DNA of 64,000 nucleotides from Limnochorda pilosa (GTDB lineage Bacteria > Bacillota > Limnochordia > Limnochordales > Limnochordaceae): NCBI RefSeq assembly GCF_001544015.1, contig NZ_AP014924.1:3596001-3660000 (forward strand), read 5' to 3'. Of the stretch, positions 1 through 64,000 are shown in pieces. The translations under genes were made by a program, and so were the position numbers. The notes beneath the pieces are model-generated. The model saw only the letters and a list, made by a program, of their open reading frames with translations, did not search any database and had not been told where the DNA came from. Every line of letters starts with the position of its first letter. Positions within the stretch are counted from its first letter, which is position 1.

Positions 1-543
1 GTGGTCCTCAACCGCCCTCGCAACGACCACCTCATCCGGCACGTTCGGGAAGCGGGCGCCCGGATCCGCCTCATCGGTGACGGCGACATCGCCGCCAGCA
101 TCCAGGTGGCGCTGGGCGACCAGGGCGTGGACGTGCTGATGGGCATCGGCGGGGCCCCGGAGGGGGTCATCACCGCGTGCGTCCTGGCGTGCCTGGGTGG
201 GGACATGCAGGCCCGCCTCTGGGCCAAGACCGACGAAGATCGAGCCCTCGCCCACGCCGAGGCCATCGACCTCGACCGGATCCTCACCCTGGAAGACCTG
301 TGCCGCGGCCGCGACGTCTTCGTTGCCGCCACCGGCGTCACCGACGGCGATCTTCTGACGGGGGTCCGCTACTTCAGGGACGGCGCCGTCACCCAGTCGT
401 TGGTGATGCGGTCCATGTCGGGCACCGTGCGGTGGATCGACGCCCGGCACGACCTCTCGCGGCTCCGCCAGCTCGCGGGAGGCCGCTACGATGGCGTGGC
501 GCACCCCGTGCCCCCACCCTCACAACGCGCGGCGCATTCATGA
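1..543 (+). CDS. glpX: Class II fructose-1,6-bisphosphatase GlpX, C-terminal part
   Basis: Dephosphorylates fructose-1,6-bisphosphate (and often sedoheptulose-1,7-bisphosphate) in gluconeogenesis and the Calvin cycle. The 180 visible residues hold the sugar-phosphate-binding stretch of the GlpX family, MGIGGAPEGVITACVLACLGG (residues 47-67 of the visible part), and end with the usual family tail. The reading frame is already open at base 1, so the N-terminal half, including the metal-binding DxDG region, lies outside the window; the GTG at base 1 is not the start. It ends 78 nt before the proposed RuBisCO large-subunit start on the same strand, which fits a Calvin-cycle operon where one bisphosphatase serves both reactions. 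Family call is firm; dual specificity is inference from context. Confidence 0.93.
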   Translation: MVLNRPRNDHLIRHVREAGARIRLIGDGDIAASIQVALGDQGVDVLMGIGGAPEGVITACVLACLGGDMQARLWAKTDEDRALAHAEAIDLDRILTLEDLCRGRDVFVAATGVTDGDLLTGVRYFRDGAVTQSLVMRSMSGTVRWIDARHDLSRLRQLAGGRYDGVAHPVPPPSQRAAHS

Positions 544-621
544 CGGTCTGAGACAGAATGCTCTACATGCCCTCAGGGCTGCGCGAAAGTGGGCAAAAGC
601 ACAGATCAGGAGGTGATCGAC

Positions 622-2070
622 CTGTCCCTCGCCAATGGCACCACCGGCAACCTGTTCGATGCCGGCGTCCGAGAGTACAGCGACGCCTCGCGGCACTACT
701 ACGACCCCAACTACCAGCCCACGGAGACCGACGTGCTCTGCGCGTTTCGGGTCACCGCCCAGCCGGGGGTCCCGTGGCCCGAGGCCGCCGCCGCGGTCGC
801 GGCGGAGTCGTCGTCGGGCACGTGGACCTCGGTCTGGACCGACCACCTGGTGGACCTGTCCCGCTACTCGGCCCGGTGTTATCACATCGACCCGGTTCCC
901 GGCCGGGAGGACCAGTTCATCGCGTACGTCGCCTACCCCATGGACCTCTTTGAGGAAGGGTCCATCGCCAACGTGATGTCGTCGATCGTCGGGAACGTCT
1001 TCGGCTTCAAGGCCATCCGGGCCCTGCGGCTCGAGGACATCCGAATCCCCGTGGCCTACCTGAAGACCTTCCAGGGCCCGCCCCACGGCATCCAGGTGGA
1101 GCGCGACCGGCTCAACAAGTACGGCCGTCCCCTCCTGGGGGCCACCATCAAGCCGAAGCTGGGGCTCTCGGCCAAGAACTACGGCCGCGCCGTCTATGAG
1201 GCCCTGCGGGGCGGCCTCGACTTCACCAAGGACGACGAGAACGTCAACTCCCAGCCCTTCATGCGCTGGCGGGACCGGTACCTCTTCGTGATGGAGGCGG
1301 TGAAGAAGGCCGAGGACGAGACGGGCGAGCGGAAGGGCCACTACTTGAACGTGACCGCCCCCACCTTCGAGCAGCTCATGGAGCGGGCCGAATTCGCCAG
1401 GGACCTGGGTTCCCGCATCATCATGGTTGATTTCCTCACCGCAGGCTTCACCGCGCACACCTCCCTCTCGCACTGGTGCCGGCGGAACGGCGTCCTCCTC
1501 CACTGCCACCGGGCGATGCACGCGGTGATCGACCGGCAGAAGGACCACGGCATCCACTGGCGGGTGCTGGCCAAGTGGCTCCGGATGGCCGGCGGCGACC
1601 ACCTGCACAACGGCACCGTGGTGGGCAAGCTCGAGGGCGATCGGGCCTCCACCATGGCGGTGAACGACTTGCTCCGGCTGGACTTCGTCCCCGCCGACCC
1701 GGCCCGCGGCATCTACTTCGACCAACCCTGGGCCTCGCTGCCGGCGGTCTTCCCCGTGGCGTCGGGCGGAATCCACGTCTGGCACGTGCCGGAGCTGCTC
1801 TCCATCTTCGGCGACGACGCCGTCCTCCAGTTCGGCGGCGGCACCCTGGGCCACCCCTGGGGGAACGCGGCGGGCGCCACGGCCAACCGGGTCGCCCTGG
1901 AGGCTGCGGTCATGGCCCGCAACGAGGGGCACGACCTGGTGCGCGAGAGCCGGCGGATCCTGGAGGAGGCCGCCCGGCACAGCCCCGAGCTCCGGGTGGC
2001 CCTGGAGACCTGGAAAGGCATCGCGTTCGAGTACGACACCGTCGACCGGCTGGACCCGGTGTCCGGGTAG
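622..2070 (+). CDS. cbbL: RuBisCO large subunit, form I
   Basis: Carboxylates ribulose-1,5-bisphosphate in the cytosol. All active-site elements are present: TIKPKLGLS (Lys175/Lys177 in spinach numbering), [12 protein letters not shown] with the carbamylated Lys201, HCHRAMH (His294), GKLEGDR (Lys334), VASGGIH (Ser379) and [12 protein letters not shown]. So this is a true carboxylase, not a RuBisCO-like protein, and the paired small subunit makes it form I. Start: a near-perfect Shine-Dalgarno AGGAGGTGATC begins at 608 and sits 8 nt before an in-frame CTG at 622; the conventional alternative is GTG at 589, which has no good ribosome site. I chose the CTG, giving 482 residues, close to the family length. 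No RuBisCO activase (cbbX or cbbQ) is seen in the window. Confidence 0.95.
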
Positions 2071-2094
2071 CCGGATCCCTGGGAGGTGAGAGCC

Positions 2095-2496
2095 TTGTCC
2101 GTCCAGAGCCCGTCTCAGCGGGCGCCTGCCGGTTCACCCGCCGAACGGGTGCCGTCCCGGCGCACCGAGCTCTTCTCCTACCTGCCGCCCCTGAGCGACG
2201 ACCAGGCGGCCCGGCAGGTGCGGTACATGCTGGACCGCCAGCTCATGCCGGGCATCGAGTACACGGCCCGGTTGGACCCGTCCGACGACTACTGGCACTT
2301 CTGGAAGCTGCCCTTCTTCCAGGTTTCCGACCCGGCAGAGGTGATGGCCGAGCTGAAGGCCTGCCGCCGGGACCATCCAGAGGCCTTCATCCGCCTCACC
2401 GGATACGACCCGCAGCGGCAGTGCCAGGTGGTGAGCTTCGTCCTTCACCGGCCCGATGCCCCCGAGCCACAGGAGGGATCCTCGTGCACGAGCTGA
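2095..2496 (+). CDS. cbbS: RuBisCO small subunit
   Basis: Small subunit of the form I RuBisCO hexadecamer. After a proline-rich N-terminus of about 25 residues the family core follows: RTELFSYLPPLSDDQAARQV, then a YDPQRQCQVVSF segment near the C-terminus. Start: GGGAGGTG at 2081-2088 is the ribosome site, 6-7 nt before TTG at 2095; a GTG at 2086 lies inside the Shine-Dalgarno itself and is less likely. The gene begins 24 nt after cbbL and its last 13 nt overlap the following aldolase, so the three are probably co-translated. The N-terminal extension is slightly longer than usual; otherwise ordinary. Confidence 0.93.
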   Translation: MSVQSPSQRAPAGSPAERVPSRRTELFSYLPPLSDDQAARQVRYMLDRQLMPGIEYTARLDPSDDYWHFWKLPFFQVSDPAEVMAELKACRRDHPEAFIRLTGYDPQRQCQVVSFVLHRPDAPEPQEGSSCTS

Positions 2497-3491
2497 CCAT
2501 CGGGAAGCTGCGCGGCATCCACTCCATCTCCACCCCGGCCGGGCATATCACCGTGACCGCGCTGGATCACCGGGGCTCGCTGCGCAAGGCCCTGGAGAAG
2601 ACCCTGGGGCGGCCTGTCGCCCACGGCGAGGTGGTGGAGGAGAAGCTCCGCATGGTACGGGCCTTCGCCCCCCACTCCACCGCCGTCCTGCTCGATCCCA
2701 CCTTCGGGGCGGCCCAGGCGGTCGCGTCCGGGGCCCTTCCGGGCCACGTGGGCCTCCTGGTGGCGGTGGAGGAGTCCGGCTACCAGGGTTCCGACGAGAG
2801 TCGGCTCACCCGCCTGGTGGAGGGCTGGAGCGTGGCCAAGGTCAAGCAGATGGGCGCGAGCGCGGTCAAGATGCTCCTTTACTACCACCCCCAGTCGGCC
2901 GCGGCCGGTCACCAGGAGGAGCTGGTCGCCCAGGTGGCCGAGGAGTGCCGAAGGCACGACATCGCCTTCCTGCTCGAGCCCATGTCGTATCCCGTGGCTC
3001 CGGGCCAGTCCAAGTCGGCGCCCGAGTTCGCCCGGGAGAAGCCCCGAGTGGTCCTGGAGACGGTGGAGCGTCTGGGGCCGCTGGGGGCGGACCTGCTCAA
3101 GCTGGAGTTCCCCGGCGACCCCCACTGGGAGCAGGATGAGGCCCGCATGCGCGGGCACTGCCGGGAGATCACCCGCCGCTCGCCCGTTCCGTGGGTGATC
3201 CTTAGCGCCGCCGAGAGCTTCGACGTCTTCCAGCGCCTGGTAGAGATCGCCTGCGAGGAGGGGGCTTCGGGCTTCATGGTCGGCCGGGCCATCTGGCAGG
3301 AGGCCATGACCCTGCCTGACCCGGCCGAGCGGGACCGGTTCCTGAAGACCCAGGGTGTCAGCCGGCTGGAGATCCTGAAGGCCATCGCCAACCGCCGGGG
3401 ACGGCCCTGGTCCGAGCAGGCCGCGGCGCGGCCGGTGGCGGAGGGGTGGCACCGGGAGTACGGCTCGCACCCCGATCAGGCGGTGGCCTAG
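2484..3491 (+). CDS. LacD-type class I aldolase in the Calvin-cycle operon
   Basis: A 335-residue protein of the tagatose-1,6-bisphosphate aldolase (LacD) family, cytosolic class I Schiff-base aldolases. Supporting segments: TALDHRGSLRKAL near the N-terminus, KVKQMGASAVKMLLYYHP, FLLEPMSYP, ADLLKLEFPGD with the likely Schiff-base Lys, and PWVILSAAESFDVFQ, followed by GFMVGRAIWQEA. Start GTG at 2484 has AGGAGGG 6 nt upstream and overlaps cbbS by 13 nt. Known members split tagatose or fructose bisphosphates; placed between cbbS and phosphoribulokinase, this one most likely makes fructose-1,6- and/or sedoheptulose-1,7-bisphosphate for the Calvin cycle in place of the usual class II CbbA. Substrate is inference. 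Confidence 0.85.
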   Translation: MHELTIGKLRGIHSISTPAGHITVTALDHRGSLRKALEKTLGRPVAHGEVVEEKLRMVRAFAPHSTAVLLDPTFGAAQAVASGALPGHVGLLVAVEESGYQGSDESRLTRLVEGWSVAKVKQMGASAVKMLLYYHPQSAAAGHQEELVAQVAEECRRHDIAFLLEPMSYPVAPGQSKSAPEFAREKPRVVLETVERLGPLGADLLKLEFPGDPHWEQDEARMRGHCREITRRSPVPWVILSAAESFDVFQRLVEIACEEGASGFMVGRAIWQEAMTLPDPAERDRFLKTQGVSRLEILKAIANRRGRPWSEQAAARPVAEGWHREYGSHPDQAVA

Positions 3492-3542
3492 CCGCTACGG
3501 CCACGGCAGGCCCGCGGCCGACACGGAAAGGAGGATGGCATC

Positions 3543-4556
3543 ATGAACGGTACACCCCGCCGTCCCGTGCTCCTGGGCGTGGGCGGTGATAGCGGGAGCG
3601 GCAAGACCACCATCACCCGAGGGCTCGTCCAGCTGTTCGGGGCTGGGAACGTCACCAGCATCTGCCTGGACGACTACCACAAGCTGGACCGCAACGCGCG
3701 AGCAGCGGCGGGCGTCACCGCCCTCAACCCCGCGGCCAACGACCTCGCACTCCTGGAGGAGCACATGGCCGCCCTGCGTCGGGGCGAGAGCGTCCTGAAG
3801 CCGGTGTACGACCACAGCACGGGGACCTTCGGCGAGCCCGAGGAGGTGCACCCGAAACCCTGGATCATCGTGCGCGGCCTCTTTCCCCTCTTCACGGAAC
3901 GGCTTCGCCGGACCTTCGACCTGAAGGTGTGGCTCGAGCCCGACACCGAGCTGAAGTACCACTGGAAGGTGCAGAGGGACGTGGCGCAGCGGGGGTACAC
4001 GGTGGAGCAGGTCATTCGCCACATCGTCGACCGGCAAGACGACCTGCGGCGCTACATCCTCCCCCAGGCGGGTCACGCGGACCTGCAGGTTCAGTTCCAC
4101 CCGCCCGAGGGCTTCTTCCACACAGGCGAGGACCACGACCCCGCCCAGCGGGAGCTACACGTCCGGCTCACCGTGCGGCCGGAGACGCCGGTGGCACCGG
4201 TGCTGGACTCCCTGATGGGCATCGTGCGGGGCGGGAGCAGGCCCCCGGCCTCTTCGGCCGGGCGCCCGGGGATTCGCCTAGGGCAGGCGGGCGTGAACGG
4301 GCACACCGCGGCCGTCCTTGAGGTGGACGGCGGCCTCGACCCCGCCACCACCGCCCCCCTGCTCGAGGTGCTCCTACGCCGCCTGGCCCCCCTTGATCCG
4401 GACCAGCCCGGCCTCGGAACCTTCCTGGCTGGCGGCCGCACCCCGGCCCGGAGCCATACCCTCATGGTCACCCAGCTCCTCATCGCGAACGCGATGCTGG
4501 CCGCGGTCCAGCACGAAGGGAGCCGTCCCTCCCCTCGCGCCCGTATGGTAGACTGA
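3543..4556 (+). CDS. prk: Phosphoribulokinase
   Basis: Phosphorylates ribulose-5-phosphate with ATP, making the RuBisCO substrate. The N-terminus carries the P-loop GGDSGSGKTT (residues 14-23), followed by CLDDYHKLDR and the conserved TALNPAANDLALLEEH segment, then KPVYDHSTG and RQDDLRRYILPQ. The last ~110 residues after SLMGIVRGG are a separate, less conserved C-terminal domain (TAAVLEVDGGLDPATTAPLLE), resembling the C-terminal part of larger, plant/cyanobacterial-type enzymes. Start ATG at 3543 follows GGAAAGGAGG. It is 51 nt downstream of the aldolase in the same operon. Together with glpX and cbbLS it covers the two Calvin-specific enzymes. Confidence 0.93.
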   Translation: MNGTPRRPVLLGVGGDSGSGKTTITRGLVQLFGAGNVTSICLDDYHKLDRNARAAAGVTALNPAANDLALLEEHMAALRRGESVLKPVYDHSTGTFGEPEEVHPKPWIIVRGLFPLFTERLRRTFDLKVWLEPDTELKYHWKVQRDVAQRGYTVEQVIRHIVDRQDDLRRYILPQAGHADLQVQFHPPEGFFHTGEDHDPAQRELHVRLTVRPETPVAPVLDSLMGIVRGGSRPPASSAGRPGIRLGQAGVNGHTAAVLEVDGGLDPATTAPLLEVLLRRLAPLDPDQPGLGTFLAGGRTPARSHTLMVTQLLIANAMLAAVQHEGSRPSPRARMVD

Positions 4557-4594
4557 GCCCGGACCCGCAACCATCCTGGGAAGGAGAGCTACGG

Positions 4595-5365
4595 CTGGAC
4601 GATACCGCCGCAGGAGGTTCCTTTCTCCACCGGGCGGATCCCAGGGCGAAGCTCCTGGCCCTGGTCCTCATGGTCGTCGCCCTGGCGGAAGCCCGATCCG
4701 TCCCTGGCCTGGCGGGTGCGGGCCTCCTGGTGGCCGCCGGCGCCCTGGCGGGCGCCGTCTCCTCGCGCGTCCTCCTGCGGGCCGCGCGGCTGGTGCTGAT
4801 GCTCCTCCTCGTCACCCTGGCAACGCACCTGCTTCTCACGCCGGGGGAGCCGTGGCTGCGGCTCGGGCCCCTGGTAGCCACGCGTGAGGGCCTGCAGCGG
4901 GGGCTCCTCCTGGGCGCGCGTCTGGCGCTCCTGGCCCTGGCCGGCGCCCTGGTGACCGCCACCACCTCGCCCCTGGCCCTCAGCCGGGGCTTGGAGCGGC
5001 TCCTCTCCCCGCTGGGCCGAGCCGGCGTACGGGTGCCGGACCTTTCCTTGGTCCTCGCGATCGCCCTCCAGTTCATCCCCATCCTGGCCGGGGAAGCCTA
5101 CCGCCTTCGGCTCGCGCGGCAGGCCAGGGGGGAAGCGGTCTCGGGCGCAGGGTCCTGGCGGAGGGCTCTTGCCACCGCGTCGGTTCTCGTCCCCCTCTTC
5201 GCCAGCGCCCTCCGCCGGGCGGACCGCCTGGCGGAGGCCATGGAGGCGCGCGGCTACCGGGGCGCCCCGCGCAGCAGCCTGCGGCCCTATCGCTGGCGGG
5301 CCGCAGATTGGCTGGTGGTGGGGCCGACACTCCTGCTGGCCTTCTGGCTCGGGCTCACAGGCTAA
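4595..5365 (+). CDS. EcfT/CbiQ-like transmembrane subunit of an ECF transporter
   Basis: Integral membrane protein of the energy-coupling factor T family, which couples an ATPase pair to a substrate-binding S subunit for vitamin or metal uptake. Visible features: N-terminal FLHRADPRAKLL, typical of EcfT; several hydrophobic segments; and the Ala-Arg-Gly coupling motif AMEARGYRGA near residue 210-219. Start: AAGGAG at 4581-4586 is 8 nt before CTG 4595, and the 25 residues between this CTG and the first ATG (4670) contain the family N-terminus, so the ATG is internal. It follows prk by 38 nt on the same strand and converges on a Gx/NusG-II fusion gene 9 nt away. No ATPase subunit lies nearby. 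Substrate unknown. Confidence 0.8.
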   Translation: MDDTAAGGSFLHRADPRAKLLALVLMVVALAEARSVPGLAGAGLLVAAGALAGAVSSRVLLRAARLVLMLLLVTLATHLLLTPGEPWLRLGPLVATREGLQRGLLLGARLALLALAGALVTATTSPLALSRGLERLLSPLGRAGVRVPDLSLVLAIALQFIPILAGEAYRLRLARQARGEAVSGAGSWRRALATASVLVPLFASALRRADRLAEAMEARGYRGAPRSSLRPYRWRAADWLVVGPTLLLAFWLGLTG

Positions 5366-5373
5366 GGGCGGGT

Positions 5374-6390
5374 TCAGCGGGTGATGGCGTCGTACGGGAG
5401 CGGCTCGCCGCCCCGGACCCGTACCACGGCCCGGCCGGGCAGGCAGGCGATGGCCTGGTGGGTCCGGTCGATCCATCCGGTGCGGACGCAGATCTGGTCG
5501 GGGCAGTCCGAGGCGCGCACGCGCACGCGTCCCGGCGCCGTCTCCAGCACCATGCGGACCCCTCCGGCCGTGAGCGGCACCGCCTGCTCCTGGTCCAGGG
5601 GAAGCTCGAGGACCTCGCGCCCCCCGACCGTCACCACGGCCACCGCGGGGCCCGCGCCTGCGGCGGTGGCGGGCACCAGGGTGTTCCACAGGAGAACCGC
5701 ACCCACGGCCGCCACCAGCACGGCAGCGGCCCAGTCGCCGTGACGGACTCGGGGCTGGATCTGGGCTCGGGAGACCCCTCTCCCCACCCCCGACCCTGCC
5801 CGCGTGCCGCTCGGTGGCGGGGGGACCTGGGCCAGAACGCGGGCCGCGGCGAGACCCACCAGCGCCCCGGCGGGAAGGGCGAGCCAGAGCAGGACGGGAA
5901 GGTAAGCCAGGACGGCGCCCTGCCCGGTGAGCAGCCATGCCGCCATGAGCTGGCCGGTGTTGTGGGCGGCCGCTCCCATGAGGCTCACGCCCACCGGCGA
6001 CAGGAGGCGGCCGGCCCCGGCCCGGACGCCGGCCATCACCGCCACGCTCACCAGCCCGCCGGCGAGACCGATCCAGAAGGGCCCGGAGAAGAGCGTCCCG
6101 ATCACGAAGGAGCCGAGGACCTGGCGGAGCACCACCAGCAGGAGCGCCTCCCGGAACCCCCAGAGGTAGAGGGCCACCAGCGAGACGATGTTCGCCAGTC
6201 CCAGCTTCGCCCCCGGCAGGGGCAGCGAGGGAAGCTGGGCCTCCAGAACGTGGAGGGCGACGCCGAGGGCCAGGAACATGCCCAGCCGGGCCACGTCCCG
6301 AGCGCTGCGCTCCGGAGCCGTACGGGCACCCTCCTTCCCCAGGCGGGGGAGGACAGCGTCCCGCCCTGCAGGCTCCGCCCATACCGTCAT
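5374..6390 (-). CDS. Fusion of Gx transporter/heptaprenyl-diphosphate-synthase-I-like membrane domain with NusG domain II
   Basis: A 338-residue fusion. Residues ~33-190 are the polytopic membrane domain annotated as Gx transporter or heptaprenyl diphosphate synthase component I (RLGMFLALGVALHVLE, GAKLGLANIVSLVALYLWG, HNTGQLMAAW). After a Pro/Gly-rich linker and a further TM segment (~219-238), residues 245-338 form a NusG domain II (DUF1312) with ASDCPDQICVRTGWI and IACLPGRAVVRV. In many RNF-containing Bacillota these are two neighbouring genes; here they are one frame. The ATG overlaps the apbE stop (ATGA). Being last in the rnf-apbE operon suggests a role in flavin or quinone supply or RNF assembly; the real function of either domain here is not known. 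Confidence 0.8.
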   Translation of the reverse strand: MTVWAEPAGRDAVLPRLGKEGARTAPERSARDVARLGMFLALGVALHVLEAQLPSLPLPGAKLGLANIVSLVALYLWGFREALLLVVLRQVLGSFVIGTLFSGPFWIGLAGGLVSVAVMAGVRAGAGRLLSPVGVSLMGAAAHNTGQLMAAWLLTGQGAVLAYLPVLLWLALPAGALVGLAAARVLAQVPPPPSGTRAGSGVGRGVSRAQIQPRVRHGDWAAAVLVAAVGAVLLWNTLVPATAAGAGPAVAVVTVGGREVLELPLDQEQAVPLTAGGVRMVLETAPGRVRVRASDCPDQICVRTGWIDRTHQAIACLPGRAVVRVRGGEPLPYDAITR

Positions 6391-7442
6391 GGGTCCATCA
6401 CCTGGATGCGTCCCCGGAGGCCCGAAGTGTAGGTCACCTTCATCTCCGTGTCCACGAAGACGGCCTCCACCCCTGGCAGGCTTTCCACCAGCCGCGCCCC
6501 ACGTTCGGGCCCCAGCACGAAGACAGCCGTGGAAAGGCCGTCCGCGTCCACCCCATGGGGCGCCAGTACCGTCACGCTCGCAAGCTCCCGGGCGGGGTAG
6601 CCGGTGGCGGGGTCCAGGAGGTGGGAGTAGCGGGTTCCCCCGTCGATGAAGTAGCGCTCGTAGTCCCCGGAGGTCGCGAGGGCCTCGTCGGTCGCTTCCA
6701 CCACGGCGATGACGGCGCCGGGCCGGCGGGGGTGCTGGATGCCCACCCGCCAGGGGGAGCCGTCGGGCCTGCCGCCCAGGGCGTAGAGGTTGCCCCCCAG
6801 ATCGATGAGCGCCCGGGTGACACCCGCGCCCCGGAACCGCTCCGCCAGCCGGTCCACGGCCCAACCCTTGGCGATGCCGCCCAGGTCCAGCACCATGCCG
6901 GCGCGGTCCAGCGAGGCCGCTTGGCCGTCTTCGGCCAGCTGGAGCCAGCGGTATCCCACCCGCGCTCGCGCCGCCTCGATCGCCGGGACGTCGGGGAGGT
7001 GCCGCCCGCGGACCGTCCCCTGGGCATCCTCGTTCTCTTCGACGGCTTCAGGGTCCACGAAACCCCAGAGGTCCACCAGCGGTCCGATGGTGGGGTCGAA
7101 GGCCCCATCGCTCAGGCGTGCGAGGCGCAACGCTTCCCCGATGAGCCTGGTCGTCTCGGACCCCACCGTGACGGGCCCTTCGCCTGCCCGGGCGTTCAGC
7201 CGGGCCACGTCCGAGCCGGGGTCGAACCGGTCCAGGGCACGGGTCATCCGGTCCAGCTCGGGCAGGACACCCGCCGCGGCCTCCTGCGCTCCGGGCCCTT
7301 CGGCCACCACGTGGACGTAGGTGCCCATGGAGAAGCCCGTAACCTCCACCGGGTCTCCCCCCCGGCCGCGGTCCGCCGCGGCGGCCACCGCCACGGCAGC
7401 CGCCGCCAGCACCGCGGCCAGGCCCCACGCCCGCCGCGGCAC
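6387..7442 (-). CDS. apbE: FAD:protein FMN transferase ApbE
   Basis: Attaches FMN covalently to Thr in the (S/T)GAT motif of target flavoproteins such as RnfG and RnfD, outside the membrane. N-terminal hydrophobic stretch (residues ~5-22) looks like a signal anchor; no lipobox Cys is visible. Family landmarks: MGTYVHVVAEG, LSDGAFDPTIGPLVDLWGF, MVLDLGGIAKGWAVD, ALIDLGGNLYALG, ATSGDYERYF, YSHLLDPATGYPA and the late metal-binding DADGLSTAVFVLG. Start GTG at 7442 directly follows the rnfB stop, with GGAGG upstream. Its acceptor motifs are encoded in the same operon (two in RnfG, one in RnfD), so the targets are clear from context. 351 residues, normal length. Confidence 0.93.
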   Translation of the reverse strand: MPRRAWGLAAVLAAAAVAVAAAADRGRGGDPVEVTGFSMGTYVHVVAEGPGAQEAAAGVLPELDRMTRALDRFDPGSDVARLNARAGEGPVTVGSETTRLIGEALRLARLSDGAFDPTIGPLVDLWGFVDPEAVEENEDAQGTVRGRHLPDVPAIEAARARVGYRWLQLAEDGQAASLDRAGMVLDLGGIAKGWAVDRLAERFRGAGVTRALIDLGGNLYALGGRPDGSPWRVGIQHPRRPGAVIAVVEATDEALATSGDYERYFIDGGTRYSHLLDPATGYPARELASVTVLAPHGVDADGLSTAVFVLGPERGARLVESLPGVEAVFVDTEMKVTYTSGLRGRIQVMDP

Positions 7443-7443
7443 G

Positions 7444-8268
7444 CTAGACCGCCTCCAGCAGGTGGACCTTGCCCGCCCGGACCTCGATGCAGCCCGTGGG
7501 GCACTTGGCCACACACGCCCCGCAGCCGTTGCACCGCTCGGAGTCGATCCGGGCCAGGTTGTCCACCACGTGGATGGCGTCCTGCTCGCAGGCCCGCTCG
7601 CAGATCTTGCAGGCGATGCAGCCCGCCTGGCACACGGCCCGTACCTGCTTGCCCCCCAGGGGCGAGACGCAGCGGACCACCGCGGGCGTGTCGGGGGCGA
7701 CGAGCTGGATCGTACCCCTGGGGCACACCTGGGTGCAGATGCCGCACCCGGTGCAGAGGGCCTCGTCGACGATCGGAAGGCCGTCGGCTCCCATCCGGAG
7801 GGCGCCGAAGGGGCACTCCCGCACGCAGGTTCCGAGGCCGAGGCAGCCGTAGGTGCATCCCTTGGGGCCGTTGTAGGTGAGGGCGGCCGCACGGCAGTCC
7901 TCCAACCCCACGTACTCCGCGCGTCGGGGCGCCTTGGCGCCCACCCCTCCGCAGAGGACCTGGGCCACCTGGCGCTCGACCCGGCCGGCGTCCACGCCCA
8001 GGGTGCTGGCGATGCGGGCCACCTGCTCGGCGTTGGCCACGGTGCACTGGGAGGGCAGGGCCTCGCCCCGGGCCAGCGCCTTGGCCATCCCCCCGCACCC
8101 CGAGAAGCCGCAGGCGCCGCAGTTGGCCCCCGGCAGCATGTTGGTGAGGAGCTCGACCCGTCCGTCTTCCTCCACCTGGAATGCCCGGGCCGCGTAGAAG
8201 AGCCCCGTGGCGAAGAGGAGCCCGATCACGCCTAGCACGCCGCCTGCGATGACCATCGATGAGAGCAT
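7444..8268 (-). CDS. rnfB: RNF electron-transport complex subunit B
   Basis: Iron-sulfur subunit that accepts electrons from reduced ferredoxin on the cytoplasmic face. One N-terminal TM helix (residues ~4-28), then the 4Fe-4S-binding domain PGANCGACGFSGCGG with the later Cys of SQCTV, then several CxxCxxCxxxCP ferredoxin motifs: CLGLGTCVRECP, CTGCGICTQVCP, CIACKICERACEQ and CNGCGACVAKCP. 274 residues, within the family range. It lies 70 nt downstream of rnfA and is followed at once by apbE. Ferredoxin partners are not in this operon. Nothing unusual seen. Confidence 0.95.
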   Translation of the reverse strand: MLSSMVIAGGVLGVIGLLFATGLFYAARAFQVEEDGRVELLTNMLPGANCGACGFSGCGGMAKALARGEALPSQCTVANAEQVARIASTLGVDAGRVERQVAQVLCGGVGAKAPRRAEYVGLEDCRAAALTYNGPKGCTYGCLGLGTCVRECPFGALRMGADGLPIVDEALCTGCGICTQVCPRGTIQLVAPDTPAVVRCVSPLGGKQVRAVCQAGCIACKICERACEQDAIHVVDNLARIDSERCNGCGACVAKCPTGCIEVRAGKVHLLEAV

Positions 8269-8338
8269 CCCACGGCCTCCTTCCTCACGAAGCCCCCGTC
8301 AAGAACCCCATTCCACCCTCGCGCGAGGCGCTCCACCC

Positions 8339-8920
8339 TCAGGCCGCCGCCAGCCCGCTGAACCCCAGAAATGCCAGGGACATGAGCCCGGCGATGAGGA
8401 GCGAGAGCGCCGTCCCCTGCAGGGCGGGCGGAACGTCGGCGAACTCCATCTCCTCCCGGATGCTGGCCATCATCACCATCGCCAGGGTGAAGCCTGCGGC
8501 GCTTCCGATCGCGAAGACCAGGGTCTGGGCCAGGCTGTAGCCGTTGATCACCACCAGCAGGGCAAGCCCCAGGATGGCGCAGTTGGTGGTGATGAGGGGC
8601 AGGTAGATCCCGAAGGCCTCGTACAAGGCGGGGCTCATCTTGCGGATCACCATCTCCAGCAGCTGCACCAGGACCGCGATCACCAGGATGAAGGCCACGT
8701 ACTGAAGGTAGGCAAGCCCCAGGGGACCGAGCACGTAGGTCTGCAGGAGCCAGACCACCACCCCCGTCACCAGCATCACGAAGGTGACCGCGGCGCCCAT
8801 GCTGGCCGCCGCCTTCACCTCCCGGGTGACGCCCAGGAAGGGGCAGATCCCCAGGAATCGTGAGAGCAGGAAGTTGTTGACCAAGGCCGCGCCCACGAAG
8901 AGCAGAAGCAGCTCGCTCAT
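8339..8920 (-). CDS. rnfA: RNF complex subunit A
   Basis: Polytopic membrane subunit of the ferredoxin:NAD+ oxidoreductase, expected six TM helices and part of the membrane iron-sulfur site and ion path. Typical segments: NNFLLSRFLGICPFLGVT with the conserved Cys26, and LITTNCAILGLALLVV with the second conserved Cys, the two residues that bind the intramembrane FeS cluster in this family. 193 residues, standard length. It starts 13 nt after rnfE and shares the inverted-topology fold of RnfE. Confidence 0.95.
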   Translation of the reverse strand: MSELLLLFVGAALVNNFLLSRFLGICPFLGVTREVKAAASMGAAVTFVMLVTGVVVWLLQTYVLGPLGLAYLQYVAFILVIAVLVQLLEMVIRKMSPALYEAFGIYLPLITTNCAILGLALLVVINGYSLAQTLVFAIGSAAGFTLAMVMMASIREEMEFADVPPALQGTALSLLIAGLMSLAFLGFSGLAAA

Positions 8921-8933
8921 CGACGCATCCTCC

Positions 8934-9611
8934 TCACGAGGCCAGGTTCCGGCTCACGGCCGGAATCGGCTGGGCTTCCCGCCTGGCCGGCGTCCCCCCG
9001 CCCCGGCGCAGCAGGTTGAGCATGGCCAGCAAGGCGGCCATGGTGATGAACGCGCCGGGAGCCAGCTTGAAGAGGCCCACGGTGGGCGCCGCCGCCGGCA
9101 GCACCTGGAAAGAGAACCAGGTTCCGGATCCCAGGATCTCCCGGATCGACGAGATCGCCACCAGAGCCCACGTGTAGCCCAGCCCGAAGCCGATCGCGTC
9201 CGCGGCCGCACGCCCGGGCGACACGTGCGATCCAAACCCCTCCACCCGGCCGAGGATGATGCAGTTGACCACGATCAGCGGCACGAAGAGGCCCAGGATC
9301 CGATGAACCGGCGGCATCGTCCCCGCCAGCACCAGATCCACCACCGTCACCAGCGTGGCGATGACGATGGTGTACACGGGGATCCGGATCGTCCTCGGAA
9401 CCGACCGGCGAACCGCCGAGACGATCACGTTGGATCCCAGCAGCACGAAGGTCACCGCGATGCCCATGACGGCGCCGTACAGCACGCCGGTGGTCACTGC
9501 CAGCGACGGGCAGAGGCCGATCACCAGGAAGAAGGGCGGCGTCTGCTTGTAGAGACCCTGGGAGAGGATCCCCTTCAGCTCGCTCCAGCGTGCCCGTGGT
9601 TCTCTGGCCAT
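8934..9611 (-). CDS. rnfE: RNF complex subunit E
   Basis: Polytopic membrane subunit, homologous to RnfA in inverted topology. The N-terminus KGILSQGLYKQTPPFFLVIGLCPSLA holds the first conserved Cys; VPLIVVNCIILGRVEGFG carries the second. The C-terminal ~25 residues after LNLLRRGGG are polar and not conserved. 225 residues, normal. It starts 11 nt after rnfG, so translation is probably coupled. Together with RnfA it should bind the membrane FeS cluster and take part in Na+ or H+ transport; which ion is used cannot be told from the sequence. Confidence 0.95.
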   Translation of the reverse strand: MAREPRARWSELKGILSQGLYKQTPPFFLVIGLCPSLAVTTGVLYGAVMGIAVTFVLLGSNVIVSAVRRSVPRTIRIPVYTIVIATLVTVVDLVLAGTMPPVHRILGLFVPLIVVNCIILGRVEGFGSHVSPGRAAADAIGFGLGYTWALVAISSIREILGSGTWFSFQVLPAAAPTVGLFKLAPGAFITMAALLAMLNLLRRGGGTPARREAQPIPAVSRNLAS

Positions 9612-9622
9612 GGTCGTACCCC

Positions 9623-10660
9623 CTACCGGTCTTGACCCTGGAGCCCGGTGATCTGCCGGACCGCCCTGGCCACTGCTCCGGCCACCGCCTTGGAGGAGAT
9701 GGTGGCGCCGGTGATCCCGTCTATGTCCGTCCCCACCTCGAAGCGGGCGTCCAGGGCCTTGCCCGCGAACTGGCCGGCGAACTCAGGCTCGGCCACCCGG
9801 GCGCCCAGGCCCGGCGTCTCTTTCTGCTCCACCACCCGGATGCCCCGAACGACCCCCGCCTGGGGATCCACGGCCACCAGGACCCGGATGGGACCATCGA
9901 AGCCGTCGGCCGACGCCTCGGCCAGGAGGCCCACCGGTGCACCCGCCGCGTCCCGGGCTTCCCAGACAGGCCCCTGAAGCTCCACCTCGGAGCCCAGCAA
10001 CTCCTGCGCCAGGGCGAGCGGGGGCGCGGGTCCCGCGGCTGCGGCCTCCGAGCTGGCTCCGGCCTCGTCCGCAGGCGGCGTGGGAGCCCGGCTCGCCCGG
10101 GGCAGCCGGTAGCCCAACGCCATGAGGACATCGCCGGCCGTCCGGCCCACTGCGTTGGCCACGGCCCGTGACGAGACCGTGGCGCCCGTGATGCCGTCCA
10201 CGTCCTTGCCGACCTGGAAGGCATCGACCACCGACTTGCCCCGGAACTGGTCCCGGAAAGAGGGCTCTTCGATGCGTGACCCCAGCCCGGCCGTCTCCGT
10301 GTGCTCCAGGACGGCCACGCCCGCCACCTGGCCCTCCTTGGGTTCCAGGCCTACGGCCAGCTTCACCAAGCCCTGAGATCCCTGGCCCATCACGTTGTAG
10401 ACCACGCCCAGGACGTTCCCGCCGGCGTCCAGGGCCTCGTAGACTGGCTCCTCCACCGCGTCAGGCAAGGGCTTCTCCGGCTCGACGGGCTGGAAGTCGG
10501 CGGCCTCGGGAAAGACCTGCTTGAAGCCCACCTCGAACTGGGCCTTCAGGCGCTGGGCCTCGATGCGCGGGTTCATCCACCCGTAGAAGACGGCAAGGAC
10601 CGCCCCCGAGAGGAGGGAAACCAGACCGAGCACGACGATCATCCGCCAGGCGCTACGCAC
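9623..10660 (-). CDS. rnfG: RNF complex subunit G with two FMN-binding domains
   Basis: RnfG is a single-TM, externally exposed flavoprotein with FMN covalently bound to Thr of an (S/T)GAT motif. Here TM residues 6-27 are followed by a first FMN-binding domain with GLGSRI (125-130) and DGITGATVSS (155-164), an Ala/Pro linker (about 188-215) and a second domain with GLGARV (284-289) and DGITGATISS (314-323). The protein is 345 residues, against about 180-210 for ordinary RnfG. Both acceptor motifs look intact. The duplicated domain would give one extra flavin in the electron path between RnfB/C and RnfD, or serve as an alternative donor site. The start overlaps rnfD by 8 nt. Confidence 0.93.
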   Translation of the reverse strand: MRSAWRMIVVLGLVSLLSGAVLAVFYGWMNPRIEAQRLKAQFEVGFKQVFPEAADFQPVEPEKPLPDAVEEPVYEALDAGGNVLGVVYNVMGQGSQGLVKLAVGLEPKEGQVAGVAVLEHTETAGLGSRIEEPSFRDQFRGKSVVDAFQVGKDVDGITGATVSSRAVANAVGRTAGDVLMALGYRLPRASRAPTPPADEAGASSEAAAAGPAPPLALAQELLGSEVELQGPVWEARDAAGAPVGLLAEASADGFDGPIRVLVAVDPQAGVVRGIRVVEQKETPGLGARVAEPEFAGQFAGKALDARFEVGTDIDGITGATISSKAVAGAVARAVRQITGLQGQDR

Positions 10661-11618
10661 CGGCCGTCGCCCCTTTCCTGGGCCGCGGGCGCGTCAGCAG
10701 GTTGACCAGCGGCACCAGCGAGTTCATGAAGAGAATGGAGAAGGCCACGCCTTCCGGGTAGCTGGCCCAGAGGCGGATCACCATGGTCACGGCCCCGGCG
10801 CCCACCCCGAAGAGGAGCCGCCCCAGCCGGGTCAGGGGCGTGGTGACGGGGTCCGTGGTGACGAAGAAGGCACCGAAGAGGACCCCCCCGGCCAGGAGCT
10901 CGGTCAGGGGCGGCTCACCGAACGCCCAGCCCATCGCGGCCACGGTGGCCAGCATCCCCACCACCGGCCGCCAGTCGGCGACCCGGCTCGCCAGGAGCAA
11001 CGCGCCCCCCAGCAGGATGGCCGGGGCCGAAGTCTCCCCGAGCGATCCCGCCGTGGTGCCCGCAAAGAGACGCCACACGTCCAGGCCCGCGCCTTCCCGG
11101 AGCTGCGCCAGGGGGGTCGCCCCGGTCACCAGGTCGAAGGGTTGGAGCCACCCACCCATGAGGGCCGGGAAGCTCACCATGAGAAAGACCCTGCCCACCA
11201 TGGCTGGATGGAAGAGCTGGTAGCCGTACCCTCCGAAGAGCTCCTGGGCGACCAGCACGCCGAAGAGCGCCCCCACCACCGGCAACCAGAGGGGGACCCC
11301 CGGCGGCAGCGAAAGGGCCAGGACCAGCCCCGTCACCAGGGCAGGACCCGCGGGGACAGCAAGGGATCGCCCTCGCGCCCAGCGCGCAAGCACCTCGGCC
11401 CCGTAGGCTCCGGCCACGGCCAGGACCGCGACCGCCAGGGAGCGCCACCCGAAGAGGTGGATCGCCACGCCCAGCGCCGGGACCAGGGCCGCGGTGAAAA
11501 CGGAGGTGATGGTCTGCCGGGTAAGGGCCGCGTGGGTGTAGGGAGCCGGCCCGATGACGAGCGGTGGCCTCGAGGGAGCGGAACCGTCCTGGGTGACGGT
11601 GGTGGGGGCGGTGCTCAC
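10653..11618 (-). CDS. rnfD: RNF complex subunit D
   Basis: Polytopic flavoprotein of the NqrB/RnfD family, carrying covalent FMN and taking part in ion transport. A ~20-residue polar N-terminus precedes PAPYTHAALTRQTITSVF; helices follow; the FMN attachment motif is VTGATPL (residues 164-170, Thr168), with QLFHPAMVGRVFLM just before it and the conserved FGAFFVTTDPVTTPLT and SYPEGVAFSILFMNSLVPL segments near the C-terminus. Start GTG at 11618 overlaps the rnfC stop (GTGA). 321 residues, normal. Confidence 0.95.
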   Translation of the reverse strand: MSTAPTTVTQDGSAPSRPPLVIGPAPYTHAALTRQTITSVFTAALVPALGVAIHLFGWRSLAVAVLAVAGAYGAEVLARWARGRSLAVPAGPALVTGLVLALSLPPGVPLWLPVVGALFGVLVAQELFGGYGYQLFHPAMVGRVFLMVSFPALMGGWLQPFDLVTGATPLAQLREGAGLDVWRLFAGTTAGSLGETSAPAILLGGALLLASRVADWRPVVGMLATVAAMGWAFGEPPLTELLAGGVLFGAFFVTTDPVTTPLTRLGRLLFGVGAGAVTMVIRLWASYPEGVAFSILFMNSLVPLVNLLTRPRPRKGATAGA

Positions 11619-12952
11619 CGCACCACCACCTTCTCCCTGGTGGTTTCGTGCGCGACCCCGTCCCGCTTCCGCCCGATCTCGTACCGGGCCAGCTGGATCG
11701 ACTGGAAGAGGTAGCGTCCGGCCGGGCAGACGTAGGCACAGGCGCCGCATCCGCTGCAGAGCATGGCCCCTTCGGCCTCGGCGTCGGCCCAGCGCTCCCG
11801 TTCGGCGTACCGGGCCAGGTAGATGGGCGAGAGGGCCTCGGGGCAAGCGTCGATGCACCGGCCGCACCGGATGCAGAGGGTGGTGGGTACCGAGGCCGCC
11901 GCCGCCTGGCTCAGGGCCAGCACCGCACGGGTGGAGGCGCACGTGGTGATCTCCTCGCTCCCCACGGCCACCCCCGTGAGCGGGCCGCCCAGCACGATCT
12001 GGCGTGGCTCCCGTGCCCGGCCCGCCGCGTCCAGCAGGTGGGAGACGGGCGTTCCCAGGGGAACCAGGTAGTTGCCGGGCGTGGCCACCGCATCGCCGGC
12101 GACGGTGACGAGCCGGTGCGTGAAGGGCCGACCGTCGCGCAGCGCCCGGGCCAGGGCGTAGAGGGTGGTCACGTCGAAGACGGCGAGCCCGAGCGAGCCG
12201 GGCGTCTGCCCAGGGGCAAGCTCCGAGCCGGTGAGGGATGGGATCAGGTAGCGCTCCAGGCCTTGGGGAAAGCGATCCGACAGCACGTGCACCTGGACCG
12301 CTTCGCCGTCGTGCAGCAAATCCTTGACGACTCGGGCGAAGCGACGGTCGGCGCCCGAGAGGGCGATCATGCCGGTGTGGGCTCCTGTCGCCCGCATCGC
12401 GGCCCGCAGCCCGTACAGCACGGTGGCAGGCTCCGCGTGGAGGAGGACCCGCTCGGACTGGACGTGCGGCTGAGTGACGCACGCGTTAAGGATCAGGCTC
12501 TCCACGGGCTGATCGGGTGCCAGGCTGCGCGCCAGGGGAACGCCGCCCCGGGCCAGGTCGGGGATGCCCGCCTCGAACGCCCGCAGCCGGATCGCCTCCG
12601 GCGGCGGCGCTTCAGGGTCGGGCCACCCCGACTCCGCCGGAGCCCACTGGGCGCGGCCGTCGCTCTTGATGAAGATGGAAAGGACCAGGTCGCCCGTAGG
12701 TCCCAAAGCCGGCCCCACGTCCGTCACTTCCCCCGAAAGGGGAGCGTGCAGCGGAACACCGTCGCCCTCCGGCTCGGCCAGGCGCTGGCCGCCCAGCACG
12801 GCGTCGCGTTTCTTCACCACCGGCTTCAGCGGGCGACCGGCTTGTGCACAGGCAAGAACGAGCAGGCCCGGCTCGGCCACTGAAAGGATGGGTCCGAGGG
12901 GGCTCCGCTGCTCCCCGGTCCTTACGCCGCCCCGCATCCTCCGCCCTCGCAT
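11615..12952 (-). CDS. rnfC: RNF complex subunit C
   Basis: Peripheral cytoplasmic subunit that binds NADH and FMN and carries two 4Fe-4S clusters. Features: N-terminal barrel region PVVKKRDAVLGGQ, the GDAVATPGNYLVPLGTPVSHLL region, the VLGGPLTGVAVGS nucleotide-binding stretch and two ferredoxin motifs CIRCGRCIDACPEAL and CSGCGACAYVCPAG. Start: ATG 12952 has GGAGGGG 8 nt upstream; a longer frame back to 13039 overlaps the promoter and is unlikely. 445 residues. First gene of the rnf operon. The N-terminus lacks a longer His-rich or Cys motif seen in some relatives; otherwise ordinary. Confidence 0.94.
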   Translation of the reverse strand: MRGRRMRGGVRTGEQRSPLGPILSVAEPGLLVLACAQAGRPLKPVVKKRDAVLGGQRLAEPEGDGVPLHAPLSGEVTDVGPALGPTGDLVLSIFIKSDGRAQWAPAESGWPDPEAPPPEAIRLRAFEAGIPDLARGGVPLARSLAPDQPVESLILNACVTQPHVQSERVLLHAEPATVLYGLRAAMRATGAHTGMIALSGADRRFARVVKDLLHDGEAVQVHVLSDRFPQGLERYLIPSLTGSELAPGQTPGSLGLAVFDVTTLYALARALRDGRPFTHRLVTVAGDAVATPGNYLVPLGTPVSHLLDAAGRAREPRQIVLGGPLTGVAVGSEEITTCASTRAVLALSQAAAASVPTTLCIRCGRCIDACPEALSPIYLARYAERERWADAEAEGAMLCSGCGACAYVCPAGRYLFQSIQLARYEIGRKRDGVAHETTREKVVVR

Positions 12953-13049
12953 CGACCTTGCCCCTCCAACGGTACGGCGTCTGCCGCACGGCTCGGATGA
13001 CGTCCTTCGGACTATGTGCTTGTGAAGACTATCACTCACTTCCCGACTC

Positions 13050-13078
13050 AGTGTACCACCACCGCGAGGGCCTGTAAA
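13050..13078 (-). promoter_or_regulatory. Promoter of the rnf operon
   Basis: On the minus strand TTTACA (13073-13078) and TACACT (13050-13055) are separated by exactly 17 bp, a good sigma-70-type match. It lies about 100 nt before the rnfC start and no other strong candidate is seen upstream of the operon. Confidence 0.7.
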
Positions 13079-13233
13079 GCCGCGCCCAGAAGGGCTCGTG
13101 CGTCAGAGAACCTAGCGTGATGGGTCCTTTCAGACATCTTCGGGGGAACCGCCCATACCCATGGGTGGGGGAAGATCTTCACGGGGCGGGGGCTACGGGG
13201 TCCCCACCCTTGCATACCGAGGAGGCGGTGGTC

Positions 13234-13788
13234 TTGCAGCGGATCATCGTGGGGAGGCTCCCCCGCTGGGCGTGGCCGGTAGGCATCGCAGCGGCCATGC
13301 TGATCCTCTTGAGCGTCTACCGGTGGGGTTTCCAGGCCCGGGCGGCCGGGGCCTCCGCCGAGCTCCGGGGCGGGCCGCTGGCCCCGCAGATCACGGGCAC
13401 GATGACGCTGGAGGCCGTCCCCGGCGGCACCCGCGTGACCGTGCGGGTGCAGGGGCTGCCAGGGCACCGGCCCGGACCTCCGCCCACGGGGCCGCTTGGC
13501 TTCCACATCCACGAGAAGCGGACCTGCGAGGTCGGCGATCCCAACGACCCCTTCACGGCCGCCGGGGGCCACTTCAACCCCGACGGAGAGCCCCACGGCA
13601 ACCATGCCGGCGACTTCCCGGTCCTCTTCTCCAACGACGGCACCGCGGAGGCGAGCTTCTTCACCAACCGCTTTCGCCCGCAGGACGTGGTGGGCCGCTC
13701 GGTGATCGTGCACCAGCATCCGGACGACTACCGCACCCAGCCGGCAGGCGACTCAGGCCCGCGCCTGGCCTGCGGGGTGATCCGCTAG
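13234..13788 (+). CDS. Membrane-anchored Cu/Zn superoxide dismutase family protein
   Basis: Extracytoplasmic superoxide dismutase of the SodC family. An N-terminal anchor or signal segment (WPVGIAAAMLILLSVYRW, about residues 13-30) precedes the domain. Metal ligands are in place: GFHIHEK (Cu His pair), GGHFNPDGEPHGNHAGDFP (His/His and Zn Asp), and the late VIVHQHPDDY (Cu His). Cys of RTCEVGD and LACGVIR form the usual disulfide. Start: TTG 13234 lies 8 nt after GAGGAGG; the longer frame from 13117 has no ribosome site. Divergent from rnf; protects the exterior side against superoxide, apt beside flavin and FeS electron carriers. 184 residues. Confidence 0.9.
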   Translation: MQRIIVGRLPRWAWPVGIAAAMLILLSVYRWGFQARAAGASAELRGGPLAPQITGTMTLEAVPGGTRVTVRVQGLPGHRPGPPPTGPLGFHIHEKRTCEVGDPNDPFTAAGGHFNPDGEPHGNHAGDFPVLFSNDGTAEASFFTNRFRPQDVVGRSVIVHQHPDDYRTQPAGDSGPRLACGVIR

Positions 13789-13866
13789 ACGGGCGCGTCC
13801 TGGCCGGCGGATCCTTCAATGTCGGGAGGCCGTTCCCTCCCGGGCCAACCCAGGGAGTCAGAGGCG

Positions 13867-14181
13867 TCAGGGCTCGGCCCGTTCCTCCAGGTCCCGCTTC
13901 ATCTGGAGGTACGTCTCCCGGTCGATCTCGCCCTTTGCGTAGCGGCGGTTGAGCAACTCGAGCGCGCTCGGCTCCCCTGGCCCGGGCCCCGCTTCGAGCC
14001 TGGCGGGCGGGCCGGCCCGATCGGCGCGTTCATCCGCATCAGGGCGCCAGATCACCCGTACCACCCAGACCACCAGCGCAATGACGGCCACCATCAGGAC
14101 CAGGTTCAAGAGCCCACCCAGGGCGAACCCCCAGAAGCTCCCGGGCCCTGTGTACCACCCGTTGTTCCAGAACCAGTGCAC
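13867..14181 (-). CDS. Small membrane protein with C-terminal SHOCT domain
   Basis: 104 residues: Trp/Gly-rich N-terminus (WFWNNGWYTGPGSFWGF), one TM helix (about residues 20-41), a polar linker, and a C-terminal SHOCT helix pair LELLNRRYAKGEIDRETYLQMKRDL. SHOCT domains are short oligomerisation modules of unknown detailed function. Start GTG at 14181 follows a purine-rich AAGGGGGCAGGCGG. Last gene of the cytochrome c maturation cluster; convergent with the sod gene 78 nt away, where GGGAGG...CCTCCC near 13829-13849 could form a hairpin. Function unknown. Confidence 0.8.
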   Translation of the reverse strand: MHWFWNNGWYTGPGSFWGFALGGLLNLVLMVAVIALVVWVVRVIWRPDADERADRAGPPARLEAGPGPGEPSALELLNRRYAKGEIDRETYLQMKRDLEERAEP

Positions 14182-14383
14182 CCGCCTGCCCCCTTGTTGG
14201 GACGTGCCCCTGCGTCCACGTAGCGTGCCCCGTACCGCCACGTGCCTGTCGTAGGGCCTTCAGGGTCGGCCAACTCCTGCACTTCGATGGGCGCCGGGCC
14301 CGTCCCTGCGGGCGTGCCATCCGTCGACCCGGTTTCGTACGGCATCGGCCACCTCGGCCTCGAGGCGGCGGCGGAGCTCGGCT

Positions 14384-14668
14384 TCACGGGCGCCGGCGGG
14401 GTCGGGCCGTCCCCCTGGCCAGCAGGTCGTCCTTCATCACCCGGTAGTCCTCGTCCGACACCTTTCCGGTGCGGTAGTCCATCTCGAGCTCGGCCAGCCC
14501 CACCAGCACCCGCCTGCGCGCGGCCTCCCGGCCGCCGGTGTGGAATGGACTCGAGCCACCACCGACCTCGACGCCCCTGGTGATCCCAGCCGCCCCGCGC
14601 CTCAGCGGCAACAGAACCAGGCCCATCCCCACCGCCAGGAGCACACTTTCCAGAATGAGAAGCACCAT
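14384..14668 (-). CDS. CcmI-like small membrane protein, probably frameshifted at its 3' end
   Basis: 94 residues: one N-terminal TM segment (MVLLILESVLLAVGMGLVLLPL) and a coiled, charged region LVGLAELEMDYRTGKVSDEDYRVMKDDLLARG that resembles the c-type cytochrome biogenesis CcmI/CycH N-terminal unit. The frame stops at 14384, but a +1 frame immediately continues with an in-frame helix AREAELRRRLEAEVADAVRN down to a stop at 14260-14262, as expected for a longer relative. I read this as a one-base frameshift near 14390, either a real mutation or a sequence error. ATG 14668 has GGAGGGC upstream. Confidence 0.6.
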   Translation of the reverse strand: MVLLILESVLLAVGMGLVLLPLRRGAAGITRGVEVGGGSSPFHTGGREAARRRVLVGLAELEMDYRTGKVSDEDYRVMKDDLLARGTARPRRRP

Positions 14669-14685
14669 AACGCCCTCCATTCGCG

Positions 14686-15129
14686 TCACCCCTGAGGATT
14701 TCCGGGGCCGGCGTCCCCTCCCGTTCCGCTGCGTGCCGGCACACCCGCCCGTTCCGTCTCGAGCTGCACCAGCACTCCCATGAGGGCCTCCCGCCGTGCC
14801 CGGTAGGCGTCGTCGGGGACCTCACCCCGGAGATGGGAGGCTTCAAGCCCCACCAGGGCCTCGAAGAGCTCCCCGGCGGAGTCGGGCCCCAAAGTCCTGG
14901 AGACGTCCGACTCGCCCGCCAGCTGGATCCCCTGGCCCCGTCTGGCCGCGCGGCGCCCCACGTAGAGGAGGCCGATCCCCGCCGCCAGGCCCACGAGGAT
15001 CATGAGCACGCCTCCTAGCATCCCTGCGTGGCCGGGCTGGCCGGTAACCCGCATCCACAGCCGGACGTTGGCCGAGCCGCCGTGGAAGCCCTGGTTCAAG
15101 AGCGGCAGCGTCTGCAGAAGGAAGGGCAT
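14686..15129 (-). CDS. Membrane protein of the cytochrome c maturation cluster
   Basis: 147 residues. Start ATG at 15129 with AAGGGGGG upstream. A first ~35 residues, a TM segment (MLGGVLMILVGLAAGIGLLYVG, about 37-58), then a soluble segment ELFEALVGLEASHLRGEVPDDAYRARREALMGVLVQLE that looks like the SHOCT/CcmI-like helical unit shared by its neighbours. Sits between ccmH (34 nt upstream) and the 94-residue protein (17 nt downstream), so a maturation accessory role is likely. No database family recognised with certainty. Confidence 0.7.
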   Translation of the reverse strand: MPFLLQTLPLLNQGFHGGSANVRLWMRVTGQPGHAGMLGGVLMILVGLAAGIGLLYVGRRAARRGQGIQLAGESDVSRTLGPDSAGELFEALVGLEASHLRGEVPDDAYRARREALMGVLVQLETERAGVPARSGTGGDAGPGNPQG

Positions 15130-15163
15130 GGCGTCGTCCCCCCTTGCCAGGCTGCTTGGGTGA

Positions 15164-15640
15164 TCAAAGGTAATCCTTCATCTCCCTGGCGAGACGCTGC
15201 TCGAGCAGGCGCCGCTCGGTGTCGCTCAGACCCGCGGCCGGCCCTGCCGCCTCCTCCCTGAGGACCGGGCGGGCCCAGCGGCGCACCAGCAGGACGAGGA
15301 GTGTCGCCCCTGCCATGACGGCGGCGAAGGGCAAGATCCACGCGGTCAGGTTGAAACCCTGCTTGGTGGGAGCCGCCAGAACCGTTTCGCCGTAGGCAGC
15401 CACGTAGTCGGCCAGGATCTGGTCGCGGGTCTGCCCCTCCCCCAGCCGGGCGGCGAAGTCCTCGCGGGCACCCACAGCCCAGCTGCACTCGCAGTCCTTG
15501 ACCACCATGCCGCAGCCGCACTGGCAGATGAGCGCCGCCTCCAAGGCCCGCACCTCCGCGCGGGCGTCGGGGGCCTCAGCCTGGACCATGCCTCCTGCCA
15601 GCGCGTAGAGGATCGCGGCGACGAGCATGACCGTCCTCAC
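15164..15640 (-). CDS. ccmH: Cytochrome c-type biogenesis protein CcmH
   Basis: Thiol-disulfide component of the CcmF/H haem lyase, reducing the CXXCH Cys of apocytochrome c outside the membrane. Signal segment MRTVMLVAAILYALAGGMVQA, then the family's thiol region LICQCGCGMVVKDCECSWA, Cys-richer than the usual LRCxxC, then ILADYVAAYGETVLAAP and a TM helix (WILPFAAVMAGATLLVLLV), ending in a charged LEQRLAREMKDYL. The start overlaps the ccmF stop by 4 nt. 158 residues, typical of the short gram-positive/Chloroflexi-like form. Confidence 0.88.
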   Translation of the reverse strand: MRTVMLVAAILYALAGGMVQAEAPDARAEVRALEAALICQCGCGMVVKDCECSWAVGAREDFAARLGEGQTRDQILADYVAAYGETVLAAPTKQGFNLTAWILPFAAVMAGATLLVLLVRRWARPVLREEAAGPAAGLSDTERRLLEQRLAREMKDYL

Positions 15641-17643
15641 CGCCCCGCACTCCCTTCCAGGAACGCCCCGCGCTCGCGCCGTTCCGCCAGCGCCTCACGC
15701 CACTCCGCGGCGTTGGGCCAGACGGCGAAGACCGTTCCCGCGATGAGGAGGTAGAAGCCCCACCAGATCCAGGAGACCATGGGGTTGACGATCAGCTTGA
15801 AGCTGGCCTGCTCCGCCCCCTCCCAGCCGTTGAGGATCACGTAGAAGTCCTCTCGCCAGCTCCCGAGGATGGCCGGCTCGGTGGTGGGCTGCTCGAAGGT
15901 GTCCCAGAACACCTTCTCCGGCCGGAGGATCCCGAGCCGGTCACCGCCTCTGGAGACGACCATGTCGGTATAGACGGTCGCCTTGCCGGCGGAATCGCGG
16001 CGCTCCCGGAGACCGGTGAAGTGGACCTGGTACGGCCCCAGCATCGCCATGTCCCCCGCCTTCATGGCGATCTCCAGCGACTGCTGGTAGGCGGTGGCGG
16101 CGGTGACGCCGGCCAGGAGCACGAGGGTGCCCAGGTGGACGAGATACCCCCCGTACCGCCGGTGGTTCCGGTGGACGAGCCGGAAGAACGAGAGGACCAA
16201 CCCGTCCCCCGAAAGGTGCATCCGGGCCCGGGTGCCCCGCACCAGCTCCTGAACGATGGAGGCCAGTCCGAAGGCCATGACCGTGAAGGCCACGAGCAGC
16301 CCCCACTGGCTGACGCCGAGCCAGAGGTAGAAGGCCGCGGCTGCCGCCCCCGAGGCCACCACGGGTCCCAGGAAGCTGCGCCGCAAGTTGCGCAGCGAGG
16401 ATCGGCGCCACGCAAGCAGCGGGCAGGCGCCCATCAGGGCGATCAGCGCCACCCCGATGGGCCCCATGACCTCCTCGTAAAACGGTGGCCCCACGGTGAC
16501 CCGCACGCCCCGCACCGCCTCGGAGACGATGGGGAAGACGGTTCCCCAGAAGACCGCGAACGTGCCGCCGACCAGGAGGAGGTTGTTGAACAGAAAGCTG
16601 CTCTCCCGGGAGACGGGGGCCTCCAGAGTTCGCTCCTCCTTGAGGAGGTGCCGGCGGGCGAAGGTGAGACCCAGCGAGCCGGCGGCTACCAGGGCGATGA
16701 AGCCCAGGAAGAACGGCCCCAGGTTGTCGACCGAAAAGGCGTGGACCGAGCTCAGGACCCCACTGCGGGTGAGGAACGTGCCGAAGAGCGTCAGGAGGAA
16801 GGTGACGATGATGAGGATCACGTTCCAGAGCTTCATCATGCCCCGCTTCTCCTGGATCATGGCCGAGTGGAAGAAGGCGGTGCCCGTCAGCCACGGCATG
16901 AGCGAGGCGTTCTCCACCGGATCCCAGCCCCAGAAGCCGCCCCACCCGAGCTCCACGTAGGCCCACTGCATGCCGTAGATGATCCCTACGCTGAGGAAGA
17001 GCCAGGCGGCCAGGGTCCAGCGCCGGGTGAAGCGGAGCCAGGCATCGTCGGTCTCCCCGGTGATGAGCGCCGCCATGGCGTAGGCGAAGGGGGCCGTGAA
17101 GCCCACGTAGCCCAGGTAGGTCGCCGGCGGGTGGATGATCATGCCCACGTTCTGCAGGAGCGGGTTGAGCCCCATTCCCTCCGCCGGCGCCCGAGCCAGG
17201 GTCTCGAAGGGCGGGGTGACCCATAGGAGGAGTACCTCGAAGAAGAGGGCGACGCCCAGGAGGACAGCACCCACGTACGGCACGAAGTGGGGCTTCTCTC
17301 CGGGCGGGAGGTAGAGCGCTGCCACGCTCATGAGCAGCAACGTCCACAGCCAGAGCAGGAGCGAGCCCTCCTGACCCGCCCAGAGCGCAGACACCTTGTA
17401 GAGGAGGGAGAGGTCCGTGGTGGTGTAGCGCACCACGTAGGCGAATCGGAAGTCGCTCTGAATCAGCGCGGTGAGAAGCACCGCCGTGGCCGCCGTGAGG
17501 AAGAGGGCCGTGGCCGCTACCGCGTTCCTCCCGCTGCGCACGAGCCGCTCCTGCCGGCTACGGGTCCCCAGAACGAAGGCGGCCAGCCCGTACAGGGAGA
17601 AGACGAAGGCGAAGATCAGGCTGAAGCGACCCAGCGCTTCCAT
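15637..17643 (-). CDS. ccmF: Cytochrome c haem lyase CcmF
   Basis: Large polytopic membrane protein (668 residues) that ligates haem to apocytochrome c. It carries the haem-handling WWD domain WGGFWGWDPVENASLMPWL, the preceding HPPATYLGYVGF with conserved His, and QEGSLLLWLW. Multiple TM helices throughout and a long C-terminal soluble loop with GPYQVHFTG and EDFYVILNGWEG. Full length. ccmF and ccmH are coupled. No ccmA-E or cytochrome gene lies next to the cluster, so the haem chaperone must be elsewhere. Confidence 0.95.
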   Translation of the reverse strand: MEALGRFSLIFAFVFSLYGLAAFVLGTRSRQERLVRSGRNAVAATALFLTAATAVLLTALIQSDFRFAYVVRYTTTDLSLLYKVSALWAGQEGSLLLWLWTLLLMSVAALYLPPGEKPHFVPYVGAVLLGVALFFEVLLLWVTPPFETLARAPAEGMGLNPLLQNVGMIIHPPATYLGYVGFTAPFAYAMAALITGETDDAWLRFTRRWTLAAWLFLSVGIIYGMQWAYVELGWGGFWGWDPVENASLMPWLTGTAFFHSAMIQEKRGMMKLWNVILIIVTFLLTLFGTFLTRSGVLSSVHAFSVDNLGPFFLGFIALVAAGSLGLTFARRHLLKEERTLEAPVSRESSFLFNNLLLVGGTFAVFWGTVFPIVSEAVRGVRVTVGPPFYEEVMGPIGVALIALMGACPLLAWRRSSLRNLRRSFLGPVVASGAAAAAFYLWLGVSQWGLLVAFTVMAFGLASIVQELVRGTRARMHLSGDGLVLSFFRLVHRNHRRYGGYLVHLGTLVLLAGVTAATAYQQSLEIAMKAGDMAMLGPYQVHFTGLRERRDSAGKATVYTDMVVSRGGDRLGILRPEKVFWDTFEQPTTEPAILGSWREDFYVILNGWEGAEQASFKLIVNPMVSWIWWGFYLLIAGTVFAVWPNAAEWREALAERRERGAFLEGSAGR

Positions 17644-17656
17644 GAGCGACCACCTC

Positions 17657-18736
17657 TCAGCGGCTCTTCTCCTGCAGATCGCTTACGAGCTCCCGGTACG
17701 TCGCCTCACTGATACGCCCCTCCAGGAGGGCCTGGCGGGCCAGCCGGCGCTCCTCTTCGGGCTGCAGCCGACGCGGGCTCGGCCGCCCTGCCTGCGGCGA
17801 TTCCGGGTGGCGGTGCCTTGCGCCGCCGGCGGTGCTACCGCCCGACCCACCCCCTCGGGCGGCGGCGTGGGCCGGTGTGCGCTGCCGGCCGCGGCCGGTC
17901 GTCTCGCGCACGAGAAAGTAGGTAAGGACCGCGAGGACGACCACACCCAGCCCCCACGATCCCACCTGGGAGAGGAGCATCGATCCGGGGGCGCCGGACG
18001 GCGGCCGGCTTTCTCCCGAGCCTTGCTCACCCGATGCTGCCGCTGCCGCGAACGGCTCGCTGGTGCTTCGGGCGTAGCGGGCCGTGAGGGTCACCGGAGT
18101 TCCCGCGTTCGGAGCCATCTCGTAGTAGAAGACCGGAGCCGTGCCGGAGGAGGCACCTGACGTCGGCTCGGGGTCCGAGGTGAACCCGGTGGCCGCCGCT
18201 GGACGCATGAAGTGGACCTGTATGCGATCCACGGTCGGCGATCCGGGGTAGCGGAAGGTCACTGTGCGTTCGGGCCTGCTCACGTCCACGGGCACGTAGA
18301 ACTCCATGTGGGCGCGGTAACGCTCACCCGGCGCGAGCGCCCGCCCCATGGACCACCGGACCCAAAGGCCCTGGGAACCGCTCCCGTCGTCACCCGGGTC
18401 GACCCCCTCCGCCTGGCTGACCCGGGGCAGCTGACACACGTGCTCGCCCTCCGCCGTGAGCTCGCAGGTCTCTCCGAGACGGGCCCCCGCCGGCACCCAC
18501 AGCGCGACGTCGGCCGTCGCCGGCCTTTCCGCGGTGTTGACGTACGTCGCCTGGTAGATGGCGAGCATCTCACCCCGGGCATCGTACTCCGGTCGCAGGT
18601 CGACGGTGAGGCGTTCCATGCGAAGCTCCTCCGACGTCCCGGCAGCCGCCCGGACCGGCGGGGTGAGCACCACGACGAGCAGCATCACCACTGTGAGGGC
18701 TGCAGCGATCGACCCTCTCGACGGTTGCCTCTTCAC
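17657..18736 (-). CDS. Secreted/membrane protein with C-terminal SHOCT-like helix, cytochrome c maturation cluster
   Basis: 359 residues. Start GTG at 18736, after GGGGGAG. Signal peptide (residues ~10-32, ending AAA), a large extracytoplasmic domain rich in beta-type sequence (YQATYVNTAERPATADVALWVP, YRAHMEFYVPVDVS, VTFRYPGSPTVDRIQVHF), a TM helix (about residue 257-277: GLGVVVLAVLTYFLV), a basic Gly/Ser region and a C-terminal RRLARQALLEGRISEATYRELVSDL SHOCT-like motif. It precedes ccmF by 13 nt. No precise family recognised; the position suggests a role in haem or apocytochrome handling at the cell surface. Confidence 0.7.
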   Translation of the reverse strand: MKRQPSRGSIAAALTVVMLLVVVLTPPVRAAAGTSEELRMERLTVDLRPEYDARGEMLAIYQATYVNTAERPATADVALWVPAGARLGETCELTAEGEHVCQLPRVSQAEGVDPGDDGSGSQGLWVRWSMGRALAPGERYRAHMEFYVPVDVSRPERTVTFRYPGSPTVDRIQVHFMRPAAATGFTSDPEPTSGASSGTAPVFYYEMAPNAGTPVTLTARYARSTSEPFAAAAASGEQGSGESRPPSGAPGSMLLSQVGSWGLGVVVLAVLTYFLVRETTGRGRQRTPAHAAARGGGSGGSTAGGARHRHPESPQAGRPSPRRLQPEEERRLARQALLEGRISEATYRELVSDLQEKSR

Positions 18737-18963
18737 GGCGTCTCCCCCCAGCCTGGGCCCCATTCTTGGGTGCGCGCCAGGACAACCGCGGCTCCACCCC
18801 GGGGGACTCGTGCCCCGCACCCGGATGCCGCTCCGCGTCGATGGTCGCGCCGTATCCTGAGAGCACGCTGAGAGGAAGCTGAGAAGAGGATGAGAGGAGG
18901 CCAGCCCGGGCAAATAGAGAGGGAAACCCCGGGACAATCGGCCTATCGTCCGGGGCTTTCAGG

Positions 18964-19056
18964 TCAGCCGAACCCTAACCCGTTGGGGCCGAGCAGGGCG
19001 TCCAGCTCGGGGTCGAACCGCAGCATGCAAGCGATGAGCCGCCGCATCTCGGGCAT
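18964..19056 (-). CDS. Possible 30-residue ORF in a gene-poor gap
   Basis: Within the gene-poor stretch 18737-19339 the minus strand holds a short frame, MPEMRRLIACMLRFDPELDA then LLGPNGLGFG, starting 6 nt after GAGGTGG. Composition is protein-like but nothing else supports it. In the same gap the plus strand (about 19130-19246) gives a protein-like peptide ending AYLNGHQLHPAVFAAAEQW without a start, perhaps the remnant of a lost gene. Nothing else is seen there. Confidence 0.25.
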   Translation of the reverse strand: MPEMRRLIACMLRFDPELDALLGPNGLGFG

Positions 19057-19339
19057 GGGGTCCACCTCACCCTGCTGCCCGGGAGCGCGTCCCTGCACCG
19101 GCAGGTGCTCGCGGCGAGGCGCAGGGCCGCCGGCTGAGCGCTACCTCGACCGCGCCCGCGCGATCCGCCCCGACCGGGACGCCACAGCGTACCTCAACGG
19201 CCACCAGCTGCACCCTGCCGTCTTTGCCGCCGCCGAGCAGTGGTAAGACGCCCCCGCCTGAGCGCGGCCGGGAGCAACTCCTCCGACCCCTGAATGGCGC
19301 TGTGGATTCCCCTGCTATGGGGTCGCGTCGGTCCGCCCT

Positions 19340-19510
19340 CTAGTGATGAGGGTGGTGGGCATGTCCCTCCCCCAGGTACTTGTGGGGATCCCTTTCGAAC
19401 TCCACCTTGCAGCCCGGTGAGCAGAAGTAGTACGTTTCGCCGGCATGCTCGGACTTGGCCGCCGCCTCGCGCTCGTTCACGTCCATGCCGCAGACGGGAT
19501 CCTTGGCCAT
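19340..19510 (-). CDS. YHS domain protein
   Basis: 56 residues: MAKDPVCGMDV, then AGETYYFCSPGCKVEFERDP and a His-rich tail GHAHHPHH. The YHS domain is a small metal-binding unit often found with heavy-metal ATPases. ATG 19510 follows TGGAGGTGAGCCC. The His tail suggests Cu or Zn binding. It is divergent from the copper-type two-component system at 19738 and probably belongs to the same stress response. Confidence 0.85.
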   Translation of the reverse strand: MAKDPVCGMDVNEREAAAKSEHAGETYYFCSPGCKVEFERDPHKYLGEGHAHHPHH

Positions 19511-19737
19511 GGGCTCACCTCCAGAGGGATACGGGGCCTGAACCCGGCGACGGCCCACCCTCCTGCCTGCCGCCGGCCGGCCCACGGCTCGACAGGTGTA
19601 TTCTATCCATGCTCGGCGGCGTAGGAAAGGTCCACGATCGTTCCGGGCGTCACCGGCTCCCCCGGACCATCGGAGAGGTCCGGGCACATGGGGCGGGAAG
19701 AGACATCGTGCACAGGCAGGGGAGGTGTGTGGAGGCG

Positions 19738-20448
19738 ATGGCGACGAGGGTCCTGGTGGTGGACGACGAGGTTCACCTGGTGGAGCTCGTGTCGGGATAC
19801 CTGCGGCGGGAAGGGTTCGAGGCGCGCGCCGCTCACGACGGTCCCGGAGCGCTGGATCTCGCCCGGAGCTGGAGGCCCGACCTGGTCGTCTTGGACGTGA
19901 TGCTCCCCGATCTCGACGGGTTCGAGGTCTGCCGCCGGCTGCGCCAGTTCTCCGACGCCTACGTGCTCATGCTCACCGCGCGGGCCGAGGAGGTGGACAA
20001 GGTCGTCGGCCTCTCGGTGGGCGCGGACGACTACATCACCAAGCCCTTCTCGCCCAGGGAGCTGGTGGCTCGGGTGAAGGCCATGCTGCGCCGGCCCCGG
20101 CAGGCTGTGCGCCTCGACCCGGAGATTCCGCCCCCTCAGGGAGTCGGTGAGCTGATCATCGATCGGGCGCGTCGCGAGGTGACCCGACGGGGCCGTCCAG
20201 TGGCCCTCACAGCTCGGGAGTTCGACCTCCTCGCAGCCCTCGCCGAGAACCCGGGCCTGGTCTTCACCCGGGACCAGCTTCTGGAGAACGTCTGGGGCGC
20301 GGCGGCCTACGACGACCACGTGGTCGACGTACACGTGGCCAACCTGCGCAAGAAGCTGGAAGAAAACCCCTCCCGCCCCCGCTACCTCCAGACGGTGCGC
20401 GGGGTGGGCTACCGCCTGAACGACCGTCCGGAGGTCGAAGACCAATGA
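19738..20448 (+). CDS. OmpR-family response regulator
   Basis: Receiver domain residues 1-120 (VLVVDDEVHLVELVSGYLRR, acceptor Asp in LVVLDVMLPDLDG, LMLTARAEEVDKVVGLSVGADDYITKPF) and winged-helix DNA-binding domain (VALTAREFDLLAALAENPG, FTRDQLLENVWG, VDVHVANLRKKLE, YLQTVRGVGYRL). 236 residues. ATG 19738 chosen; a GTG at 19729 is an alternative with a better-placed GGGGAGG. Stop overlaps the sensor start (ATGA), a classic operon pair. Likely regulates the Met-rich secreted protein downstream, where phased CTTGAT repeats lie. Confidence 0.92.
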   Translation: MATRVLVVDDEVHLVELVSGYLRREGFEARAAHDGPGALDLARSWRPDLVVLDVMLPDLDGFEVCRRLRQFSDAYVLMLTARAEEVDKVVGLSVGADDYITKPFSPRELVARVKAMLRRPRQAVRLDPEIPPPQGVGELIIDRARREVTRRGRPVALTAREFDLLAALAENPGLVFTRDQLLENVWGAAAYDDHVVDVHVANLRKKLEENPSRPRYLQTVRGVGYRLNDRPEVEDQ

Positions 20449-21584
20449 GCCGGTGGATCCGGGGGTCCTTGCGCAGCAAACTTCTGGCAGGCTACCTGGT
20501 GGTGGTGGCTGTGGGCGTGGCCACGCTCTTCGCGGCCGCGACCCTGGTCGCACCATCCCTCTTCGACCGCCTCATGGACCAGGCCATGGGCCCGCACATG
20601 GAAGGCACGACAGACATGATGTCTCCGGGGATGATGACTGGCGTGCGGGAGCTCTCGGCCCGGGTCTTCCGCGAGGGCATGCTCCAGGCCCTGGGGATCG
20701 CAGCCCTCACCGCGGGGATTGCGGCTGTGCTGGCAAGCCTCGTTCTGTCCAACTGGATCGCGCGCCCCGTGCACCACATGCTCTCGGCCTCGCGCCGCAT
20801 CGCGCAGGGCCGCTACTCCGAGCGGGTTCCCGTGGGCGATCGGGACGAGGTGGGCCAACTCGCCGAGAGCTTCAACGCGATGGCTGCGACCCTGGAGGAG
20901 ACGGAACGCCGTCGCCTGGAGCTGATCGGCAATGTGGCGCATGAGTTGCGCACGCCGGTGGCCAACCTGGAAGGATACCTGGAGGGGCTGCTCGATGGGG
21001 TCGTCGCCCCTTCTCAGCAAACCTGGGCCTTCCTTCACGGTGAGGCGGGCCGGCTGCGGCGGCTGGTGCAAGACTTCCAGGACCTGTCGCGGGCGGAGGC
21101 CCGCCAGATGGCTCTCCAGCTCGCTCCAGCCCAGCCCGGGCAACTGGCTCGGGACGCCGCCGCACGCCTGGAGGCGGCGTACGCTGAGAAGGGGGTCACC
21201 CTGCGTCTGGCCGTGCCCGACGATCTTCCCCCGGTGCTCGCGGACTCGGACCGCACCCTGCAGGTGCTCACCAACCTCCTCAACAACGCCCTTCGTTACA
21301 CGCCTCCTGAGGGCTCGGTGGAGGTGACGGCCGACCGTCACGGACTAGACGTACGCTTCTCCGTCCGCGACACGGGTGTCGGCATCGCCCCCGAGCACCT
21401 TCCCCACCTGTTCGAGCGGTTCTACCGCGTCGACCCCTCCCGCTCCCGGGCGGCCGGCGGATCTGGCATCGGGCTCACCATCGCCCGGGCCCTGGTGGAG
21501 GCCATGGGCGGCCGTATCTGGGTGGAGAGCCCGGGGCCCGGACGGGGTGCGACCTTCTCGTTCACCCTGCCGGTGGCCCGGTGA
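20445..21584 (+). CDS. Sensor histidine kinase with Met-rich external loop
   Basis: 379 residues: TM1 (about 12-34), a short extracytoplasmic loop, TM2 (about 82-102), HAMP (IARPVHHMLSASRRIAQG), HisKA with NVAHELRTPVANLEGYL, and HATPase_c (NLLNNALRYTPPEG, DTGVGIAPEHLPHLFERFYR, GSGIGLTIARALVEAMGG). The loop is only ~47 residues and rich in Met and His (Met44, 48, 52, 58, 59, 63, 64; His51: LMDQAMGPHMEGTTDMMSPGMM). Met-rich loops bind Cu(I) in known sensors such as CusS; Cu sensing is inference. Partner regulator is directly upstream. Confidence 0.92.
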   Translation: MSRWIRGSLRSKLLAGYLVVVAVGVATLFAAATLVAPSLFDRLMDQAMGPHMEGTTDMMSPGMMTGVRELSARVFREGMLQALGIAALTAGIAAVLASLVLSNWIARPVHHMLSASRRIAQGRYSERVPVGDRDEVGQLAESFNAMAATLEETERRRLELIGNVAHELRTPVANLEGYLEGLLDGVVAPSQQTWAFLHGEAGRLRRLVQDFQDLSRAEARQMALQLAPAQPGQLARDAAARLEAAYAEKGVTLRLAVPDDLPPVLADSDRTLQVLTNLLNNALRYTPPEGSVEVTADRHGLDVRFSVRDTGVGIAPEHLPHLFERFYRVDPSRSRAAGGSGIGLTIARALVEAMGGRIWVESPGPGRGATFSFTLPVAR

Positions 21585-21644
21585 GGCCGTGCTGTGCGGT
21601 GTTCGGCCAGCCTGGCCGGCCCCTGCCCCTACTGTGCCTTCCTT

Positions 21645-21684
21645 CTTGATTCAATCTTGATCGTGCGGCTCATGGTAGCTTGAT
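21645..21684 (+). repeat. Three CTTGAT direct repeats upstream of the Met-rich gene
   Basis: CTTGAT occurs at 21645-21650, 21656-21661 and 21679-21684, i.e. 11 and 23 bp apart, about one and two helical turns. OmpR-family regulators often bind phased direct repeats; the gap between the sensor gene and the secreted gene at 21771 is the natural place. A perfect palindrome CGGCCAGCCTGGCCG at 21604-21618 precedes it. Confidence 0.5.
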
Positions 21685-21770
21685 CTGCCGCTGCCATACT
21701 GGAGCTGCCGGACGAGGTTCCGGACGAGACGCGGCGCGGGGACGGAACGCGCCGAGAGGAGGTCACGCAG

Positions 21771-22529
21771 ATGCGTGGACGAACGCTCTGGATCCTTCTG
21801 GGTGGGCTCGTGCTGGTGGGAGGACTCTACGGCGCGACGCTGCTGGCCCAGCCGGCCGGCCCGCAGAACGGTTCCTGGGCCGCTCCCGGTGCGGGGGCCG
21901 GGTACGGCATGATGAGCGGCTACGGCGGGATGATGGGCGGCTCTGGCGGGATGATGGGCGGGTACGCCGGCCCGGATGCCACGCCCCTCACCTCCCTGGA
22001 CGACGCCAAGCGCGCGTTCGAAGCCTACGTGGACAGCCTGGGCGTTCCCGGGCTCGAGGTCGCCGAGGTGATGCAGTTCCAGAACAACTTCTACGCGATC
22101 GTGGCCGAGACCGCCAGCGGCGAGGGCGCCTTCGAGCTCCTGGCGGACCCCCGCACGGGCGCCGTCTTCCCCGAGTACGGCCCCAACATGATGTGGAACA
22201 CCCGGTACGGCCACATGGGTGGCTACGGTGGCGGTGGCATGATGGGCGGCGGCATGATGGGCTGGGACCAGCCAGGCCCCGCGGGGCCGGGCGACACGGC
22301 CCAGGGTTCCGTTTCCCCCGAGCGCGCGCAGGAGCTGGGTCAGGCGTGGCTGGACGCCAACTTCCCCGGAAGCACCGCGGTCGAGCCGGATCCCTTCCCA
22401 GGTTACTACACGCTCCACATCGAGCGGGATGGGACCATCACGGGCATGCTCTCGGTGAACGCGAGCACCGGGCAGGTCTGGTACCACGGATGGCACGGCA
22501 CCTTCGTGGCCATGAGCGAGGGGCACTGA
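21771..22529 (+). CDS. Secreted Met-Gly-rich protein with PepSY-like domains
   Basis: 252 residues. Signal peptide MRGRTLWILLGGLVLVGGLYGATLL. A first Met-rich block (GYGMMSGYGGMMGGSGGMMGG, residues 44-64) and a second (GGGGMMGGGMMGW, about 151-163) separate PepSY-like units, DDAKRAFEAYVDSLGVPGLE with YAIVAETASGEGAFELL, and SPERAQELGQAWLDANFPG with YYTLHIERDGTITGMLSV. Met-rich blocks bind Cu(I) in known proteins; PepSY-like units are often surface-attached. It follows the Met-rich sensor, so a copper sequestering or sensing role is inferred, not shown. Ribosome site GAGGAGG precedes ATG. Confidence 0.8.
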   Translation: MRGRTLWILLGGLVLVGGLYGATLLAQPAGPQNGSWAAPGAGAGYGMMSGYGGMMGGSGGMMGGYAGPDATPLTSLDDAKRAFEAYVDSLGVPGLEVAEVMQFQNNFYAIVAETASGEGAFELLADPRTGAVFPEYGPNMMWNTRYGHMGGYGGGGMMGGGMMGWDQPGPAGPGDTAQGSVSPERAQELGQAWLDANFPGSTAVEPDPFPGYYTLHIERDGTITGMLSVNASTGQVWYHGWHGTFVAMSEGH

Positions 22530-22532
22530 GTC

Positions 22533-22811
22533 CTACGCCTTCACCTTCCGCTTGGATGCGGGACCGGGCGATCGCCGCCCGGTCCTGCCGCGCGCCTCCA
22601 CCCGATCGAGGAACCGCCTCCAGATCACGGTCGTTCCATACATGGTCCGGTGCTCCAGAACGGTCCGGAGCGCCCGAGCAGCGGCCCCGCCAGGGTCCTC
22701 GCGCACCCGGGCAGCCAGGTCGCGCCAGTCCTCGACGCTCCCACGCTCGAGCACGTCCTCGACGGCCTCCACCGTGTCCTCATACCCTGGGTTCAGGTGG
22801 CGATGCTCCAC
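22533..22811 (-). CDS. Small partner protein of the AbiEii-like nucleotidyltransferase
   Basis: 92 residues, mainly charged helices: GYEDTVEAVEDVLERGSVEDWRDLAARV, then ALRTVLEHRTMYGTTVIWRRFLDRVEARG and a Lys-rich tail ending KRKVKA. Start GTG at 22811, 8 nt after AGGAG, 5 nt downstream of the nucleotidyltransferase stop. Proteins like this are commonly annotated as antitoxin-like partners of AbiEii/AbiGii toxins; I cannot recognise a fold. Converges on the Met-rich protein gene. Confidence 0.65.
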   Translation of the reverse strand: MEHRHLNPGYEDTVEAVEDVLERGSVEDWRDLAARVREDPGGAAARALRTVLEHRTMYGTTVIWRRFLDRVEARGRTGRRSPGPASKRKVKA

Positions 22812-22816
22812 GCCGA

Positions 22817-23482
22817 TCACTCCTGCAGTCCGAGAATGCCGCGGGCAAGCCGGTCCGAGAGCTCGTTGCACGTTGCCTCTACATGCTCCCAGCGGTTCCA
22901 GGGGGCCCGGATGCCGTGGTGGCGGCGGAGGTCCACGGAACCCAGGTCGAACGGCCTCGGCTCGGCGAGCTGCCTGCAAAGCTGCCGGGTGACCGTCTCA
23001 CCACTCGACTGGGGGTAAAGGTCATCCAACGGCCGCAGGGCGTCCTCCACGCCGTCTTCCAGCTTGGCGGACAGAGCACAGAGATCCACGAAGTCCCGCG
23101 TGGCGTTCCGAGTCACCACGAGCCACGCCTTGATGCGTGCCATCTCGGCCAGGGTGGGCACCCGGATCCCCTCGATCTCCTGGGTTTCCAGCGGCACGGA
23201 CCGAACGAGCTGTCGAATCCCCGTCTCAACGCCCTGGAACCGCCCGAGGATCATGACCGGCGGGCGCACCCGGCGGGTGCTCCAGGCGGCGAGGGCCTCG
23301 AGCCGGGCAAGGACGCCGTCGAAGTGCTCACGCAGTTCGGTCATGACGTGGTCCCCGTCGAGCGAGTGGCGGTGACCCGCGTGGAGGGCCGCAGCCGTCT
23401 CGCCCACGAGCACCAGCTCGGGGAAATGAGCCTGAAGGAGCCGCTGCGCTTCGGGGATCTGGCGCCACGCCCTCTGATCCAG
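22817..23482 (-). CDS. AbiEii/AbiGii-type nucleotidyltransferase (toxin-like)
   Basis: 221 residues. Typical landmarks: LVLVGETAAALHAGHRHSLDGDHVM (nucleotidyltransferase GG/HRxSxDxD region), and the later IPVPTLAEMARIKAWLVVTRNATRDFVDLCAL segment (here RVPTLAEMARIKAWLVV). Known AbiEii proteins transfer GTP or nucleotides to tRNA and act as toxins. Start: CTG 23482 lies 8 nt after AAGGGGAGG; the in-frame GTG and ATG further upstream have no ribosome site. The canonical 'GG(T/S)' is changed to GET and the aspartates read LDGD, so the enzyme may be divergent. Partner gene follows. Confidence 0.75.
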   Translation of the reverse strand: MDQRAWRQIPEAQRLLQAHFPELVLVGETAAALHAGHRHSLDGDHVMTELREHFDGVLARLEALAAWSTRRVRPPVMILGRFQGVETGIRQLVRSVPLETQEIEGIRVPTLAEMARIKAWLVVTRNATRDFVDLCALSAKLEDGVEDALRPLDDLYPQSSGETVTRQLCRQLAEPRPFDLGSVDLRRHHGIRAPWNRWEHVEATCNELSDRLARGILGLQE

Positions 23483-23647
23483 TGCTGGACCCTCCCCTTC
23501 CGTAGTCTGGGTGGAACCGTTCTGATGCCATTCTAGCACGCCGTACAGCACAGGCGCAGGTCGCATCCACCCGGGAGCGGTCCCCGGGTGAACGACGCCC
23601 GAGCGGGCCACGCTAAGGTCGATACGTATTGCCGAGGGTGGCGACGC

Positions 23648-25198
23648 ATGCCGGAACCGTGGACCTCCGCCCTACCGCCGTTGCTGGCCATCGGCCTCGC
23701 AGCGGCCACCCGCCAGGTGATCCCGTCGCTCCTGGTGGGGCTCTGGGTCGGGGCGGCCCTGGCCTCTCCCGGGTTGATCGCCTCAGCCAGCAGGCTGGTC
23801 GACCTGGTGGGCGGCGTGCTCGCCGACCGGGGCAACCTGGACGTGTTGCTCTTCCTCTACCTGTTCGGTGGCCTGGTGGTCCTCCTGGAGCGGGCGGGGG
23901 GCGTGGAGGGCTTCGTTCGGGCTCTCTCGGGTCGCGTCCGCACCTCTCGAGGCGCGCTGTCGGTGGCATGGGCGGTGCTCCCCCTCACCTTCATCGACTG
24001 CGGATTCCGCGTCGTGACCACCGGTGCCCTCGTCACGCCCCTGGCGCGGCGGGTGGGTGTGTCGCCCGAGCGCGTCGCCTACACCCTGAACAACACTGCG
24101 AGCCCGCTGATCGCGCTGATTCCCGCCGCCACCACCTTCCTCACCTACATGCTGGCCGTGCTGGGAGCGGGCATGACGGCAGCGCAGATCGATGGGTCAC
24201 GGTTCGCCCTCTTCCTGCGCACCATCCCCTTCAACTTCTTCAGCTGGACCTCCCTGGCCGTGGCTCTGGCCTCGCTCTTCGCCCGTCGGCAGTGGGGCCT
24301 CATGGAGGAGTCGGAAGCGCAGGCGCGCGGCGACGAGCCCGCAGGCGAGAAAGAAGCGGGACGGCAGCGCCTCCTGGCCTCGCCTTCGTTAACCGGCCTT
24401 CAGGCGGAGACGGCAAAACCCCTCACCCCCGAGACGCCGCGCGCGCGTGCAGCCACCGCCCGCCAGCAGACGGGTACGGCCGAAGGCCACCCGATGCAGA
24501 AGGATGAACCTGTCCTGGAGCCCAGGATCGTCAACCTGCTGGCACCCGTCCTCCTTCTGATCAGCCTCAGCTTCGGGCTCCTCTGGTGGGACGGTCGGGC
24601 TCCAGGGCGCACCTTCGTGCAGGCGGTGGCCGCCGCCGATGCCTCTCGGATGATGCTGGTAGCCCTGCTGCTCACGCTGGTGCTGGCCGGGCTCTCCTTC
24701 GCCGCGCAAGGCTTCCCGCTCCGCTCGGCCACCGAGGCCCTCCTTCAGGGAGGCAACCGGATGATGACCACCATCGTGATCCTCGCCCTCGCCTGGCCCA
24801 TTGCGACGGTCGCCCAGGAGCTGGGACTGCCGGAGCTGATCCGGACAGCGGTGGGCGCTCGGCTGGGCGCGCCCCTGGTGCCGCTCCTCGTCTTCGCGGT
24901 GACGGGAGCGCTGACTTACGCGGTCGGCTCTTCCTGGGGAGCGTGGGCCCTCATGATGCCGCTCGCCCTGCCGCTGGCCACTTCGGCGGGCGCGTCCGTC
25001 GCCCTCACCGCCGCGGCCGTCTTCTCGGGAGGAACCTTCGGCGATGTCACCTCACCTCTCTCCGGGATGACCGCCATGGCCGCCGGGGCGGCCCAGGCCG
25101 ACCACATGTCCTACGTCCGGGCGATGACCCCCTACAACCTCGTCGCTGCCGGGGCGGCCGCGCTGTTCTTCGCGGTCGCCGGCCTCGCCAGGCTCTGA
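23648..25198 (+). CDS. nhaC: NhaC-family Na+/H+ antiporter
   Basis: Integral membrane antiporter of the NhaC / Na+-H+ family, 516 residues. Many TM helices; conserved TFIDCGFRVVTTGALVTPLARRVGV, AYTLNNTASPLIALIPAATTFLTYM, TIPFNFFSW, PATVAQELGL-like segment (PIATVAQELGLPELI), GSSWGAWALMMPLALPL and VFSGGTFGDVTSPLSGMTAMAAGAAQADHMSYV. A cytoplasmic loop of about 110 residues in the middle (residues ~205-290, Ala/Glu-rich) is unusually long. Ion specificity is assumed from family. Start ATG 23648 with GAGGG upstream. Confidence 0.9.
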   Translation: MPEPWTSALPPLLAIGLAAATRQVIPSLLVGLWVGAALASPGLIASASRLVDLVGGVLADRGNLDVLLFLYLFGGLVVLLERAGGVEGFVRALSGRVRTSRGALSVAWAVLPLTFIDCGFRVVTTGALVTPLARRVGVSPERVAYTLNNTASPLIALIPAATTFLTYMLAVLGAGMTAAQIDGSRFALFLRTIPFNFFSWTSLAVALASLFARRQWGLMEESEAQARGDEPAGEKEAGRQRLLASPSLTGLQAETAKPLTPETPRARAATARQQTGTAEGHPMQKDEPVLEPRIVNLLAPVLLLISLSFGLLWWDGRAPGRTFVQAVAAADASRMMLVALLLTLVLAGLSFAAQGFPLRSATEALLQGGNRMMTTIVILALAWPIATVAQELGLPELIRTAVGARLGAPLVPLLVFAVTGALTYAVGSSWGAWALMMPLALPLATSAGASVALTAAAVFSGGTFGDVTSPLSGMTAMAAGAAQADHMSYVRAMTPYNLVAAGAAALFFAVAGLARL

Positions 25199-25224
25199 GT
25201 CCAACAGCAACCAGAGGCTTTTCC

Positions 25225-25283
25225 TTGACACCACCTCCCACCGGAGGGAATAATGGTCTGGGTTGTTATTCCCTACCCGGGTA
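25225..25283 (+). promoter_or_regulatory. Promoter A with copper-type operator
   Basis: TTGACA 25225-25230, 18 bp, AATAAT 25249-25254, then 14 bp to a half-degenerate inverted repeat TTCC-N7-GGTA (25269-25283) with core CTACCCGGGTA. It lies 31 nt upstream of the beta-propeller start, matching the layout of promoters B, C and E. Confidence 0.75.
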
Positions 25284-25314
25284 TGGATTGAAGAGTGAGG
25301 GAGTGTGGGGGAAA

Positions 25315-26709
25315 ATGAGGATCCTCTCAGGAACGTGCATGCGACGGGGGCGGCTCGCTCGCTTCACAATGGGAGTGCTGCTCGCGGCGCTGATCTTGAT
25401 GTTCCAGACAGGGGCTGCGGCTGAGGTCTCCGAGGCGGCCCTCTGGCGCGTCTCGGACCAGGGCCCGGTCTACGTGGAAGTCCTCTGGGCCACGCCGCTC
25501 GACGCCGGTGACGGCACGAGCCTCGATTTCCAGGTAAGGATGACCACCCACTCGGGGGATCTGACGACGCTGGACTTCCCCTCGCTCCTCACCCTCGTGA
25601 CCAGCGATGGGCGCGAAGTCGGTGGGTTCGACTGGACCTACCTGGCGCGGTCCAGCCACCACCCCCAGGCCGTGGCCTCTCTGCCAGCCCAGGTCGATGG
25701 AGCCGCGGTGGTTGGCCCGCAGACCGAGTGGATCGAGCTGCGTCTGCACAGCGTGGGCAGTGTGGCGATGCGCAGCTTCCGGTGGGAGCTCGATTCGGAT
25801 CTACACGCCGCTCTGGGGCACGACACTTCCCAGGCGCAGGCCCAGGCCGGGCAGCCGGAGCAGACGCCTGCGGTCCAGATTCAAGGAGCCGGTGACTACC
25901 GCATCCTGGTCCCCAATGCGCTGGACGGCACGGTGACCGTTGTCGACGCCCGGAGCTTCACCGTGGAGAAGACGCTCCCCGTCGGAGAGGCCGCCTCGCA
26001 CGGCATCGCCGTCCACCCCGACGGCGACCGCTTCTACGTGGCAGATGCCGACGCGGGGACCCCAAGGATCTTCGACATGGGAACAGGCGCGGAGATCGGC
26101 CGGGTCCCTGTGGGCCACCGCGTCCACGGAACGGACATATCCCCCGACGGGAGGTACGTCGCCGTCACCGGAGAGGACCGGTTCGACATCATCCAGGTGG
26201 ATCACCCCGGTGACGAGCGGGTCGTTCAGACCCTGGCCTACCCCGAGGCCGACCCGAACCACATCGACTTCGCCCCGGACGGGCGCTACCTTTACGCCGT
26301 CCTGCAGGGCATCGACAAGCTGGGCGTCTTCGCGTACACGGGCGACCCCGTCGAGCCGTACCGGGAGCTGGCGCGGGTCGAAGTGGGAGGTAGCCCCAAC
26401 GAGAGCCGGGCCTCTGCGGACGGCCGGCGCGTCTACACGGCTAACTGGAAAGGGGACAGTGTCACCGCCGTGGAGGTCGGCAGCTGGCGACCCCTGGCCA
26501 CCATCGCCACAGCTGGTCCTTCCCACACAGGTGGTCGGCGCGGGGCTGGTGGTGGCCAGCGTCGCGGTGCTCGCCCCCGAGAGCGCGCGACATCACCAGG
26601 GGCCATTGACCCGTTGGACGTCAGACGGAGGGAACCGACCATGACTCAGGGAACGGTCGGGCTACCGTGCCTCAACGGTCACGTCGAGGCTCCGCGTGGA
26701 CGCGAGTGA
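25315..26709 (+). CDS. Secreted YVTN-type beta-propeller protein, truncated at the C-terminus
   Basis: 464 residues including signal peptide (residues ~12-36, GVLLAALILMFQTGAAA). Residues ~45-180 form an N-terminal domain; from YRILVPNALDGTVTVVDARS on there are YVTN/WD-like repeats (HGIAVHPDGDRFYVADADAGTP, VHGTDISPDGRYVAVTGEDRF, NHIDFAPDGRYLYAVLQGIDKLG, ESRASADGRRVYTANWKGDS). After ATIATAGPSHTG near 26520 the frame turns into low-complexity Gly/Arg text, and another frame continues with a hydrophobic VVGAGLVVASVAVLAPE, so the last blades are missing or the ends of two genes were joined. Under copper-type promoter A. A 22-residue ORF with a good ribosome site starts at 26641 in frame. Confidence 0.7.
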   Translation: MRILSGTCMRRGRLARFTMGVLLAALILMFQTGAAAEVSEAALWRVSDQGPVYVEVLWATPLDAGDGTSLDFQVRMTTHSGDLTTLDFPSLLTLVTSDGREVGGFDWTYLARSSHHPQAVASLPAQVDGAAVVGPQTEWIELRLHSVGSVAMRSFRWELDSDLHAALGHDTSQAQAQAGQPEQTPAVQIQGAGDYRILVPNALDGTVTVVDARSFTVEKTLPVGEAASHGIAVHPDGDRFYVADADAGTPRIFDMGTGAEIGRVPVGHRVHGTDISPDGRYVAVTGEDRFDIIQVDHPGDERVVQTLAYPEADPNHIDFAPDGRYLYAVLQGIDKLGVFAYTGDPVEPYRELARVEVGGSPNESRASADGRRVYTANWKGDSVTAVEVGSWRPLATIATAGPSHTGGRRGAGGGQRRGARPRERATSPGAIDPLDVRRREPTMTQGTVGLPCLNGHVEAPRGRE

Positions 26710-26785
26710 GAGAAGGTGGTCATCGCAAGCCACGGGGACGTATCGACTGCAGTCCGGGACATACTCTTCCCGGGAGGTGAGAGTC

Positions 26786-26974
26786 ATGCCCATCCAGCAG
26801 CAGGTTCAGGACTGCATCAACACGTGCACCCAGCTGGCGAACGAGATCCGGTCGGTAGCCAACGGCGTGCAGGAACAGCGAAGCCGCTACATGCTCACCG
26901 AAGCCGCCGGTCACGTCGAGATCTGCATCGACACGTGCAACCAGGCGCAGCAGCCGATCCAGCGACCGGTCTGA
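26786..26974 (+). CDS. DUF326-like small Cys-rich protein, first copy
   Basis: 62 residues. MPIQQQVQDCINTCTQLANE, then AAGHVEICIDTCNQAQQPIQ: two CxxxC pairs on helices, as in the four-helix-bundle copper-binding DUF326/Csp-like proteins, but shorter than them. ATG 26786 follows CGGGAGGTGAGAGTC. Under the beta-propeller gene; the second copy lies 58 nt downstream. Cytosolic copper storage is known in relatives (Csp); here only the Cys pattern supports it. Confidence 0.75.
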   Translation: MPIQQQVQDCINTCTQLANEIRSVANGVQEQRSRYMLTEAAGHVEICIDTCNQAQQPIQRPV

Positions 26975-27032
26975 GTACTTCCTGGGTGAATGGACCGCCG
27001 AGATCATCATGACAAGAAGGGAGGCGCGAAAG

Positions 27033-27239
27033 GTGCCGGCGCACCAGCAGATCCAGGCGTGCATCCAGAGGTGCCAGCAGGTGATGCAGCAGCTTCAGCA
27101 ACTGAGCGCTTCGACTCCCGACCAGCGGGTGCGGGACCTCCTACAGGAAGGGGCCCATCACTTGCAGCTTTGCGTCACCGAGTGCCAGTTCGCGGCCCAG
27201 CGGATCGCGAAGACCGCGGCACAGCCTGCGATGGCGTGA
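27033..27239 (+). CDS. DUF326-like small Cys-rich protein, second copy
   Basis: 68 residues, same layout as its neighbour: MPAHQQIQACIQRCQQVMQQ and HHLQLCVTECQFAAQRI. Start GTG 27033 with GGGAGG 8 nt upstream; a longer ATG frame at 27009 gives an extra basic segment and fits worse with the first copy. The two proteins align over the whole length, so this is a tandem duplication. Function as for the first copy. Confidence 0.75.
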   Translation: MPAHQQIQACIQRCQQVMQQLQQLSASTPDQRVRDLLQEGAHHLQLCVTECQFAAQRIAKTAAQPAMA

Positions 27240-27244
27240 ACGTA

Positions 27245-27890
27245 GCATGACCTGTATGCCACGATCGCTCTGGGATGCCGCCAGCCTTTCGCGCCGCCGC
27301 GCGCCGAGGCTGGCGGCGCTCTTTGACGCCGGTCAACTCATCGGTCCCGATCAGGTAAGCCATGGCGAGGAAGTTGGCGTCGGAGCGGTAGCCCCTAGCC
27401 CGGGCCTTCGCCGCCTGGAGGAGGGCTGTTCATTCCTTACCAGGATGGCGTTGGTGAGCCGGTGCTCGAACCAGGCGAGTACACCCTCCTGGTGCTCCCT
27501 GAGCGTCTTGGGACCGGGCCGTCTTCAGGTGGTGCTTGCCAGGCTCTCGAGCTGCTGGCTCTGCCGCTGCTTCAGGCTGCTGGGGTTCCTCATCCACAGG
27601 TATCGGGTCTTCTTGAGGAGCGGGTTGGTCTTCACCTCCTCCCGCCGGACCTCGTCGACGCCGAGGTCCGGCCTTTCGGCGGCCTGTCCGTCGTGCCGGC
27701 GGATCACCCTCCACAGCCGCGTGTCGTGCTCGCCCACCATCCTCGCCAGCGCCCGGACCGGCAGCTCACGAGCCGTCGCGAGGATCATGGCCTCAAGGAC
27801 GAGGGTGAACCCGCTCCCGGGGCGGCTCCAGGGGACCTCCACCTGGGTGATCGCCTTGCACTGGGGGCACTCAACCCGAGGGACCTAGGC
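27245..27890 (-). pseudogene. Remnant of an ISL3-family transposase
   Basis: On the minus strand the pieces of an ISL3 transposase appear in different frames: zinc-ribbon-like CPQCKAITQ, then VPWSRPGSGFTLVLEA, LPVRALARMVGEHDTRLW (27525-27842), the segment LLKKTRYLWMRNPSSLKQRQ, and the C-terminal MAYLIGT near 27345. Most of the DDE catalytic region is missing and frames are broken, so it is inactive. No inverted repeats or target duplications were recognised. It marks a past insertion between the DUF326-like genes and the CcdA-like operon. Confidence 0.8.
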
Positions 27891-27930
27891 GTGGAGGTAG
27901 GCGCGATGCTCGAAGGAGTTCCGGAGTGCA

Positions 27931-28764
27931 TCAGACCGTAGCCAGGATGAACAGGCCCAGGGCGACTGCCCCGGTGCCCAGGGCCAGCCGCATTTTCTCC
28001 CGGTGGTGCAGGTTCCAGCGGTTCAAACTCCGCAGCGTGGGGCCCATGGAGGCGCCAACCAGGATGACCAAGAGGGGCACGACGAACATCACGTTGTAGA
28101 GGACCAGGTAGACGTAGGGTCGGGCGAACTCCTGCCGCAACGCCAGCATGCTGAGGACTGCCAGGTAGACAGCCCCGCTGCAAGGGACGGTGCACGCGCC
28201 CACGAGGATCCCCAACACGAGCATGGCCACAAAGCTCATTCGGCTGCCCCAGCGCCGGAGCACGTCGCCCAGCACAGCCGGCGCCCCCAGTCGAGGCCCC
28301 CACTCCGGTAGGAAGGAGTCCTTCATCATCCACAGACCTAGGAAGACGGCGGAGAGAGCGCCCAGGCGGGCGCCCAGGTGATTCTGTGCCAGCCATCCGG
28401 AGGCTCGGAGCAGGCCGACCCCCAGCGCCAGGTAGGTGAGGAAGATGGCCCAGATGAAGGTGCCACCCAGCAGGAGAACGCGGGTCCGCATGGCTCCCGT
28501 ATCCGCGCCCATCGCGGTTCCGTGACCGGTCAGTAGGGTCACCGTGAAAAGCAGAAGCACCGTGAACGCGCAGGGATTGATCCCATCCACAAGCCCCGCG
28601 GCCAGGACCACGGGCAGGGCGATCGCCGGCGAGTCAAGCATGCTCCGACCGCCCGCGAAAAGGCGTGTCGGCGTTCCGAGGACGTACGCCGCGAGCCCCA
28701 CGGCTGCGATCACGAGTAGGAGGAGAAGAGGGCTGACGGCGCGTCCGCGTCCCCGCTCCGTCAT
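27931..28764 (-). CDS. CcdA/DsbD-like transmembrane thiol-electron carrier
   Basis: 277 residues, six or more TM helices. Two conserved Cys helices: AAGLVDGINPCAFTVLLLFTV and GILVGACTVPCSGAVYLAVLSM, the latter with C-x3-C as in ScsB/DsbD-like proteins that move electrons across the membrane to extracytoplasmic thiol or metal-binding partners. Start overlaps the cupredoxin stop (ATGA), so it probably reduces or services the cupredoxin encoded just upstream. Confidence 0.85.
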   Translation of the reverse strand: MTERGRGRAVSPLLLLLVIAAVGLAAYVLGTPTRLFAGGRSMLDSPAIALPVVLAAGLVDGINPCAFTVLLLFTVTLLTGHGTAMGADTGAMRTRVLLLGGTFIWAIFLTYLALGVGLLRASGWLAQNHLGARLGALSAVFLGLWMMKDSFLPEWGPRLGAPAVLGDVLRRWGSRMSFVAMLVLGILVGACTVPCSGAVYLAVLSMLALRQEFARPYVYLVLYNVMFVVPLLVILVGASMGPTLRSLNRWNLHHREKMRLALGTGAVALGLFILATV

Positions 28765-29231
28765 CCGCGTACCACCAATCTCCCCCGCATGTACGGGTTC
28801 TCACGCCCACCGCAGCAGATGTCACAGTAGAACTCGACCGTCCCGGCCCGGGTGGGCGTCAGCGTGACCGTCTGCGTCTGCAGAGGAGCGACGCGCACGT
28901 CGATCCCCATCTCGTCGATGGCAAACTGGTGCCACCCACCCCCATCCGTGTGGAAGCGATTGTCGCGATTGACGAGCCGCAGGGTAACCGATTCACCGGC
29001 TTGTACCTCGATGCGCGGGGGGTCAAAACCAGCCATAGAAAGGTCTACCCTGACGCCCTCTCCTGGCGCAGGCGGGCCGCCAGCGATAGGCCTCAGGAAG
29101 AAGAAGGCCGCACTCAAGACGGCAAGGACGATCGCGGCGAACCCGAGAGGCCTCGCTCGCCCCAGACGCTGGCCTCTGTGTTCCTGGACCTGATCTGATC
29201 GCCCTCGACGGGCGCGACTCCTCTGTGCCAT
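28761..29231 (-). CDS. Membrane-anchored cupredoxin with altered CuA-like motif
   Basis: 156 residues. N-terminal TM (LGFAAIVLAVLSAAFFFL), then a cupredoxin fold: VDLSMAGFDPPRIEVQAGESVTLRLVN, NRFHTDGGGWHQFA, and FYCDICCGGRENPYMRGRLVV at the end. The last motif resembles CuA (C-x3-C-x3-H-x2-M) but has CxxCC and Glu at the His position, so it may bind a single copper or act as a thiol protein. Cys pair suits the co-translated CcdA-like reductant. Start ATG 29231 after GAGGTGGG. Confidence 0.8.
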   Translation of the reverse strand: MAQRSRARRGRSDQVQEHRGQRLGRARPLGFAAIVLAVLSAAFFFLRPIAGGPPAPGEGVRVDLSMAGFDPPRIEVQAGESVTLRLVNRDNRFHTDGGGWHQFAIDEMGIDVRVAPLQTQTVTLTPTRAGTVEFYCDICCGGRENPYMRGRLVVRG

Positions 29232-29260
29232 GCCCACCCACCTCGCACATCTGCTCAGAG

Positions 29261-29319
29261 TTGACACGGCGCAAGAGCGTAAGGATAATAGTGCCGCGTC
29301 CTAGTGCCCTACCTGGGTA
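29261..29319 (+). promoter_or_regulatory. Promoter B with copper-type operator
   Basis: TTGACA 29261-29266, 17 bp, GATAAT 29284-29289, then 15 bp to TGCC-N7-GGTA (29305-29319), core CTACCTGGGTA. It faces the plus strand and lies 26 nt upstream of a short ORF at 29346. The minus-strand cupredoxin operon starts at 29231, so the same operator could also control a divergent promoter (possible TATTAT on the minus strand at 29285-29290). Confidence 0.75.
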
Positions 29320-29345
29320 CTGTTCTTTTGTGGAGGGATGGACTC

Positions 29346-29459
29346 ATGATTCGCTCCCCCCGGGCGAGCACCTCCCCGACCCTCTGGTTGGCGCTCACCG
29401 GCCGGAACACCGAGGCCGACCTCGAACGGGCGATCGGGCAGCCGGTTCCGGGCCATTGA
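29346..29459 (+). CDS. Short ORF under promoter B, possible truncated gene
   Basis: 37 residues, MIRSPRASTSPTLWLALTGR, then NTEADLERAIGQPVPGH. Supports: ribosome site GGAGGG and position 26 nt behind a strong promoter-operator, like the neighbouring copper genes (25-31 nt). Against: it is short and its end overlaps the minus-strand gene at 29395. It may be a real small protein or the truncated start of a lost gene. No family recognised. Confidence 0.4.
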   Translation: MIRSPRASTSPTLWLALTGRNTEADLERAIGQPVPGH

Positions 29460-29862
29460 GCCGGCTGGGCGGGTGGTACCGCAGCCCCTGCAGGATCTCA
29501 TGCACGATCTCGCGGTCCGGGCTGCCCTCCGCCGCGCGGAGCAGCGTGCGCTGAACGTGGAGCCTCACCAGCAGCCGCTGAACCTCAGCCAGTTGCGCTG
29601 CGGCGCGGCGGACCCCGGCCAGCAGGTCGAGGCACCGGCCGGGCTCCATGATCTCCGGGTCCGCGAGGATGAGACTCACGAGGACGTCTGTGGACGAAAG
29701 CCCTTCTCTGATCTGGACGCGCAGCGCCTCGCAATGTCCGCGCAGGTTCTCCCTTCGCGGATCGCTGGGCCACTCGGCCGAGGACCGGGCTGACCCGGGG
29801 CCCTCAGCAGCAGCCACCGTGGCGGCCCGATCGGTGGTGGTGTGCTCCGTGTACCCCGTCAT
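29395..29862 (-). CDS. Helical protein, possibly CsoR-like regulator
   Basis: Up to 155 residues. Core GHCEALRVQIREGLSS, then RCLDLLAGVRRAAAQLAEVQ and RLLVRLHVQRTLLRAAEG and a Pro/Arg-rich tail. The pattern C-(L/V)-D-x-L-x2-V-R-x-A...LLxxHV recalls CsoR/FrmR helices, but the metal-binding Cys/His/Cys set of CsoR is not complete (no Cys after HV), so this is a weak call. It overlaps the YHS-like gene upstream by 58 nt if the ATG 29862 is used; the real start may be later. Last gene of the promoter-C operon, which would fit an autoregulated repressor. Confidence 0.4.
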   Translation of the reverse strand: MTGYTEHTTTDRAATVAAAEGPGSARSSAEWPSDPRRENLRGHCEALRVQIREGLSSTDVLVSLILADPEIMEPGRCLDLLAGVRRAAAQLAEVQRLLVRLHVQRTLLRAAEGSPDREIVHEILQGLRYHPPSRLNGPEPAARSPVRGRPRCSGR

Positions 29863-30070
29863 GCTCGCGCCCGTCCCCTTGCCCTTCGCTGCAACAGCCG
29901 GACGTCTTGGGGCCCTTGCCCAGATAGGTCTCGGGAGCTGCGAGGAAACGGTCCGCGCAGTGGCCGCACTTCAGGTAGATGGTCTCACCGCCATACTCCA
30001 CCCGAACCGCCTTCGCCGGGTCGACCTCGTTACCGCAGACAGGGCACGTCGTCGTCTCCACCATAGACAC
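29804..30070 (-). CDS. YHS-like zinc-ribbon protein with His/Cys-rich tail
   Basis: 88 residues. TTCPVCGNEVDP and YLKCGHCADRFLAAPETYLG are the YHS-like metal-binding unit with two CxxC pairs; the tail SGCCSEGQGDGREHDGVH then GAHHHRSGRHGGCC is rich in His and Cys and suggests metal sequestration. Start GTG 30070, 9 nt after GGAGG. Controlled by promoter C. Resembles the 56-residue YHS protein at 19340 but longer and more metal-binding. Confidence 0.8.
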   Translation of the reverse strand: MSMVETTTCPVCGNEVDPAKAVRVEYGGETIYLKCGHCADRFLAAPETYLGKGPKTSGCCSEGQGDGREHDGVHGAHHHRSGRHGGCC

Positions 30071-30095
30071 GCAACGCCACCTCCAGCCGGCATTG

Positions 30096-30154
30096 TACCT
30101 AGCCCAGGTATGGTTTACATATCAAGCGTACTCCGCGCCCCTCAACGCCGTCAA
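30096..30154 (-). promoter_or_regulatory. Promoter C with copper-type operator
   Basis: Minus strand: TTGACG (30149-30154), 18 bp, TACGCT (30125-30130), then 14 bp to TACC-N7-GGTA (30096-30110), core TACCTGGGCTAGGTA. It lies 25 nt before the YHS-like start. Same architecture as promoters A, B, D and E. Confidence 0.75.
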
Positions 30155-30219
30155 CCGGAAAGACCTGTGGTTCTTCTCAGTCAGAGCGGCGCCCCCTGCG
30201 CTCGGACGGGGGTGGACGG

Positions 30220-30399
30220 TCACGCCGAGGGGCGCCGGTCGTTGGTCTCCACAGGTTCCGTCTCGCGCGGCTGCCGCTCGCCGCGGGGGGCATCATGGGG
30301 TCTTGCATGATCGCCCCCGTGGGCGTGCCCATGGCCTCGCATCATGAAGAGATGCACCCCGATGCAGAAGAGGAGCAGCAGGATCCAGACCACTTCCAT
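30220..30399 (-). CDS. DUF2933 family small membrane protein
   Basis: 59 residues: MEVVWILLLLFCIGVHLFMM is one TM helix, followed by the family-type RGHGHAHGGDHARPHDAPRG His-rich loop and a polar tail. DUF2933 proteins are short membrane proteins found next to copper-resistance genes in Firmicutes and Proteobacteria. ATG 30399 has GGAGG 9 nt upstream and follows the peptidase stop by 6 nt, so the two are coupled. Copper link rests on context and the His loop. Confidence 0.85.
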   Translation of the reverse strand: MEVVWILLLLFCIGVHLFMMRGHGHAHGGDHARPHDAPRGERQPRETEPVETNDRRPSA

Positions 30400-30405
30400 C
30401 CTTCG

Positions 30406-31611
30406 TCACCTCCAGTACTGGGTCGGATCGACGTACCGCCCGGCGACGCGCACCCGGAAGTCCAGGTGCGGGCCGGTGGATCGGCCGGTGCTTCCCGAGT
30501 GCGCGATCACCTCACCCCGGGCCACCTGGATCCCCGGGCGCACTTCCAGGTGATCGTTGTGCCCGTACAGGGTTTCCACGTCCCCGCCGTGGTCCAGGAC
30601 CACGGCAAGGCCATAGGCTCCCGTGGACCCCGCAGTCGTCACCCGCCCATCCGCGGCGGCACGGATGGGGGTGCCCCGAGGCACGGCGATGTCCACCCCC
30701 TCGTGGAATTCGCGTCTTCCTGATTCAAACGGATCCGTGCGCCATCCGAAGGGCGAGCTGATCCGGCCTTGAACGGGTCGATCCAGGACGAAGCCCGTCG
30801 TTCCGGGCAGGCGCTGCGAGTCGCCCGGGATCCGAATCCGCTGACCGGCGCGGATCCGGTCCGGGCTGAGGAGGTGGTTGGCCCGGGCCAGCTCGGCAAC
30901 CGGTGTTCCCAGGCGGCGGGCGATGCTGCTCAACGTCTCCCCGGTGCGCACCGTGTATCCGTCCGCCACCTCCAGGTCCCCCATCCCTGCCACGGGCAGG
31001 AGGATCTCTTGCCCCACGCGCAGGATGTCCGACCGCATCCCGTTGAGCCGCTTCACGTGGGGGACGGTGGTGCCGAAGAAAGCGGCCAGCTCCCAGAGCG
31101 TCTCGCCCGGACGCACCGCGTGGCGAACCAGCCGGCGTTCGAGTGCGGCAGCGGTTTCTTCGCCTGCGATGCCATCCTGCGCGAGCCCCTCGCTGGCTTG
31201 AAACGCTCGCACGGCGGCCGCCGTCGGCCCGTCCATGCGACCGGTGACTTCCACCTCGTACCCCAGGCTCAGCAGCATCCGCTGAAGCCCGGAGACGTCG
31301 GCTCCCGTCGCCCCGGGCGTGAGAACGCGCGGGACCCTCGGCTCCGAGATCCCCGGAGGGATCGCATCGTGCTCGCGGGGGGCGCTCGTCCCATCACCCG
31401 GATACGGGACCGCCTCAGATGGGCTTTCGGAGACCGGTTCCACCGCGCGCGGCGCAGGGCTCCAGGACCCCCAGGCGATGAGAGCCAGCAGACCGAGTCC
31501 CAGCAAAGCAGCACCCATGGGCCGGTTCACGTTCATTCGGCGCGAGGACATGCGGTCGCTCTGCTCCTTTGGTCTCTCCACGCTTCCTGGCCTGCCACTC
31601 CTCTCATCCAT
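30406..31611 (-). CDS. LysM and M23-family peptidoglycan hydrolase
   Basis: 401 residues. One N-terminal TM or signal anchor (GAALLGLGLLALIAWGSW), a peptidoglycan-binding-1 domain (TGADVSGLQRMLLSLGYEV, GRMDGPTAAAVRAFQASEGL), two LysM units (HAVRPGETLWELAAFFGT and GYTVRTGETLSSIARRLGT), and an M23 metallopeptidase domain with GRISSPFGWRTDP, REFHEGVDIAVPRG and GPHLDFRVRV (Zn-binding H-x-G-x-D and HxDFR). Start 31611 follows GGGAGGG 13 nt upstream; a longer GTG frame to 31674 includes the AT-rich promoter-like TATACT at 31642-31647, so I left it out. Acts in the cell wall. Upstream of a DUF2933 gene. Confidence 0.9.
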   Translation of the reverse strand: MDERSGRPGSVERPKEQSDRMSSRRMNVNRPMGAALLGLGLLALIAWGSWSPAPRAVEPVSESPSEAVPYPGDGTSAPREHDAIPPGISEPRVPRVLTPGATGADVSGLQRMLLSLGYEVEVTGRMDGPTAAAVRAFQASEGLAQDGIAGEETAAALERRLVRHAVRPGETLWELAAFFGTTVPHVKRLNGMRSDILRVGQEILLPVAGMGDLEVADGYTVRTGETLSSIARRLGTPVAELARANHLLSPDRIRAGQRIRIPGDSQRLPGTTGFVLDRPVQGRISSPFGWRTDPFESGRREFHEGVDIAVPRGTPIRAAADGRVTTAGSTGAYGLAVVLDHGGDVETLYGHNDHLEVRPGIQVARGEVIAHSGSTGRSTGPHLDFRVRVAGRYVDPTQYWR

Positions 31612-31835
31612 TTCGCCCGTGTGAATACCCTCCCCTGCCATAGTATATGGGAGTCTTTTCTTATGGGATTTCACGTCACGGTTGCTTGGGGCTCGTCCCT
31701 GTCGAGTGCTATACGGCCGGGGCCCAACCGGAGGTTACCGGCACCACGCACGCTACGCTGACGCCCCGCGATCCTGCAGAAGCCCCCCACCGCAGGCGAG
31801 GCACCTGAGCAAATCCTCAGATACGGCTTCTCGTC

Positions 31836-31896
31836 TTGACACGGCGCTCGGAAGGGAGTTATATTGGCGATGCTGATACCATACCATGGCTGGGTA
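31836..31896 (+). promoter_or_regulatory. Promoter D with copper-type operator
   Basis: TTGACA 31836-31841, 18 bp, TATATT 31860-31865, then 16 bp to TACC-N7-GGTA (31882-31896), core TACCATGGCTGGGTA, a perfect inverted repeat of half sites. It drives the copper ATPase (start 31998). Confidence 0.8.
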
Positions 31897-31997
31897 TCAA
31901 CCGCACGACCGATGTCCATCCCCTGCGTCCACGGGAGATGGGCACGGCCAGGCGGATCGGATGCCCGGTTGGGATGAACCGCAAGGAGGTGTCGTCG

Positions 31998-34115
31998 GTG
32001 TCTGCTGTAGGCGTGGAAACGCGGGCCCATGTCGACGAACCGGTCGACACGGAGACCGCGGAGCACCGGCGGGAGTACCGGACGCTCATGGCGAAGTTCT
32101 GGTTCGCCGCGATCGTCTCGGTTCCAGTGCTGCTGGTGGCGTACCCCGAGCTTCCGTGGCTTTATGTGCCCTACCTTTTCGGGGATGTGTCCGAGGGCAC
32201 GGTTCGGCTCCTCTGGGCGCTTTCCGGTCTGGTGACGCTGCCGGTGCTCTTCTATTCGGGCCGGCAGTTCTTCACCGGGGCCTGGGGAGCTTTCAAGCAC
32301 CACATGGCCGACATGAACACCCTCATCGCCCTGGGGACCAGCGCCGCGTGGCTCTACTCCACCGTGGCCACGCTGGTGCCCAGCATCTTTCCGGAGGGCA
32401 CGGCCGTCCCCTTCTACGACGTGACAGCGGTGGTGACGGCGCTGGTGGTCCTCGGGCAGGCGATCGAGGTACGGGCCAGGGGGCAGACCAGCCAGGCCAT
32501 CCGAAAGCTCATCGGGCTTCAGGCCAAGACGGCGCGGGTGCTCCGCGACGGGCGAGAGGTCGACGTCTCCGTGGACGAGGTCGAGGTGGACGACATCGTG
32601 GTGGTCCGCCCCGGCGAGAAGATCCCCGTCGACGGTGTCATCGTCGAGGGGCAATCCGCCGTGGACGAGTCGATGATCACGGGCGAGAGCCTGCCCGTGG
32701 ACAAGGCCGTCGGAGACGAAGTGGTGGGCGCCACCATGAACACCACCGGAAGCTTCAAGTTCCGGGCCACCAAGGTGGGCAAGGACACGACGCTGGCCCA
32801 GATCGTGAAGATGGTCCAGGACGCCATGGGGACCAAGCCGCCCATCGCCCGCCTGGCCGACGTCATCTCCAGCTACTTCGTCCCCTCGGTGATGATCATC
32901 GCCCTCGCGGCCTTCGCCATCTGGTTCACCTTCGGACCCAGCCCGGCCCTGGCGTACGCGGTGGTGGTCGCGGTCACCGTGCTCATCATCGCCTGCCCCT
33001 GCGCCGTAGGCATGGCCGTGCCGCTGAGCATGGTGGCGGGCGTCGGCAAGGGCGCCGAGCACGGCATCCTCATCCGGCACGGCGAGGCGCTGCAGACGTC
33101 GGCCGCTTTGACGACGGTGGTGCTCGACAAGACCGGCACCATCACCAAGGGCAAGCCGGAGCTGACCGACGCCGTGCCCGCCCCGGGCTTCGACGTGCCC
33201 ACCCTGCTTCACCTGGCCGCCAGCGCCGACCGGCCTTCGGAGCACCCCCTGGCCCAGGCCATCGTGTCCGGGGCCGCGGCCCAGGGCGCCGACCCCTCGG
33301 ATCCGTCGTCCTTCAACGCCATCCCGGGCCACGGCGTCGAAGCGGTCGTGGACGGCCGGCGGGTGCTTCTCGGCAACCGGAAGCTGATGGGCCGCGAGGG
33401 GATCGACACCGCCTCGGTCGACGAGGTCGTCCAGCGCCTCCAGGGCGAAGGGAAGACAGCCATGTACGCCGCAGTCGACGGGCGCATGGCCGGTGTGGTG
33501 GCGGTCGCCGACACCGTGAAAGAGGATTCGGTTGAGGCGATCCAGGTCATGAAGGAGATGGGCCTCGAGGTGGTGATGCTCACGGGCGACAACGAGCGCA
33601 CGGCCCGCGCCATCGCCGCCCAGGTGGGCGTCGACCGGGTGCTGGCCGAGGTGCTGCCCGAGGACAAGGCGATGGAGGTGCACAAGCTCAAGGCCGGGGG
33701 GAAGAAGGTCGGCATGGTGGGCGACGGCATCAACGACGCACCTGCCCTGGTGGAGGCCGACGTGGGCTTCGCGATCGGCACCGGGACCGACGTGGCCATC
33801 GAGGCTGCGGACGTGACGCTCATGAGCGGCAGCCTCAAGGGCGTCGCCTACGCCATCGAGATCTCCCGGGCCACCATGCGGAACGCCAAGCAGAGCCTGG
33901 CCGGAGCCTTCCTCTACAACACCGCGGGGATCCCGATCGCAGCCGGCGTCCTCTTCCCGTTCTTCGGCGTGCTGCTGTCGCCGCTCCTCGCCGGTGCTGC
34001 CATGGCGGCGTCGAGCGTCACGGTGGTCTCCAACGCGAACAGGCTGCGTTTCTTCAAGGCCAGGAGCTTCAGAGAGCCGGCGCCGGCCGGTCACCTGGGA
34101 GGTGCGAGCGCATGA
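31998..34115 (+). CDS. Copper P1B-type ATPase without HMA domain (CopB-like)
   Basis: 705 residues. Heavy-metal transporting P-type ATPase: TGES ([10 protein letters not shown]), CPC in [11 protein letters not shown], phosphorylation [18 protein letters not shown], and [26 protein letters not shown]. No HMA (CxxC) domain at the N-terminus, as in CopB-type pumps; N-terminus is charged. TM helix pairs around residues 35-85 and later. Start GTG 31998 after AAGGAGG. Overlaps the following cupredoxin by 4 nt. Under promoter D. Metal is likely Cu(I), inferred from neighbours. Confidence 0.93.
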
Positions 34116-34486
34116 GCACGACCCAGATCGTCGTCGACATCCTGACCGCTCTGGCCATCGGGCTGGTGGCCTGGTACTTCTGGTTCTCTCGCCGGGAGGG
34201 CGTCGAGGCTGCGGCCGCCAACGGCGTCCAGGAGATCCAGATCAAGGTGAAGGGCGGTTACGATCCGGACATCATCACCGTGAAGCGAGGCATGCCCGTA
34301 CGCCTCCTCTTCCACCGGATGGAGTCATCCGTGTGCAGTGAGATGGTGATCTTCGATAAGCTCAACCGCTCCACCAGGCTGCCCGAGGGCGAGACGGTGG
34401 CCGTCGAGTTCACCCCGGAGCAGCCCGGAGAGATCCCCTTCCAGTGCCAGATGGGGATGCTGCGAGGCAAGGTCGTGGTCCGCTGA
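34112..34486 (+). CDS. Membrane-anchored cupredoxin, first of two
   Basis: 124 residues. N-terminal TM ([16 protein letters not shown]), then cupredoxin fold with [31 protein letters not shown] and [16 protein letters not shown]. Potential ligands: His of LFHR, Cys of SSVCSE, Cys and Met of FQCQMGM. ATG overlaps the ATPase stop, so it is co-translated and probably delivers to or accepts copper from it. Resembles the copy at 43228. Confidence 0.85.
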
Positions 34487-34512
34487 TCGGACCTGAAGGA
34501 AACCACGTGGTG

Positions 34513-34554
34513 CGCCGGTGCCCGGAGGGCCTGCTCCCTCCGGGCGCCGGCGCG
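34513..34554. terminator. Strong hairpin between convergent operons
   Basis: GCGCCGGTGCCCGGAGGG then CCTGCT then CCCTCCGGGCGCCGGCGC, a stem of about 18 bp with one mismatch, between the first cupredoxin and the minus-strand sensor kinase. No U-run follows. Confidence 0.6.
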
Positions 34555-34648
34555 AGCGGATGCTTGCGCGTTCGGCCAAGAAGAGAGGACCCCTTGCCCG
34601 AGCTCTTTCTCCGCGTCGCAGGACCCAACCCCATGGTGGGCCTCATCG

Positions 34649-36178
34649 TCATGCTTGATCTGGACGTGGCCCTGAGCTGAATTCAGGGGCACGAACAGGT
34701 ACCACGGCTCGGACCGTTGTGCCTTTGTTGGGCCCGGACCCGATCTCGAGGGATCCTCCCAGCAGCCGGGAACGCTCCTCCATGCCGAGCAGGCCGAACT
34801 GGCCGCTGGCCAGGCTGCCGCCCTGCGCCGGCGGGTGGAACCCCTTGCCGTCGTCGGTCACCGCGACAGCCACGGTCGTCTCGCCGGAGAAGTCGAGCCG
34901 AACCCGCACCCTCGACGCCTGGGCGTGGCGCTCGGCGTTCCGCAGGGCCTCCTGCGCGATCCTGAACAAGGTCAGCTCCACGTCAGGCGGGAGTCGCCTG
35001 GCCTTCCCCCGCACCTCGAAGCGCGCCTCCACGCCGGCCCGCTGGCCGAGATCGGCCACGAGCCGGCGAACGGCCGGCGTGAGGCCGAGGTCGTCCAGGA
35101 CCGGCGGTCTCAGGTCGCCGGTGAAGCCGCGCAGGGAGTCCGCGATCCGGGCGGTTTCCTCCCGGACGGCGTGAAGCCGCTGGGAGAGGTCGGGCGGGCC
35201 TTCTCGGGCCCGTTCTTCCATCTCGTCGAGCTCGCGGCAGACGAGGATGAGGGACTGGATCGTATCGTCGTGCAGCTCCTGCGCGATGCGCTTCCGCTCC
35301 TCCTCCTGGGCTCTGAGGATCTGGCCGGCGTAGTTGCGCAGGCCTTCCTCCTGGCGGCGCTCCTCCGTCACGTCGCGGAGGATCACCTGGGTGACTCGAG
35401 AGTTGCCGTTCTCCGTGAAGGTGGTGACGACGGGTCTCAGGTGCACCTCCCGCCCCTCGGCACAGACGAGCACCACGTCTCGCACGGCCTGCCGGGCCCG
35501 TTCCTCCGACAGGATGTGCGCCACCGTCTCCTCGTCCAGCAGCGCGGAGAGAGGGACTCCCCGCAAGTCTGCGGAGCTCTTCCCGAAGAGCCTCCCGGCG
35601 ACCTGGTTCGCCTCCCGCACCACCCCGGCGGCGTCGATCACCATGACGGCTTCGCCGGCCGTCTCGAAGAGCCCCCTGTAACGGGCCTCCGATGCCCGCA
35701 GCGCGTGGCCCGCCCTCACCGCGTGCTCGCGCGCCTGGGTCTCCAGGTCAACCCGGCGCCCGACGAAGACCGCCACCGCGTTGACGATGAAGATCTGAAA
35801 GATGACGCCCCAGCGCTCGAGCCCCGTGTGCCAGAGGACGAAGTTGGGGGTACTGATCACCGTGGCCCAGAGGGCCGTGGCGACGGAGCCCGGGAAGCCG
35901 AAGTTGAGCGCCGCGTAGACGACCGGGACGAAGAAGAGCGAATCTGGAACGAAGTAGAAGGGGCCCATCGGCGTACCTTGGCCCGCCAGCTCGATGAGGT
36001 TGTGGGCCCCGGCGATGAGGATCACCAGGGCCTGGACGTACCAGAAGCGCAGCTCGTGGAAGCGGGGTCGATAGCGGGCGATCGCGGGTACGTCTGTCCC
36101 TCGACAGGTCTCCAATCCAGGTCGAACCTCGACCGTGGCCGGTGCTTCGGATGGGCCTTCACGGCCCTCGGTTCTCAT
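34649..36178 (-). CDS. NarL-type sensor histidine kinase with PAS domain
   Basis: 509 residues. N-terminal polytopic membrane region (about residues 40-145, several helices), PAS domain (EARYRGLFETAGEAVMVIDAAG, VILRDVTEERRQ), HisKA_3 dimerisation/phosphoacceptor ERKRIAQELHDDTIQSLILV, and HATPase (FRIAQEALRNAERHAQ, VTDDGKGFHPPA, GLLGMEERSRLLGG). The stop of the regulator overlaps its start. Faces away from the membrane-protein pair at 37118. Signal unknown; such kinases often sense redox or oxyanions. Confidence 0.9.
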   Translation of the reverse strand: MRTEGREGPSEAPATVEVRPGLETCRGTDVPAIARYRPRFHELRFWYVQALVILIAGAHNLIELAGQGTPMGPFYFVPDSLFFVPVVYAALNFGFPGSVATALWATVISTPNFVLWHTGLERWGVIFQIFIVNAVAVFVGRRVDLETQAREHAVRAGHALRASEARYRGLFETAGEAVMVIDAAGVVREANQVAGRLFGKSSADLRGVPLSALLDEETVAHILSEERARQAVRDVVLVCAEGREVHLRPVVTTFTENGNSRVTQVILRDVTEERRQEEGLRNYAGQILRAQEEERKRIAQELHDDTIQSLILVCRELDEMEERAREGPPDLSQRLHAVREETARIADSLRGFTGDLRPPVLDDLGLTPAVRRLVADLGQRAGVEARFEVRGKARRLPPDVELTLFRIAQEALRNAERHAQASRVRVRLDFSGETTVAVAVTDDGKGFHPPAQGGSLASGQFGLLGMEERSRLLGGSLEIGSGPNKGTTVRAVVPVRAPEFSSGPRPDQA

Positions 36179-36855
36179 GGCCGCGGGTCACCCTCTTCGG
36201 AGACGGTGAACCAGTGGTGCTGGGCGCCGTAGATCACTGCCCCGGTGCGAGAGGTGACCCCCAGTTTCCCGAAGATGCTGCTGAGGTGGCCTTCCACGGT
36301 ACGCACACTCACGTGGAGCGCCTCGGCGATTTGCATGTTGCGGAGGCCCTTGGCCACCAGGCGGAGGACCTCCATCTCCCGGGGCGTGAGCGGGTGCTCG
36401 TCGCGGGGCGGGGAGGGCGCTGGGCGGGAGCCGCCCTCCGACCAGAGGCGCGCGATCTTCTGGGTGATGGCAGGATGGAGTACGGTCTCGCCTTTGGCGA
36501 CGGAGCGGACCGCCTCCACGACCTCCCGCGCGGGCGCGGTCTTCAGGAGGTAACCGGCGGCGCCTGCTTCCATCAGGGCAAAGACGTAGTCGTCATCGTC
36601 GTAGGCGCTGAGGATGAGCACGCGCGTCCCGGGAGAGGTGCTCCGAAGCCGGCGGGTCACCTCGACCCCGTTGAGCCGCGGAAGGCGGATGTCCACCAGC
36701 GCGACGTCGGGACGCATTCGGCGCGCCAACTCCACGGCGGACTCACCGTCAGCCGCTTCCGCGACGACCTCGCAGTCGGCCTGCTCTTCGAGGATCCGCC
36801 GCGTCCCCTCGCGCACGAACGCGTGGTCCTCGGCGATGAGGACGCGCGTCTTCAC
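36175..36855 (-). CDS. NarL/LuxR-family response regulator
   Basis: 226 residues with the chosen GTG start 36855. Receiver (TRVLIAEDHAFVREGTRRIL, VALVDIRLPRLNGVEV with phosphoacceptor Asp, GAAGYLLKTAPAREVVEAV) and LuxR HTH (LTPREMEVLRLVAKGLRNMQ, IAEALHVSVRTVEGHLSSIF). A longer ATG start at 36882 has no ribosome site; GGGGGCGG precedes GTG. Overlaps the sensor start. Paired with the kinase gene; divergent from the paralogous membrane proteins 37118-39426, which it may regulate. Confidence 0.92.
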   Translation of the reverse strand: MKTRVLIAEDHAFVREGTRRILEEQADCEVVAEAADGESAVELARRMRPDVALVDIRLPRLNGVEVTRRLRSTSPGTRVLILSAYDDDDYVFALMEAGAAGYLLKTAPAREVVEAVRSVAKGETVLHPAITQKIARLWSEGGSRPAPSPPRDEHPLTPREMEVLRLVAKGLRNMQIAEALHVSVRTVEGHLSSIFGKLGVTSRTGAVIYGAQHHWFTVSEEGDPRP

Positions 36856-37117
36856 CACGAAACCGCCCCCGTCGCGCTCCATTCTATCATGTTTCCCGAT
36901 AAGGGCTCACGGGTGAAATCACGTAGGGACGACAGGCGTTTCCACGGGTCGCCTCGGGTGGATTCCACGAAGCCGAAACAGGAGCTATCCCGCTTGTGGC
37001 GCTGAAACAGGGTCCCATAGCATGTAGGTGGAGCCGCTGAGCCGGCGTCACACGGCCGCCCTTCGGGGACGCCGGCCCGGCTCCAGGGACAGAAAAGGGG
37101 AAAAGGGGGACGTCTCC

Positions 37118-38005
37118 ATGGTCGACTCGCTTCGGTGGGTGATGAGAACAGGACGGTTCTTCGCTCTCCTCCTCCTGCTCGTTTCGATCTCTGCCGTCGC
37201 CGGCGCGGACACCGCCCGTGCCGATCCGGGCCACGGCGACGGAGAGAGGATCGAAGCGGCGGTTCCGGCGGCGGAAGAGACGGTAGGTCATGGCACTACG
37301 GGTGCCCTGACCTCACCCGTGCCCGAGGTCACCGCCGAGGAGGCCGGTCATCAGGAGGACGCTGGTGGAGGACGGGCCGCGGCCGCCTCGCGGACCGAGC
37401 GCCTGCTCGTGGTCGGAGGCGAAGCCTTCGTGGAAGGCCTGCTCACCTTCCTCCTCGCGGTCCTCTGGCTGCTCCTCGTGGCTCTTCAGCTGGCCCGGCC
37501 GTACGTCCTTCAGCTCGTCGACAAGTTCTCCCTCAGGCTGGGAGCCGATCTCTGGTGGCTCGCCTACGTGCTGATCCGGGATTTGCTCTTCGTGGCCACC
37601 TTCGTGCTGAGCTTCTTCTTCTACTACCCGATGCTCCTCGGGGAGCGGGCCTTCCCCATCACCGGCTCCCTCGCAGCGACCCTGCTCTTTGCCGTCCTCG
37701 TCCTGAAGCTGACCCGCGACGTGGACGACGACCCAGCGGCTTTCCGGCTGGTCACCAACCTGACGGCGACGGGCGCCGGGCTCTACCTGGCGGCCGTCAT
37801 CCTCGGGGTGGAAGCGTCCCGCCTCGAGGCCTTCGAGACCATCAGCCCGTGGCTCGTCACCCACACCAACCCGGCCTGGGCCTTCGGGTTGCTCTGGCTC
37901 TCCTACGCCGGGCTCCTCGCCCTGGGAACGGCGGCGGTGCGGTACGTGCTCGCGACGACCCGGGGGGCCGGGCTGGCCCGGAGGCCAGCGCGTGCGGGAC
38001 GCTGA
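37118..38005 (+). CDS. Membrane protein paralogue 1 of a ferredoxin-associated pair
   Basis: 295 residues. Signal peptide (about 8-31), His-containing external region DPGHGDGERIEAAVP and GHGTTGALTS, then TM segments (FVEGLLTFLLAVLWLLLVAL; LIRDLLFVATFVLSFFFYYP; AATLLFAVLVLKL; and others). Motifs shared with the protein at 38575: ARPYV...KFSLRLGADLWWLAYVLIRD, PITGSLAATLLFAVLVLKLTRD followed by DDD, and ILGVEAS. ATG 37118 has AAAAGGGGG upstream. No known family recognised. Likely membrane redox or ion module with the ferredoxin next door. Confidence 0.7.
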   Translation: MVDSLRWVMRTGRFFALLLLLVSISAVAGADTARADPGHGDGERIEAAVPAAEETVGHGTTGALTSPVPEVTAEEAGHQEDAGGGRAAAASRTERLLVVGGEAFVEGLLTFLLAVLWLLLVALQLARPYVLQLVDKFSLRLGADLWWLAYVLIRDLLFVATFVLSFFFYYPMLLGERAFPITGSLAATLLFAVLVLKLTRDVDDDPAAFRLVTNLTATGAGLYLAAVILGVEASRLEAFETISPWLVTHTNPAWAFGLLWLSYAGLLALGTAAVRYVLATTRGAGLARRPARAGR

Positions 38006-38043
38006 CCCTTGCCCCAGGGTAGGGACGTAAGGAGGGGAGATCT

Positions 38044-38508
38044 GTGCCATTTCGCTTCCGCGTCAACGGAGGACGTTGCTTCAACTGTGGCGTCTGCGTG
38101 GACGTCTGCCCCGTGGCCACGCTGGACATGACCCGGCCCAAGCGGCCGGGGCCGGAGGGCACCTTCACGCGCGAGACGGACGGCGCCAAGGACTGGATGA
38201 TGGCCTTCCCGATCCAGACGAGATCGTGCATCGGCTGCAGGATCTGCGAGATCGAGTGTCCGGTCCTTGCCATCACCATCGAGGAGGTCGAAGCAGAGCC
38301 ATCATACGCCGAACGCCAGGGTCCCATCTTCTCGGAGCCCGAAGAGAGGGACGCCTGGATTCCTCTCTCCACGCTGACCAGGGCGGCCGCCAGGGACCGG
38401 AAGAACCAGCAGGACCCGTGGCCCGGCCGCGCATGGAAGACCCATGCCCAGGCCAGGAAACGGGTTGGACGTTTCTTCCGCCTGCATGAGGGTCTGGAAT
38501 CGTCATGA
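38044..38508 (+). CDS. Cytosolic 2[4Fe-4S] ferredoxin-like protein
   Basis: 154 residues. Two CxxCxxCxxxCP motifs: CFNCGVCVDVCPVATLDM and CIGCRICEIECPVLAITI, separated by a ~45-residue insertion; the C-terminal ~65 residues are basic and not typical of small ferredoxins. Start GTG 38044 after GGAGGGG. Between the two paralogous membrane genes, so it probably exchanges electrons with them. Could also be a polyferredoxin subunit of a membrane reductase. Confidence 0.88.
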   Translation: MPFRFRVNGGRCFNCGVCVDVCPVATLDMTRPKRPGPEGTFTRETDGAKDWMMAFPIQTRSCIGCRICEIECPVLAITIEEVEAEPSYAERQGPIFSEPEERDAWIPLSTLTRAAARDRKNQQDPWPGRAWKTHAQARKRVGRFFRLHEGLESS

Positions 38509-38574
38509 CACCGTGAACGGCCTCGCCCGCGAACCAGCGGGCAGGATGGCCGGGAAAGAGAGGGAGATGGGGGG

Positions 38575-39426
38575 ATGAGAGGCATGAAGATGTCCAGAAC
38601 GTTCCGCCGTGCCCTGGCTCTTGTCTTCGTGGCGCTCCTGCTGGCAGCCTCCGCCGGCGCCGTTTCAGCCGCCGAAGGACACGCGGAGGTGGCCGGACCC
38701 ATGGCCGCCGAGGCCATGGCGCACACCCATGCGGTCGACGAGACCACAGAAGGCCTGATCGACGGGCTGATGAGCGGCGGTTTCGCCTTCCTCTACATCA
38801 CGCTGGCGGCCATGCTGCCGCTCCTCTGGGTTCTGGCGCTCATCCTGCACCTGTCCCGCCCCTACCTGGTCCGCACCATTCGAAAGTTCACCCTCCGGTT
38901 CGGGGCGGACGTGTGGTGGCTCCTCTACGTCATGATCCGGGATGCGGTGATGATCCTGACCTTCGCCATCAGCGTCTTCTTCTTCTTCCCCGACAGGGTG
39001 GCGGGCCTCCCGCTGCCGGTCACCGCACCGCTCGCGACGATCTTCCTCTTCTGGGCCCTGTTGATCAAGCTGACCCGCGACGCCGACGACGACGCCGGGG
39101 CATACCGGAAGGTCACGTACCTCCTGCTGGTGGGCGCGACGACCTACCTGGTTCCCTTCCTGTTCGGCGTGGAAGCGTCCATGGAGGGTTGGGAGGCGGC
39201 CCGCAGCGCCATGTCCAGCTCCCAGAACCCCGCCCTGAGCATGCCGATCCTCTACCTGTCGCTGGTGCTCCTGGGCGCCACGGGCGCGTACATCTTCTAC
39301 TTCGTGGCGAGGGGCGTGGCTCGCGCTTCGGGCCGCGGGGGCACGACGTCGAGACTGGCTGGCAGAAGGGAACGGGCCCTGCGCCACCACGAAGCTCCCA
39401 CCGCCGGTCCAGGGGAGGCGGGCTAG
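38575..39426 (+). CDS. Membrane protein paralogue 2 of a ferredoxin-associated pair
   Basis: 283 residues. Signal peptide ending near residue 30 (AASAGAVSAAEG), His/Ala-rich external part EGHAEVAGPMAAEAMAHTHA, then TM helices. It matches the protein at 37118: LSRPYLVRTIRKFTLRFGAD, WWLLYVMIRD, LPVTAPLATIFLFWALLIKL followed by TRDADDD, LFGVEAS, and NPAL. Six or so TM segments. Duplication of one gene around a ferredoxin suggests a heteromeric membrane complex. No known family recognised. Confidence 0.7.
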   Translation: MRGMKMSRTFRRALALVFVALLLAASAGAVSAAEGHAEVAGPMAAEAMAHTHAVDETTEGLIDGLMSGGFAFLYITLAAMLPLLWVLALILHLSRPYLVRTIRKFTLRFGADVWWLLYVMIRDAVMILTFAISVFFFFPDRVAGLPLPVTAPLATIFLFWALLIKLTRDADDDAGAYRKVTYLLLVGATTYLVPFLFGVEASMEGWEAARSAMSSSQNPALSMPILYLSLVLLGATGAYIFYFVARGVARASGRGGTTSRLAGRRERALRHHEAPTAGPGEAG

Positions 39427-39486
39427 CCGAGGCGGGGCGCCCCACAGAGAGTCCCGCACAACGGCGTACCGCGTGCGCGGCGACGC

Positions 39487-39660
39487 CCGGGAGAGCACTC
39501 TTCCGGGCATCGCCGCGCCACCTTCCTTTCCTTGGCCTGATCCTCTATGGCGCGGCGGTCTTGGCAGCCGTCCTCGCGCCCGCGCCCCTCGGCGAGCTGC
39601 CTATCCAGGGCGTTGCGATCACCAAGCCCCCGTGGTTTTCCTGGCCGCTCTACGCGGTCC
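39487..39660 (+). pseudogene. Remnant of a cytochrome b (bc/b6f-type) C-terminal region
   Basis: A plus-strand frame reads HLPFLGLILYGAAVLAAVLA, then PAPLGELPIQGVAITKPPWF and SWPLYAV. This matches the C-terminal part of cytochrome b or subunit IV (PPWFFWPLYALE). It has neither start nor stop of its own and then runs into an oppositely oriented fragment. Decayed gene. Confidence 0.65.
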
Positions 39661-39671
39661 GCCGCGGCGGA

Positions 39672-39985
39672 AGAGCGGAAGAGCGGATAGCCCCGGAACA
39701 CTTTGGCCAGAATGTATCCGCAGATCTGAGCCGCCTCGACGGACGGACGAATCCCCTCGCCCGAGGCCGGGAGGCACTGGCCGGCCGCATCGCCCACCAC
39801 GAAGAGGTTGCCGACGACCGGATCCCTGAGCCCGTAAGCCAGCACGCCGCCGTGGAACCGGTCGGGCATCGGGAGCCCGATGCGCCCCACGAAGGCCTGA
39901 AGGATCTGCTTGAGCGGAGCCCGCCGATCGTAGCTGCCCACGCCTACCCGCGTGGTGGCGTCTGGGCGCATGAGGCGCCGCTCAT
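39672..39985 (-). pseudogene. Remnant of a geranylgeranyl-reductase-like FAD oxidoreductase
   Basis: Minus-strand frame [20 protein letters not shown], then VLAYGLRDPVVGNLFVVGDA and AGQCLPASGEGIRPSVEAAQ. This is the conserved C-terminal FAD-binding region (VGDAAG) of the geranylgeranyl reductase family. The N-terminal Rossmann part and the end are missing, so it is a fragment. It overlaps in the other frame the 3' end of the CopZ-like gene. Confidence 0.7.
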
Positions 39986-40219
39986 GCCCCCCAACTTCAA
40001 CCACGCCCGCGCTCGCCTCGCCGTATACCCCATCTCTTCGACGACGTGCACGACCGCTTGCGTTTCCGTGCGCTCGGGGTCGAAGCGCACCGTCGCCTGC
40101 TCGACGGTGAAGTTGACGGACGCTGTGCCGACCCCGGGAATCTCGCCAAGCGCCCTTTCGATCGTAGGAGCGCACGATGGGCAGCTCATGCCGCCGAGTC
40201 CGATCCGAACCTCCGCCAC
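39944..40219 (-). CDS. CopZ-like heavy-metal-associated (HMA) domain protein
   Basis: 91 residues. [53 protein letters not shown]: a complete HMA domain with CxxC metal site (CPSC). Start GTG 40219 with GAGGTGAGGAA upstream. The last ~20 residues ([18 protein letters not shown]) are non-family and come from the junction with the geranylgeranyl reductase remnant, so the gene may have lost its own ending. Copper chaperone, inferred from the neighbouring ATPase. Under promoter E. Confidence 0.85.
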
Positions 40220-40249
40220 CTTCCTCACCTCGCAAGCAGACATCCCATG

Positions 40250-40310
40250 TACCGTGCCTGGGTACTGTATTGTCAACTCCACTGTAGTGCCATCGCACCC
40301 ATCGCGTCAA
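40250..40310 (-). promoter_or_regulatory. Promoter E with copper-type operator
   Basis: Minus strand: TTGACG (40305-40310), 18 bp, TACAGT (40281-40286), then 16 bp to TACC-N7-GGTA (40250-40264), perfect half sites. It lies 30 nt before the CopZ-like start and about 235 nt upstream of copA on the other strand. Confidence 0.75.
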
Positions 40311-40390
40311 GTGGAGTGAGAGAACTCTCAGACGGCAGACTCCCCTCCGGGAGGGAGGCCCCCTGCCACCTGGGAGGACATGGCAGTCCA

Positions 40391-40416
40391 GCATCGAAAA
40401 AGTCCCGCATCGAAAA
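40391..40416 (+). repeat. Direct repeat GCATCGAAAA upstream of copA
   Basis: GCATCGAAAA occurs at 40391-40400 and 40407-40416, 16 bp apart, about 80 nt before the copA start. Possible operator; no match to a known regulator. Confidence 0.35.
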
Positions 40417-40498
40417 GAGGACATGCTACGCGGGTAAACTTCCTAACAGATGCGGCTTCAGCGAACACAAGAATGTCCGGCTTCAGGGAGGAATTCCC

Positions 40499-43198
40499 AT
40501 GGATCACCCGAGTCCGGAGGAGCCGAGCACGGTCGAGGTTGCCGAGGCAACCCAGGGCTCCCGGGAAGCCGCCGTCGCGGTAGCTGACCCACCCTCCCGT
40601 CTCCGCACGCAACTGGTCCTGCCGGACCTCGACTGCCCCCACTGCGCGGGGCGGGTGGCCGAGGCGATCCGAGGGGTCGACGGGGTGCTGGAAGCCCACG
40701 TCAACCCCACGACCCGCAGGGCGCACCTGCTCTACGACCCCGCCCGCCTCTCTATGGAACGGCTCGTTCAGGCCGTGCGCCAGACAGGGTACCGCATCGA
40801 CGGGGCACGCCTGCAGGTGGGCCTCGTGGGGATCCACTGCGCTTCGTGCGTGGACAGGCTGGAGAAGGCGCTCCTGAAGGTACCGGGGATCCGCTCGGCG
40901 GAGGTGAGCCTCGGCACTCAGAAGGTCACGCTCGAATACGGCCTGGGCCGACTGGACCTGCAGGGGGTCCGGCAGGCGATCGAGTCGGTGGGCTATACCC
41001 CCGTACTCCCGGGTGAGCCAGGCCCCGCCCCAACCCCGAACCGGCTCCAGGTACATCCCCAGCGTGAGGGCCAGGGCCCGAATCCTGCCGAGACCACCGC
41101 CGCCCACCCCGGCCACGGCACCGCGCTGCGGCCTACCGAGCCGGAGGTCGAAGCAGAGGAGCTCACCCCCCAGGAGGAGGCGGCCCGCCGGGAGTACCGC
41201 GATACCTTCAACCGGGCCATCTTCGGCATCGTCGTGGGCGTGGTGGTGATGATCTTCAGCTTCCGGCGGCTCATCCCGGGGCTCGCCACGATCCCCGAGG
41301 AGACGGCCCGCTGGATCTGGATGGCGCTGGGGGCGCTCAGCCTCTTCGTCATGCTCTGGGCGGGCCGGGTCTTCTTCACAGGGGCTCGGGCCGCTTTCCG
41401 GCACCACTCGGCGGACATGAACACGCTGATCGCGGTCGGTACCGCGGCGGCCTGGCTCTACTCCACCATCGCCCTGGTCTGGCCCGGCCTCTTCCCCGAG
41501 GGCACCGCCGAACCCTTCTACGACGTGGTGACGGTGGTCATCGGGCTGGTCCTGCTGGGCCAGGCGCTCGAGATCCGCGCCCGGGGCCGGAGCTCGGAGG
41601 CCATCCGGAAGCTCCTGAACCTGCAGGCCAAGACAGCCCGGGTGATCCGGGACGGGAACGAGCTGGACCTGCCCGTGGAGGAGGTGGTGGTGGGCGACGT
41701 GATCCGGGTCCGGCCCGGCGAGAAGGTCCCCGTGGACGGGGTGATCGTGGACGGTGAGAGCGCGCTGGACGAGTCGATGCTCACCGGCGAGCCCATCCCC
41801 GCGGAGAAGGGCCCCGGCGACGAGGTGATCGGCGCGACGCTGAACACCAGCGGCTCCTTCACCTTCCGGGCCACCAAGGTGGGCAAGGAGACGGCCCTGG
41901 CCCAGATCGTCCAGATGGTGGAGGAGGCCCAGGGCTCCAAGGCTCCCGTCCAACGGCTGGTGGACGTGGTGGCCGGCTACTTCACCCCCGCGGTGATCCT
42001 CGTCGCCATCCTCACCTTCATCGTCTGGTTCGACTTCGGTCCCTCGCCCGCCCTCACCTATGCGCTCATCACCGCCGTGACGGTGCTCGTCATCGCCTGC
42101 CCCTGCGCCCTGGGGCTGGCCACCCCCATGTCGCTCATGGTGGGGGTGGGAAAGGCGGCGGAGAGGGGCGTGCTCATCCGGAACGGCGAGGCGCTGGAGG
42201 GCGCCCAGACCCTGGAGGCCATCGTGCTGGACAAGACCGGCACCATCACCCGCGGCAAGCCTGCCCTGACCGACGTGGTGGCCCTGGAGGGCTTCTCCGA
42301 AAAGGAGCTCCTGAACCTGGTGGCGGGGGTGGAGCGGGGATCGGAGCATCCCCTGGCCCAGGCCATCGTGGACGGCGCCCGCGAGCGCCTGGGCGACGAC
42401 CTTCCCGAGGCGAAGCAGTTCCAGGCGCTCTCGGGGCGCGGCGTGATCGGCCGGGTGGACGACCGGGAGGTGCGCCTGGGCAACCGCAGCCTCATGCAGG
42501 AGGCGGGCATCGACACGGCGGCGCTGGCGTCGGAGGCGGAGCGGCTGGCCGGAGAGGGGAAGACCCCCATGTACGCCGCGGTCGACGGGAAGCCCGCCGG
42601 GCTCATCGCGGTGGCCGATACCATCAAGGAGGACTCGGTGGAGGCGATCCGGGCCCTCCGGGAGCTGGGGCTCGAGGTGATCATGCTCACCGGCGACAAC
42701 CGGCGCACCGCGGAGGCGATCGCCCGCCAGGTGGGCATCGACCGGGTCCTGGCCGAGGTGCTGCCCGACGAGAAGGCCCACCAGGTCCAGAAGCTCCAGA
42801 TGGAGGGCAAGAAGGTGGCCATGGTGGGCGACGGGGTGAACGACGCTCCCGCCCTGGCTCAGGCCGACGTGGGGATCGCCATCGGCACGGGCACCGACGT
42901 GGCCATCGAGGCGGCCGACGTCACCCTCATCACCGGGAGCCTCTGGGGGGTCGTCTACGCGATCGAGGTCAGCCGGGCGACCATGCGGAACATTCGCCAG
43001 AACCTGGCCGGCGCCTTCGGCTACAACACGCTGGGCATCCCCATCGCCGCGGGGGTGCTCTTCCCCGCCTTCGGGGTGCTGCTCTCGCCCCTGATCGCCG
43101 GCGCTGCCATGGCCTTCAGCTCAGTCACGGTGGTGACCAACGCCAACCGGCTGCGGGGGTTCCGGTCCAGGCTGGTGCCCGAGCGGGTCGGGGCCTGA
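40499..43198 (+). CDS. copA: Copper-exporting P1B-type ATPase CopA with two HMA domains
   Basis: 899 residues. Two N-terminal HMA domains with CPHC and CASC sites ([20 protein letters not shown]), a Pro/Glu-rich linker, and P-type ATPase core: [13 protein letters not shown] in [11 protein letters not shown], phosphorylation [18 protein letters not shown] and [20 protein letters not shown]. Start ATG 40499 follows AGGGAGGAATTCCC. Exports Cu(I). Compared with the CopB-like ATPase at 31998 the core is very similar ([18 protein letters not shown] region), so the two are paralogues; followed by a cupredoxin as there. Regulation by promoter E region or the GCATCGAAAA repeats is not settled. Confidence 0.95.
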
Positions 43199-43227
43199 CG
43201 GTCGCTCCTGCGTGAGGAGGTGGGCCG

Positions 43228-43611
43228 ATGCTGATCGCGAAACTGCTGGTCACCGCCGGGGGTCTGGGGCTGATGGCCCTGGTAGCCTGGTACTTCTGGT
43301 TCTCCCGGGAGGCGGGCGTCCGGGCGGAGACCACGGCGGGCGGACGCCAGGAGGTGACCGTGGTGGTCAAGGCGGGCTACGACCCGGACGTGGTGGTCGT
43401 GGAGGCAGGCCGTCCGGTGCGCCTCAACTTCCGGCGGGAAGAGGCGGCCGGATGCTCCGAGCGGGTGGTCTTCCCTGCCTTCGACAAGAGCGCCCGGCTT
43501 CCCACCGGCGAGACCGTCTCCATCGATCTGGACCCTCCCGGGCCCGGCGAGTACGAGTTCGCCTGCCAGATGGGGATGTACCGGGGGAAGCTGGTGGTGG
43601 AGCGGGCGTGA
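43228..43611 (+). CDS. Membrane-anchored cupredoxin, second copy
   Basis: 127 residues. TM ([21 protein letters not shown]), then cupredoxin fold with YDPDVVVVEAGRPVRLNFRR, AAGCSERVVFPAFDKSARLP and FACQMGMYRGKLVV. Close relative of the protein at 34112, including the TM segment VAWYFWFSR and the LPTGETVSIDL element. ATG 43228 after GAGGAGGTGGG, 29 nt behind copA. A third, decayed copy of its 3' half lies at about 44930-45050. Confidence 0.85.
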   Translation: MLIAKLLVTAGGLGLMALVAWYFWFSREAGVRAETTAGGRQEVTVVVKAGYDPDVVVVEAGRPVRLNFRREEAAGCSERVVFPAFDKSARLPTGETVSIDLDPPGPGEYEFACQMGMYRGKLVVERA

Positions 43612-43689
43612 TGTGAACCCGCACGCCCCGCGTGCTTTCCGCGTAGATTGCCGTGACCGCCCCGCAGGGTCTGGATGAGGGGGAACGGC

Positions 43690-44859
43690 ATGGCTATCCG
43701 CTGGACCGTACGCGAGGTGCATGAACTCGCGGCGCCAGGCGCCCCGGCGGGAACCGCACCAACGGCCGTTCCGGTGCAGGGGACCGCACCACGGTGTTTG
43801 CCGCTGACCTCGCAAACGACCGTGACGACGCGTGTCGCCGGGAAGGATGCTGCAGCCACCTCGGTGGCAACGGCCGAATCCGGCTGGCCCGAACCGGGAA
43901 TCCCCGAGCTTCGAGCCGGCGTGGCCATCGTGGTGCGCGGAGACGGGAGCCATTTCCAGGATGCTCTGGTGGCCTCCGCACTGATGCACCACCCGCGCAA
44001 CGGACCCATCTTGTTCACGGACCCGAACAACCTGGATCCCATCGTGGCCGCGGAGCTCCATCGCCTGAGCCCGCGCGGGGTAGAGATCCCCATGCCCGAC
44101 GATCAAGACCGGCCGGTGGGGGTCCAGGTCTTCCTCGTCGGTGACCTCGGCAGGCTGATCGAGCAGCAGGTCCAGCGGTTGGGCTTCCGTACGCTCCGCC
44201 TGCAAGGGGACGACGTGTTCGAAACCGCCGCCTTGGTCGCCAGGCTTCTCGGCCCGCCGGCGACCTTGATCCTGGCTTCAGGCGAGACGTTCGTCGAAGC
44301 GCTGCCGGCCGCCGCCTGGTCCGCACACATGGGCCAACCCGTCCTGCTGACCCGGCGCGACCAACTGCCGCCTCCAACCACCCAAACGATCCAGACGGCT
44401 GGGAATCCCAACGTCTACCTGGTAGGCAGCGAGCGGACGATCTCGGCCGCGGTCGAACGCACCGTACGCGAGCTCACGGAGGGAATCGTGGCGCGCATCT
44501 CGGGCGCCACACCGGCCGAAATCTCGGTGGAGCTGTCCAGGTTCCGGAGCCCGGCGGGCGACTTCGGCTGGGGGATCACAGAGCCTGCCGGGTGGGGGTT
44601 CCGGTTCTCGGCCGTGGATGCCTGGCAGTCCGCCGTGGCAGGCAACGTCTTCTCGCACCTGGAGCACCACGCACCCCTGCTGTTGGTTGAACGTGATCGG
44701 ATTCCGGGTGCGGTGGAGGAGTACATCCGGAGCGTCAACCCACGCCACCCCGAGCCCCAGCCGCCGTTCATGCACGGCTTCGTCGTCGGACCGCCTGAAG
44801 AGGTGGCCTGTGCGGTCCAGTTCAGGCTCGAGTTCCTGCTGCGCACAGTGATCGAGTGA
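43690..44859 (+). CDS. Putative cell-wall-binding repeat 2 (CWB2) protein
   Basis: 389 residues. CWB2-like units: AGKDAAATSVATAESGWPEP, NGPILFTDPNNLDPIVAAEL, VFLVGDLGRLIEQQVQRLGF, HMGQPVLLTRRDQLPPPTTQ, YLVGSERTISAAVERTVREL, with the YLVG core typical for the family. No obvious signal peptide: the N-terminus is charged, so it may be cytosolic or lack its own export signal. Start ATG 43690 after GGGGGAAC. CWB2 proteins bind wall polymers or teichoic acid; here the function is unknown. Confidence 0.75.
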   Translation: MAIRWTVREVHELAAPGAPAGTAPTAVPVQGTAPRCLPLTSQTTVTTRVAGKDAAATSVATAESGWPEPGIPELRAGVAIVVRGDGSHFQDALVASALMHHPRNGPILFTDPNNLDPIVAAELHRLSPRGVEIPMPDDQDRPVGVQVFLVGDLGRLIEQQVQRLGFRTLRLQGDDVFETAALVARLLGPPATLILASGETFVEALPAAAWSAHMGQPVLLTRRDQLPPPTTQTIQTAGNPNVYLVGSERTISAAVERTVRELTEGIVARISGATPAEISVELSRFRSPAGDFGWGITEPAGWGFRFSAVDAWQSAVAGNVFSHLEHHAPLLLVERDRIPGAVEEYIRSVNPRHPEPQPPFMHGFVVGPPEEVACAVQFRLEFLLRTVIE

Positions 44860-44929
44860 GCCTCGTCGGTCACAGGAGTCGATCGGACCCCTCGGAGGTA
44901 CGTCCCAGGGCGCCCGGATGCCCCGGTAC

Positions 44930-45050
44930 CGGCGGAGGTTGGCGGACCCGCAGGGCATCCTTACAAGAGCGTCCGGCTCCCCACCGGGAAGCGTCTCCAT
45001 CGACCTGGACCCTCCCGGCTCCGGCGCGTGCGAGTTCGCCTGCGTGACGG
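44930..45050 (+). pseudogene. Decayed copy of the cupredoxin gene 3' half
   Basis: The stretch around 44965-45045 (TCCCCACCGGGAAGCGTCTC, then CATCGACCTGGACCCTCCCG) closely follows the cupredoxin gene at 43500-43570, base for base with a few differences and indels, and has no open frame of its own. A partial duplication of the second cupredoxin, now decayed. Confidence 0.7.
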
Positions 45051-45194
45051 GCTCCGCTAGGGCCCGTGGCTGCTTCAGGGTCGCCGCTACGTAAGGGTCC
45101 TGCTCTTTGCCGGCCGTTCAGCCCACGTTGAGAACTGCCGATGCCAGAATCTGGGACCTTCAAATCGTGATGCACCCAAGGAGGGGATGAACGG

Positions 45195-46463
45195 TTGCGC
45201 CCGACGCACCCGAGCCGAGTGCTCGTCCTGTTGATGGTCTTGCTGGTTGGGGCCCTTTCCGTCCATACAGACGTGCTCGCCTCGTCCCTGGAGACCCACT
45301 CCCTAGGCGACTTCGGTTTTCTGGTGCCCGATGAAACCGACTGGATGTTCAATCCGGCCCTGCTCGGCGACGAGCACCAGCCCTGGGCTCTCGTGGAAAG
45401 TGAATCCGCGTACGACCCGTCCTCGGAGCGGACGTATGACTCCAGCGGTAACCTCACCTCCGGTTTGGGAAGCGACACGTGGTCCATCACGGTCGCCCCT
45501 TCGGGGGTCCTGCCCCTTGCGTCCGGCACCCTCGGCTTCTCGGCTCACGCGGCCCCGACGAGCGCGTTGAGCCTGAGCACCGATACCACCACTTCCAGCA
45601 TGGACCTGGGGATCCGGGCAGGTTACGGAACCAGGCTGTCCCCGCGGCTCGCCATCGGCGCATCGCTCCAATACGCCACCCTCCAGCGGGGGGAGCGCCC
45701 CTCCACGGGTGACTCGGTGCCGACGTACTTGTCCCGATCCGTTCGCCCCTGGATTGGGCTCGTCTATCACCCCGACGCCTGGGCTCCGGTCGAGATCGCG
45801 CTGAACCCCGTCTACTATTGGGGCGAGTCCTACAGCACGACCACCGGAGATGTGACGAGCACGTACTCCGAACCCTACGTGCGCGTTCGGCTTCGCACCC
45901 AGCATCCTGGAGCCCAGGGATCGAAGCTCTGGCTCACCGGGGAGCACGTACAGTGGTCCTACACGCGCAGGGATGCTTCGGGGACCGCAACCAGCGAGAC
46001 AGGCTATCGCCGGGATGCCGCCGGGCTGACCTCCGAGTGGGTGCGGGCGGGGGGGCGGCTCCTCGCAGGCGCTGAGGTGTACAACTGGGCTCAGTCCACG
46101 GAGAGTCCGACGGTGTCCTCCGTTGGCGAGACGGGGATCGCGCTCCGCGCGGGTGCATCCGCAGACCTGACGCCGGCGTTGCAGCTGCGGGCCGGTGTGC
46201 GGGCTGACCTCGTCTACCGGTCCGAGTCCTCCAGGCCGTCACCGGGAAGCGACCCTACATCGACGTCCGCCACGCTGGAGGTCGACGCGGACCCCTATCT
46301 CGGCCTCGGACTGGAGGTCGCCGACTGGACGGTGGATCTTGAATTCCCTGTAGGTCGGAGCGATGTGTGGACGACGACCACGGAAAATCCTCTCGCAGGA
46401 ACGAAGACGGTGGAGCGCTCCGGAGTCAGCGCTCTCATCGTAGCAGCCAGGCGGTCGTTCTAG
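45195..46463 (+). CDS. Secreted protein with beta-barrel-like C-terminus (outer-membrane type?)
   Basis: 422 residues. Signal peptide (MRPTHPSRVLVLLMVLLVGALSV). The rest is alternating hydrophobic/polar strand-like sequence with many Tyr, Ser and Thr (SSMDLGIRAGYGTRLSPRLA, IGLVYHPDAWAPVEIALNP, YWGESYSTTTGDV, ALRAGASADLTPALQLRAGVRADLVY) and the last residue is Phe after ALIVAARRSF, as in many outer-membrane barrel proteins. Start TTG 45195, 8 nt after AAGGAGGGG. No named family recognised. An outer membrane is inferred, not shown. Confidence 0.6.
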   Translation: MRPTHPSRVLVLLMVLLVGALSVHTDVLASSLETHSLGDFGFLVPDETDWMFNPALLGDEHQPWALVESESAYDPSSERTYDSSGNLTSGLGSDTWSITVAPSGVLPLASGTLGFSAHAAPTSALSLSTDTTTSSMDLGIRAGYGTRLSPRLAIGASLQYATLQRGERPSTGDSVPTYLSRSVRPWIGLVYHPDAWAPVEIALNPVYYWGESYSTTTGDVTSTYSEPYVRVRLRTQHPGAQGSKLWLTGEHVQWSYTRRDASGTATSETGYRRDAAGLTSEWVRAGGRLLAGAEVYNWAQSTESPTVSSVGETGIALRAGASADLTPALQLRAGVRADLVYRSESSRPSPGSDPTSTSATLEVDADPYLGLGLEVADWTVDLEFPVGRSDVWTTTTENPLAGTKTVERSGVSALIVAARRSF

Positions 46464-46490
46464 ACGTTCTGAGCCTTGCCATGCGTCCAA

Positions 46491-46529
46491 GAGACGGAGA
46501 GAGGGGGACGGCCCCCTCTCTCCTGTCTC
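46491..46529. terminator. Long perfect hairpin after the beta-barrel-like gene
   Basis: GAGACGGAGAGAGGGGG then ACGG then CCCCCTCTCTCCTGTCTC: stem of about 12 perfect pairs plus an outer 5 bp, 28 nt behind the stop at 46463. No U-run follows. Likely transcription terminator or mRNA stabiliser. Confidence 0.6.
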
Positions 46530-46637
46530 ACCCCCCACCCTGAATCGGATCCGCCTGGATCCGCCCTTCTCTCTTGTCACCCGCCCGTTCTGCCTGCACA
46601 GCAACGCTCATATCCATCGGTTCTGGGGGGAAGCATC

Positions 46638-47033
46638 GTGAACACACGAGGGTACGCCGCCCTGGCCGCCTTCGGCGGCGGTGCGCTGGGTAGCTGGTTG
46701 GATCAGGAACTGGGCACCATGGGTACCGTTGGTCTGGTCACCACCGCCGTGGCCACCACGCTCGCTGGGTCTCGCCATAGGTGTTCGGCTCCTGGTGGCC
46801 CGCATCCGGCGAGCTCCCCCCAGCGGGAGCACCCCGCCCAGTCGCCGTTGGAACCTTGGGCTGCGTGGGCGGGCTCGTGGGTGGTTCTCTTGACTCAGGC
46901 GCATCTCTCCTGGATGGCGGCCTCCATGATCAGCATGTCCGCCATGATGGGAGCGATGGTAGGAGTCAGCGGCCTGCCGCCCCTGCCGCGCCTGCGTAGG
47001 TTGCCCGTGTTGGCTTCATCCCGCCTCCACTGA
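46638..47033 (+). CDS. Hypothetical membrane protein, possibly frameshifted
   Basis: Start GTG 46638 after GGGGGAAGC. The reading frame starts with a Gly-rich hydrophobic stretch (AALAAFGGGALGSWLDQELG, TVGLVTTAVATTLAG), then turns to low-complexity text; another frame continues the hydrophobic part as LAIGVRLLVARIRR, and the original frame later gives WMAASMISMSAMMGAMVGVS. The pattern fits a small membrane protein with two frameshifts; sequence errors are possible. The end overlaps the WYL regulator. Family unknown. Confidence 0.4.
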   Translation: MNTRGYAALAAFGGGALGSWLDQELGTMGTVGLVTTAVATTLAGSRHRCSAPGGPHPASSPQREHPAQSPLEPWAAWAGSWVVLLTQAHLSWMAASMISMSAMMGAMVGVSGLPPLPRLRRLPVLASSRLH

Positions 47034-48023
47034 GGCATGACCGGCGGGCGCTGGCGCGCCCGAGTCCTCGTGCGCCGCCACCGCCGCCCGTCCGAGCCTC
47101 ACCACCGCCTCCCGCAGCTCGGGAGGGCTCTCCACCACGGCAGCGCCGGCGTATCCCAGGAGGCGCTCGGCCACCCAATCGGTCTCCTCGGCAGGGTAGG
47201 AGACGGTTGTGATCCAGGCGCCGCCCTCTCGCGTGGGCGGGCCGTCGAAGAGCCGGTCGTTCGCAGCCCGTTTGGCGGTCTCCTTGTCTGTCAGGCGGAT
47301 GGCGGCGGCCACTCTGGCCCGTTCAGGCATGGAGAAGAAAGCCTCGGCCCAGACCTCCATGCGGAAGTCCGGCGGTACCTCGTAGGTCTCGTCTTCCAGC
47401 TCCACGGCTTCGATGCGGTCCAACCGGAAGGTGCGGGTGTCCCGGCGCAAGTGGCAGTAGCCCGGCACGTACCAGCGCCCGTACCCGAAGGCGATCCCGT
47501 AGGGGTCCACCTTGCGCCACTCGGCCTCGTCGGCCAGGACCTTGCGGTAGCGGAGCCGCACCCGGCGTCGGGTCCACACAGCGGCCAGAAGCTGGGCCAG
47601 CCAGGCCCGCTCCCGCTGGCGCAACCGTCCCTCGCTGCGGACGGCCATCAACCGCTCCATGGAGACGACGCCGTCCCGTACGTGGACCGGCATTGCCGCC
47701 AGGATCCGCTCCATGGCCCGGCGTCCCGCCTCGCTGAAGGGGCCCTCCCCCATCTGCGAGAGGGCCACCTGGGCCAGAAGGAGTGCCAGCGCCTCCTCGG
47801 CGGTGAAGGTGAGCGGAGGCAGGCGGTAGCCCTCCATGAGGCGGTAGCCACCGCCGGTGCCTGGGATGGCCATCACCGGGACCCCGGCCTCACTGAGGGC
47901 CTCCACGTCGCGGTAGATGGTGCGGACGGAGACCTCGAAGCGCCGCGCGAGGTCTTCGGCCCGCACCAGGTCCCGGGACTGGAGCACGATCAGGATCGCA
48001 GCCAGGCGGTCACCCTTGGTCAT
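47016..48023 (-). CDS. WYL-domain transcriptional regulator with HTH
   Basis: 335 residues. N-terminal DeoR-like HTH (LAAILIVLQSRDLVRAEDLA, RFEVSVRTIYRDVEALSEAG, VPVMAIPGTGGGYRL) and WYL domain (VRLRYRK, VDPYGIAFGYGRWYVPGYCH, RTFRLDRIEAVELEDETYEV), then the WCX extension EAFFSMPERARVAAAIRLTD. WYL regulators respond to stress or ligand binding. It lies directly downstream of the TA pair and was probably once directly behind the ABC exporter operon, as shown by the remnant permease copy at 48026-48115. Confidence 0.9.
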   Translation of the reverse strand: MTKGDRLAAILIVLQSRDLVRAEDLARRFEVSVRTIYRDVEALSEAGVPVMAIPGTGGGYRLMEGYRLPPLTFTAEEALALLLAQVALSQMGEGPFSEAGRRAMERILAAMPVHVRDGVVSMERLMAVRSEGRLRQRERAWLAQLLAAVWTRRRVRLRYRKVLADEAEWRKVDPYGIAFGYGRWYVPGYCHLRRDTRTFRLDRIEAVELEDETYEVPPDFRMEVWAEAFFSMPERARVAAAIRLTDKETAKRAANDRLFDGPPTREGGAWITTVSYPAEETDWVAERLLGYAGAAVVESPPELREAVVRLGRAAVAAHEDSGAPAPAGHASVEAG

Positions 48024-48025
48024 GC

Positions 48026-48115
48026 CTCAGTGTTCGGTCACCACGCCCAACTCTCCTCGTGCCTGGGCAGGCTGCGGCGGAGCGCCTCCATCCAGTAGGT
48101 CTGCGGGATGGCCAG
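48026..48115 (-). pseudogene. Remnant copy of the ABC-2 permease 3' end
   Basis: The stretch CTCAGTGTTCGGTCACCACG (48028-48047) recurs at 48880-48899 in the permease gene, and GGCTGCGGCGGAGCGCCTCC with the following text recurs at about 49050-49105. The piece between these two is deleted in this copy. The remnant lies between the WYL gene and the toxin gene. Confidence 0.8.
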
Positions 48116-48116
48116 G

Positions 48117-48470
48117 CTACGGATGTCTGCGGACGCGCACGCGATCACGGCTCACAACGATGATCGTAGGTCCAGCCAAGTCGTCCGGGTTGCTGGAGAG
48201 AAGCTCCTGAATCGCCGTGACCTGTTCGTCGACGCTCATTCCGACAAGGCGAACGATGGTGGGGTGAAGTTGCTTCCGCACGAAGACCAGCTCACCGAAG
48301 TCTTTGTCCAGGGTGATGAGCACTCGGTCTTCCTCGAGCGCGATGCGAAGGAGCCCGTCGTCCGCCGCATCGGGGTGGGATCTGCTTGCCGCGAGCACAT
48401 CATGACCGCCGGCGACCAGACTCTGCTCGAGCGCCTTTAGACATGTGCAGACATCGAGCAAGAACTTCAT
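48117..48470 (-). CDS. DUF5615 family PIN-like toxin
   Basis: 117 residues. MKFLLDVCTCLKALEQSLVA then GHDVLAASRSHPDAADDGLL, RIALEEDRVLITLDKDFGEL, and VRLVGMSVDEQ: PIN-like nuclease fold with Asp residues (LLD, PDAADDG, DKDFGEL) for metal binding. Partner antitoxin DUF433 is 6 nt upstream. Known pairs of this kind are classed as PIN-like toxin-antitoxin modules. Confidence 0.9.
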   Translation of the reverse strand: MKFLLDVCTCLKALEQSLVAGGHDVLAASRSHPDAADDGLLRIALEEDRVLITLDKDFGELVFVRKQLHPTIVRLVGMSVDEQVTAIQELLSSNPDDLAGPTIIVVSRDRVRVRRHP

Positions 48471-48476
48471 GTCGCC

Positions 48477-48728
48477 CTACCTGGCGCCAGACGCCAAGCG
48501 TTCCCGAACGTGCTCGCCGGACACCGCTCTGTGCGCGAAGAGAAGGCAGGCTTGAATGTCTTCCCGTTCGAGGAACGGATACTCCTTCACGATACGCTCA
48601 GACGTCTCGCCGGCAGCAAGCATTCCGAGGATATGCTCGACGGCGACGCGCAGGCCGCGAATGATGGGTTTTCCGCCGAAGATCCCCGGATCCACGACGA
48701 TGCGGTCCATGAGATCGACCTCGTTCAT
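48477..48728 (-). CDS. DUF433 family antitoxin
   Basis: 83 residues. DRIVVDPGIFGGKPIIRGLR then VAVEHILGMLAAGETSERIV, KEYPFLEREDIQACLLFAHR: the HTH-like DUF433 domain, which pairs with DUF5615 PIN-like toxins. ATG 48728 after GGGGTGG. Inserted between the exporter operon and its former neighbour, the WYL gene. Confidence 0.9.
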   Translation of the reverse strand: MNEVDLMDRIVVDPGIFGGKPIIRGLRVAVEHILGMLAAGETSERIVKEYPFLEREDIQACLLFAHRAVSGEHVRERLASGAR

Positions 48729-48876
48729 CTGCTACCACCCCGCTCCCGACACGGTAGCGTACCCTCTTGGAGCCATTGTAGCACGCGGCATCAGCAGCTG
48801 CCTGATTGCTTGCCAAACTGGGACAGCCGCCGTTCGTGCCGCCCCTGCCGGGGGTATGACCCGCCCCCTAGGCACC

Positions 48877-49776
48877 TCAGTGTTCGGTCACCACGTCCAG
48901 CTCTCCTCGTGCACGGGCCCATTCCTCGGACCGGACGAAGAAGGCCCAGGAGAGGACGGCGAAGATCGCTCCAGTGAGCACCAGCCGCATCAGCACCTCG
49001 CCCGGCGAGAGGGCAGCCAGGGTGGGGCTGAAGCCGGCAGCACCCGGCAGCAGGCTGCGGCGGAGGGCCTCCATCCAGTAGGTCTGCGGGATGGCCAGCC
49101 CCAGGGCCTGGGCCCAGTCCGGCAGCACCTCCAGGGGGAAGACCGTGGCGGTGAAGAGGTAGAGCGCCCCCGCCACGGACTCGCTGTAGAAGGTGCCGTG
49201 CCGGGCCACCCGCATCATGGTGCCGGCCAGGCCCAGACCCATGGCGACCGTCACCGCCAACCCGGCCAGAAGCGCCGTGAGGAAGTAGAGCCACCCACCC
49301 AGACCTGCCGGGCCCACCAGGTCCACTCCCAGCACCAGCTTCCCCGCCAGCAGCGCCACACCCACGGCCACGGTCGTCACCGCGAGCTTGGCCGCGGCCC
49401 GCCCCACCAGGTACCAGGCGAGGCCGGGGGCCGCGAGGAGGATGTAGCGGATCATCTGGTAGAACTCCCGGTCCTCCATGATGGTCCAGCTCACGCCCAT
49501 GAGGATCTGCCCCACGAACATCCAGAAGGCGTTCCCCAGGTAGATGGCTGGGAACGTTCCCCCTCCGAGCGGCTGCCGGGAGACCACCAGGAACATGAAA
49601 ACCAGGATCAGCATGGTCGCGAGAGGGCGCACCACCGAGTACAGGGCGAAGAGGATGGGATTCGCCCAGTTGCTGTCGTGCTGCCAGCCGAGCCAGGCGG
49701 CCACCCGCAGGAGGTGGAGCTTCAGGGGAAGCCCCTCCGAGGGTCCCGTGGGCGCGGGATCCTGTGCTACTGCCAT
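48877..49776 (-). CDS. ABC-2 type permease, exporter operon 1
   Basis: 299 residues. Polytopic ABC-2 permease with six TM helices (FALYSVVRPLATMLILVFMF, AIYLGNAFWMFVGQILMGVS, LAVTVAMGLGLAGTMMRV, YLFTATVFPLEVLPDWAQAL). ATG 49776 overlaps the upstream permease stop by 10 nt. Third gene of the operon with the ATPase at 50651. Exports an unknown drug or metabolite. Resembles the corresponding protein at 54005. Its 3' end is copied as a remnant at 48026. Confidence 0.9.
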   Translation of the reverse strand: MAVAQDPAPTGPSEGLPLKLHLLRVAAWLGWQHDSNWANPILFALYSVVRPLATMLILVFMFLVVSRQPLGGGTFPAIYLGNAFWMFVGQILMGVSWTIMEDREFYQMIRYILLAAPGLAWYLVGRAAAKLAVTTVAVGVALLAGKLVLGVDLVGPAGLGGWLYFLTALLAGLAVTVAMGLGLAGTMMRVARHGTFYSESVAGALYLFTATVFPLEVLPDWAQALGLAIPQTYWMEALRRSLLPGAAGFSPTLAALSPGEVLMRLVLTGAIFAVLSWAFFVRSEEWARARGELDVVTEH

Positions 49777-50663
49777 TTCAGCGTCAACCTCCCCTCGCGT
49801 ACGGCCATCCGTTCCATGACGTGCAAGGCCTTGTAGGCGGCCAGCAGGAAAACCACGGCCTCCGCCCCCAGCACGGCCAGCTCCGTTCCCACCGGCAGCA
49901 GGCCCATGGCCCCCTCGGCCCAGATGAGCTGCCGCATCGCGTCCAACCCGAAGGTGAGCGGAATGAGGCTGGCCGCCAGGCCCACCCACGGCCCCAGGGC
50001 CCGCACCGGGAAGTAGAAGCCCGAGAGCAGGTAGATCGGTTCCTGGAGCAGGTTGGAGACGTGCCAGGCCTCCCGCCCGAAGACCAGGTAGAGGGAGGCC
50101 AGCAGCATCCCCAGGCCGTAGAGGGCCAGCAGGGCCAGCACGAAGGCGCCCACCACCGGCACCCACTCCACCCGCGGGAAGCGTACCCCGAAGAGGAGGC
50201 TGCCCAGCACCAGGATCGACACCGCCCTCACCAGGCTCAGGTACATACCCCCCGCCGCCATGCCGACCAGGATCGCCATGCGCGAGCACGGGGCCAGGAA
50301 GAAGGCCTCCAGGTTGCTGCTCTCCTTCTCCCAGAAGAGCTGGCTCGCCATGGACCAGAGCACGTTCATCCAGAAGGCGGTCATCGCTCCGCCCAGGAGC
50401 ACGAAGCCCACGAACTCGGGCGGCGCGTTGAGCCCGCGGTAGACGTAGACGTAGGCCGCCGTGCCGAGCACGGGCAGCGTCACCTCGAAGACGAGCCAGG
50501 AGAGCTCCCGGCTCGCTCCCACCACCCTCACGTAGGCCCGGCCCCACGTGGCCCGCAGGTTGAGGGTTAGCAGCTCCACCAGTCCGGGGCGGGGCGCGCG
50601 GCGCTCCACCCGATCCATCCGCGGCTCCGTGGGGGCGTATGCCTCGGTATTCACGTGGGCCAT
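49767..50663 (-). CDS. ABC-2 type permease, exporter operon 1
   Basis: 298 residues. N-terminal charged segment, then TM helices (LSWLVFEVTLPVLGTAAYVY, FVLLGGAMTAFWMNVLWSMA, VSILVLGSLLFGVRFP, EPIYLLSGFYFPVRALGPWV). The FYFPVRALGPWV segment marks ABC-2/DrrB-type exporters. Start overlaps the ATPase stop by 13 nt. Substrate unknown. Confidence 0.9.
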   Translation of the reverse strand: MAHVNTEAYAPTEPRMDRVERRAPRPGLVELLTLNLRATWGRAYVRVVGASRELSWLVFEVTLPVLGTAAYVYVYRGLNAPPEFVGFVLLGGAMTAFWMNVLWSMASQLFWEKESSNLEAFFLAPCSRMAILVGMAAGGMYLSLVRAVSILVLGSLLFGVRFPRVEWVPVVGAFVLALLALYGLGMLLASLYLVFGREAWHVSNLLQEPIYLLSGFYFPVRALGPWVGLAASLIPLTFGLDAMRQLIWAEGAMGLLPVGTELAVLGAEAVVFLLAAYKALHVMERMAVREGRLTLKWQ

Positions 50664-51880
50664 CCTCCTTCCGCTCGCGCCGTCTCCTGGTCCCGCTCGG
50701 TTCCGGGGGCCTCGCCGTCGGCAGAAGAGGCCGCTTCGCCGGCCCCGGCAACGGTCGCCCCACTGCTACCCGATGCGAGATCTCCGGTCCCTTGTCCGTT
50801 CCTGGTCCCGCTCGGGCTCCCGGGCGTCCCCTCGGTCAGCCGCCGGCCCACCAGCTTCAGAAAGACGTCTTCCAGGGTGGGTTCGGCCTTGGAGAAGCTC
50901 AGCACCCGCCCCCCGTTCCCCGCCAGGTGGCGGAAGACAGGGTCGATGGCCGCCTCGTTCCGGAGGATGAGGTCCAGGCGGGTGTGCCCGCTGGCCGCAT
51001 CCTCGGCGCTTCCCACCCGCACCACCTCCGGAATCCCCCGGACCGCCCGTACGGCCTCCTCTGCATCAGCCCCAGGAGTCCACGCCAGCTCCAGCCGCAC
51101 CAGGGTGTCGGACTCCACCTGTCGCTTCAGCCGGGAGGGCGTATCGCAGGCCAGCACCCGGCCCCGGTCGATGATGGCCACCCGGTCGCAGAGCTCGTCG
51201 GCCTCGGCCATGTAGTGGGTCGTCAGGAGCAGCGTCCGTCCAGGCCGCTCATGCACCCACTGCCGCACGAAGGCCCGGATGCGCCGCGCGACGCCGACGT
51301 CCAGCCCCAGGGTGGGCTCATCCAGGAAGAGCACCTTCGGATCGCTCACGAACCCCCGGGCGAAGTTCAGCTTCTGCCGCTGGCCCGTGGAGAGGCGGTT
51401 CATCTTCGCACCGGCCTTCTCAGCCAGCTCTACCACGTCCAGCAGGCGGTCGATGCGGGCCAGGGCCTCCTGGCTGGGCACGCCATAGAGCTGCGAGAAT
51501 AGCCAGAGGTTCTCCCGCACGGTGAGGATGCCGTAGCCCGACGTCTCGCCGCCCGAGACCATGTTGATGCGTCGGCGCACCGCGTAAACGTCCCGGGTGA
51601 CGTCGAGCCCGTCCACCCAGGCTCGGCCCGAGGTGGGGAGCAGCAAGGTGGAGAGGATCTTGATGAGCGTGGTCTTGCCCGCCCCGTTGGGCCCCAGGAG
51701 GCCGAACAGCTCACCCTCCCGCACCTCCAGGCTCACCCCGGCCAGGGCCAGCACCGGAGCCTGCGCTCGCTCAGCCTCGTCGCGGTCCCGTCCCCGCCGA
51801 AAGCGCCCGAGCCTCAGCGCACGTTTCTGGGGATCGTACCGGCGCACCAGGTCTTCTGTTCGAATGCTGGGTCCTGCCAA
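50651..51880 (-). CDS. ABC exporter ATPase, operon 1
   Basis: 409 residues. Walker A GPNGAGKTTLIK, signature LSTGQRQKLNFARGF, Walker B KVLFLDEPTLGLD, switch His LLLTTHYMAEADEL; DrrA-like C-terminal domain after SRLKRQVE. A Ser/Gly/Ala-rich tail of ~60 residues after LKLVGRRLTEG is unusual. Start TTG 51880 with AAAGGAGG upstream at a longer 11 nt spacing. First large gene of exporter operon 1, behind the small basic protein. Confidence 0.92.
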   Translation of the reverse strand: MAGPSIRTEDLVRRYDPQKRALRLGRFRRGRDRDEAERAQAPVLALAGVSLEVREGELFGLLGPNGAGKTTLIKILSTLLLPTSGRAWVDGLDVTRDVYAVRRRINMVSGGETSGYGILTVRENLWLFSQLYGVPSQEALARIDRLLDVVELAEKAGAKMNRLSTGQRQKLNFARGFVSDPKVLFLDEPTLGLDVGVARRIRAFVRQWVHERPGRTLLLTTHYMAEADELCDRVAIIDRGRVLACDTPSRLKRQVESDTLVRLELAWTPGADAEEAVRAVRGIPEVVRVGSAEDAASGHTRLDLILRNEAAIDPVFRHLAGNGGRVLSFSKAEPTLEDVFLKLVGRRLTEGTPGSPSGTRNGQGTGDLASGSSGATVAGAGEAASSADGEAPGTERDQETARAEGGWPT

Positions 51881-52000
51881 GGCAACCCGCGCCTCCTTTC
51901 GAATGCTCCGGGCCCGACCGCGGGCCCCTCCCGCCGGAAGAGCCGCTGAGCCCTGGTCCGGCCGTCCCATGGCGCGAAAGGGCGAGGCCCGCCCGGCCCC

Positions 52001-52198
52001 TTACAGGACCGGACGGCGCCTCGCCTGGGAATCGAGACCGAAGAGGCGGCGGAGCAGCGACGGCCTGCGGCGATGGTTCCGCTGGCCTTGCCACTGCCAC
52101 CTGAGCGCCTGACTCAGGCGCTCCTGCTCGGCCTCACGCAGCAACTCCTCGTGCCGGATCTGCGCGATCCGCAGCGCGGAGTAGAGCTCACGGTACAT
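52001..52198 (-). CDS. Small basic protein of exporter operon 1 (family member 1)
   Basis: 65 residues, MYRELYSALRIAQIRHEELL then REAEQERLSQALRWQW, QGQRNHRRRPSLLRRLFGLD, ending SQARRRPVL. Related to the proteins at 52799 and 56849: shared HEELLREAEQERLSQALR and RRPSL...RRRPVL. Start ATG 52198 follows AAAGGAGAGGTCCTC. It heads the exporter operon and sits behind an attenuator-like leader. No known family recognised; a charged helix plus basic C-terminus could bind RNA, the ribosome or membrane. Confidence 0.7.
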   Translation of the reverse strand: MYRELYSALRIAQIRHEELLREAEQERLSQALRWQWQGQRNHRRRPSLLRRLFGLDSQARRRPVL

Positions 52199-52249
52199 GA
52201 GGACCTCTCCTTTCGCGGTGGCAGCGGCCTTGGCCCGCTTCCCGCCGTG

Positions 52250-52291
52250 GGAAAGCAAAGAGGCCGCCGCCCGTTTCCGGGCCACGGCCTC
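52250..52291 (-). terminator. Hairpin 2 of the exporter leader
   Basis: Minus strand GAGGCCG-TG-GCCCG-GAAA-CGGGC-GG-CGGCCTC followed by TTTGCTTTCC: 12 bp with a 2x2 mismatch and a GNRA-like loop. It lies between hairpin 1 and the ATG of the small protein. Its arms resemble those of hairpin 1, so the two may compete. Confidence 0.6.
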
Positions 52292-52302
52292 GTGGCAAGG
52301 GT

Positions 52303-52328
52303 CGGAGGTTCCTGGCAGGATACCTCCG
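52303..52328 (-). promoter_or_regulatory. Middle hairpin of the exporter leader
   Basis: Minus strand CGGAGGT-ATCCTGCCAGGA-ACCTCCG, a 7-bp stem with an inner TCCT/AGGA pair. Part of the leader between the terminator-like hairpin and the small gene. Confidence 0.5.
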
Positions 52329-52331
52329 GGG

Positions 52332-52373
52332 AAAAACTGAGGCCGTGGCACCGTTCATGGGTGTCACGGCCTC
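52332..52373 (-). terminator. Terminator-like hairpin 1 of the exporter leader
   Basis: Minus strand GAGGCCGTGACACC-CATGAAC-GGTGCCACGGCCTC followed by AGTTTTT: a 13-14 bp stem with one mismatch and a run of five T (uracils in RNA). It lies behind the leader ORF stop and before the small protein gene, as an intrinsic terminator in a leader would. Confidence 0.75.
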
Positions 52374-52391
52374 GAAACCTGCGGCGGCCGG

Positions 52392-52547
52392 TTACTCGGA
52401 CCGGCGCACGCCCAGAGGCGGACACCCCATGCTTCCATCAACCTGCCCGACCATGCCCGCGCGCGCAGTGCTGGCAGGGCCGCCGATACCGGCTGCAAGG
52501 CCCAGGGGACGCGGGGTTGCAAGAGTGCAGGTAATCCGGATGCGCAT
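52392..52547 (-). CDS. Leader ORF (51 residues) of exporter operon 1
   Basis: MRIRITCTLATPRPLGLAAG, then IGGPASTARAGMVGQVDGSM, ending GCPPLGVRRSE. Starts with ATG 7 nt after a perfect AGGAGGTGG and stops at TAA (52392-52394). It lies between the promoter at 52626-52655 and the terminator-like hairpin. Translated leaders of this type are known from antibiotic-inducible exporter and resistance genes (ribosome-stalling attenuation). Coding status is inferred from position and ribosome site. Confidence 0.6.
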   Translation of the reverse strand: MRIRITCTLATPRPLGLAAGIGGPASTARAGMVGQVDGSMGCPPLGVRRSE

Positions 52548-52625
52548 GGGTTCCACCTCCTGCTTCAAGGGTTCGGCCCGGCTTGGCGGCGTCTCCCGCC
52601 GCTCACAGTTCCGAAGCCGTCCTCT

Positions 52626-52655
52626 ACCTTACCACAGCCCAGGGGGGCCGGTCAA
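52626..52655 (-). promoter_or_regulatory. Promoter of the leader and exporter operon 1
   Basis: Minus strand TTGACC (52650-52655), 18 bp, TAAGGT (52626-52631), about 80 nt before the leader ORF. Confidence 0.6.
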
Positions 52656-52783
52656 GAAGAATCTTCATGCGCTGGTGTGGGGAACCCATGCACGGTCCCA
52701 CGGGCGGGTGCGGATGCCAGGCGGCCCCCGGGCCCATCCGGACACATGTTCGCTCGCCCGCCCTTCCAGTATCCCGTTCTCTC

Positions 52784-52803
52784 CCTGACACCGCCCTGTC
52801 AGG
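52784..52803. repeat. Palindrome CCTGACACCGCCCTGTCAGG, left of small protein 2
   Basis: CCTGACA-CCGCCC-TGTCAGG, a 7-bp inverted repeat with 6-bp centre; it overlaps the stop of the small protein. A second copy with one change lies at 53064. Confidence 0.6.
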
Positions 52804-53002
52804 CACCTGCGGGGCGGCGGCGCAGGATCCGCTCCATGACGCCCAGGAGGCGCCCGGCGGGGCGCCGGTCGCCGTGTGGTCGTGTCCCCGCCGCACGCAG
52901 CGCGCGCTCCGCTTCGGCTTCCCGCAGCAGGCGGCGGTGGCGATCCAGGGCGATCTGGCGCAGGAGTTCAGGGCTGGCGTTCTGATCGAGCCGGTTCATC
53001 AC
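52799..53002 (-). CDS. Small basic protein, orphan member (family member 2)
   Basis: 67 residues, with LLRQIALDRHRRLLREAEAE, RALRAAGTRPHGDRRPAG, and ending RILRRRPAGA. Shares LLREAE-ER and the RRRP end with the proteins at 52001 and 56849 but is not followed by an exporter gene. Start GTG 53002 (or ATG 52999) after GGAGGAGG. Flanked by two near-identical palindromes. The region upstream (53085-53290) holds no gene. Confidence 0.65.
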   Translation of the reverse strand: MMNRLDQNASPELLRQIALDRHRRLLREAEAERALRAAGTRPHGDRRPAGRLLGVMERILRRRPAGA

Positions 53003-53063
53003 TCAAGGTCCTCCTCCACGTTGGTGTGCTTCGCCCGGTGCACCCCGAGCATAACCGGACCAC

Positions 53064-53083
53064 CCTGACACCCTCCTGTCGGT
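53064..53083. repeat. Palindrome CCTGACACCCTCCTGTCGG, right of small protein 2
   Basis: CCTGACA-CCCTCC-TGTCGG, near-identical to the palindrome at 52784-52803 and about 60 nt upstream of the small gene. Pair of operator sites or mobile-element ends is possible. Confidence 0.6.
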
Positions 53084-53392
53084 GATCGCCTCCAGGGTAG
53101 CGCCCGGGCACCTGCGCTGCATCGCCTGGTGGAAGGAGGCTCGCCTGCGACTCAGGTCGGAGGAACGCCGCGACCGGGCGGCGGACCGGGCGCACCCCGG
53201 TCCAGGCCCGCCGTTGGCCGGATCGGCTGGCCTTCGCCGCCCGTTCCGTCCGCTCATCAGCCTCCTCATTCGATTGAATTCCTACCACGCTCCGTGCTAG
53301 ACTGGTGGGGAACGGCTTGAGGCAGCTTCGCAGCGCCGGCCTGCGCTCCGGGTCCATCCGGCTCGAGGGCGCCGGAGAGGGGAGTCTGGCGG

Positions 53393-53926
53393 GTGGACCG
53401 GGAAAGCCTCGTGGAATGGGTTCGCAGTTTCGCCCTGGCAGGTGTGGTAGCCCTATTCATCGTCACGTTCGTCGCACGCCCGTACGTGGTGGAGGGCCGG
53501 TCCATGGAACCGACGCTCCACGACCGCGATCGGCTCATCGTGGAGAAGCTGAGCTACCGCTTCTCGGACCCGCACCAGGGCGACATCGTGGTGCTTCGAA
53601 GCCCCATGGAGCCCGGGCGGAGGCTGATCAAGCGCGTCATCGGACTGCCCGGCGACCAGGTCTCCATCTCCCTGGGCAAGGTCTGGGTGAACGGCCGGGC
53701 CCTCGACGAGCCCTACGTGGACGCGACCGTCACCGGATTCATGCCTCCCAGGCAGGTTCCGGCCGACTCCTACTTCGTCATGGGCGACAACCGGCACCCG
53801 CAGATGTCCCTGGACAGCCGAACCTTCGGTTTCGTGGAACGGGACGCCCTGGAGGGGCGCGCCATCGTCCGGTTCTGGCCCATCACCGCCGTAAGCCTGG
53901 TGACCGCCGCGGCCACGGCCCGCTGA
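53393..53926 (+). CDS. lepB: Signal peptidase I
   Basis: 177 residues. N-terminal TM helix (SFALAGVVALFIVTFVARPY), catalytic Ser in VEGRSMEPTL, DRLIVEKLSYRFSDPHQGDIVVL, catalytic Lys in RLIKRVIGLPGDQV, and SYFVMGDNRHPQMSLDSRTFG. Cleaves signal peptides outside the membrane. The GDNRxxSxDSR box reads GDNRHPQMSLDSR. Start GTG 53393 with GAGGGGAG upstream. Alone between the two exporter regions. Confidence 0.93.
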   Translation: MDRESLVEWVRSFALAGVVALFIVTFVARPYVVEGRSMEPTLHDRDRLIVEKLSYRFSDPHQGDIVVLRSPMEPGRRLIKRVIGLPGDQVSISLGKVWVNGRALDEPYVDATVTGFMPPRQVPADSYFVMGDNRHPQMSLDSRTFGFVERDALEGRAIVRFWPITAVSLVTAAATAR

Positions 53927-54004
53927 GGGTCGCACTCCCCGCGTCCGCCCCAGGCGCGATCCCGGCGGCGCATCCTGGCCGGCCGTCGTCCCTTGCGGCG
54001 ACCC

Positions 54005-54823
54005 CTAGAACTGCCCCAGGGTGCCCCGGCGCTTCACCAGCATCTCGGCCCGGCTGAAGAACCAGATGCCGGCCAGGAGGGAGACCGCGGCCGCGCCGGC
54101 CACCAGCACCGCCGCCCACCCTGTGGGCACCAGCGGCTCCGTTCCCAGCCAGAAGACCCGGAGGGCATCCAACCCGTAGGTGGTGGGCAGGGCCAGGGCC
54201 AGTACCCGGAGCGCGGGCGGAAGGACCTTCACGGGGAACTGGGACCCCGAGAGCGTGGTGGTGGCATAGCTTCCCGCATCGGTGAGCTGGGTGGCCTCAC
54301 GCAGGAGCAGCACCACGCCGGCGTAGCCGATGCCGAACCCGAAGAGCCCCGCGGCGGCCAGGGCCACGATGCCGCCGGCCAGAAACGGCGCTTGCCCCCA
54401 GCTGAAGCCGAACAGCCCGGCCCCCACCAGGACCGCGATCACGCCCATGAACAGGCTGGCGGTCATCTGGGCGATGCCTCCCAGCACCACCAGCATCCAG
54501 GGGGCGTTGGGCGTCACCCACTCGGCCTCCAGCACCCCCTGGCGGCGCAGGGTCTGGATAGGAAAGGCAAACCCCCAGAACGCGGCCGACACCAGCACAT
54601 CGAAGAGCAATCCCAGCAGCAGGAAAGAGGCCGTATCGGCCGTTCCCGTGGTCGCCTCGAATCCCACGGCCCTCCCTGAGACGGTGAAGGAACGCATGAG
54701 GAAGACCAGCGGCGCCAGGAAGGCGACGGGCTGGACCACGTACCCCACGAGCTGGGCGGGGTACCGCAGGAGGGTGAGCCACACCCGCACGAGCTGCGCC
54801 CCGAGGATCCGGATCCACGTCAC
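54005..54823 (-). CDS. ABC-2 type permease, exporter operon 2
   Basis: 272 residues. TM segments (QLVGYVVQPVAFLAPLVFLM, FDVLVSAAFWGFAFPIQTLR, FMGVIAVLVGAGLFGFSWG, AGIWFFSRAEMLVKRRGTL). Start GTG 54823 after GGAGGCGAG. Equivalent to the permease at 48877 in operon 1, with the same final gene order. Function: export of unknown substrate. Confidence 0.9.
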   Translation of the reverse strand: MTWIRILGAQLVRVWLTLLRYPAQLVGYVVQPVAFLAPLVFLMRSFTVSGRAVGFEATTGTADTASFLLLGLLFDVLVSAAFWGFAFPIQTLRRQGVLEAEWVTPNAPWMLVVLGGIAQMTASLFMGVIAVLVGAGLFGFSWGQAPFLAGGIVALAAAGLFGFGIGYAGVVLLLREATQLTDAGSYATTTLSGSQFPVKVLPPALRVLALALPTTYGLDALRVFWLGTEPLVPTGWAAVLVAGAAAVSLLAGIWFFSRAEMLVKRRGTLGQF

Positions 54824-54864
54824 GACGTCTCGCCTCCTGTGCTCCCCGGCGTCGGGCCGGAGTC

Positions 54865-55806
54865 TCAGTAGCTGGTGAGCGTTCCCGTCCGGCGCACCCA
54901 GCGCTCGACGGCGTGCAGCGCGACGAGCCCCAGCGGCAGAAAGACGAGCCCGAAGACCAGGAGCGCGCGGACGTCGTCGGCCACGGCAGCCCACCCGCCG
55001 GGGGTAAGGGCCGCGGTGCGAACGGCCCGGATGGTGTAGGTGGGCGGCAGGAGGGCCGCAACCTGCTGCATCCAACCGGGCAGCACCTCGAGCGGGAAGG
55101 TGACGCCCGAGAAGATCATCACCAGGCCCCGCACCACGTAGACCAGGGCCGCCACCTCCTTGACCCACGCGGTGGCCGCGGCGAAGACGAGACCCAGCCC
55201 GTAGAGGTACGGCAGCGAGGCGGCCAGGGTCGCCAGCATCCACCCCAGGCTGCCCGAGATCTGCATGCCGTAGACGAAGCGGTACTCCAGGAGGCTGATA
55301 CCCAGCACCCCTCCCAGGAAGAGGAGCGCGGGCAGGCCTTCGGTGAGAACCAGCAGCACCGTGGGCACGGGCGTGGACCAGTTCACCTCCAGCATCCCCT
55401 GGACCTGTTGGTAGCGGATGCGGTTGCCGAAGTCCCACAGCAGGATGTTGACGAGAAACCAGATGGTGGCACCCAGCAGCACGTAGGCCACCACGTTTCC
55501 GGTTCCGGCACGGGCCGCGAAGAACCCGAGGGCCTCGCCCTGGGGTCCCGCGGCCGCCCGGGCGGCGAAGACGTACCCCAGGGGAAAGAGCGCGGGCCAC
55601 AGCAGCAAGCCGACCAGCTCCCCCGGGTAGCGCAGGAGGCTGACCCTGAGCTCCTTGCCCAGGGCCGCCCACGCGAGGCGGGGCCACCAGACGGCGAGGG
55701 GCTCCGGGTGCGGCCGTCCCTGGCGCGGGTAGGTTTCGGGTGCCTTCTGGTCGGGTACGATCTGATCCCCGGTCGCCCGCGGATCGGGTGTGAGTAGCTC
55801 ATCCAC
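54865..55806 (-). CDS. ABC-2 type permease, exporter operon 2
   Basis: 313 residues. Charged N-terminus, helices (LVGLLLWPALFPLGYVFAAR, NVVAYVLLGATIWFLVNILL, GLVFAAATAWVKEVAALVYV), and the motif FSGVTFPLEVLPGWMQQV, as in DrrB-type permeases. Start overlaps the ATPase stop by 8 nt. Second gene of operon 2 after the ATPase. Confidence 0.9.
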   Translation of the reverse strand: MDELLTPDPRATGDQIVPDQKAPETYPRQGRPHPEPLAVWWPRLAWAALGKELRVSLLRYPGELVGLLLWPALFPLGYVFAARAAAGPQGEALGFFAARAGTGNVVAYVLLGATIWFLVNILLWDFGNRIRYQQVQGMLEVNWSTPVPTVLLVLTEGLPALLFLGGVLGISLLEYRFVYGMQISGSLGWMLATLAASLPYLYGLGLVFAAATAWVKEVAALVYVVRGLVMIFSGVTFPLEVLPGWMQQVAALLPPTYTIRAVRTAALTPGGWAAVADDVRALLVFGLVFLPLGLVALHAVERWVRRTGTLTSY

Positions 55807-56845
55807 GGGCCTCGGCCCCCTCCCCCAGCCGCCGGCCGGTCAGGGCCAGGAAGACGCTCTCGAGGGTGGGCGTCTCCTGGCCGGCCCGTACCACCCGCAG
55901 GCCCCGGCGTTCCGCCTCGGCCACGATGGGTGCCAGGGCCAGCTCGGTGGGTGGCTCGCCGTTCTGGGGCGTCCGGGCCGCCAGGCTGAGCTCCCAAACC
56001 CCGCCGGCCTCGTCGCGATGGGAGGCCATCCGCTCCACCCCCGCAAGTCCAAGGGAGGCCGCCCAACCGGCCGGGTCCTCCCCGTCCGGGCCCTGGAGTT
56101 CCAGGCGGACCACCGCCGATCGCCGCAGCCGGCTCTTCAGCGCCTGGGGGGTTCCCTCGGCGATGATCCGCCCCCGGTCGATGATGAGTACCCGGTCCGA
56201 GAGCTCGTCGGCCTCCTGCATGTTGTGGGTGGTGAGGAGTACCGCCCGGCCGTCGGCCCTCAGCTCCGCGATCAGGTCCCTCAGGGACCGGGCCGCCCGC
56301 GGGTCCAGCCCCACCGTGGGTTCGTCCAGCAGGAGCACGGGCGGGTCCGGGAGCATGGCCCGGGCCAGGGCCAAGCGCTGCTTCATCCCAGAAGAGTAGC
56401 GCTCCACGAGCTGGTCGGCCTTCTCCTCCAGGTCGAAGCGGCGCAGGATCTCGGAGATGCGCTGGCGGAGCACCGCGGGCGGTACCCGGTACAGGGTGCC
56501 GAAGTAGCCCAGGTTCTCGCGGCCCGTGAGCTTCCAGTAGGTGGTCCGCTCGCCGCCCAGCATGACCCCCAGGTGGGCTCGGGCCTCCAGGGGCCGGCGC
56601 ACCACGTCGATCCCGCGAACGCGGGCCGTGCCCGAGGTGGGCAGGATGAGGGTGGCCAGCATGCGCACGGCGGTGGTCTTGCCGGCCCCGTTGGGACCCA
56701 ACAGGCCCACCACCTCGCCCGGCCCCACCCTAAAGCTCACGCCGTCCACGGCCACGGTGGCCTCTCCCACCGGACGCCGGCGCCAGCCCCGGAGGGGCGG
56801 CGGGAAGGTTTTTCGCAGGTCCACGGCCTCCAGCAACAGGTGCAC
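55799..56845 (-). CDS. ABC exporter ATPase, operon 2
   Basis: 348 residues. Walker A GPNGAGKTTAVR, signature YSSGMKQRLALARAM, Walker B PVLLLDEPTVGLD, LLTTHNMQEADEL. Start GTG 56845 lies 3 nt behind the small basic protein stop, so translation is coupled. DrrA-like C-terminal domain. Paralogue of the ATPase at 50651 (different enough to be old). Confidence 0.92.
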   Translation of the reverse strand: MHLLLEAVDLRKTFPPPLRGWRRRPVGEATVAVDGVSFRVGPGEVVGLLGPNGAGKTTAVRMLATLILPTSGTARVRGIDVVRRPLEARAHLGVMLGGERTTYWKLTGRENLGYFGTLYRVPPAVLRQRISEILRRFDLEEKADQLVERYSSGMKQRLALARAMLPDPPVLLLDEPTVGLDPRAARSLRDLIAELRADGRAVLLTTHNMQEADELSDRVLIIDRGRIIAEGTPQALKSRLRRSAVVRLELQGPDGEDPAGWAASLGLAGVERMASHRDEAGGVWELSLAARTPQNGEPPTELALAPIVAEAERRGLRVVRAGQETPTLESVFLALTGRRLGEGAEARG

Positions 56846-56848
56846 CCC

Positions 56849-57058
56849 CTACAGGACGGGCCGCCGGACGTTCATGCGTGCGGCTCGGTGCTCCACCCAC
56901 CTGCGCAGGCGGTGAATGAGGGACGGCCTCTGCGGCGGCAGAGCGGAGCGGCCCTGCCTGAGGGCCCTGGTCACGCGATCTCTGCGGGCCTGTTCCAGCA
57001 ATTCCTCGACGTGGATTCGGGCCACGTCCTGCATCAGAGGACCCCACGGCGCGACCAT
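56849..57058 (-). CDS. Small basic protein of exporter operon 2 (family member 3)
   Basis: 69 residues. MVAPWGPLMQDVARIHVEEL then LEQARRDRVTRALRQGRSAL, PPQRPSLIHRLRRWVEHRAA, ending RMNVRRPVL. Shares HVEELL...R-R---ALR and RPSL...RRPVL with the proteins at 52001 and 52799. ATG 57058 follows GGGAGGAGGGCGCTCACC. Heads exporter operon 2 with a clear promoter; coupled to the ATPase. Family unknown. Confidence 0.75.
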   Translation of the reverse strand: MVAPWGPLMQDVARIHVEELLEQARRDRVTRALRQGRSALPPQRPSLIHRLRRWVEHRAARMNVRRPVL

Positions 57059-57123
57059 GGTGAGCGCCCTCCTCCCGTGCCCCGCATATCCCTTGCGGCG
57101 TGGTAGAAGCTGGGCACAGCAAC

Positions 57124-57152
57124 AATGTAGCACGGGATGTTAACGATGTCAA
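57124..57152 (-). promoter_or_regulatory. Promoter of exporter operon 2
   Basis: Minus strand TTGACA (57147-57152), 17 bp, TACATT (57124-57129): a good sigma-70-type match, about 65 nt before the small protein start. Confidence 0.75.
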
Positions 57153-57191
57153 TGGCGACCTAAAAGATATTGAATGGCGGCTTCGATCCGC

Positions 57192-57833
57192 TCAGTGGGG
57201 CGCCGGTTCCCCGCCGGGGGCCGCGCCGGGCCGCGACCCGCTTCGCTCGGGCATCACCAGGCCCGCGGAGATGATGGTGCGGAACGCCTCTTCCACCGTC
57301 AGGTCCAGCTCGATGCAGTCCGAGCGTGGGGCCAGAACCACGAAGCCCGACGTGGGGTTGGGCGTGGTGGGGACGTAGACGGAAACCAGATCCCCTGGTG
57401 CTCGCAGGCTGGGCGGGACCTCCTCGTGGGTCACGAATCCGAGGCTGTACATGCCTGCCCGCGGGTATGGGATGAGGACCGCCCGCCGGAAGTGGCGCTG
57501 CTCCGGCAGGATCACCGACGTGATGATCTGCTTGGTTCCCGTGTAGAGCGAGCGGATGCCAGGAATCCGCTCCAAGAGCCGCTCACCCGTCTGGATCAGC
57601 CTCCGTCCCAGGAGGTTCGTGGCCACGAGGCCGGCCAGGACCGTAAGGGCCAGGGTCGCCACCAGCCCCACGCCCGGCAGGGGACGGCCGGCGAGACCCT
57701 GAACCAGACCACCTAGCAGGTGATCCAGGCGGGTGAAGGCGAACCAAAGGACATAGGCGGTCAGGACGAGGGGGAGAAGCACCGCCACCCCCGCCAGGAA
57801 CGTTCTTTGCAGCCAGCGACCGATCCGGTGCAC
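57192..57833 (-). CDS. DUF502 family membrane protein
   Basis: 213 residues. TM helix (TFLAGVAVLLPLVLTAYVLW), then GLVQGLAGRPLPGVGLVATL, a second TM (TLALTVLAGLVATNLLGRR) and soluble ERIPGIRSLYTGTKQIITSV with VPTTPNPTSGFVVLAPRSDC, conserved in DUF502. Function unknown; often near envelope genes. Tail after MPERSGSRPGAA is low complexity. Confidence 0.9.
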   Translation of the reverse strand: MHRIGRWLQRTFLAGVAVLLPLVLTAYVLWFAFTRLDHLLGGLVQGLAGRPLPGVGLVATLALTVLAGLVATNLLGRRLIQTGERLLERIPGIRSLYTGTKQIITSVILPEQRHFRRAVLIPYPRAGMYSLGFVTHEEVPPSLRAPGDLVSVYVPTTPNPTSGFVVLAPRSDCIELDLTVEEAFRTIISAGLVMPERSGSRPGAAPGGEPAPH

Positions 57834-57916
57834 CGGTCAACCTCCTCGCTCCGCGCCAACGCCTTGGGCTTTTTGGGTGTCTAGACCGTACCATGGAGTG
57901 ATCGGGGGGATTCGGG

Positions 57917-58570
57917 ATGAGGGATCACGGAACGCTGCAGCCGCAGGCCGCGCCCGGCCTCACCCAGCGCGAGCAGGCGGCACGCGACCGCCTGCTCGGC
58001 GCCCTGGTGGATCACCTGCCCCCGGGCGTCACACCCAACCGCCTCACGTGGCTCCGCATTGCCCTGGTTCTCATCGCGTTCATCCTTTACCTGCGACGGG
58101 CGTCCCTTGCATGGCAGCTGGGCGTCATCCTGACCGCAGCCTGCACGGACTTCATCGACGGGCCCCTGGCTCGCCGGCGAGGGCTCACCGGCCTGCAGGG
58201 CGCACGGCTCGATCAGCGGGCCGACACGCTTCTGGGCGTATGGCTGGGGGTGCTGAGCATCCTGGAAGCAGGCGTTCCGCTCCCCATCCTGGTGGGTCTG
58301 GTGGCCGGGCAGGTGGCCGTTTGGGGGACCGACTACGGCTCCCGCCGCGCGGTGCTCTCGGGGCTGGTGGTGGGCCGGGGAGCCGTACCCCTCCCATCCT
58401 TCGCCAGCCGGCTCCAGTTCGTCCTGGTGCTGGCGGGCTTCTCGCTCCTGCTCACCCAAGCGGGCTTCGGCTGGGCTACCCGCCGGCTGGGCGAGTGGCT
58501 GCTCATCGCCGCCGTGGGGTCGGCCGGGGTACAGGCGGTCCGGAACCTGGAGCGGAAGCCGGCAGCCTAG
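57917..58570 (+). CDS. CDP-alcohol phosphatidyltransferase family protein
   Basis: 217 residues. Family motif D-x2-D-G-x2-A-R-x8-G-x3-D-x3-D is seen as TDFIDGPLARRRGLTGLQGARLDQRAD, but the first pair reads D-F-I-D, as expected. Several TM helices (WLRIALVLIAFILYLRR, LLGVWLGVLSILEAGVPLPI). Transfers a phosphoalcohol from CDP-diacylglycerol in phospholipid synthesis, e.g. phosphatidylglycerophosphate. Substrate not fixed. ATG 57917. Confidence 0.9.
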   Translation: MRDHGTLQPQAAPGLTQREQAARDRLLGALVDHLPPGVTPNRLTWLRIALVLIAFILYLRRASLAWQLGVILTAACTDFIDGPLARRRGLTGLQGARLDQRADTLLGVWLGVLSILEAGVPLPILVGLVAGQVAVWGTDYGSRRAVLSGLVVGRGAVPLPSFASRLQFVLVLAGFSLLLTQAGFGWATRRLGEWLLIAAVGSAGVQAVRNLERKPAA

Positions 58571-58642
58571 GGGCGAGCGCGCCGGCGGCACCCCTTCAGG
58601 CGGCGATGGAGGACCGGCACCCGGCTTGGCGGCGCCGGCGGT

Positions 58643-59608
58643 TCAGCACGGGTCGGGATCGGGTGCGGGGCAGGTCTGCAGGTAGGCCCGGACCTCCCGG
58701 AACGGCGCCGTGGCCAGCCCCACGCTGGTGTCGGCGGCGCCGTAGTAAACCCGCAGCTCGTCGGTGGCCGGGTCCACCAGTGCGCCGGAGGGGAAGGTGA
58801 CGTCGCTCACGTCGCCGATGCGCTCGTAGGGCTCCCGGGGGCCGAAGACCCACTGGTCGCTCCGCCGGACGAGGCGCCAGGGCTCCTCCAGGTCCAGGAG
58901 CGCGAGGCCGATGCGGTAGACGCTGCCCGAGGCCGTCAGCCGTACCCCGTGGTAAAGGATGAGCCAACCCTCCGGCGTCTCGATAGGCTGAGGACCCAGA
59001 CCCACCCGGTGGCAGTCCCACCAGCCGGGGCGCACGGGAATGAGGATCCGGTGGTCACCCCAGTGCTTCAGGTCCGGTGAGAAGGAGATCCAGACGTGGG
59101 CCTCTCCCCGGATGATGGGCCGGTGGATCAGGGCATAGCGGCCCTTGAAGCGCCGGGGGAAGAGGGCCGCGTCCTTGTCCTCGGGCGGGAGCAGCGGGCC
59201 GACCCGCTCGAAGCTTTGGAAGTCGCGGGTCGTGATCAGCGAGACCAGGGGCCCGCCGCGCGAGAAGGAGACGTAGGTGACCGCGAAGTGACCTTCCTCC
59301 TCGAGCCAGGTGATGCGGGGATCCTCGAGGCCCCAGTGCTCCTCCCGGTACTCGGGGCTGCTCTCCAGCGTCGGCTGGGGATCGATGCGCCAGCCGGTGC
59401 GCCCGTCCCGGCTGCGGGCCAGGGTCAGGTGCGAGAAGCCCCTCAGGTCCTCCACACGGCAGAGCAGCAACGTCTCGCCGCCCAGCCGGGCGGCGGCGGG
59501 GTTGAAGACGGCGTTGACAGGGTAGGGCCACTGGGCCGGGGTGAGGATCGGGTTCCCGTCGTACCTCTGGAAGAGGTCGCTTGCACGGTAGTGGTTCGGG
59601 CGCGCCAT
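58643..59608 (-). CDS. GH130 family glycoside phosphorylase/hydrolase
   Basis: 321 residues, five-bladed propeller family. Landmarks: FQRYDGNPILTPAQWP, AVFNPAAARLGGETLLLCRV, YREEHWGLEDPRITWLEEEG, LFPRRFKGRYALIHRP, WWDCHRVGLGPQPIETPEGW, LILYHGV, ASGSVYRIGLALLDLEEPWR and YYGAADTSVGLA. Known members phosphorolyse beta-mannosides (4-O-beta-mannosyl-glucose and related). Substrate not fixed from sequence. Between two genes of different function, no sugar operon seen. Confidence 0.9.
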   Translation of the reverse strand: MARPNHYRASDLFQRYDGNPILTPAQWPYPVNAVFNPAAARLGGETLLLCRVEDLRGFSHLTLARSRDGRTGWRIDPQPTLESSPEYREEHWGLEDPRITWLEEEGHFAVTYVSFSRGGPLVSLITTRDFQSFERVGPLLPPEDKDAALFPRRFKGRYALIHRPIIRGEAHVWISFSPDLKHWGDHRILIPVRPGWWDCHRVGLGPQPIETPEGWLILYHGVRLTASGSVYRIGLALLDLEEPWRLVRRSDQWVFGPREPYERIGDVSDVTFPSGALVDPATDELRVYYGAADTSVGLATAPFREVRAYLQTCPAPDPDPC

Positions 59609-59636
59609 GGGGCCGTCCTCCTCCCCCGGGGCCCGG

Positions 59637-60815
59637 CTACCCGTCCCGCCGGGCCCGCTTCTCCTCCGCCGGTTCCCCGGCTGGCAGGAGGTCTAGCTTC
59701 CGTCCCACCCGCTTCTCGATGGCCTTCAGGATACGCATCTCGCCGGGGCGCACGAAGGTGAGGGCCGACCCGCTGCGGCCCGCCCGTCCGGTACGCCCGA
59801 TACGGTGGACGTACTCGTCCGCGCTGCGGGGGCAGTCGTAGTTGATCACGTGGGAGACCCGCCGGACGTCGATGCCCCGCGAGGCCACGTCGGTGGCCAC
59901 CAGCACCCGCACGCTGCCCCGCCGGAACCGGTTCATCACGGCCGTTCGCCGTTCCTGCGTGAGGTTGCTGTGGATCGACTCCGCAGGGATGCGCCGCTGC
60001 TGCAACTGGCGCGCCAGGTGGTCGACGCCCTCCTTGGTGCGGCAGAAGACCAGCGCCTGCTGGACCGCCTCATCGCGCAGCAGGTCGCAGAGCACGTGGA
60101 TCCGTCGCTCGGCGGGGATGGTGCTGTACGCCTGGGCGATGTCGGGGACGGTCTCCTCGGTGTCCGCCACCCGTATGGAGACCGGTTGGTTCAGGAAGCG
60201 CTGGGCCAGCCGGCGCACCTGCTCGGGCAGGGTGGCCGAGAAGAGCATCTTCTGCGTGCCGGGCGGAAGCCACGAGAGGATCTGCTCGACGTCGTCGATG
60301 AAGCCCATGCTGAGCATCTCGTCGGCCTCGTCCAGCACCACGGCGCTGACCCGGTCCAGCTCGATGGTGCCATGCCAGACATGGTCCATCAGCCGCCCAG
60401 GCGTGCTCACCGCCAGGTCCACCCCGGCCCGCAGGGCGGCCCTCTGGAGGGTCATGTCGTAGCCCCCGTACACTGCCAGGAGCTTCAGATCCGTGAACTG
60501 GGCCAGACCCTGGATCGCCTGGGTCACCTGGATGGCAAGCTCCCGGGTGGGAACGATCACCAGGGCCTGAACGGCCCCCGTGTGGCTGAGCCGCTGGATC
60601 AGCGGGATGCCGTACGCGGCCGTCTTGCCGCTGCCCGTCTGGGCCTGCCCGACGAGGTCCCGCCCCTCCAACAGGGGCTGGATGACCTGGGCCTGAATAG
60701 GCGTCGGCCGCGTGAAACCGAGGGTCTTGATGGCCTTGCGGATCGGCGGCTTGAGGTCGAAGGAAGTGAAGTCGTGACCGGCAGCCTCCGGCTCGTGGGA
60801 CGGCGGCTGCTCCAC
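59637..60815 (-). CDS. DEAD-box RNA helicase
   Basis: 392 residues from GTG 60815. Q motif FTRPTPIQAQV, AQTGSGKTAAYG, PTRELAIQ, STPGRLMDH, VLDEADEML, FSATLPEQ, and C-terminal domain QALVFCRTKEGVDHL, LVATDVASRGIDV, HRIGRTGRAG. The reading frame continues upstream without stop for at least 43 codons with a basic segment APRRRRRRRPATADQV, and a perfect AAGGAGG at 60948-60954 precedes an in-frame CTG (60944) and ATT (60938). The real start is probably there and the GTG has only a weak site. Role in RNA unwinding, ribosome assembly or cold adaptation. Confidence 0.93.
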   Translation of the reverse strand: MEQPPSHEPEAAGHDFTSFDLKPPIRKAIKTLGFTRPTPIQAQVIQPLLEGRDLVGQAQTGSGKTAAYGIPLIQRLSHTGAVQALVIVPTRELAIQVTQAIQGLAQFTDLKLLAVYGGYDMTLQRAALRAGVDLAVSTPGRLMDHVWHGTIELDRVSAVVLDEADEMLSMGFIDDVEQILSWLPPGTQKMLFSATLPEQVRRLAQRFLNQPVSIRVADTEETVPDIAQAYSTIPAERRIHVLCDLLRDEAVQQALVFCRTKEGVDHLARQLQQRRIPAESIHSNLTQERRTAVMNRFRRGSVRVLVATDVASRGIDVRRVSHVINYDCPRSADEYVHRIGRTGRAGRSGSALTFVRPGEMRILKAIEKRVGRKLDLLPAGEPAEEKRARRDG

Positions 60816-61211
60816 CGCCTCGACCTGTTCAGGCTGGAGCGGCTGCCGCCGAACCTGGTCTGCGGTTGCTGGGCGCCGCCGCCGGCGTCGCCGGGGGGCC
60901 TGCCGGACCCCGTCAGGGGTCTGAGTGGTGGTGCGAATAAGCAGAAACCTCCTTGGATGGGAACACAGCCCGATCTCATTCGCTCAACAGGTCTTACGTT
61001 AGCACAGGAGACCGCTCCTGTGAAGGGTCCTGGGCGATTCTTTGCCGGCCGGTTCCACGCGCTTTCCACGTTCGGTCAGACACCTCTCGTGGCAGCGGCC
61101 TCTCCCAGCCCTGGCCGGCGGCCCCGGGGACGACCCGCTGAGCCCCACCTCCACACCCTTCCAGGAAGAACGCCTGCCGGGAACGAAAGGACGGTGCGGG
61201 GAGGTGCACCC

Positions 61212-61886
61212 GTGGACCCGGAGTCCGACGTGGCGCCGGTTGAGTCGGGAAGGAGTCAAGAACCGCCGGCGGGGACGCGCGGGCGGGCACGCTGGGTCCG
61301 CCGCCTGGTGGCGGTTCTGGCTGGGCTCGCCCTGATCGTGACCTTGCTGGGTCCTGCGATCCTGGCGGCCATCGGGCGGTGGCTGGCACGGCCGGACCCC
61401 TTGCCCTCCGAAGCCGGCGTCCTGGTGGTGATCTCGGGGGACCCCTACGGCCTGCGGGAGGAAGAGGCCGCCCGGCTCTGGCGGGAAGGCCTGGCGCCGG
61501 TGATCCTCGTCAGTGGCGGCTCGATCGCCTGGGAGACTGTGGCAGCCGAGGTGATGCGCCGGCATCTGCTGCGTCTCGGCCTTCCGCCCGAAGCGGTCCG
61601 CGTGGAGCCCCAGGCAAGCAGCACAGCCGAGAACGCGGCCTTCACCCTGCCCATGGTGGAGGACCTGGGCGCCCGCACCGTGGTGGTGGTCACCTCCAAC
61701 TACCACGTCCGGCGCACCCGCATGACGTTTCGGCGGGCGTACGGGCCCGGGGGCATCCGGGTGTTCGTCCACGGCGCGCCGGACCCCGGCTTCCATCCCG
61801 ATCGCTGGTGGCGTGAGGGCAGCGGCCGGGAGTACGCCCTGCTGGAGCTCGCCAAGATCCTGTGGTACGGGCTGCACCTCAAGTGA
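61212..61886 (+). CDS. YdcF family (DUF218) membrane protein
   Basis: 224 residues. N-terminal TM (LVAVLAGLALIVTLLGPAIL), then DUF218: AGVLVVISGDPYGLREEEAA, LAPVILVSGGSIAWETV, AEVMRRHLLRLGLPPEAVRVE, QASSTAENAAFTLPMVEDLG, VVVVTSNYHVRRTRMTFRRA. Start GTG 61212 after GGGGAGG. Unknown enzymatic role in the envelope (some relatives act on S-adenosylmethionine or wall precursors). Confidence 0.9.
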   Translation: MDPESDVAPVESGRSQEPPAGTRGRARWVRRLVAVLAGLALIVTLLGPAILAAIGRWLARPDPLPSEAGVLVVISGDPYGLREEEAARLWREGLAPVILVSGGSIAWETVAAEVMRRHLLRLGLPPEAVRVEPQASSTAENAAFTLPMVEDLGARTVVVVTSNYHVRRTRMTFRRAYGPGGIRVFVHGAPDPGFHPDRWWREGSGREYALLELAKILWYGLHLK

Positions 61887-61910
61887 ACGTCCCGGGAAGG
61901 AGGATGCGGC

Positions 61911-62429
61911 GTGGACGCGCTGGACTTCGAGGGGTCCCTCCTGGACGAGCTGCAGCACCTTCGGCATCTCCTGCGCGAGACGACCGAAGAGGTCCAGAAG
62001 TCCTCGCTGGAGGCTCGGGAGGAGACCCTCGTCCAGCTCAGGCGACGCATGCTGGATGCGGCTCAGGACGAGCTCCAGCGGTTGATGGCCGACTTCCGGG
62101 CGTCGCTGCCGCCGCCCGCCCGGCGCCCGAGCCGCGCCCAGGTACGCCGCAAGGCGGGCAAGTTCCTGCCGCCCCCCGACCCCGTCGCCGAGGTGTGGGC
62201 CGAGCCGGGCGAGGCGTGGCAGCTCTCCTTCGACGAGGCGCCCCCGCCCGCCGCACCGGAGCCTGAGGAACCCGAGGAGCCCGACGTGGCGCAGTTCGTG
62301 CGCCGGTTCGCCCGAACCCCGGGCGGAGACCGGACCCAGCATGCCCACGCCCGCTTCCTGCTGCAGCTCTGGGACCGGTTGCAGGCGGTCCGGGATCCCG
62401 AGAGCCGTCGGGGGCGACCGGCCGGCTGA
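61911..62429 (+). CDS. Hypothetical coiled-coil protein
   Basis: 172 residues. N-terminal helices rich in Glu, Arg and Leu (DELQHLRHLLRETTEEVQKS, EARLEL-like EETLVQLRRRMLDAAQDELQ), a Pro-rich middle, and LEGDP-poor tail. Starts GTG 61911 after GGAAGGAGG, 24 nt behind YdcF. No family recognised. Confidence 0.7.
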   Translation: MDALDFEGSLLDELQHLRHLLRETTEEVQKSSLEAREETLVQLRRRMLDAAQDELQRLMADFRASLPPPARRPSRAQVRRKAGKFLPPPDPVAEVWAEPGEAWQLSFDEAPPPAAPEPEEPEEPDVAQFVRRFARTPGGDRTQHAHARFLLQLWDRLQAVRDPESRRGRPAG

Positions 62430-62450
62430 GCGCTCGCGTCTCTGGCAGGG

Positions 62451-63266
62451 ATGCCCAGGCAGCCGGCGAAGCCTTTCCTCGATGGCGCGCGGCCGCCCGG
62501 GGCGGCCCAACGGCCACTCCGGGGGTGGGTCGCGACGGCACACAAGGCATCCCTCTTCATCACGTGCCTGGCTGATGCGTTCTTCCCTCAGGTGGGGGAA
62601 GCGATGGTCCGGGTCCTCCACCGCCTGGGCGTCCGCCTGGACTTCCCCGAGGAGCAGGTCTGCTGCGGGCAGCCCGCCTTCAACGCCGGGTACCGGGACG
62701 CGGCCCGGGAGGTGGCCCGGGGTCTGGTGCGGGCCTTCGCCGGCAGCGAGGCGGTGGTGGCGCCCTCGGGTTCCTGCGCCGGCATGATCCGCCACTCTTA
62801 CCCCGAGCTCTTCCGGGGCGATCCCATGGAAGCCGAGGCCCTGGATCTGGCCCGCAAGACCTTCGAGTTCTCCGAGTACGTGGTGGGGCACCTCGGCGTG
62901 GTGGACGTGGGCGCCCGCTTTCCCACTCGGGCCACGTACCACACGTCGTGCCACATGAGCCGTCTCCTGGGCGTGCGCAACCCGCCGTTGGAGCTGCTCC
63001 GCCACGTGGATGGGCTGGAGCTGGTGGACCTGCCCCACTCGGAGGAGTGCTGCGGCTTCGGGGGCACCTTTTCGGTGAAGATGCCTGAGGTGTCCACCGC
63101 CATGGGCCGGCGGAAGGCCGACTCCGTCGTGGCTACGGGCGCGGAGGTCCTCATCGGCTCCGACGCGGGCTGCCTCATGCAGATCGGCGGCCTCTTGCGC
63201 CGGCAGGGCCGGTCTCTTCCCGTGATGCACGTGGCTCAGGTGCTCGACGGGGGGGTGAAGCGATGA
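62451..63266 (+). CDS. lutA: LutA/LldE family Fe-S protein
   Basis: Lactate-utilisation protein A. CCG domains: EEQVCCGQPAFNAGYRD and HTSCHMSRLLGVRNPPLELL with SEECCGFGGTFSVKMPEVST (CCGFGG). Also SGSCAGMIRHSYPELF. 271 residues from ATG 62451, which has no good ribosome site; the family N-terminus is KASLFITCLADAFFPQVGEAM, so the true start may be a codon just before HKASL. ATGA overlap with lutB. Part of the LutABC lactate oxidation complex. Confidence 0.9.
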   Translation: MPRQPAKPFLDGARPPGAAQRPLRGWVATAHKASLFITCLADAFFPQVGEAMVRVLHRLGVRLDFPEEQVCCGQPAFNAGYRDAAREVARGLVRAFAGSEAVVAPSGSCAGMIRHSYPELFRGDPMEAEALDLARKTFEFSEYVVGHLGVVDVGARFPTRATYHTSCHMSRLLGVRNPPLELLRHVDGLELVDLPHSEECCGFGGTFSVKMPEVSTAMGRRKADSVVATGAEVLIGSDAGCLMQIGGLLRRQGRSLPVMHVAQVLDGGVKR

Positions 63267-64000
63267 CGCCCGAGCGCAGCCGTGATCTGAACGGGGGCGT
63301 CCGGACCCGGGCGCGCCGCGCGCTGGCCGACACCGGGACCCGCCAGGCCCTGGCCGCGACTGCCGGACGCTTCCGGGGCGCCAGGGTCCAGGCAGCGGCC
63401 GAGTACGGCGACTTCGACGCCTTGCGGGACCACGGGCAGGCCCTTCGCGCCCATACCATCGAGCACCTCTCCGAGTACCTGGCCCTCCTGCGCCGCCAGG
63501 TGGAGTCCGCGGGCGGCCACGTGCACTTCGCGTCCACAGCCCGGGAGGCCGTGGACGCGGTGATGCAGGTGGTGCGCCAGCGCCGGGCCCGGCGGGTGAC
63601 CAAGTCCAAGTCCATGGTCTCCGAGGAGATCGAGCTGAACGCCGTCCTGGAGGCCGAGGGCGTGCGGGTGGTGGAGACGGACCTGGGCGAGTACATCATC
63701 CAGCTCGCGCACGAGCCGCCCTTCCACATCATCGCCCCCGCCCTCCACAAGACCCGCGCCCAGGTGGCCGATCTCTTCCGGGAGCAGGCGGGGGCCCCTC
63801 TGCCGGCGGACCCCACCATTCCCCAGCTCAACGCCTTCGCCCGCGAGAGGCTGCGTGAGGAGTTCCTGCAGGCGGAGATCGGCATCACCGGCTGCAACTT
63901 CGCCGTGGCCGAGTCCGGCTCCGTCGTCCTGGTGACCAACGAGGGCAACGGGCGGATGCAGACCACCATGCCGCCGGTGATGATCACCCTCATGGGGATG
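63263..64000 (+). CDS. lutB: LutB family LUD-domain iron-sulfur protein, N-terminal part
   Basis: Lactate-utilisation protein B, cut by the window's right edge after ~246 residues. LUD-domain segments: RVTKSKSMVSEEIELNAVLE, VVETDLGEYIIQLAHEPPFH, IIAPALHKTRAQVADLFREQ, ITGCNFAVAESGSVVLVTNE and GNGRMQTTMPPVMITLMG. The C-terminal ferredoxin domain lies outside. ATG 63263 overlaps the lutA stop. lutC is expected next. Confidence 0.92.
   Translation, partial: MTPERSRDLNGGVRTRARRALADTGTRQALAATAGRFRGARVQAAAEYGDFDALRDHGQALRAHTIEHLSEYLALLRRQVESAGGHVHFASTAREAVDAVMQVVRQRRARRVTKSKSMVSEEIELNAVLEAEGVRVVETDLGEYIIQLAHEPPFHIIAPALHKTRAQVADLFREQAGAPLPADPTIPQLNAFARERLREEFLQAEIGITGCNFAVAESGSVVLVTNEGNGRMQTTMPPVMITLMGM

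Follow-up and report, generated by a model that had tools for sequence, protein, structure and literature searches.

A recurrent bacterial gene unit of two paralogous five-helix membrane proteins and a two-cluster ferredoxin, a candidate quinone oxidoreductase

The window, the whole stretch of 64,000 nucleotides analysed here (G000:C1:3596001-3660000, from a genome of 3.817 Mb on a single contig), contains three genes in which a 2[4Fe-4S] ferredoxin lies between two paralogous membrane proteins, MemA and MemB. This three-part unit was found in 78 loci of other genomes, and the membrane pair is conserved there together with the ferredoxin. We tentatively propose, with a confidence that comes close to an even chance, that the unit encodes a quinone oxidoreductase, so far undescribed and linked to ferredoxin or NAD(P)H, whose membrane module of 5+5 helices does not depend on haem. 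The energy yield of a cell is set by electron traffic among NAD(P)H, the quinone pool and ferredoxin of low potential, and to our knowledge few enzyme types transfer electrons among these three. If the proposal is true, the unit would be a new enzyme type and would help to account for electron flow in many lineages from soil and the subsurface that are uncultivated. No description of the MemA-ferredoxin-MemB unit was found in the open-access literature.

The three genes and their products

The earlier note had reported three genes on the same strand, and open reading frames were found exactly there: MemA at 37118..38005 (+), the ferredoxin at 38044..38508 (+, GTG start) and MemB at 38575..39426 (+), separated by gaps of 38 and 66 bases. 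A purine-rich sequence resembling a ribosome-binding site precedes each of them, and a scan for promoters and terminators found nothing. The paralogy of MemA and MemB and the recurrence of the unit elsewhere rule out that the trio is a product of chance or a frame artefact.

When MemA was aligned with MemB, 92 of 228 residues (40%) were identical with an E value of 4e-45, which is far above chance, and this alignment contains every one of the long motifs for which the two had been called paralogues. Each protein shows a signal-like helix at the N-terminus, a His- and acid-rich external segment and five further hydrophobic helices, both by hydropathy and in the structural model, in agreement with the signal peptide, His-containing external segment and several TM helices described before. 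The distribution of Arg and Lys suggests that the N-terminus is outside and the C-terminus is inside. The two paralogues share about 15 positions that vary little or not at all, and in MemB numbering these are W85, R95, P96, Y97, L107, R108, D112, W115, Y118, R122, D123, P139, K165, D171 and Y191. In addition, Glu102 and Glu106 are invariant in MemA alone, while in MemB alone P82 is invariant and Glu200 is nearly so (96% of MemB). Most of the conserved Mem positions fall on the predicted cytoplasmic side.

Haem sites in the pair, which the earlier note had raised, are not supported because no His is invariant. Helix 1 has a His at its end in 91% of MemB and 82% of MemA; this His is present in both partners of 34 of the 47 A/B pairs, whereas Gln, Tyr or Phe replaces it in one or both partners of the other 13. 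At this position locus L050 has Gln in both partners and the window has Gln in MemA. We rejected a membrane haem b between MemA and MemB, since its His ligand is not conserved, and consider a membrane haem unlikely as a general feature of the pair.

The AlphaFold2 model of MemB had a pLDDT of 86 and a pTM of 0.73. For the pair, MemA and MemB of locus L023 were read through the TAG stop as a single chain, which is a modelling device only, and the resulting model had a pTM of 0.80, a value that could be inflated since the chain consists of homologous, pseudo-symmetric halves. This model suggests a MemA/MemB dimer but does not prove it, because it came without an interface score or coordinates.

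The ferredoxin has 154 residues with a C-terminal extension. As had been claimed for the gene between the membrane genes, it is a two-cluster protein, with two CxxCxxCxxxCP motifs, both with their cysteines intact, and matches to Fer4 families of Pfam (Fer4_7, E 6e-11); its top NCBIfam match, NuoI, is weak (46 bits against a cut-off of 113). All eight cysteines are invariant across 72 of 72 ferredoxin sequences of the unit, and a W-x-M motif between the clusters is kept in 92-93% of these 72. The window ferredoxin matched a Chloroflexota fusion of ferredoxin and GltD at 46% over residues 2-134 (E 8e-26), and since the match has this span, the likeness reaches past the cluster domain. Judged by sequence, the window ferredoxin is the orthologue of the N-terminal part of the fusion (about 135 residues). 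This orthology, the invariant cysteines and the W-x-M motif together argue that the ferredoxin is a subunit of the unit and not a bystander.

Neither MemA nor MemB matched a family in Pfam or NCBIfam, so that profile searches place them in no characterised family, just as the earlier note had recognised none. Scans of aligned relatives (57 of MemA, and 49 of MemB against Pfam only) gave no named family beyond isolated weak matches, including single antiporter-like matches in MemA members (MnhB, E 0.005, not significant). Similarly, no Pfam or NCBIfam match to quinone-reactive subunits of the NrfD/PsrC or HdrE type was found for MemA, MemB or their homologues, and the invariant pair of membrane His ligands that marks SdhC/D, NarI or b561-type proteins is absent from the pair. 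Among PDB sequences, the MemB profile had no relative and the MemA profile had one match at chance level (E 1.4). Fold searches returned no PDB match at E 0.001 or better, and VIA reached Z values up to 10 with generic helical bundles only, cytochrome b6 being listed among them at Z 8.2. This lack of a fold match does not show that the Mem fold is new. We also rejected a degenerate cytochrome b, since hhalign of the MemB profile against 15 cytochrome b domains gave a probability of 0.4%, while the same profile reached 99.3% in the positive control against Nitrospirae Mem copies.

Recurrence, gene order and distribution

The profile scan covered 84,980 genomes and gave the 78 loci, with the window counted apart. 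MemA and MemB occur together in all 78, as a tandem pair or, in Nitrospirae, as three copies, and the ferredoxin is present with them wherever the contig is complete. Nearly always there is one pair (two Mem copies) per genome. The order Fd..GltD-MemA-MemB is found in 63 of the 78 loci, and six others (L006, L007, L046, L048, L050 and L069) share the MemA-Fd-MemB order with the window; the GltD domains (Fer4_20 and Pyr_redox_2) are absent from the window's unit and from these six. Seven loci are cut by contig ends, five having the GltD part upstream with the ferredoxin missing and two starting at MemA, and the last two are extended Nitrospirae loci with three Mem copies. Two outcomes would have spoken against the earlier note, a trio without conservation and membrane proteins of an ordinary family beside an unrelated ferredoxin, and the searches gave neither.

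The fusions inspected are proteins of about 650 residues, with the ferredoxin at the N-terminus followed by Fer4_20 and Pyr_redox_2 (E 5e-33). The best NCBIfam match of the Chloroflexota fusion is PRK12771 (E 2e-144; 482 bits, cut-off 516) over residues 155-635. Long ORFs of several loci, among them L021, L041, L016 and L031, seemed to join GltD to MemA in one frame. Those of L021, L041 and L016 were dismissed as fusions, since the upstream part reads as shifted-frame sequence; in L031, a C-terminal GltD fragment lies upstream in the frame of MemA.

Carriers belong to at least three bacterial phyla, Bacillota, Chloroflexota and Nitrospirae, and the named strains include Dictyobacter aurantiacus, Dictyobacter kobayashii and Vulcanibacillus modesticaldus. 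The unit was found in 30 of 301 sampled Chloroflexota genomes (about 10%) and in 6 of 148 genomes of the Nitrospirae phylum. Two other groups gave 1 of 246 and 1 of 250, and both times the sole match was the genome used as the centre. Among 398 genomes of the window's phylum, only the window's own genome carries the unit, with one match set aside; this match, in G336 (another Bacillota genome), where the surrounding ORFs look polysaccharide-export-like, was taken as chance. None of 60 relatives of the window's genome had the unit in searches that used single proteins and not the more sensitive profile. There was no match in PLSDB that would indicate carriage on plasmids. The unit of L072, a genome titled Proteobacteria, falls inside the Ktedonobacteria clade in the tree, probably owing to misassignment of the bin or to transfer of the unit.

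In a tree of 159 Mem domains, built by a quick method and rooted at the midpoint, all MemA sequences lie on one side of a branch with a support of 99, and the MemA and MemB groups each contain Bacillota and Chloroflexota members. Because each group spans both phyla, it seems that a single A/B duplication predates the spread of the unit and that both copies were kept. The distribution is patchy, and horizontal transfer is likely.

Proposed function and alternatives

In the mechanism that we propose, MemA and MemB would form a heterodimer with 5+5 membrane helices, and the RPY, R-x-x-x-D-x-x-W, R-D and K...D residues would cluster on the cytoplasmic side, where the two-cluster ferredoxin would dock. 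Electrons would move between a donor in the cytoplasm, the two [4Fe-4S] clusters and menaquinone at a putative site in MemA/MemB, probably in the direction from the reduced carrier to the quinone. In Chloroflexota, NAD(P)H would be the donor or acceptor through the fused GltD-like FAD domain. The constant core is the two-cluster ferredoxin with MemA/MemB, the GltD flavoprotein being optional. The quinone, the direction and any ion coupling are what we infer.

In most genomes, the fusion with a GltD-like NAD(P)H flavoprotein makes NAD(P)H the likely soluble partner of the ferredoxin. The MemA-Fd-MemB units have no GltD domain, and therefore their ferredoxin must exchange electrons with a separate soluble partner. 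In the window's genome the best GltD homologue is about 0.42 Mb from the unit, and in Vulcanibacillus there was no Fer4_20-type GltD match, with only weak matches to the flavin domain. On the membrane side, no cofactor or quinone site in MemA/MemB is identifiable by homology; since the pairs are unlikely to have a membrane haem in general, a quinone is the simplest partner. A MenG/UbiE match exceeded the cut-off in 10 of 14 carriers and stayed below it in four MAGs. Complex I NuoH is encoded elsewhere in the genome in 13 of the 14, and a second NAD(P)H:quinone route is thus not required. A bolder form of the proposal, which we regard as possible but rather doubtful, is that MemA/MemB may found a new class of quinone-reactive membrane modules that lack haem and have an unsolved fold, and that with the ferredoxin it may form a minimal ferredoxin:menaquinone oxidoreductase missed in Bacillota, Chloroflexota and Nitrospirota, to which the NAD(P)H module would be an add-on.

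By analogy, the nearest described architecture comes from anammox bacteria, in which Rieske/cytochrome b complexes bear NAD(P) oxidoreductases, such as Kuste4569-4574 and Kustd1480-1485 of Kuenenia stuttgartiensis, where subunit-IV-like proteins with five helices are reported (PMC12954380). In both systems a FAD/NAD(P) module on the cytoplasmic side, containing several iron-sulfur clusters, would be placed on a membrane module, and the Nitrospirae version of our unit likewise has Rieske, cytochrome b and multihaem c genes beside it. However, the MemB profile shows no relation to the 15 cytochrome b domains compared, and neither a Rieske nor a cytochrome b subunit belongs to the units examined in Bacillota and Chloroflexota.

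The distant Nitrospirae Mem copies are true relatives of the pair (hhalign 99.3% and 99.5%). Their strand-run comprises a GltD-ferredoxin protein, a di-haem cytochrome c, a Rieske protein (E 3e-14 in L115) and five-haem and other c-type cytochromes, and three Nitrospirae genomes (G776, G451 and G450) have a cytochrome b on the same contig. Since these clusters hold Rieske, cytochrome b and cytochrome c genes, the Mem module is tied there to a respiratory chain. Three Nitrospirae runs (L114:4026-9898, L115:732-12088 and L117:2-7991) combine three Mem copies and GltD-ferredoxin with Rieske, cytochrome b, multihaem c and two further membrane proteins, one of about 181 residues that is FtrD-like with Cys4 and an unnamed one of 144 residues; these runs look like an undescribed respiratory supercluster.

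These clusters also bear on a reverse mode, in which quinol would reduce ferredoxin or NAD(P)+, the drive coming from the membrane potential or from coupling to a Rieske/cytochrome b complex. Such a mode has been proposed for the anammox complexes carrying NAD(P) oxidoreductases, and both the joining of the module with Rieske, cytochrome b6 and multihaem cytochromes and the Fd-GltD layout, with 2+2 predicted clusters and FAD, recall Kuenenia and its cluster path (PMC12954380). We nevertheless consider it unlikely, because the flanks read in most carriers contain no Rieske or cytochrome b gene, none being seen in the Bacillota and Chloroflexota loci listed, because the membrane subunits are unrelated to cytochrome b, and because 13 of the 14 carriers checked have complex I.

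Alternatively, the pair could take electrons from ferredoxin or NAD(P)H through the membrane and deliver them not to quinone but to an acceptor outside the cytoplasm, which could be cytochrome c, a metal or a thiol. One Nitrospirae Mem copy has an exported N-terminal domain with CxxCH and has di-haem cytochrome c neighbours, His-rich external segments occur among the members examined in Bacillota only, and the helix 1 His is frequent in both paralogues. On the other hand, this His does not provide an invariant pair of haem ligands, and the Chloroflexota proteins inspected begin almost at the first membrane helix, almost without an external segment, so that we regard export as quite unlikely. 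At L082:754-1836 and L083:2967-4052, a Mem copy is fused to an exported domain that has a single CxxCH haem motif and weakly resembles BatD/DUF7141.

The preferred quinone oxidoreductase resembles RNF in its proposed role of ferredoxin-linked membrane electron transfer. Unlike RNF, the three-gene unit has no RnfB, RnfC or RnfG, and MemA, MemB and their homologues show no homology to the membrane subunits Rnf A, D and E in Pfam and NCBIfam. The suggestion of the earlier note, a ferredoxin-linked membrane complex unlike RNF, therefore stands as to the difference from RNF, the lack of a family and the conserved unit, whereas the physical complex and the electron direction are proposals. An RNF-like role, in which MemA/MemB of a ferredoxin or NAD(P)H oxidoreductase would couple electron transfer to Na+ or H+ pumping, appears improbable to us. 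The invariant charges in or at the edge of the membrane helices (R122-D123, K165 and D171), the paralogue-specific Glu residues and the non-significant MnhB-like match would fit it, but the module is small, with one paralogous pair, and has no above-threshold similarity to membrane subunits of Rnf, Nqr, complex I or Mrp.

As in complex I/Fpo/Fqo-type enzymes, a two-cluster ferredoxin subunit stands beside membrane subunits and an NAD(P)H module is optional; unlike those enzymes, the unit has no NuoH or antiporter-like subunits. The Chloroflexota fusion shares Fer4_20 and Pyr_redox_2 with GltD/Nfn-type NAD(P)H flavoproteins (PRK12771, PRK12814) but differs from them in that a two-cluster ferredoxin with motifs of its own is added at the N-terminus and a membrane pair is obligatory, and the window's unit has no flavoprotein.

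Neighbouring genes

Among the flanking ORFs scanned, the window's unit consists of the three genes and a two-component system. The earlier note had described the trio as divergent from a NarL-type system, and the corresponding domains lie on the opposite strand, in a response regulator (Response_reg and GerE, 36175..36882, -) and a PAS-HisKA_3-HATPase sensor histidine kinase (34649..36178, -) that overlaps it by 4 bases. When we considered the 56 loci with at least 4.5 kb upstream, a regulator homologue was found beside 41 and a kinase homologue beside 39. The regulator is upstream in 46 cases and downstream in 3, mostly co-directional, and this bias speaks against background gene density as the cause. 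It is likely that the neighbouring NarL-type regulator controls expression of the unit. A non-respiratory role under control of the kinase, for example as a membrane sensor or a ferredoxin-fed membrane biosynthetic enzyme, would suit this recurrent neighbour and the patchy distribution, but it is highly improbable given that neither a His-box nor another catalytic motif typical of membrane desaturases or hydroxylases is among the conserved residues and that the fused FAD-NAD(P) domain and the Nitrospirae respiratory genes favour electron transfer.

Two similar genes for P1B-type (copper-like) ATPases, at 31836-34486 and about 40400-43611, bracket the kinase, the regulator and the trio. Each is directly followed by a Cupredoxin_1-like protein, with the domain confirmed by Pfam for the first copy only. 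A reading frame at 39423-40424 (-) had no Pfam match at 1e-5 and has the C-terminal look of a FAD-dependent reductase; it is overlapped by a small heavy-metal-domain-like ORF (GMSCPSC) at 39944-40282, and both are possibly decayed genes.
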